A stretch of DNA of 5,087 nucleotides from contig CALAUZ010000362.1 of the NCBI GenBank assembly GCA_937892105.1, forward strand, positions 1 through 5,087, given 5' to 3'. This DNA is from an uncultured Fretibacterium sp. (GTDB lineage: Bacteria; Synergistota; Synergistia; Synergistales; Aminobacteriaceae). Of this stretch, positions 1 through 5,087 are shown one piece after another (within the stretch, counting starts at the first letter, position 1; each line of letters starts with the position of its first letter). The notes under the pieces are model-generated. The model saw only the letters and a program-made list of their open reading frames with translations. It searched no databases and was not told where the DNA came from. The position numbers and the translations under genes were made by a program.

Positions 1-4
1 CTAC

Positions 5-652
5 ATGTACAGTTTCATTTATGGTGGTGCCCTATGGAAGGCCATGGGAGTTTGTAAAGACTGTGCCAGACTTCCAATCGAAAAGCGTAATGAACTTCAG
101 ACATTGACACGGATTGAAAATCTTCCTTTCAGGCTTAACCGTGAGCAGCGTTCATGGCTGGAGAAAAAATGTAAGGACAAAAGAGGAACAGTTCGAGACA
201 CAGCTAAATGGGCATATGAGATGCGGTTTCCAAAGCGGCAGCAGGAAGAGCAGGGAAAACAGGAAGCTTCTGCGCCGAAGGAGAAGCTTAAAATTACAGT
301 TCGGCTGTCCGATATTATCGATGCTGTGGAAATGACATTCTGCGATATTGAATATTTTTGGGACAAGAAAACGGGCGAGATAATTTGTTCTGATGACATT
401 ATGTTTGACGAGGAACTCGCTGACCTGGTAGAGGAACATGGATTTTTTATTCTGCCCCAAACATTCGGGCTTCATAGAACAATGGTTAAATTAGTGAGAA
501 CATTACCTGATGAGTTTCACAATGAATTAAATGCCGCCCTCAAAGGGAAAGATGTTGTCGGTCGCTTTGTAGACGTTGTTCGTCAGCTCGGAATGGAGGG
601 ACAATGGCTTGTATTTAAGGAAGCCGTTTATAAGCAGAAGGCAATTAAATAG
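5..652 (+). CDS. UPF0158 family protein with N-terminal helical extension (start uncertain)
   Basis: The C-terminal part, about residues 97-213, resembles the UPF0158 family (function unknown). It opens with LSDIIDAVEM and a W-D-x3-T-G-E-I segment, has a mid-domain LPxxFGLHRTM segment, and ends with GKDVVGRFVDVVRQLG followed by W-x2-F-K-E-A, the place where the family has its typical G-x-F-R-R-F and W-Y-x-F-R pattern. Residues 1-90 are not part of that domain: they contain a charged helical stretch (about 41-75) and a Gln/Glu/Lys-rich linker (77-95). The frame is open to the window edge and no ribosome binding site is visible before the ATG at 5, so the true start may lie upstream. The ATG at 44 (residue 14, MGVCKDC) is an alternative, with a purine-rich GGAAGG too close in front of it. 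The stop lies 22 bases before the next small gene, suggesting one transcript. The family match is from memory of conserved residues; no biochemical role can be given. Confidence 0.8.
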   Translation: MYSFIYGGALWKAMGVCKDCARLPIEKRNELQTLTRIENLPFRLNREQRSWLEKKCKDKRGTVRDTAKWAYEMRFPKRQQEEQGKQEASAPKEKLKITVRLSDIIDAVEMTFCDIEYFWDKKTGEIICSDDIMFDEELADLVEEHGFFILPQTFGLHRTMVKLVRTLPDEFHNELNAALKGKDVVGRFVDVVRQLGMEGQWLVFKEAVYKQKAIK

Positions 653-674
653 TGTGAGTATAAGGGGATTGGAT

Positions 675-779
675 ATGAATAATGCAGCTATTTTAATGCT
701 TATATTCTCAGGGGTAATTCTTATATATGCTCCGTTTTTGGCCTGGACTAAAGACATTAGGCTGATCAGGCGGCACTAA
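675..779 (+). CDS. 34-residue single-pass membrane peptide
   Basis: This short ORF begins with ATG at 675, preceded by AAGGGGA at 662-668 with a 6-base spacer, a strong ribosome binding site that favours this start over longer in-frame readings overlapping the upstream gene. The peptide has one hydrophobic stretch (about residues 4-24, AAILMLIFSGVILIYAP and following) and a basic tail ending IRLIRRH. By the positive-inside rule the C-terminus should be cytoplasmic. There is no signal-peptidase motif. It follows the UPF0158 gene by 22 bases on the same strand and its stop codon is embedded in a weak terminator-like hairpin. I do not recognise a family; small membrane peptides of this kind often modulate a membrane partner, but nothing here names one. 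Confidence 0.6.
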   Translation: MNNAAILMLIFSGVILIYAPFLAWTKDIRLIRRH

Positions 780-798
780 GCCTTGAACCGGCTTTTTT
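778..798 (+). terminator. Possible weak intrinsic terminator
   Basis: AAGCC (778-782) and GGCTT (790-794) form a 5-bp stem around a 7-base loop, followed by four more T (795-798), giving six T in a row from 793. It overlaps the stop codon of the 34-residue ORF. The stem is short, so termination is probably partial; it would separate the UPF0158/membrane-peptide unit from the phosphodiesterase unit. Confidence 0.35.
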
Positions 799-816
799 AC
801 AGAGAATGCGCTGTGC

Positions 817-891
817 ATGGGGGCTACGTTAGTTATAAGCCTTATTGCTTGTATAAGAAGCGGCATTAAAATAATAAAGGATAGTATGTAA
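817..891 (+). CDS. Doubtful 24-codon hydrophobic ORF
   Basis: ATG at 817 opens a 24-codon frame ending TAA at 889-891. The peptide starts MGATLVISLIACIRSG and ends in a Lys-containing amphipathic tail. Upstream there is only a weak purine tract (AGAGAA, 801-806), and a CTG at 811 is in the same frame. The ORF fills most of the gap before the phosphodiesterase gene and resembles small hydrophobic or leader peptides, but size and weak initiation signals make chance quite possible. No family is recognised. Confidence 0.2.
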   Translation: MGATLVISLIACIRSGIKIIKDSM

Positions 892-913
892 AAACACAAG
901 GCAGGAAGTTAAA

Positions 914-1462
914 ATGAATTTATTAATCGCATCAGACATTCATGGAGCAGAGGCTTATTGCGGTAAACTAATCAAGGCATGTTATCTTGAAAGAGCTGAA
1001 ACAGTCCTTCTAATTGGCGATATTCTGGACGGAAATCGAGAAGTGGCGGCCATGTTAAACAGCCTTAGCCGCGAGAAAACTATTCTCTGTGTTTGGGGTA
1101 ACTGTGATTATCCGGAAGATCAGGCGATGCTTGACTTCCCTATCATGGCTGAATATTGTTTATTATTCGTTGGGGGCAAAGTCATCTTTGCCACACACGG
1201 ACACAGAGCAATCCCAAATCTGTCATCAAATAGCATCCTGCTTCATGGACACACTCATGCTCCATCTTGGGAGCTAACTAAAGCGGGCTGCCTCGATTTG
1301 TGTCCCGGCTCAGTCTCAAATCCCAGACGAAACAGCCAGCGCAGTTATATGATTCTGGGCGACGAGGGCTTCACTTGGAAAGATTTGGACGGACGGACTT
1401 ATCACAAGCTGTGTTTTGAAGAACTTAGCAAACACAATCAAACGTTAGAGAATCATAACTGA
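914..1462 (+). CDS. yfcE: YfcE-type metallophosphoesterase (phosphodiesterase)
   Basis: This is a calcineurin-like metallophosphoesterase of the small, soluble YfcE/MJ0936 type, a cytoplasmic enzyme that binds two metal ions and hydrolyses phosphodiester bonds; the characterised E. coli YfcE acts on artificial phosphodiesters and its natural substrate is unknown. All blocks are visible in order: SDIHG (Asp8, His10), LIGDIL (Asp36), WGNCD (Asn63), THGH (His95), and LHGHTHAP (His113, His115), then the PGSVSNPR segment typical of the subfamily. Length (182 residues) is normal. The start has AGGAAG at 903-908 with a 5-base spacer. Its stop lies 17 bases before the SWIM gene, so the two are likely co-transcribed; no obvious functional link follows from the families. 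The last 15 or so residues are polar and extend slightly past the fold. It appears intact. Confidence 0.93.
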   Translation: MNLLIASDIHGAEAYCGKLIKACYLERAETVLLIGDILDGNREVAAMLNSLSREKTILCVWGNCDYPEDQAMLDFPIMAEYCLLFVGGKVIFATHGHRAIPNLSSNSILLHGHTHAPSWELTKAGCLDLCPGSVSNPRRNSQRSYMILGDEGFTWKDLDGRTYHKLCFEELSKHNQTLENHN

Positions 1463-1479
1463 AACGAGAAGGTAGAATC

Positions 1480-2679
1480 ATGGCTTATTTCTACTATAAA
1501 CCGAAAAGGACTAAGGAAGAATTTCAGGAAAAGGCGGCAGATATTCTGTCGGCTCATCCTGAATACAAACCCGTCGAGGTAACAAACGCATCAAGGCAGG
1601 GAATATGCTCAAGCTGGTGGGGTAAAGCGTGGTGTGAAAATCTTGAACGTTATGCTATTTGGGAAAATAGGATAACGCTCGGAAGAAGTTATATCCGTAA
1701 CGGCGCAGTCATAGATTTAAATATTAATGGAGGTAATATAAATGCTCTTGTATTGGGGCATCTCAATGAACCCTATGAAGTGAATATACAAATCGCGCCG
1801 ATTTCATCACAGCGTCAAAGAGAAATTGAGAGACTAGCCACAGGAAAGATTCAGAGTTTAGAAGAATTATCCTCTGGAAATTTTCCCGAAGAATTAAAAG
1901 AAATATTCTTCCAGAAAGGTATCCTTTTCCCGCTACCTGACGAGATGGATTTTAGCTGTACATGTCGGGATTGGGCTAATATGTGCCGGCATGTAGCGGC
2001 CGCACTTTACGGAATAGGAGTCCGGCTCGACACCGATGCGTCTATCTTCTTCAAGATGAGAGGAATTGACATTCAGAAATTTTCAGCTAATGTCGTTCAT
2101 GATAAACTTGAATTAATGCTCAACAATATGAAAAATGACAGTCCCAGAATTTTCAAGGGCATTGATTTATCGGAGGTGTTTGGAATGGAAGTATCCCAAA
2201 TTAATGAAGTTGCAGCAACGCAGATCGCTGAGAGTACAGCACAAACAGACGAGACAGCCGTACAGAAAGAAGACCCCGTGAACACAAAATATAGTAAAGA
2301 TTTCACGGAAGAAGAAAAGGCAGAGATTCTGAAACTTGGCAGAGAAATCGGCTGGAGTGCGGCGGCGAAAAAAGTCGGGACTACTGTTTGGGTAATTGGG
2401 AAATGGCGTAGGGACGAAACTGCGGCACTAGCACAACAGGCCTCTCAAGTACAGCCAGAAAGAGAGGCTCCGGAAGAGAAACTGCTGGAAAAAGAACTGC
2501 CGGAAGAAACACAGTCAGAAGTTTCATCTCAGCAGTTGACAACGCAGATAGAACATTTGCCTGCCTTACATGAACAACTGCAACAGCTCAGGCTTGAAAA
2601 CGCTGTCCTGAAGGATAAGCTTGCGATGCTCATAATGCAGTTCAACAATGCAAAGAAAGCGATTATTCATCTGATTTGA
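1480..2679 (+). CDS. SWIM zinc-finger protein fused to HTH and leucine-zipper module
   Basis: Residues 1-235 match the bacterial SWIM zinc-finger protein family that is often encoded next to SNF2-type helicases: an SSWWGKAWCENLE segment (44-56), LGRSYIRNGAVIDL (67-80), and the zinc site C160-x-C162-x6-C169-x-H171 inside CTCRDWANMCRH. The rest is unusual. After a polar linker (236-270) comes a transposase-like helix-turn-helix (about 273-312: FTEEEKAEIL, then AAKKVG, then IGKWRR), a Glu/Gln-rich linker (315-355) and a C-terminal leucine zipper with Leu363, 370, 377, 384 at d positions and Asn374 at an a position. The HTH and zipper recur in the two minus-strand neighbours. GAGAAGG (1466-1472), 7 bases before the ATG, sets the start. 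The 3' end overlaps the opposing gene by 17 bp. DNA binding is inferred from the HTH and SWIM domains; no SNF2 gene is in view and the process served is unknown. Confidence 0.88.
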   Translation: MAYFYYKPKRTKEEFQEKAADILSAHPEYKPVEVTNASRQGICSSWWGKAWCENLERYAIWENRITLGRSYIRNGAVIDLNINGGNINALVLGHLNEPYEVNIQIAPISSQRQREIERLATGKIQSLEELSSGNFPEELKEIFFQKGILFPLPDEMDFSCTCRDWANMCRHVAAALYGIGVRLDTDASIFFKMRGIDIQKFSANVVHDKLELMLNNMKNDSPRIFKGIDLSEVFGMEVSQINEVAATQIAESTAQTDETAVQKEDPVNTKYSKDFTEEEKAEILKLGREIGWSAAAKKVGTTVWVIGKWRRDETAALAQQASQVQPEREAPEEKLLEKELPEETQSEVSSQQLTTQIEHLPALHEQLQQLRLENAVLKDKLAMLIMQFNNAKKAIIHLI

Positions 2680-3202
2680 CATCAAGTTCCGTAAGATCAG
2701 CAATGACCATGCGTAGCTTTTCCAACTGGTGAGATAAAAGCTCTATTTTCCCTTTGAGTACAGCATTCTCGATTGCAAGGGAATCAATTTCTCTTCTTGT
2801 TGGACCTGCTGCTTCCGTCTGTTCCGCAACGTCTGGCTCTACTGATTTCTCCGTAGCTATGACTTGCTTCACCGTCATTAAAGGTACTTGCTTCTCATCT
2901 ATAGCTGGCTCATCAGCGAGTACAGCGGATACGGCGGAGTCGTCCATTTCTTTTGTATCTGTGTCAGTTATTGTGTCCTCTGTTTCTGTAGTAGGTTGAG
3001 GACTATCTACAGTGATTATAGGAGCTTGAATATCTTTGGAAGCTGTGGCCGTCACGGCGTATTTTTTATATACCCAATAATTAACGAGATAACGTGAAAT
3101 GCCAAATTCTTCAGCAGCCTTTCTCACCGATGTATTTCGGGCTTTGGCTACGATTTTGAGCCTCTCTTCTTCTGTGAAATCCTTTGTCTTTTTATTCGGC
3201 AT
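2663..3202 (-). CDS. HTH–acidic linker–leucine zipper protein
   Basis: A 179-residue protein with three parts. Residues 6-48 are a transposase-type helix-turn-helix (KDFTEEERLKIV, KAAEEFGIS, LVNYWVYKK). Residues 50-135 are a Thr/Asp/Glu/Val-rich, probably disordered acidic linker. Residues 136-171 are a leucine zipper with Ile139, Leu142, Asn146, Leu149, Ile153, Leu156, Leu160, Leu163, Ile167 and Leu170 in a/d positions. Both ends are similar to the C-terminal module of the opposing SWIM protein and to the next gene upstream. I choose the ATG at 3202 because AAAGGA (3217-3212) lies 8 bases before it; ATGs at 3208 and 3232 are in frame but badly spaced. It follows the 206-residue gene by 74 bases on the same strand, with a hairpin between. 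Architecture resembles IS3-type OrfA (HTH plus zipper) but is larger and has no OrfB partner. Likely a dimeric DNA-binding protein; targets unknown. Confidence 0.75.
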   Translation of the reverse strand: MPNKKTKDFTEEERLKIVAKARNTSVRKAAEEFGISRYLVNYWVYKKYAVTATASKDIQAPIITVDSPQPTTETEDTITDTDTKEMDDSAVSAVLADEPAIDEKQVPLMTVKQVIATEKSVEPDVAEQTEAAGPTRREIDSLAIENAVLKGKIELLSHQLEKLRMVIADLTELDVKSDE

Positions 3203-3227
3203 GGTCATTTTCCTTTCTGCAAGTATT

Positions 3228-3270
3228 GACATGCGGGGCGAAGAACATCATTTATCCTCGCCCTCATGTC
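3228..3270 (-). promoter_or_regulatory. Intergenic hairpin between the two HTH–zipper genes
   Basis: GACATG (3228-3233) pairs with CATGTC (3265-3270) and GGGCGA (3236-3241) pairs with TCGCCC (3258-3263): 12 pairs interrupted only by a 2-versus-1 internal bulge, with a 16-base loop region. On the minus-strand transcript the hairpin lies just after the stop of the 206-residue gene and about 10 bases before the AAAGGA ribosome binding site of the 179-residue gene. No T-run follows, so it is not a standard intrinsic terminator; mRNA processing, stability or translational control are possible roles. Confidence 0.55.
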
Positions 3271-3276
3271 TTCTGC

Positions 3277-3897
3277 TCACATCAAGCTCGTCATTGCTGA
3301 CTTTAGCTTCTCTATCTCTGCTGTCAGCGTTGAGATTTTCTCCTTGAGAATAGCGTTCTCGATAAGGAGTGCCTGCGTTTCATCACGCTGCTCCGATGAC
3401 TTCAGCGCGTTGATAGACACGGTCTTTTGTGCTTGGGGTTCAGGTGTCTTCTTCGCTTCAGTCTGCTCAACAGATTTCACTGGCTCTGTTGATTCAGTGG
3501 GCATATTTTTCAGAGCGACTTCTTTCTTCCGACGAGATTTCCGCTTAGTAGCCTGTGTCTGCTTTGTATGTGTCTGAGCCGCTGTCTGAGTCGCTGGTTT
3601 TTCAGACTGGGAAGACGATTTCTTTTTCTCTCGATGAAGCCAGTAATAAATGAGCCTGGCATTTACACCAATTTCATGGGCGGCTTTTGTTGCGCCGACT
3701 TCTTTGGCTAGTTCTATGATCGTTGCCCTTTCTTCTTTTGTGAAGCTCCTTGAGCCTTTCGAGTTCCGGGAGGCATCAGTTTGTTCTCCAGAATGCTCTT
3801 CAATCTGAGAGGCGTTGGCTTCCTCTGGATTATCATCTGCTGGAACTTCATCTGCTATATCTACGGTTGGAGTTGCTGCTGCTTCATCTATATCCAT
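3277..3897 (-). CDS. Acidic head–HTH–basic linker–leucine zipper protein
   Basis: A 206-residue paralogue of the downstream gene. It has an acidic N-terminal head (residues 1-45, rich in Asp, Glu and Ala), a helix-turn-helix (about 50-90: SFTKEERATIIELAKEVG, AAHEIGVN, IYYWLHREKKK), a basic Lys/Thr/Gln linker (91-170) with the cluster KRKSRRKK at 118-125, and a C-terminal zipper with Leu177, Asn181, Leu184, Ile188, Leu191, Ile195, Leu198, Met202 and Leu205 in a/d register. The only start candidate is ATG at 3897: an in-frame stop lies at 3928-3930 with no ATG, GTG or TTG between. The nearest Shine-Dalgarno-like AAGG (3916-3913) is 15 bases away, so initiation may be weak. It is first in a probable two-gene unit with the 179-residue protein. 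The sequence fits a DNA-binding dimer; the family name and target are not known to me. Confidence 0.75.
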   Translation of the reverse strand: MDIDEAAATPTVDIADEVPADDNPEEANASQIEEHSGEQTDASRNSKGSRSFTKEERATIIELAKEVGATKAAHEIGVNARLIYYWLHREKKKSSSQSEKPATQTAAQTHTKQTQATKRKSRRKKEVALKNMPTESTEPVKSVEQTEAKKTPEPQAQKTVSINALKSSEQRDETQALLIENAILKEKISTLTAEIEKLKSAMTSLM

Positions 3898-3963
3898 GAT
3901 GTCAGTAATGTACCTTTCTTTTTTGGCTTAATTCTAACACAACAGACAGATGTATGGATAATT

Positions 3964-3996
3964 ATTATAAATGGGAGTCTGTGTATAGACTCCCAT
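3964..3996 (-). promoter_or_regulatory. Perfect 10-bp inverted repeat beside a TATAAT box
   Basis: ATGGGAGTCT (3971-3980) and AGACTCCCAT (3987-3996) are perfect inverted repeats around a 6-base spacer. On the minus strand the repeat lies 27 bases after the Rpn stop codon, so the RNA hairpin could end that transcript, although only a broken T/A tract follows it. Immediately after it on the same strand is TATAAT (3969-3964), 66 bases before the start of the 206-residue gene. No good -35 box is visible at the right distance, since the repeat occupies that position; the repeat could therefore also be an operator. Terminator, operator or both remain open. Confidence 0.5.
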
Positions 3997-4022
3997 GTGT
4001 TGTTCTACTATGTTAAAGTGTG

Positions 4023-4865
4023 TTAATGCATGTCATATGTTGCGTTAGCATTCCAGCCTGTAAATTCGGCAGCTTCTTGCTGTGAAAACTTGCCGCTTGC
4101 GACAAGCCGTTCATAGATTGAACGTTTCTCTTCGCTACGTCCTCGCTGTTCGCCTTCTGCTTGCCCAAGATGCCTGCCTTCTGCAAATTTCTCATCTTCT
4201 ATTGTTAATAATTTCATAAACTCACGCCTCCATTCTGTGTTTTCTTTGGCTTCCTTAACCTTCTGATCTAATGCTTTGATAAACGAATCATCATCGCTGA
4301 CTTTATTTTTTCCCACAAAATCCAAGAATCGTTTTAACTCGGGACTTACATCGTTAAGCTTGCCTTTCGTGTTGAGATAAACAATATACGCTCCGTCACC
4401 AAGTGCAATTTCCTTATCCTCAGTGCAGTAATTCTGGAAACTGTAAATATGCCGTCCCTTCTTAAACGGATCGAATGTGCATATAAACACAACGTAGCAG
4501 TCTGGCAAATCTTTATAATTTCCTGATTGTTTAAGCGTGTCGAGACTAAGCCCGTCATAAGTCAATACAGTCTGATAAGCTCTCGGTCTTTTGAACAAGT
4601 CATTAAGTTTCCTATTCTGGGCTTCAAAATCCATTATTGCTTGCGCTAATCTCGTGAAAATATCAAAACGCACACCGCGTATATGCAGAGCAAGTTTTTC
4701 TGACTTTTGCGGCTCAATATCTCCAATGCAGCTAACGTCAAGATGTGGAAAAATCCTGTGAATCATTTCAGAGCACAGAGATTTATCTGACATAATCTTG
4801 CAGAAAAGATAATCATCACCGAGAGTAAGGCTTTGCCATTTCTTTTCACGCTCTGCTGGTGTCAA
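4023..4865 (-). CDS. Rpn family PD-(D/E)XK nuclease-like protein (PDDEXK transposase family)
   Basis: A full-length (280-residue) member of the Rpn/PDDEXK_2 family. Characterised E. coli Rpn proteins are DNA endonucleases that promote RecA-independent recombination; other members are annotated as putative transposases without being shown to move. Visible landmarks: GDDYLFCKIM (17-25), the nuclease core RFDI with Asp68 and DFEAQ with Glu81 and Gln83 (the family uses E-x-Q in place of E-x-K), FKRPRAYQTVL (91-101), SGNYKDLPDCYVVFIC (114-129), and a C-terminal helical region ending in EAAEFTGW. The turn between Asp68 and Glu81 is RLAQA where relatives are usually polar. The start is TTG at 4865; the first in-frame ATG (residue 25, 4793) would cut the conserved GDDYLF block. 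Ribosome binding is weak (GGA 10 bases upstream); a better GAAAGGAAA lies about 26 bases away. A TATAAT box precedes it. Single gene, no partner visible. Confidence 0.85.
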   Translation of the reverse strand: MTPAEREKKWQSLTLGDDYLFCKIMSDKSLCSEMIHRIFPHLDVSCIGDIEPQKSEKLALHIRGVRFDIFTRLAQAIMDFEAQNRKLNDLFKRPRAYQTVLTYDGLSLDTLKQSGNYKDLPDCYVVFICTFDPFKKGRHIYSFQNYCTEDKEIALGDGAYIVYLNTKGKLNDVSPELKRFLDFVGKNKVSDDDSFIKALDQKVKEAKENTEWRREFMKLLTIEDEKFAEGRHLGQAEGEQRGRSEEKRSIYERLVASGKFSQQEAAEFTGWNANATYDMH

Positions 4866-4912
4866 TATTTTATGTTCCGTTTTTCTTCTCTTTCCTTTCA
4901 GAATAATTTGTT

Positions 4913-4941
4913 ATTATACTAAATTTTTATAGGTATCAATA
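4913..4941 (-). promoter_or_regulatory. Sigma70-like promoter for the Rpn gene
   Basis: On the minus strand a perfect TATAAT occupies 4918-4913. Upstream, TATTGA (4941-4936) gives a 17-base spacer, or TTGATA (4939-4934) a closer -35 match but a 15-base spacer. Transcription would begin near 4906, leaving a leader of about 40 bases before the TTG start at 4865. No other promoter in the window fits as well. Confidence 0.5.
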
Positions 4942-4971
4942 ATATAGATTAATGAACATGTGTTAAATCAC

Positions 4972-4994
4972 AACCACCGGTGTAGCCGGTGGTT
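4972..4994. repeat. Strong 9-bp hairpin (inverted repeat)
   Basis: AACCACCGG (4972-4980) and CCGGTGGTT (4986-4994) are perfect inverted repeats with a 5-base loop, TGTAG on the plus strand and CTACA on the minus strand. Neither strand has a T-run after it, so an intrinsic terminator is unlikely. Its place after the stop codon of the minus-strand partial gene is typical of the subterminal hairpins of IS200/IS605 elements. Confidence 0.8.
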
Positions 4995-5045
4995 TGCTCA
5001 GCACTAGAAGGGCATGTTACAGGCTACACCTAAAGGGGCTTATCT
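4972..5045 (-). ncRNA. Candidate omega-RNA-like 3' end with loop pseudoknot
   Basis: Reading the minus strand, the stop codon of the partial gene (5042-5040) is followed at once by GCCCCTTTAGGTGTAGCC, about 27 bases of connecting sequence, then the strong hairpin at 4994-4972. The hairpin loop CTACA (4985-4981) is complementary to TGTAG in the upstream segment; the complement extends to 9 bases (GGTGTAGCC, 5030-5022, against 4987-4979), so a pseudoknot or an alternative fold is possible. TnpB omega RNAs of IS200/IS605 elements overlap the tnpB 3' end, contain a pseudoknot and end in a hairpin near the right end of the element. This is an inference from layout only. Confidence 0.3.
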
Positions 5046-5087
5046 TTTGCCTCCTGTTACGACAGCTTCACCCGTAAACGGGTCATA
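5040..5087 (-). CDS. C-terminal 15 codons of a truncated-by-window protein
   Basis: The minus-strand frame entering from the right edge encodes YDPFTGEAVVTGGKR and stops with TAA at 5042-5040; the rest lies outside the window. The tail is too short to assign a family. The RNA-like structure downstream of it suggests the end of an IS200/IS605 tnpB, whose C-terminal tails after the zinc finger are variable. A phage-type DNA methylase or an ordinary cytoplasmic protein would fit the residues equally well. The alternative frame starting with ATG at 5086 gives only nine codons. Confidence 0.4.
   Translation of the reverse strand, partial: YDPFTGEAVVTGGKR

Follow-up and report, generated by a model that had tools for sequence, protein, structure and literature searches.

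The window, i.e., the whole stretch of 5087 bases analyzed here, encodes, in this order, a 215-aa protein, a YfcE-like phosphoesterase, a SWIM protein of 399 aa, two proteins of 179 and 206 aa, and an Rpn-family nuclease. A Pfam search with the 215-aa protein gave no match, and the phosphoesterase shares 74% identity with its counterpart in G162, a genome of the order Synergistales. As close relatives of the SWIM protein also include P0002, named from a Synergistales MAG, the DNA very probably comes from this order.

The SWIM zinc-finger gene lies on the forward strand (1480..2679) and is defined by its ORF, by its relatives, and by an AlphaFold2 model of the product. Pattern matching places the motif CxC-x6-CxHxxA at residues 160–174 (1957..2001), and this CxC...CxHxxA arrangement is the one that defines SWIM domains in PMC6316741. 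Residues C160, C162, C169, H171, and A174 are invariant across 42 aligned rows; the Pfam model PF04434 scores 19.5 bits (E 7.1e-4) against a cut-off of 19.6, and the full-length relatives include P0002, named ‘SWIM zinc finger family protein [Synergistales bacterium]’. The C-terminal part of the protein carries a helix–turn–helix (HTH) at residues 273–313 (2296..2418), found by profile and modeled with helices at 277–290, 292–299, and 303–323, then a Glu/Gln-rich linker (2419..2571), whose residues 328–353 have pLDDT below 50, and finally a zipper (2572..2676), with Asn374 at an a position and the small Ala391 at a d position of a helix that AlphaFold2 extends from residue 360 to 398.

The two genes that follow are on the reverse strand. 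The first (2663..3202) encodes p179, a protein of 179 aa, or of 189 aa if the ATG at 3232 is used, with its HTH at residues 7–47 (3062..3184) and its zipper at residues 137–171 (2690..2794), both given by profile and by the AlphaFold2 model. It converges with the SWIM gene, and the two 3′ ends overlap by 17 nt (2663..2679). The second (3277..3897) encodes p206, of 206 aa, with relatives P0156–P0166, L090, and L091; profiles place its HTH at residues 50–90 (3628..3750) and its zipper at residues 172–206 (3280..3384).

The HTH-linker-zipper module and its family

An earlier note on this DNA had claimed that the three adjacent genes share one module, in which a linker joins an HTH to a C-terminal zipper, and the claim is borne out by held-out profiles for all of them and by AlphaFold2 for two. 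The profiles were built from 76 zipper rows and 100 HTH units, leaving out the window proteins and the close p206 relatives P0156–P0162 and keeping the more distant L090 and L091. With the zipper profile the SWIM protein, p179, and p206 score 29.0, 35.1, and 47.1 bits, respectively, and with the HTH profile 48.8, 49.4, and 55.1 bits, while the best values among 1000 shuffled controls per protein, of which 549 to 772 yielded any score, are 7.0 bits (zipper) and 9.4 bits (HTH). In a scan of 2645 ORFs of at least 40 aa, taken from 38 loci and the window, 41 family ORFs score at least 21.6 bits, and the best ORF outside the family 8.4, it being understood that 38 of the 41 are themselves inside the profile and that the held-out ones are the three of the window. 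No Pfam or NCBIfam model identifies the HTH-zipper family above its cut-off in the three window proteins.

AlphaFold2 predicts the same layout for the SWIM protein and p179: an HTH of three helices and a long helix at the C-terminus, both with high confidence, separated by a linker of low confidence. For the SWIM protein the mean pLDDT is 81.1; as means of ten-residue blocks it is 86–97 over the HTH (271–320) and 92–96 over the zipper (361–399), and it is below 50 at residues 242–270 as well as in the linker segment given above. The corresponding block means for p179 are 89–94 for the HTH (11–50) and 95–98 for the zipper (141–170), with 71 and 83 at the edges of the latter, and nearly all of residues 55–130 fall below 50.

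The finer details of the module also proved correct. The F-T-x-E-E-(K/R) signature begins at residue 275 of the SWIM protein (FTEEEK), 9 of p179 (FTEEER), and 52 of p206 (FTKEER), the Trp that ends the HTH is Trp309, Trp43, and Trp86, and 24 residues separate the zipper Asn from the last Leu in each protein (Asn374/Leu398, Asn146/Leu170, and Asn181/Leu205). Moreover, the ENAVLK codons of the SWIM gene and the 179-aa gene differ at five sites, every one a third position. The heptads place Leu at d and Asn at a, the pattern of a parallel dimeric leucine zipper, as in GCN4, which forms a parallel zipper with a buried Asn at a and Leu at d. This likeness to bZIP proteins does not extend to the mode of DNA binding, which in the window family would rely on an HTH set apart by a flexible linker rather than on a basic region. 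A sequence search of the PDB listed USF2, C/EBP beta, and coiled-coil peptides, none of them with E of 0.001 or below.

The profile search for HTH and zipper that the earlier note had suggested for bacterial genomes was carried out on 180 genomes of the order Synergistales and delineates one family, present in 16 of them with a patchy spread. The HTH-zipper profile matched 18 genomes, two of which (G154 and G077) hold HTH-like pieces only, and the zipper-only profile matched 17, with a false match in G033. In the DNA retrieved, the 16 genomes show 38 zipper ORFs, to which the three of the window and a further one in G002 (L029) are added. When the family alignment was run against about 5.8 billion proteins, 45 matched, and the two that carry a source name are both from Synergistaceae.

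Among 86 zipper proteins, ENxxL occurs in every one, this being the pattern used for anchoring, although no member was dropped for its absence. Leu follows the Asn at +24 in 79/86, and the 24-residue spacing, being found family-wide, is therefore a family trait; the Asn stands exactly 25 residues before the C-terminus in 67/86. The number of HTH units varies from 0 to 5. Regarding selection, the comparison of G004 with G159 gives dN/dS values of 0.21, 0.32, and 0.41 for HTHs, 0.30 and 0.39 for zippers, and 0.41, 0.76, 0.90, and 1.43 for linkers, values that derive from few changes (5–10 nonsynonymous per HTH or zipper), with the domain and linker ranges meeting at 0.41. Judged from sequence, the family probably consists of DNA-binding proteins of Synergistales, in which a flexible linker connects one to five HTH units to a zipper of the parallel type at the C-terminus.

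SWIM genes behind SNF2 genes and facing zipper genes

SWIM genes located behind SNF2 genes are seen in records of Firmicutes, Treponema, and Synergistales, and SWIM matches occur in 62 of the 180 Synergistales genomes. As a control set we used 42 SWIM loci with no recognized zipper tail, of which the genome collection contributed 27 and Synergistales 15. BLAST with one SNF2 protein detected an SNF2 gene immediately upstream and on the same strand in all 42, at distances of −237 to +234 bases from the SWIM gene, and Pfam searches of seven of these upstream genes found an SNF2 domain in six, the piece in L123 matching Helicase_C only. No zipper ORF above 15 bits appeared in the control loci (0/42), six of which (L110, L017, L119, L024, L122, and L011) have less than 700 bases downstream of SWIM, so that a facing gene could escape detection there. 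The gene downstream of SWIM in L109 encodes a RecD2-type helicase according to Pfam.

The zipper-tailed SWIM genes, namely those of the window, G004, G159, G086, and G090, present the opposite picture: an SNF2 gene is found at none of the five loci, within the 1.5 to 8.2 kb of upstream sequence examined, and all five SWIM genes lie tail-to-tail with a zipper gene. The convergent 3′ ends overlap by 17 nt in the window, 26 in G004, 17 in G159, and 23 in G086, and are 1 nt apart in G090. These proteins have the same SWIM domain and CxC...CxHxxA motif as those of the SNF2-associated operons, but they bear an added zipper tail and are encoded away from SNF2 and with a facing zipper gene. A further likeness to these operons is that SNF2 is encoded in three of the four zipper-tailed SWIM genomes (G004, G159, and G086), on another contig, where it adjoins neither a zipper gene nor the single SWIM match of the genome. 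The SNF2 search of the G090 genome gave no match.

The contrast between the 42 control loci and these five largely tracks kinship. When 49 SWIM proteins are arranged in a tree, zipper tails are found in one 10-row clade (support 99/96) and, separately, in P0007, which stands beside P0023, a SWIM relative with a different tail that a precomputed domain assigns to PF14354, presumably the Lar_restr_allev family. The supported branches force at least two tail changes, which are not required to be both gains. Moreover, the closely related G004 and G159 have nearly all flanking genes in common, and G086 shares one gene with them farther out; because of these shared flanks, the five loci do not represent five independent events. 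G090 and the window have no flanking gene in common with the other zipper-tailed loci in the DNA compared.

The sharpest control for the gene-order contrast is G165. Together with G167, whose contig ends inside SWIM (L110), it is the only control-side genome among the 16 that hold the zipper family; its SWIM protein, 58–59% identical to that of the window, is tailless and its gene adjoins SNF2, and its zipper genes lie elsewhere in the genome, none of them near SWIM.

Across the zipper genomes, SWIM matches are absent in 10 of 16, in assemblies of unstated completeness. SWIM and SNF2 are side by side in G165 and G167, and among the ten genomes lacking a SWIM match SNF2 is below the cut-off or, in G050, gives no match in eight, is over the cut-off in G136, and passes it in G162 only when neighboring pieces are summed. 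From this distribution, SWIM and SNF2 tend to co-occur in zipper genomes, with G090 and G136 as exceptions. The earlier note had the whole family working with a SWIM protein; the link stands for the first reverse-strand gene, which has its counterpart at all five zipper-tailed loci, and does not for p206, which has relatives in G161 and G162 (L090 and L091), genomes outside the 62 with a SWIM match. The SWIM locus of G086, however, has a third zipper gene, which matches p206 with E 2.3e-11.

Proposed zipper pairing and competing explanations

The G090 locus is reduced to the zippers. Its SWIM protein has the zipper and no HTH, and so does the product of the facing gene, a 47-residue zipper peptide ORF whose ATG is preceded by a GGGAGG stretch; these two zippers are the only family matches in that genome. 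Such a pair is the outcome expected if the zippers pair with each other. The G090 tail LTQLDV resembles the LTQLDI of the G086 partner and the LTELDV of the window partner.

The zippers of the facing genes, or partner zippers, form a distinct group, with a mean identity of 59% among themselves, 40% to SWIM zippers, and 39% to the rest. They have their own core residue, Phe at d+17, found in 4 of 5 partner zippers and in none of 81 others, while a small or polar residue in the same heptad occurs in 6 of 12 SWIM zippers, in none of the 5 partner zippers, and in 2 of the 69 remaining ones; these counts include related rows (L079 and P0003, one zipper, make up two of the six), and the heptad was picked post hoc. 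By their side chains, the SWIM and partner cores could pack as knob and hole.

The SWIM-zipper arrangement is real and new, and its component parts are known. In the explanation that we consider the best, with a probability of roughly 0.6, the SWIM protein and its partner would pair via their zippers, placing SWIM, perhaps together with an SNF2 motor, on DNA bound by the HTHs. In one SWIM lineage, the gene no longer lies in its usual place behind the SNF2 gene and the protein bears a zipper tail, with the HTH being optional. The SWIM zipper would pair with that of the product of the tail-to-tail neighbor, and SWIM, possibly along with an SNF2 motor encoded elsewhere and still working with it, would be kept at DNA sites by the HTHs of one partner or of both. 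Several observations speak against this explanation: genes that converge do not share a transcript, an uncommon arrangement for the subunits of a complex, and to this are added the charge scores discussed below, the kinship of the loci, the absence of an SNF2 match in G090, and the zipper genomes without a SWIM match.

As to what such a complex might do, the Bacillus subtilis SNF2 protein YwqA is, we assume, of the SWIM-linked type. YwqA is described as poorly characterized in PMC7385302, a SWIM protein is listed among the IrrE/DdrO-regulated genes of Deinococcus deserti in PMC5552922, and in eukaryotes Shu2/SWS1-family SWIM proteins work with RAD51 paralogues, according to PMC6316741. These facts point to a possible role in DNA repair or in the removal of bound proteins. 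The open-access PMC literature yielded no paper on the role of the bacterial SWIM partner, and a lineage in which the SWIM-SNF2 operon is broken, with a proposed zipper-coded partnership in its place, offers a natural experiment on how SWIM is brought to DNA.

We also entertain, tentatively and as a rather doubtful extension, that Synergistales use the zipper as a docking tag that can be transferred between proteins, and that SWIM was unhooked from the SNF2 operon and rewired, perhaps twice, to a set of HTH readers specific to the lineage via a knob-and-hole heterodimer. If true, bacteria would have here their own equivalent of a remodeller targeted by sequence, in which HTH heads are added, multiplied, or lost and the docking code is kept.

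The strongest rival, which is unlikely in our view and yet deserves serious weight, is that the three paralogues each pair with themselves by way of one shared zipper type, the tail-to-tail order being an inherited accident of the capture of a tail from a neighboring family gene. Charge scores for the g-e′ positions give heterodimers no preference (all three pairings score 2 in four loci, and in G086 the homodimers score 0 and 2 and the heterodimer 1), G004, G159, and G086 may derive from one ancestral locus, and ten of the 16 zipper genomes do without a SWIM match; however, self-pairing sits uneasily with G090, which keeps both zippers though neither protein has an HTH, with the distinct core of the partner zippers, and with the flanks of G090 and the window, which match no other locus in the DNA compared.

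It is improbable that the family consists of nucleoid-associated or general chromosome proteins, which would coat DNA with multiple HTHs and basic linkers and for which the SWIM fusion would be incidental. Two HTH units are indeed present in 49 of the 86 zipper proteins, several members, such as P0122 and P0123, have Lys/Ala-rich linkers, and no neighborhood is common to more than three genomes among family members, but the linker seems acidic in both the SWIM protein and p179, the spread over the genomes is patchy, and the SWIM neighbor is constant at five loci.

The possibility raised in the earlier note of a derivation from IS3-type OrfA finds no support in its working form, and accessory genes of the IS3 (OrfA) or IS66 (TnpA) type still serving a mobile element are very improbable: the window proteins share with IS911 OrfAB, an IS3-family protein, the combination of HTH and leucine zipper (PMC2909936), but they are products of stand-alone genes, their zipper sits at the extreme C-terminus after a long linker, no integrase matched any of the six window proteins scanned, and homologues are not found throughout beside an OrfB integrase, PF00665 occurring in 1 of the 16 zipper genomes and there on other contigs. 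The NCBIfam scores lie far under their cut-offs, with 13.8 bits for the SWIM tail and 16.1 for p179 in the N-terminal part of an IS3 transposase model (cut-off 160; p206 unlisted), and 11.0, 22.4, and 23.5 bits for the SWIM protein, p179, and p206 with the IS66 TnpA model NF047595 (cut-off 74). The HTH itself may descend from an OrfA-like protein: the top two Foldseek rows for the p179 model are Cgl2762 and TnpE, the latter being, as we understand it, an IS3 OrfA, with weak E-values of 0.17 and 0.27.

Alternative tails among the SWIM relatives

Not all relatives of the SWIM protein end in a leucine zipper, as two of them, P0009 and P0023, carry PF14354 in its place, and it is the latter of these that is the nearest relative of the zipper-tailed P0007. 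Another relative, P0006 (637 aa), has about five HTH units ahead of its zipper, which suggests duplication of the HTH unit.

Genes accompanying the SWIM gene in the window

The SWIM gene starts 17 nt past the end of a gene for a YfcE-like phosphoesterase (914–1462, plus strand) located on the same strand, and the two are possibly co-transcribed. At locus L091 of another genome, a relative of this phosphoesterase, 74% identical to that of the window, is encoded close to a relative of p206, the second minus-strand HTH-linker-zipper protein of the window. The 215-aa protein encoded at 5–652 (plus strand) had no match in either Pfam or NCBIfam. The minus-strand gene at 4023–4865 matched the NCBIfam entry for Rpn family recombination-promoting nuclease/putative transposase with 66.5 bits, exceeding the cut-off of 52.1.

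Neighbours of zipper genes in other genomes

At two loci (L028, 9794–17045, and L029, 4244–11537), a two-HTH zipper gene is directly followed downstream by a conserved three-gene set. Judged by eye, one product of this set resembles a PP2C-type phosphatase and another looks kinase-like. In genomes G001 and G002, an Ala/Gly-rich, membrane-like protein is encoded upstream of the zipper gene (L030 and L031, the same places as L067 and L097).

A RecD2-like gene, named by eye, lies near the zipper gene in three genomes (L075, L091 and L099), at distances of 83, 1844 and 998 bases. At L109, a RecD2-like gene, its identity confirmed by Pfam, adjoins a SWIM gene that lacks the zipper tail and itself directly follows an SNF2 helicase gene.
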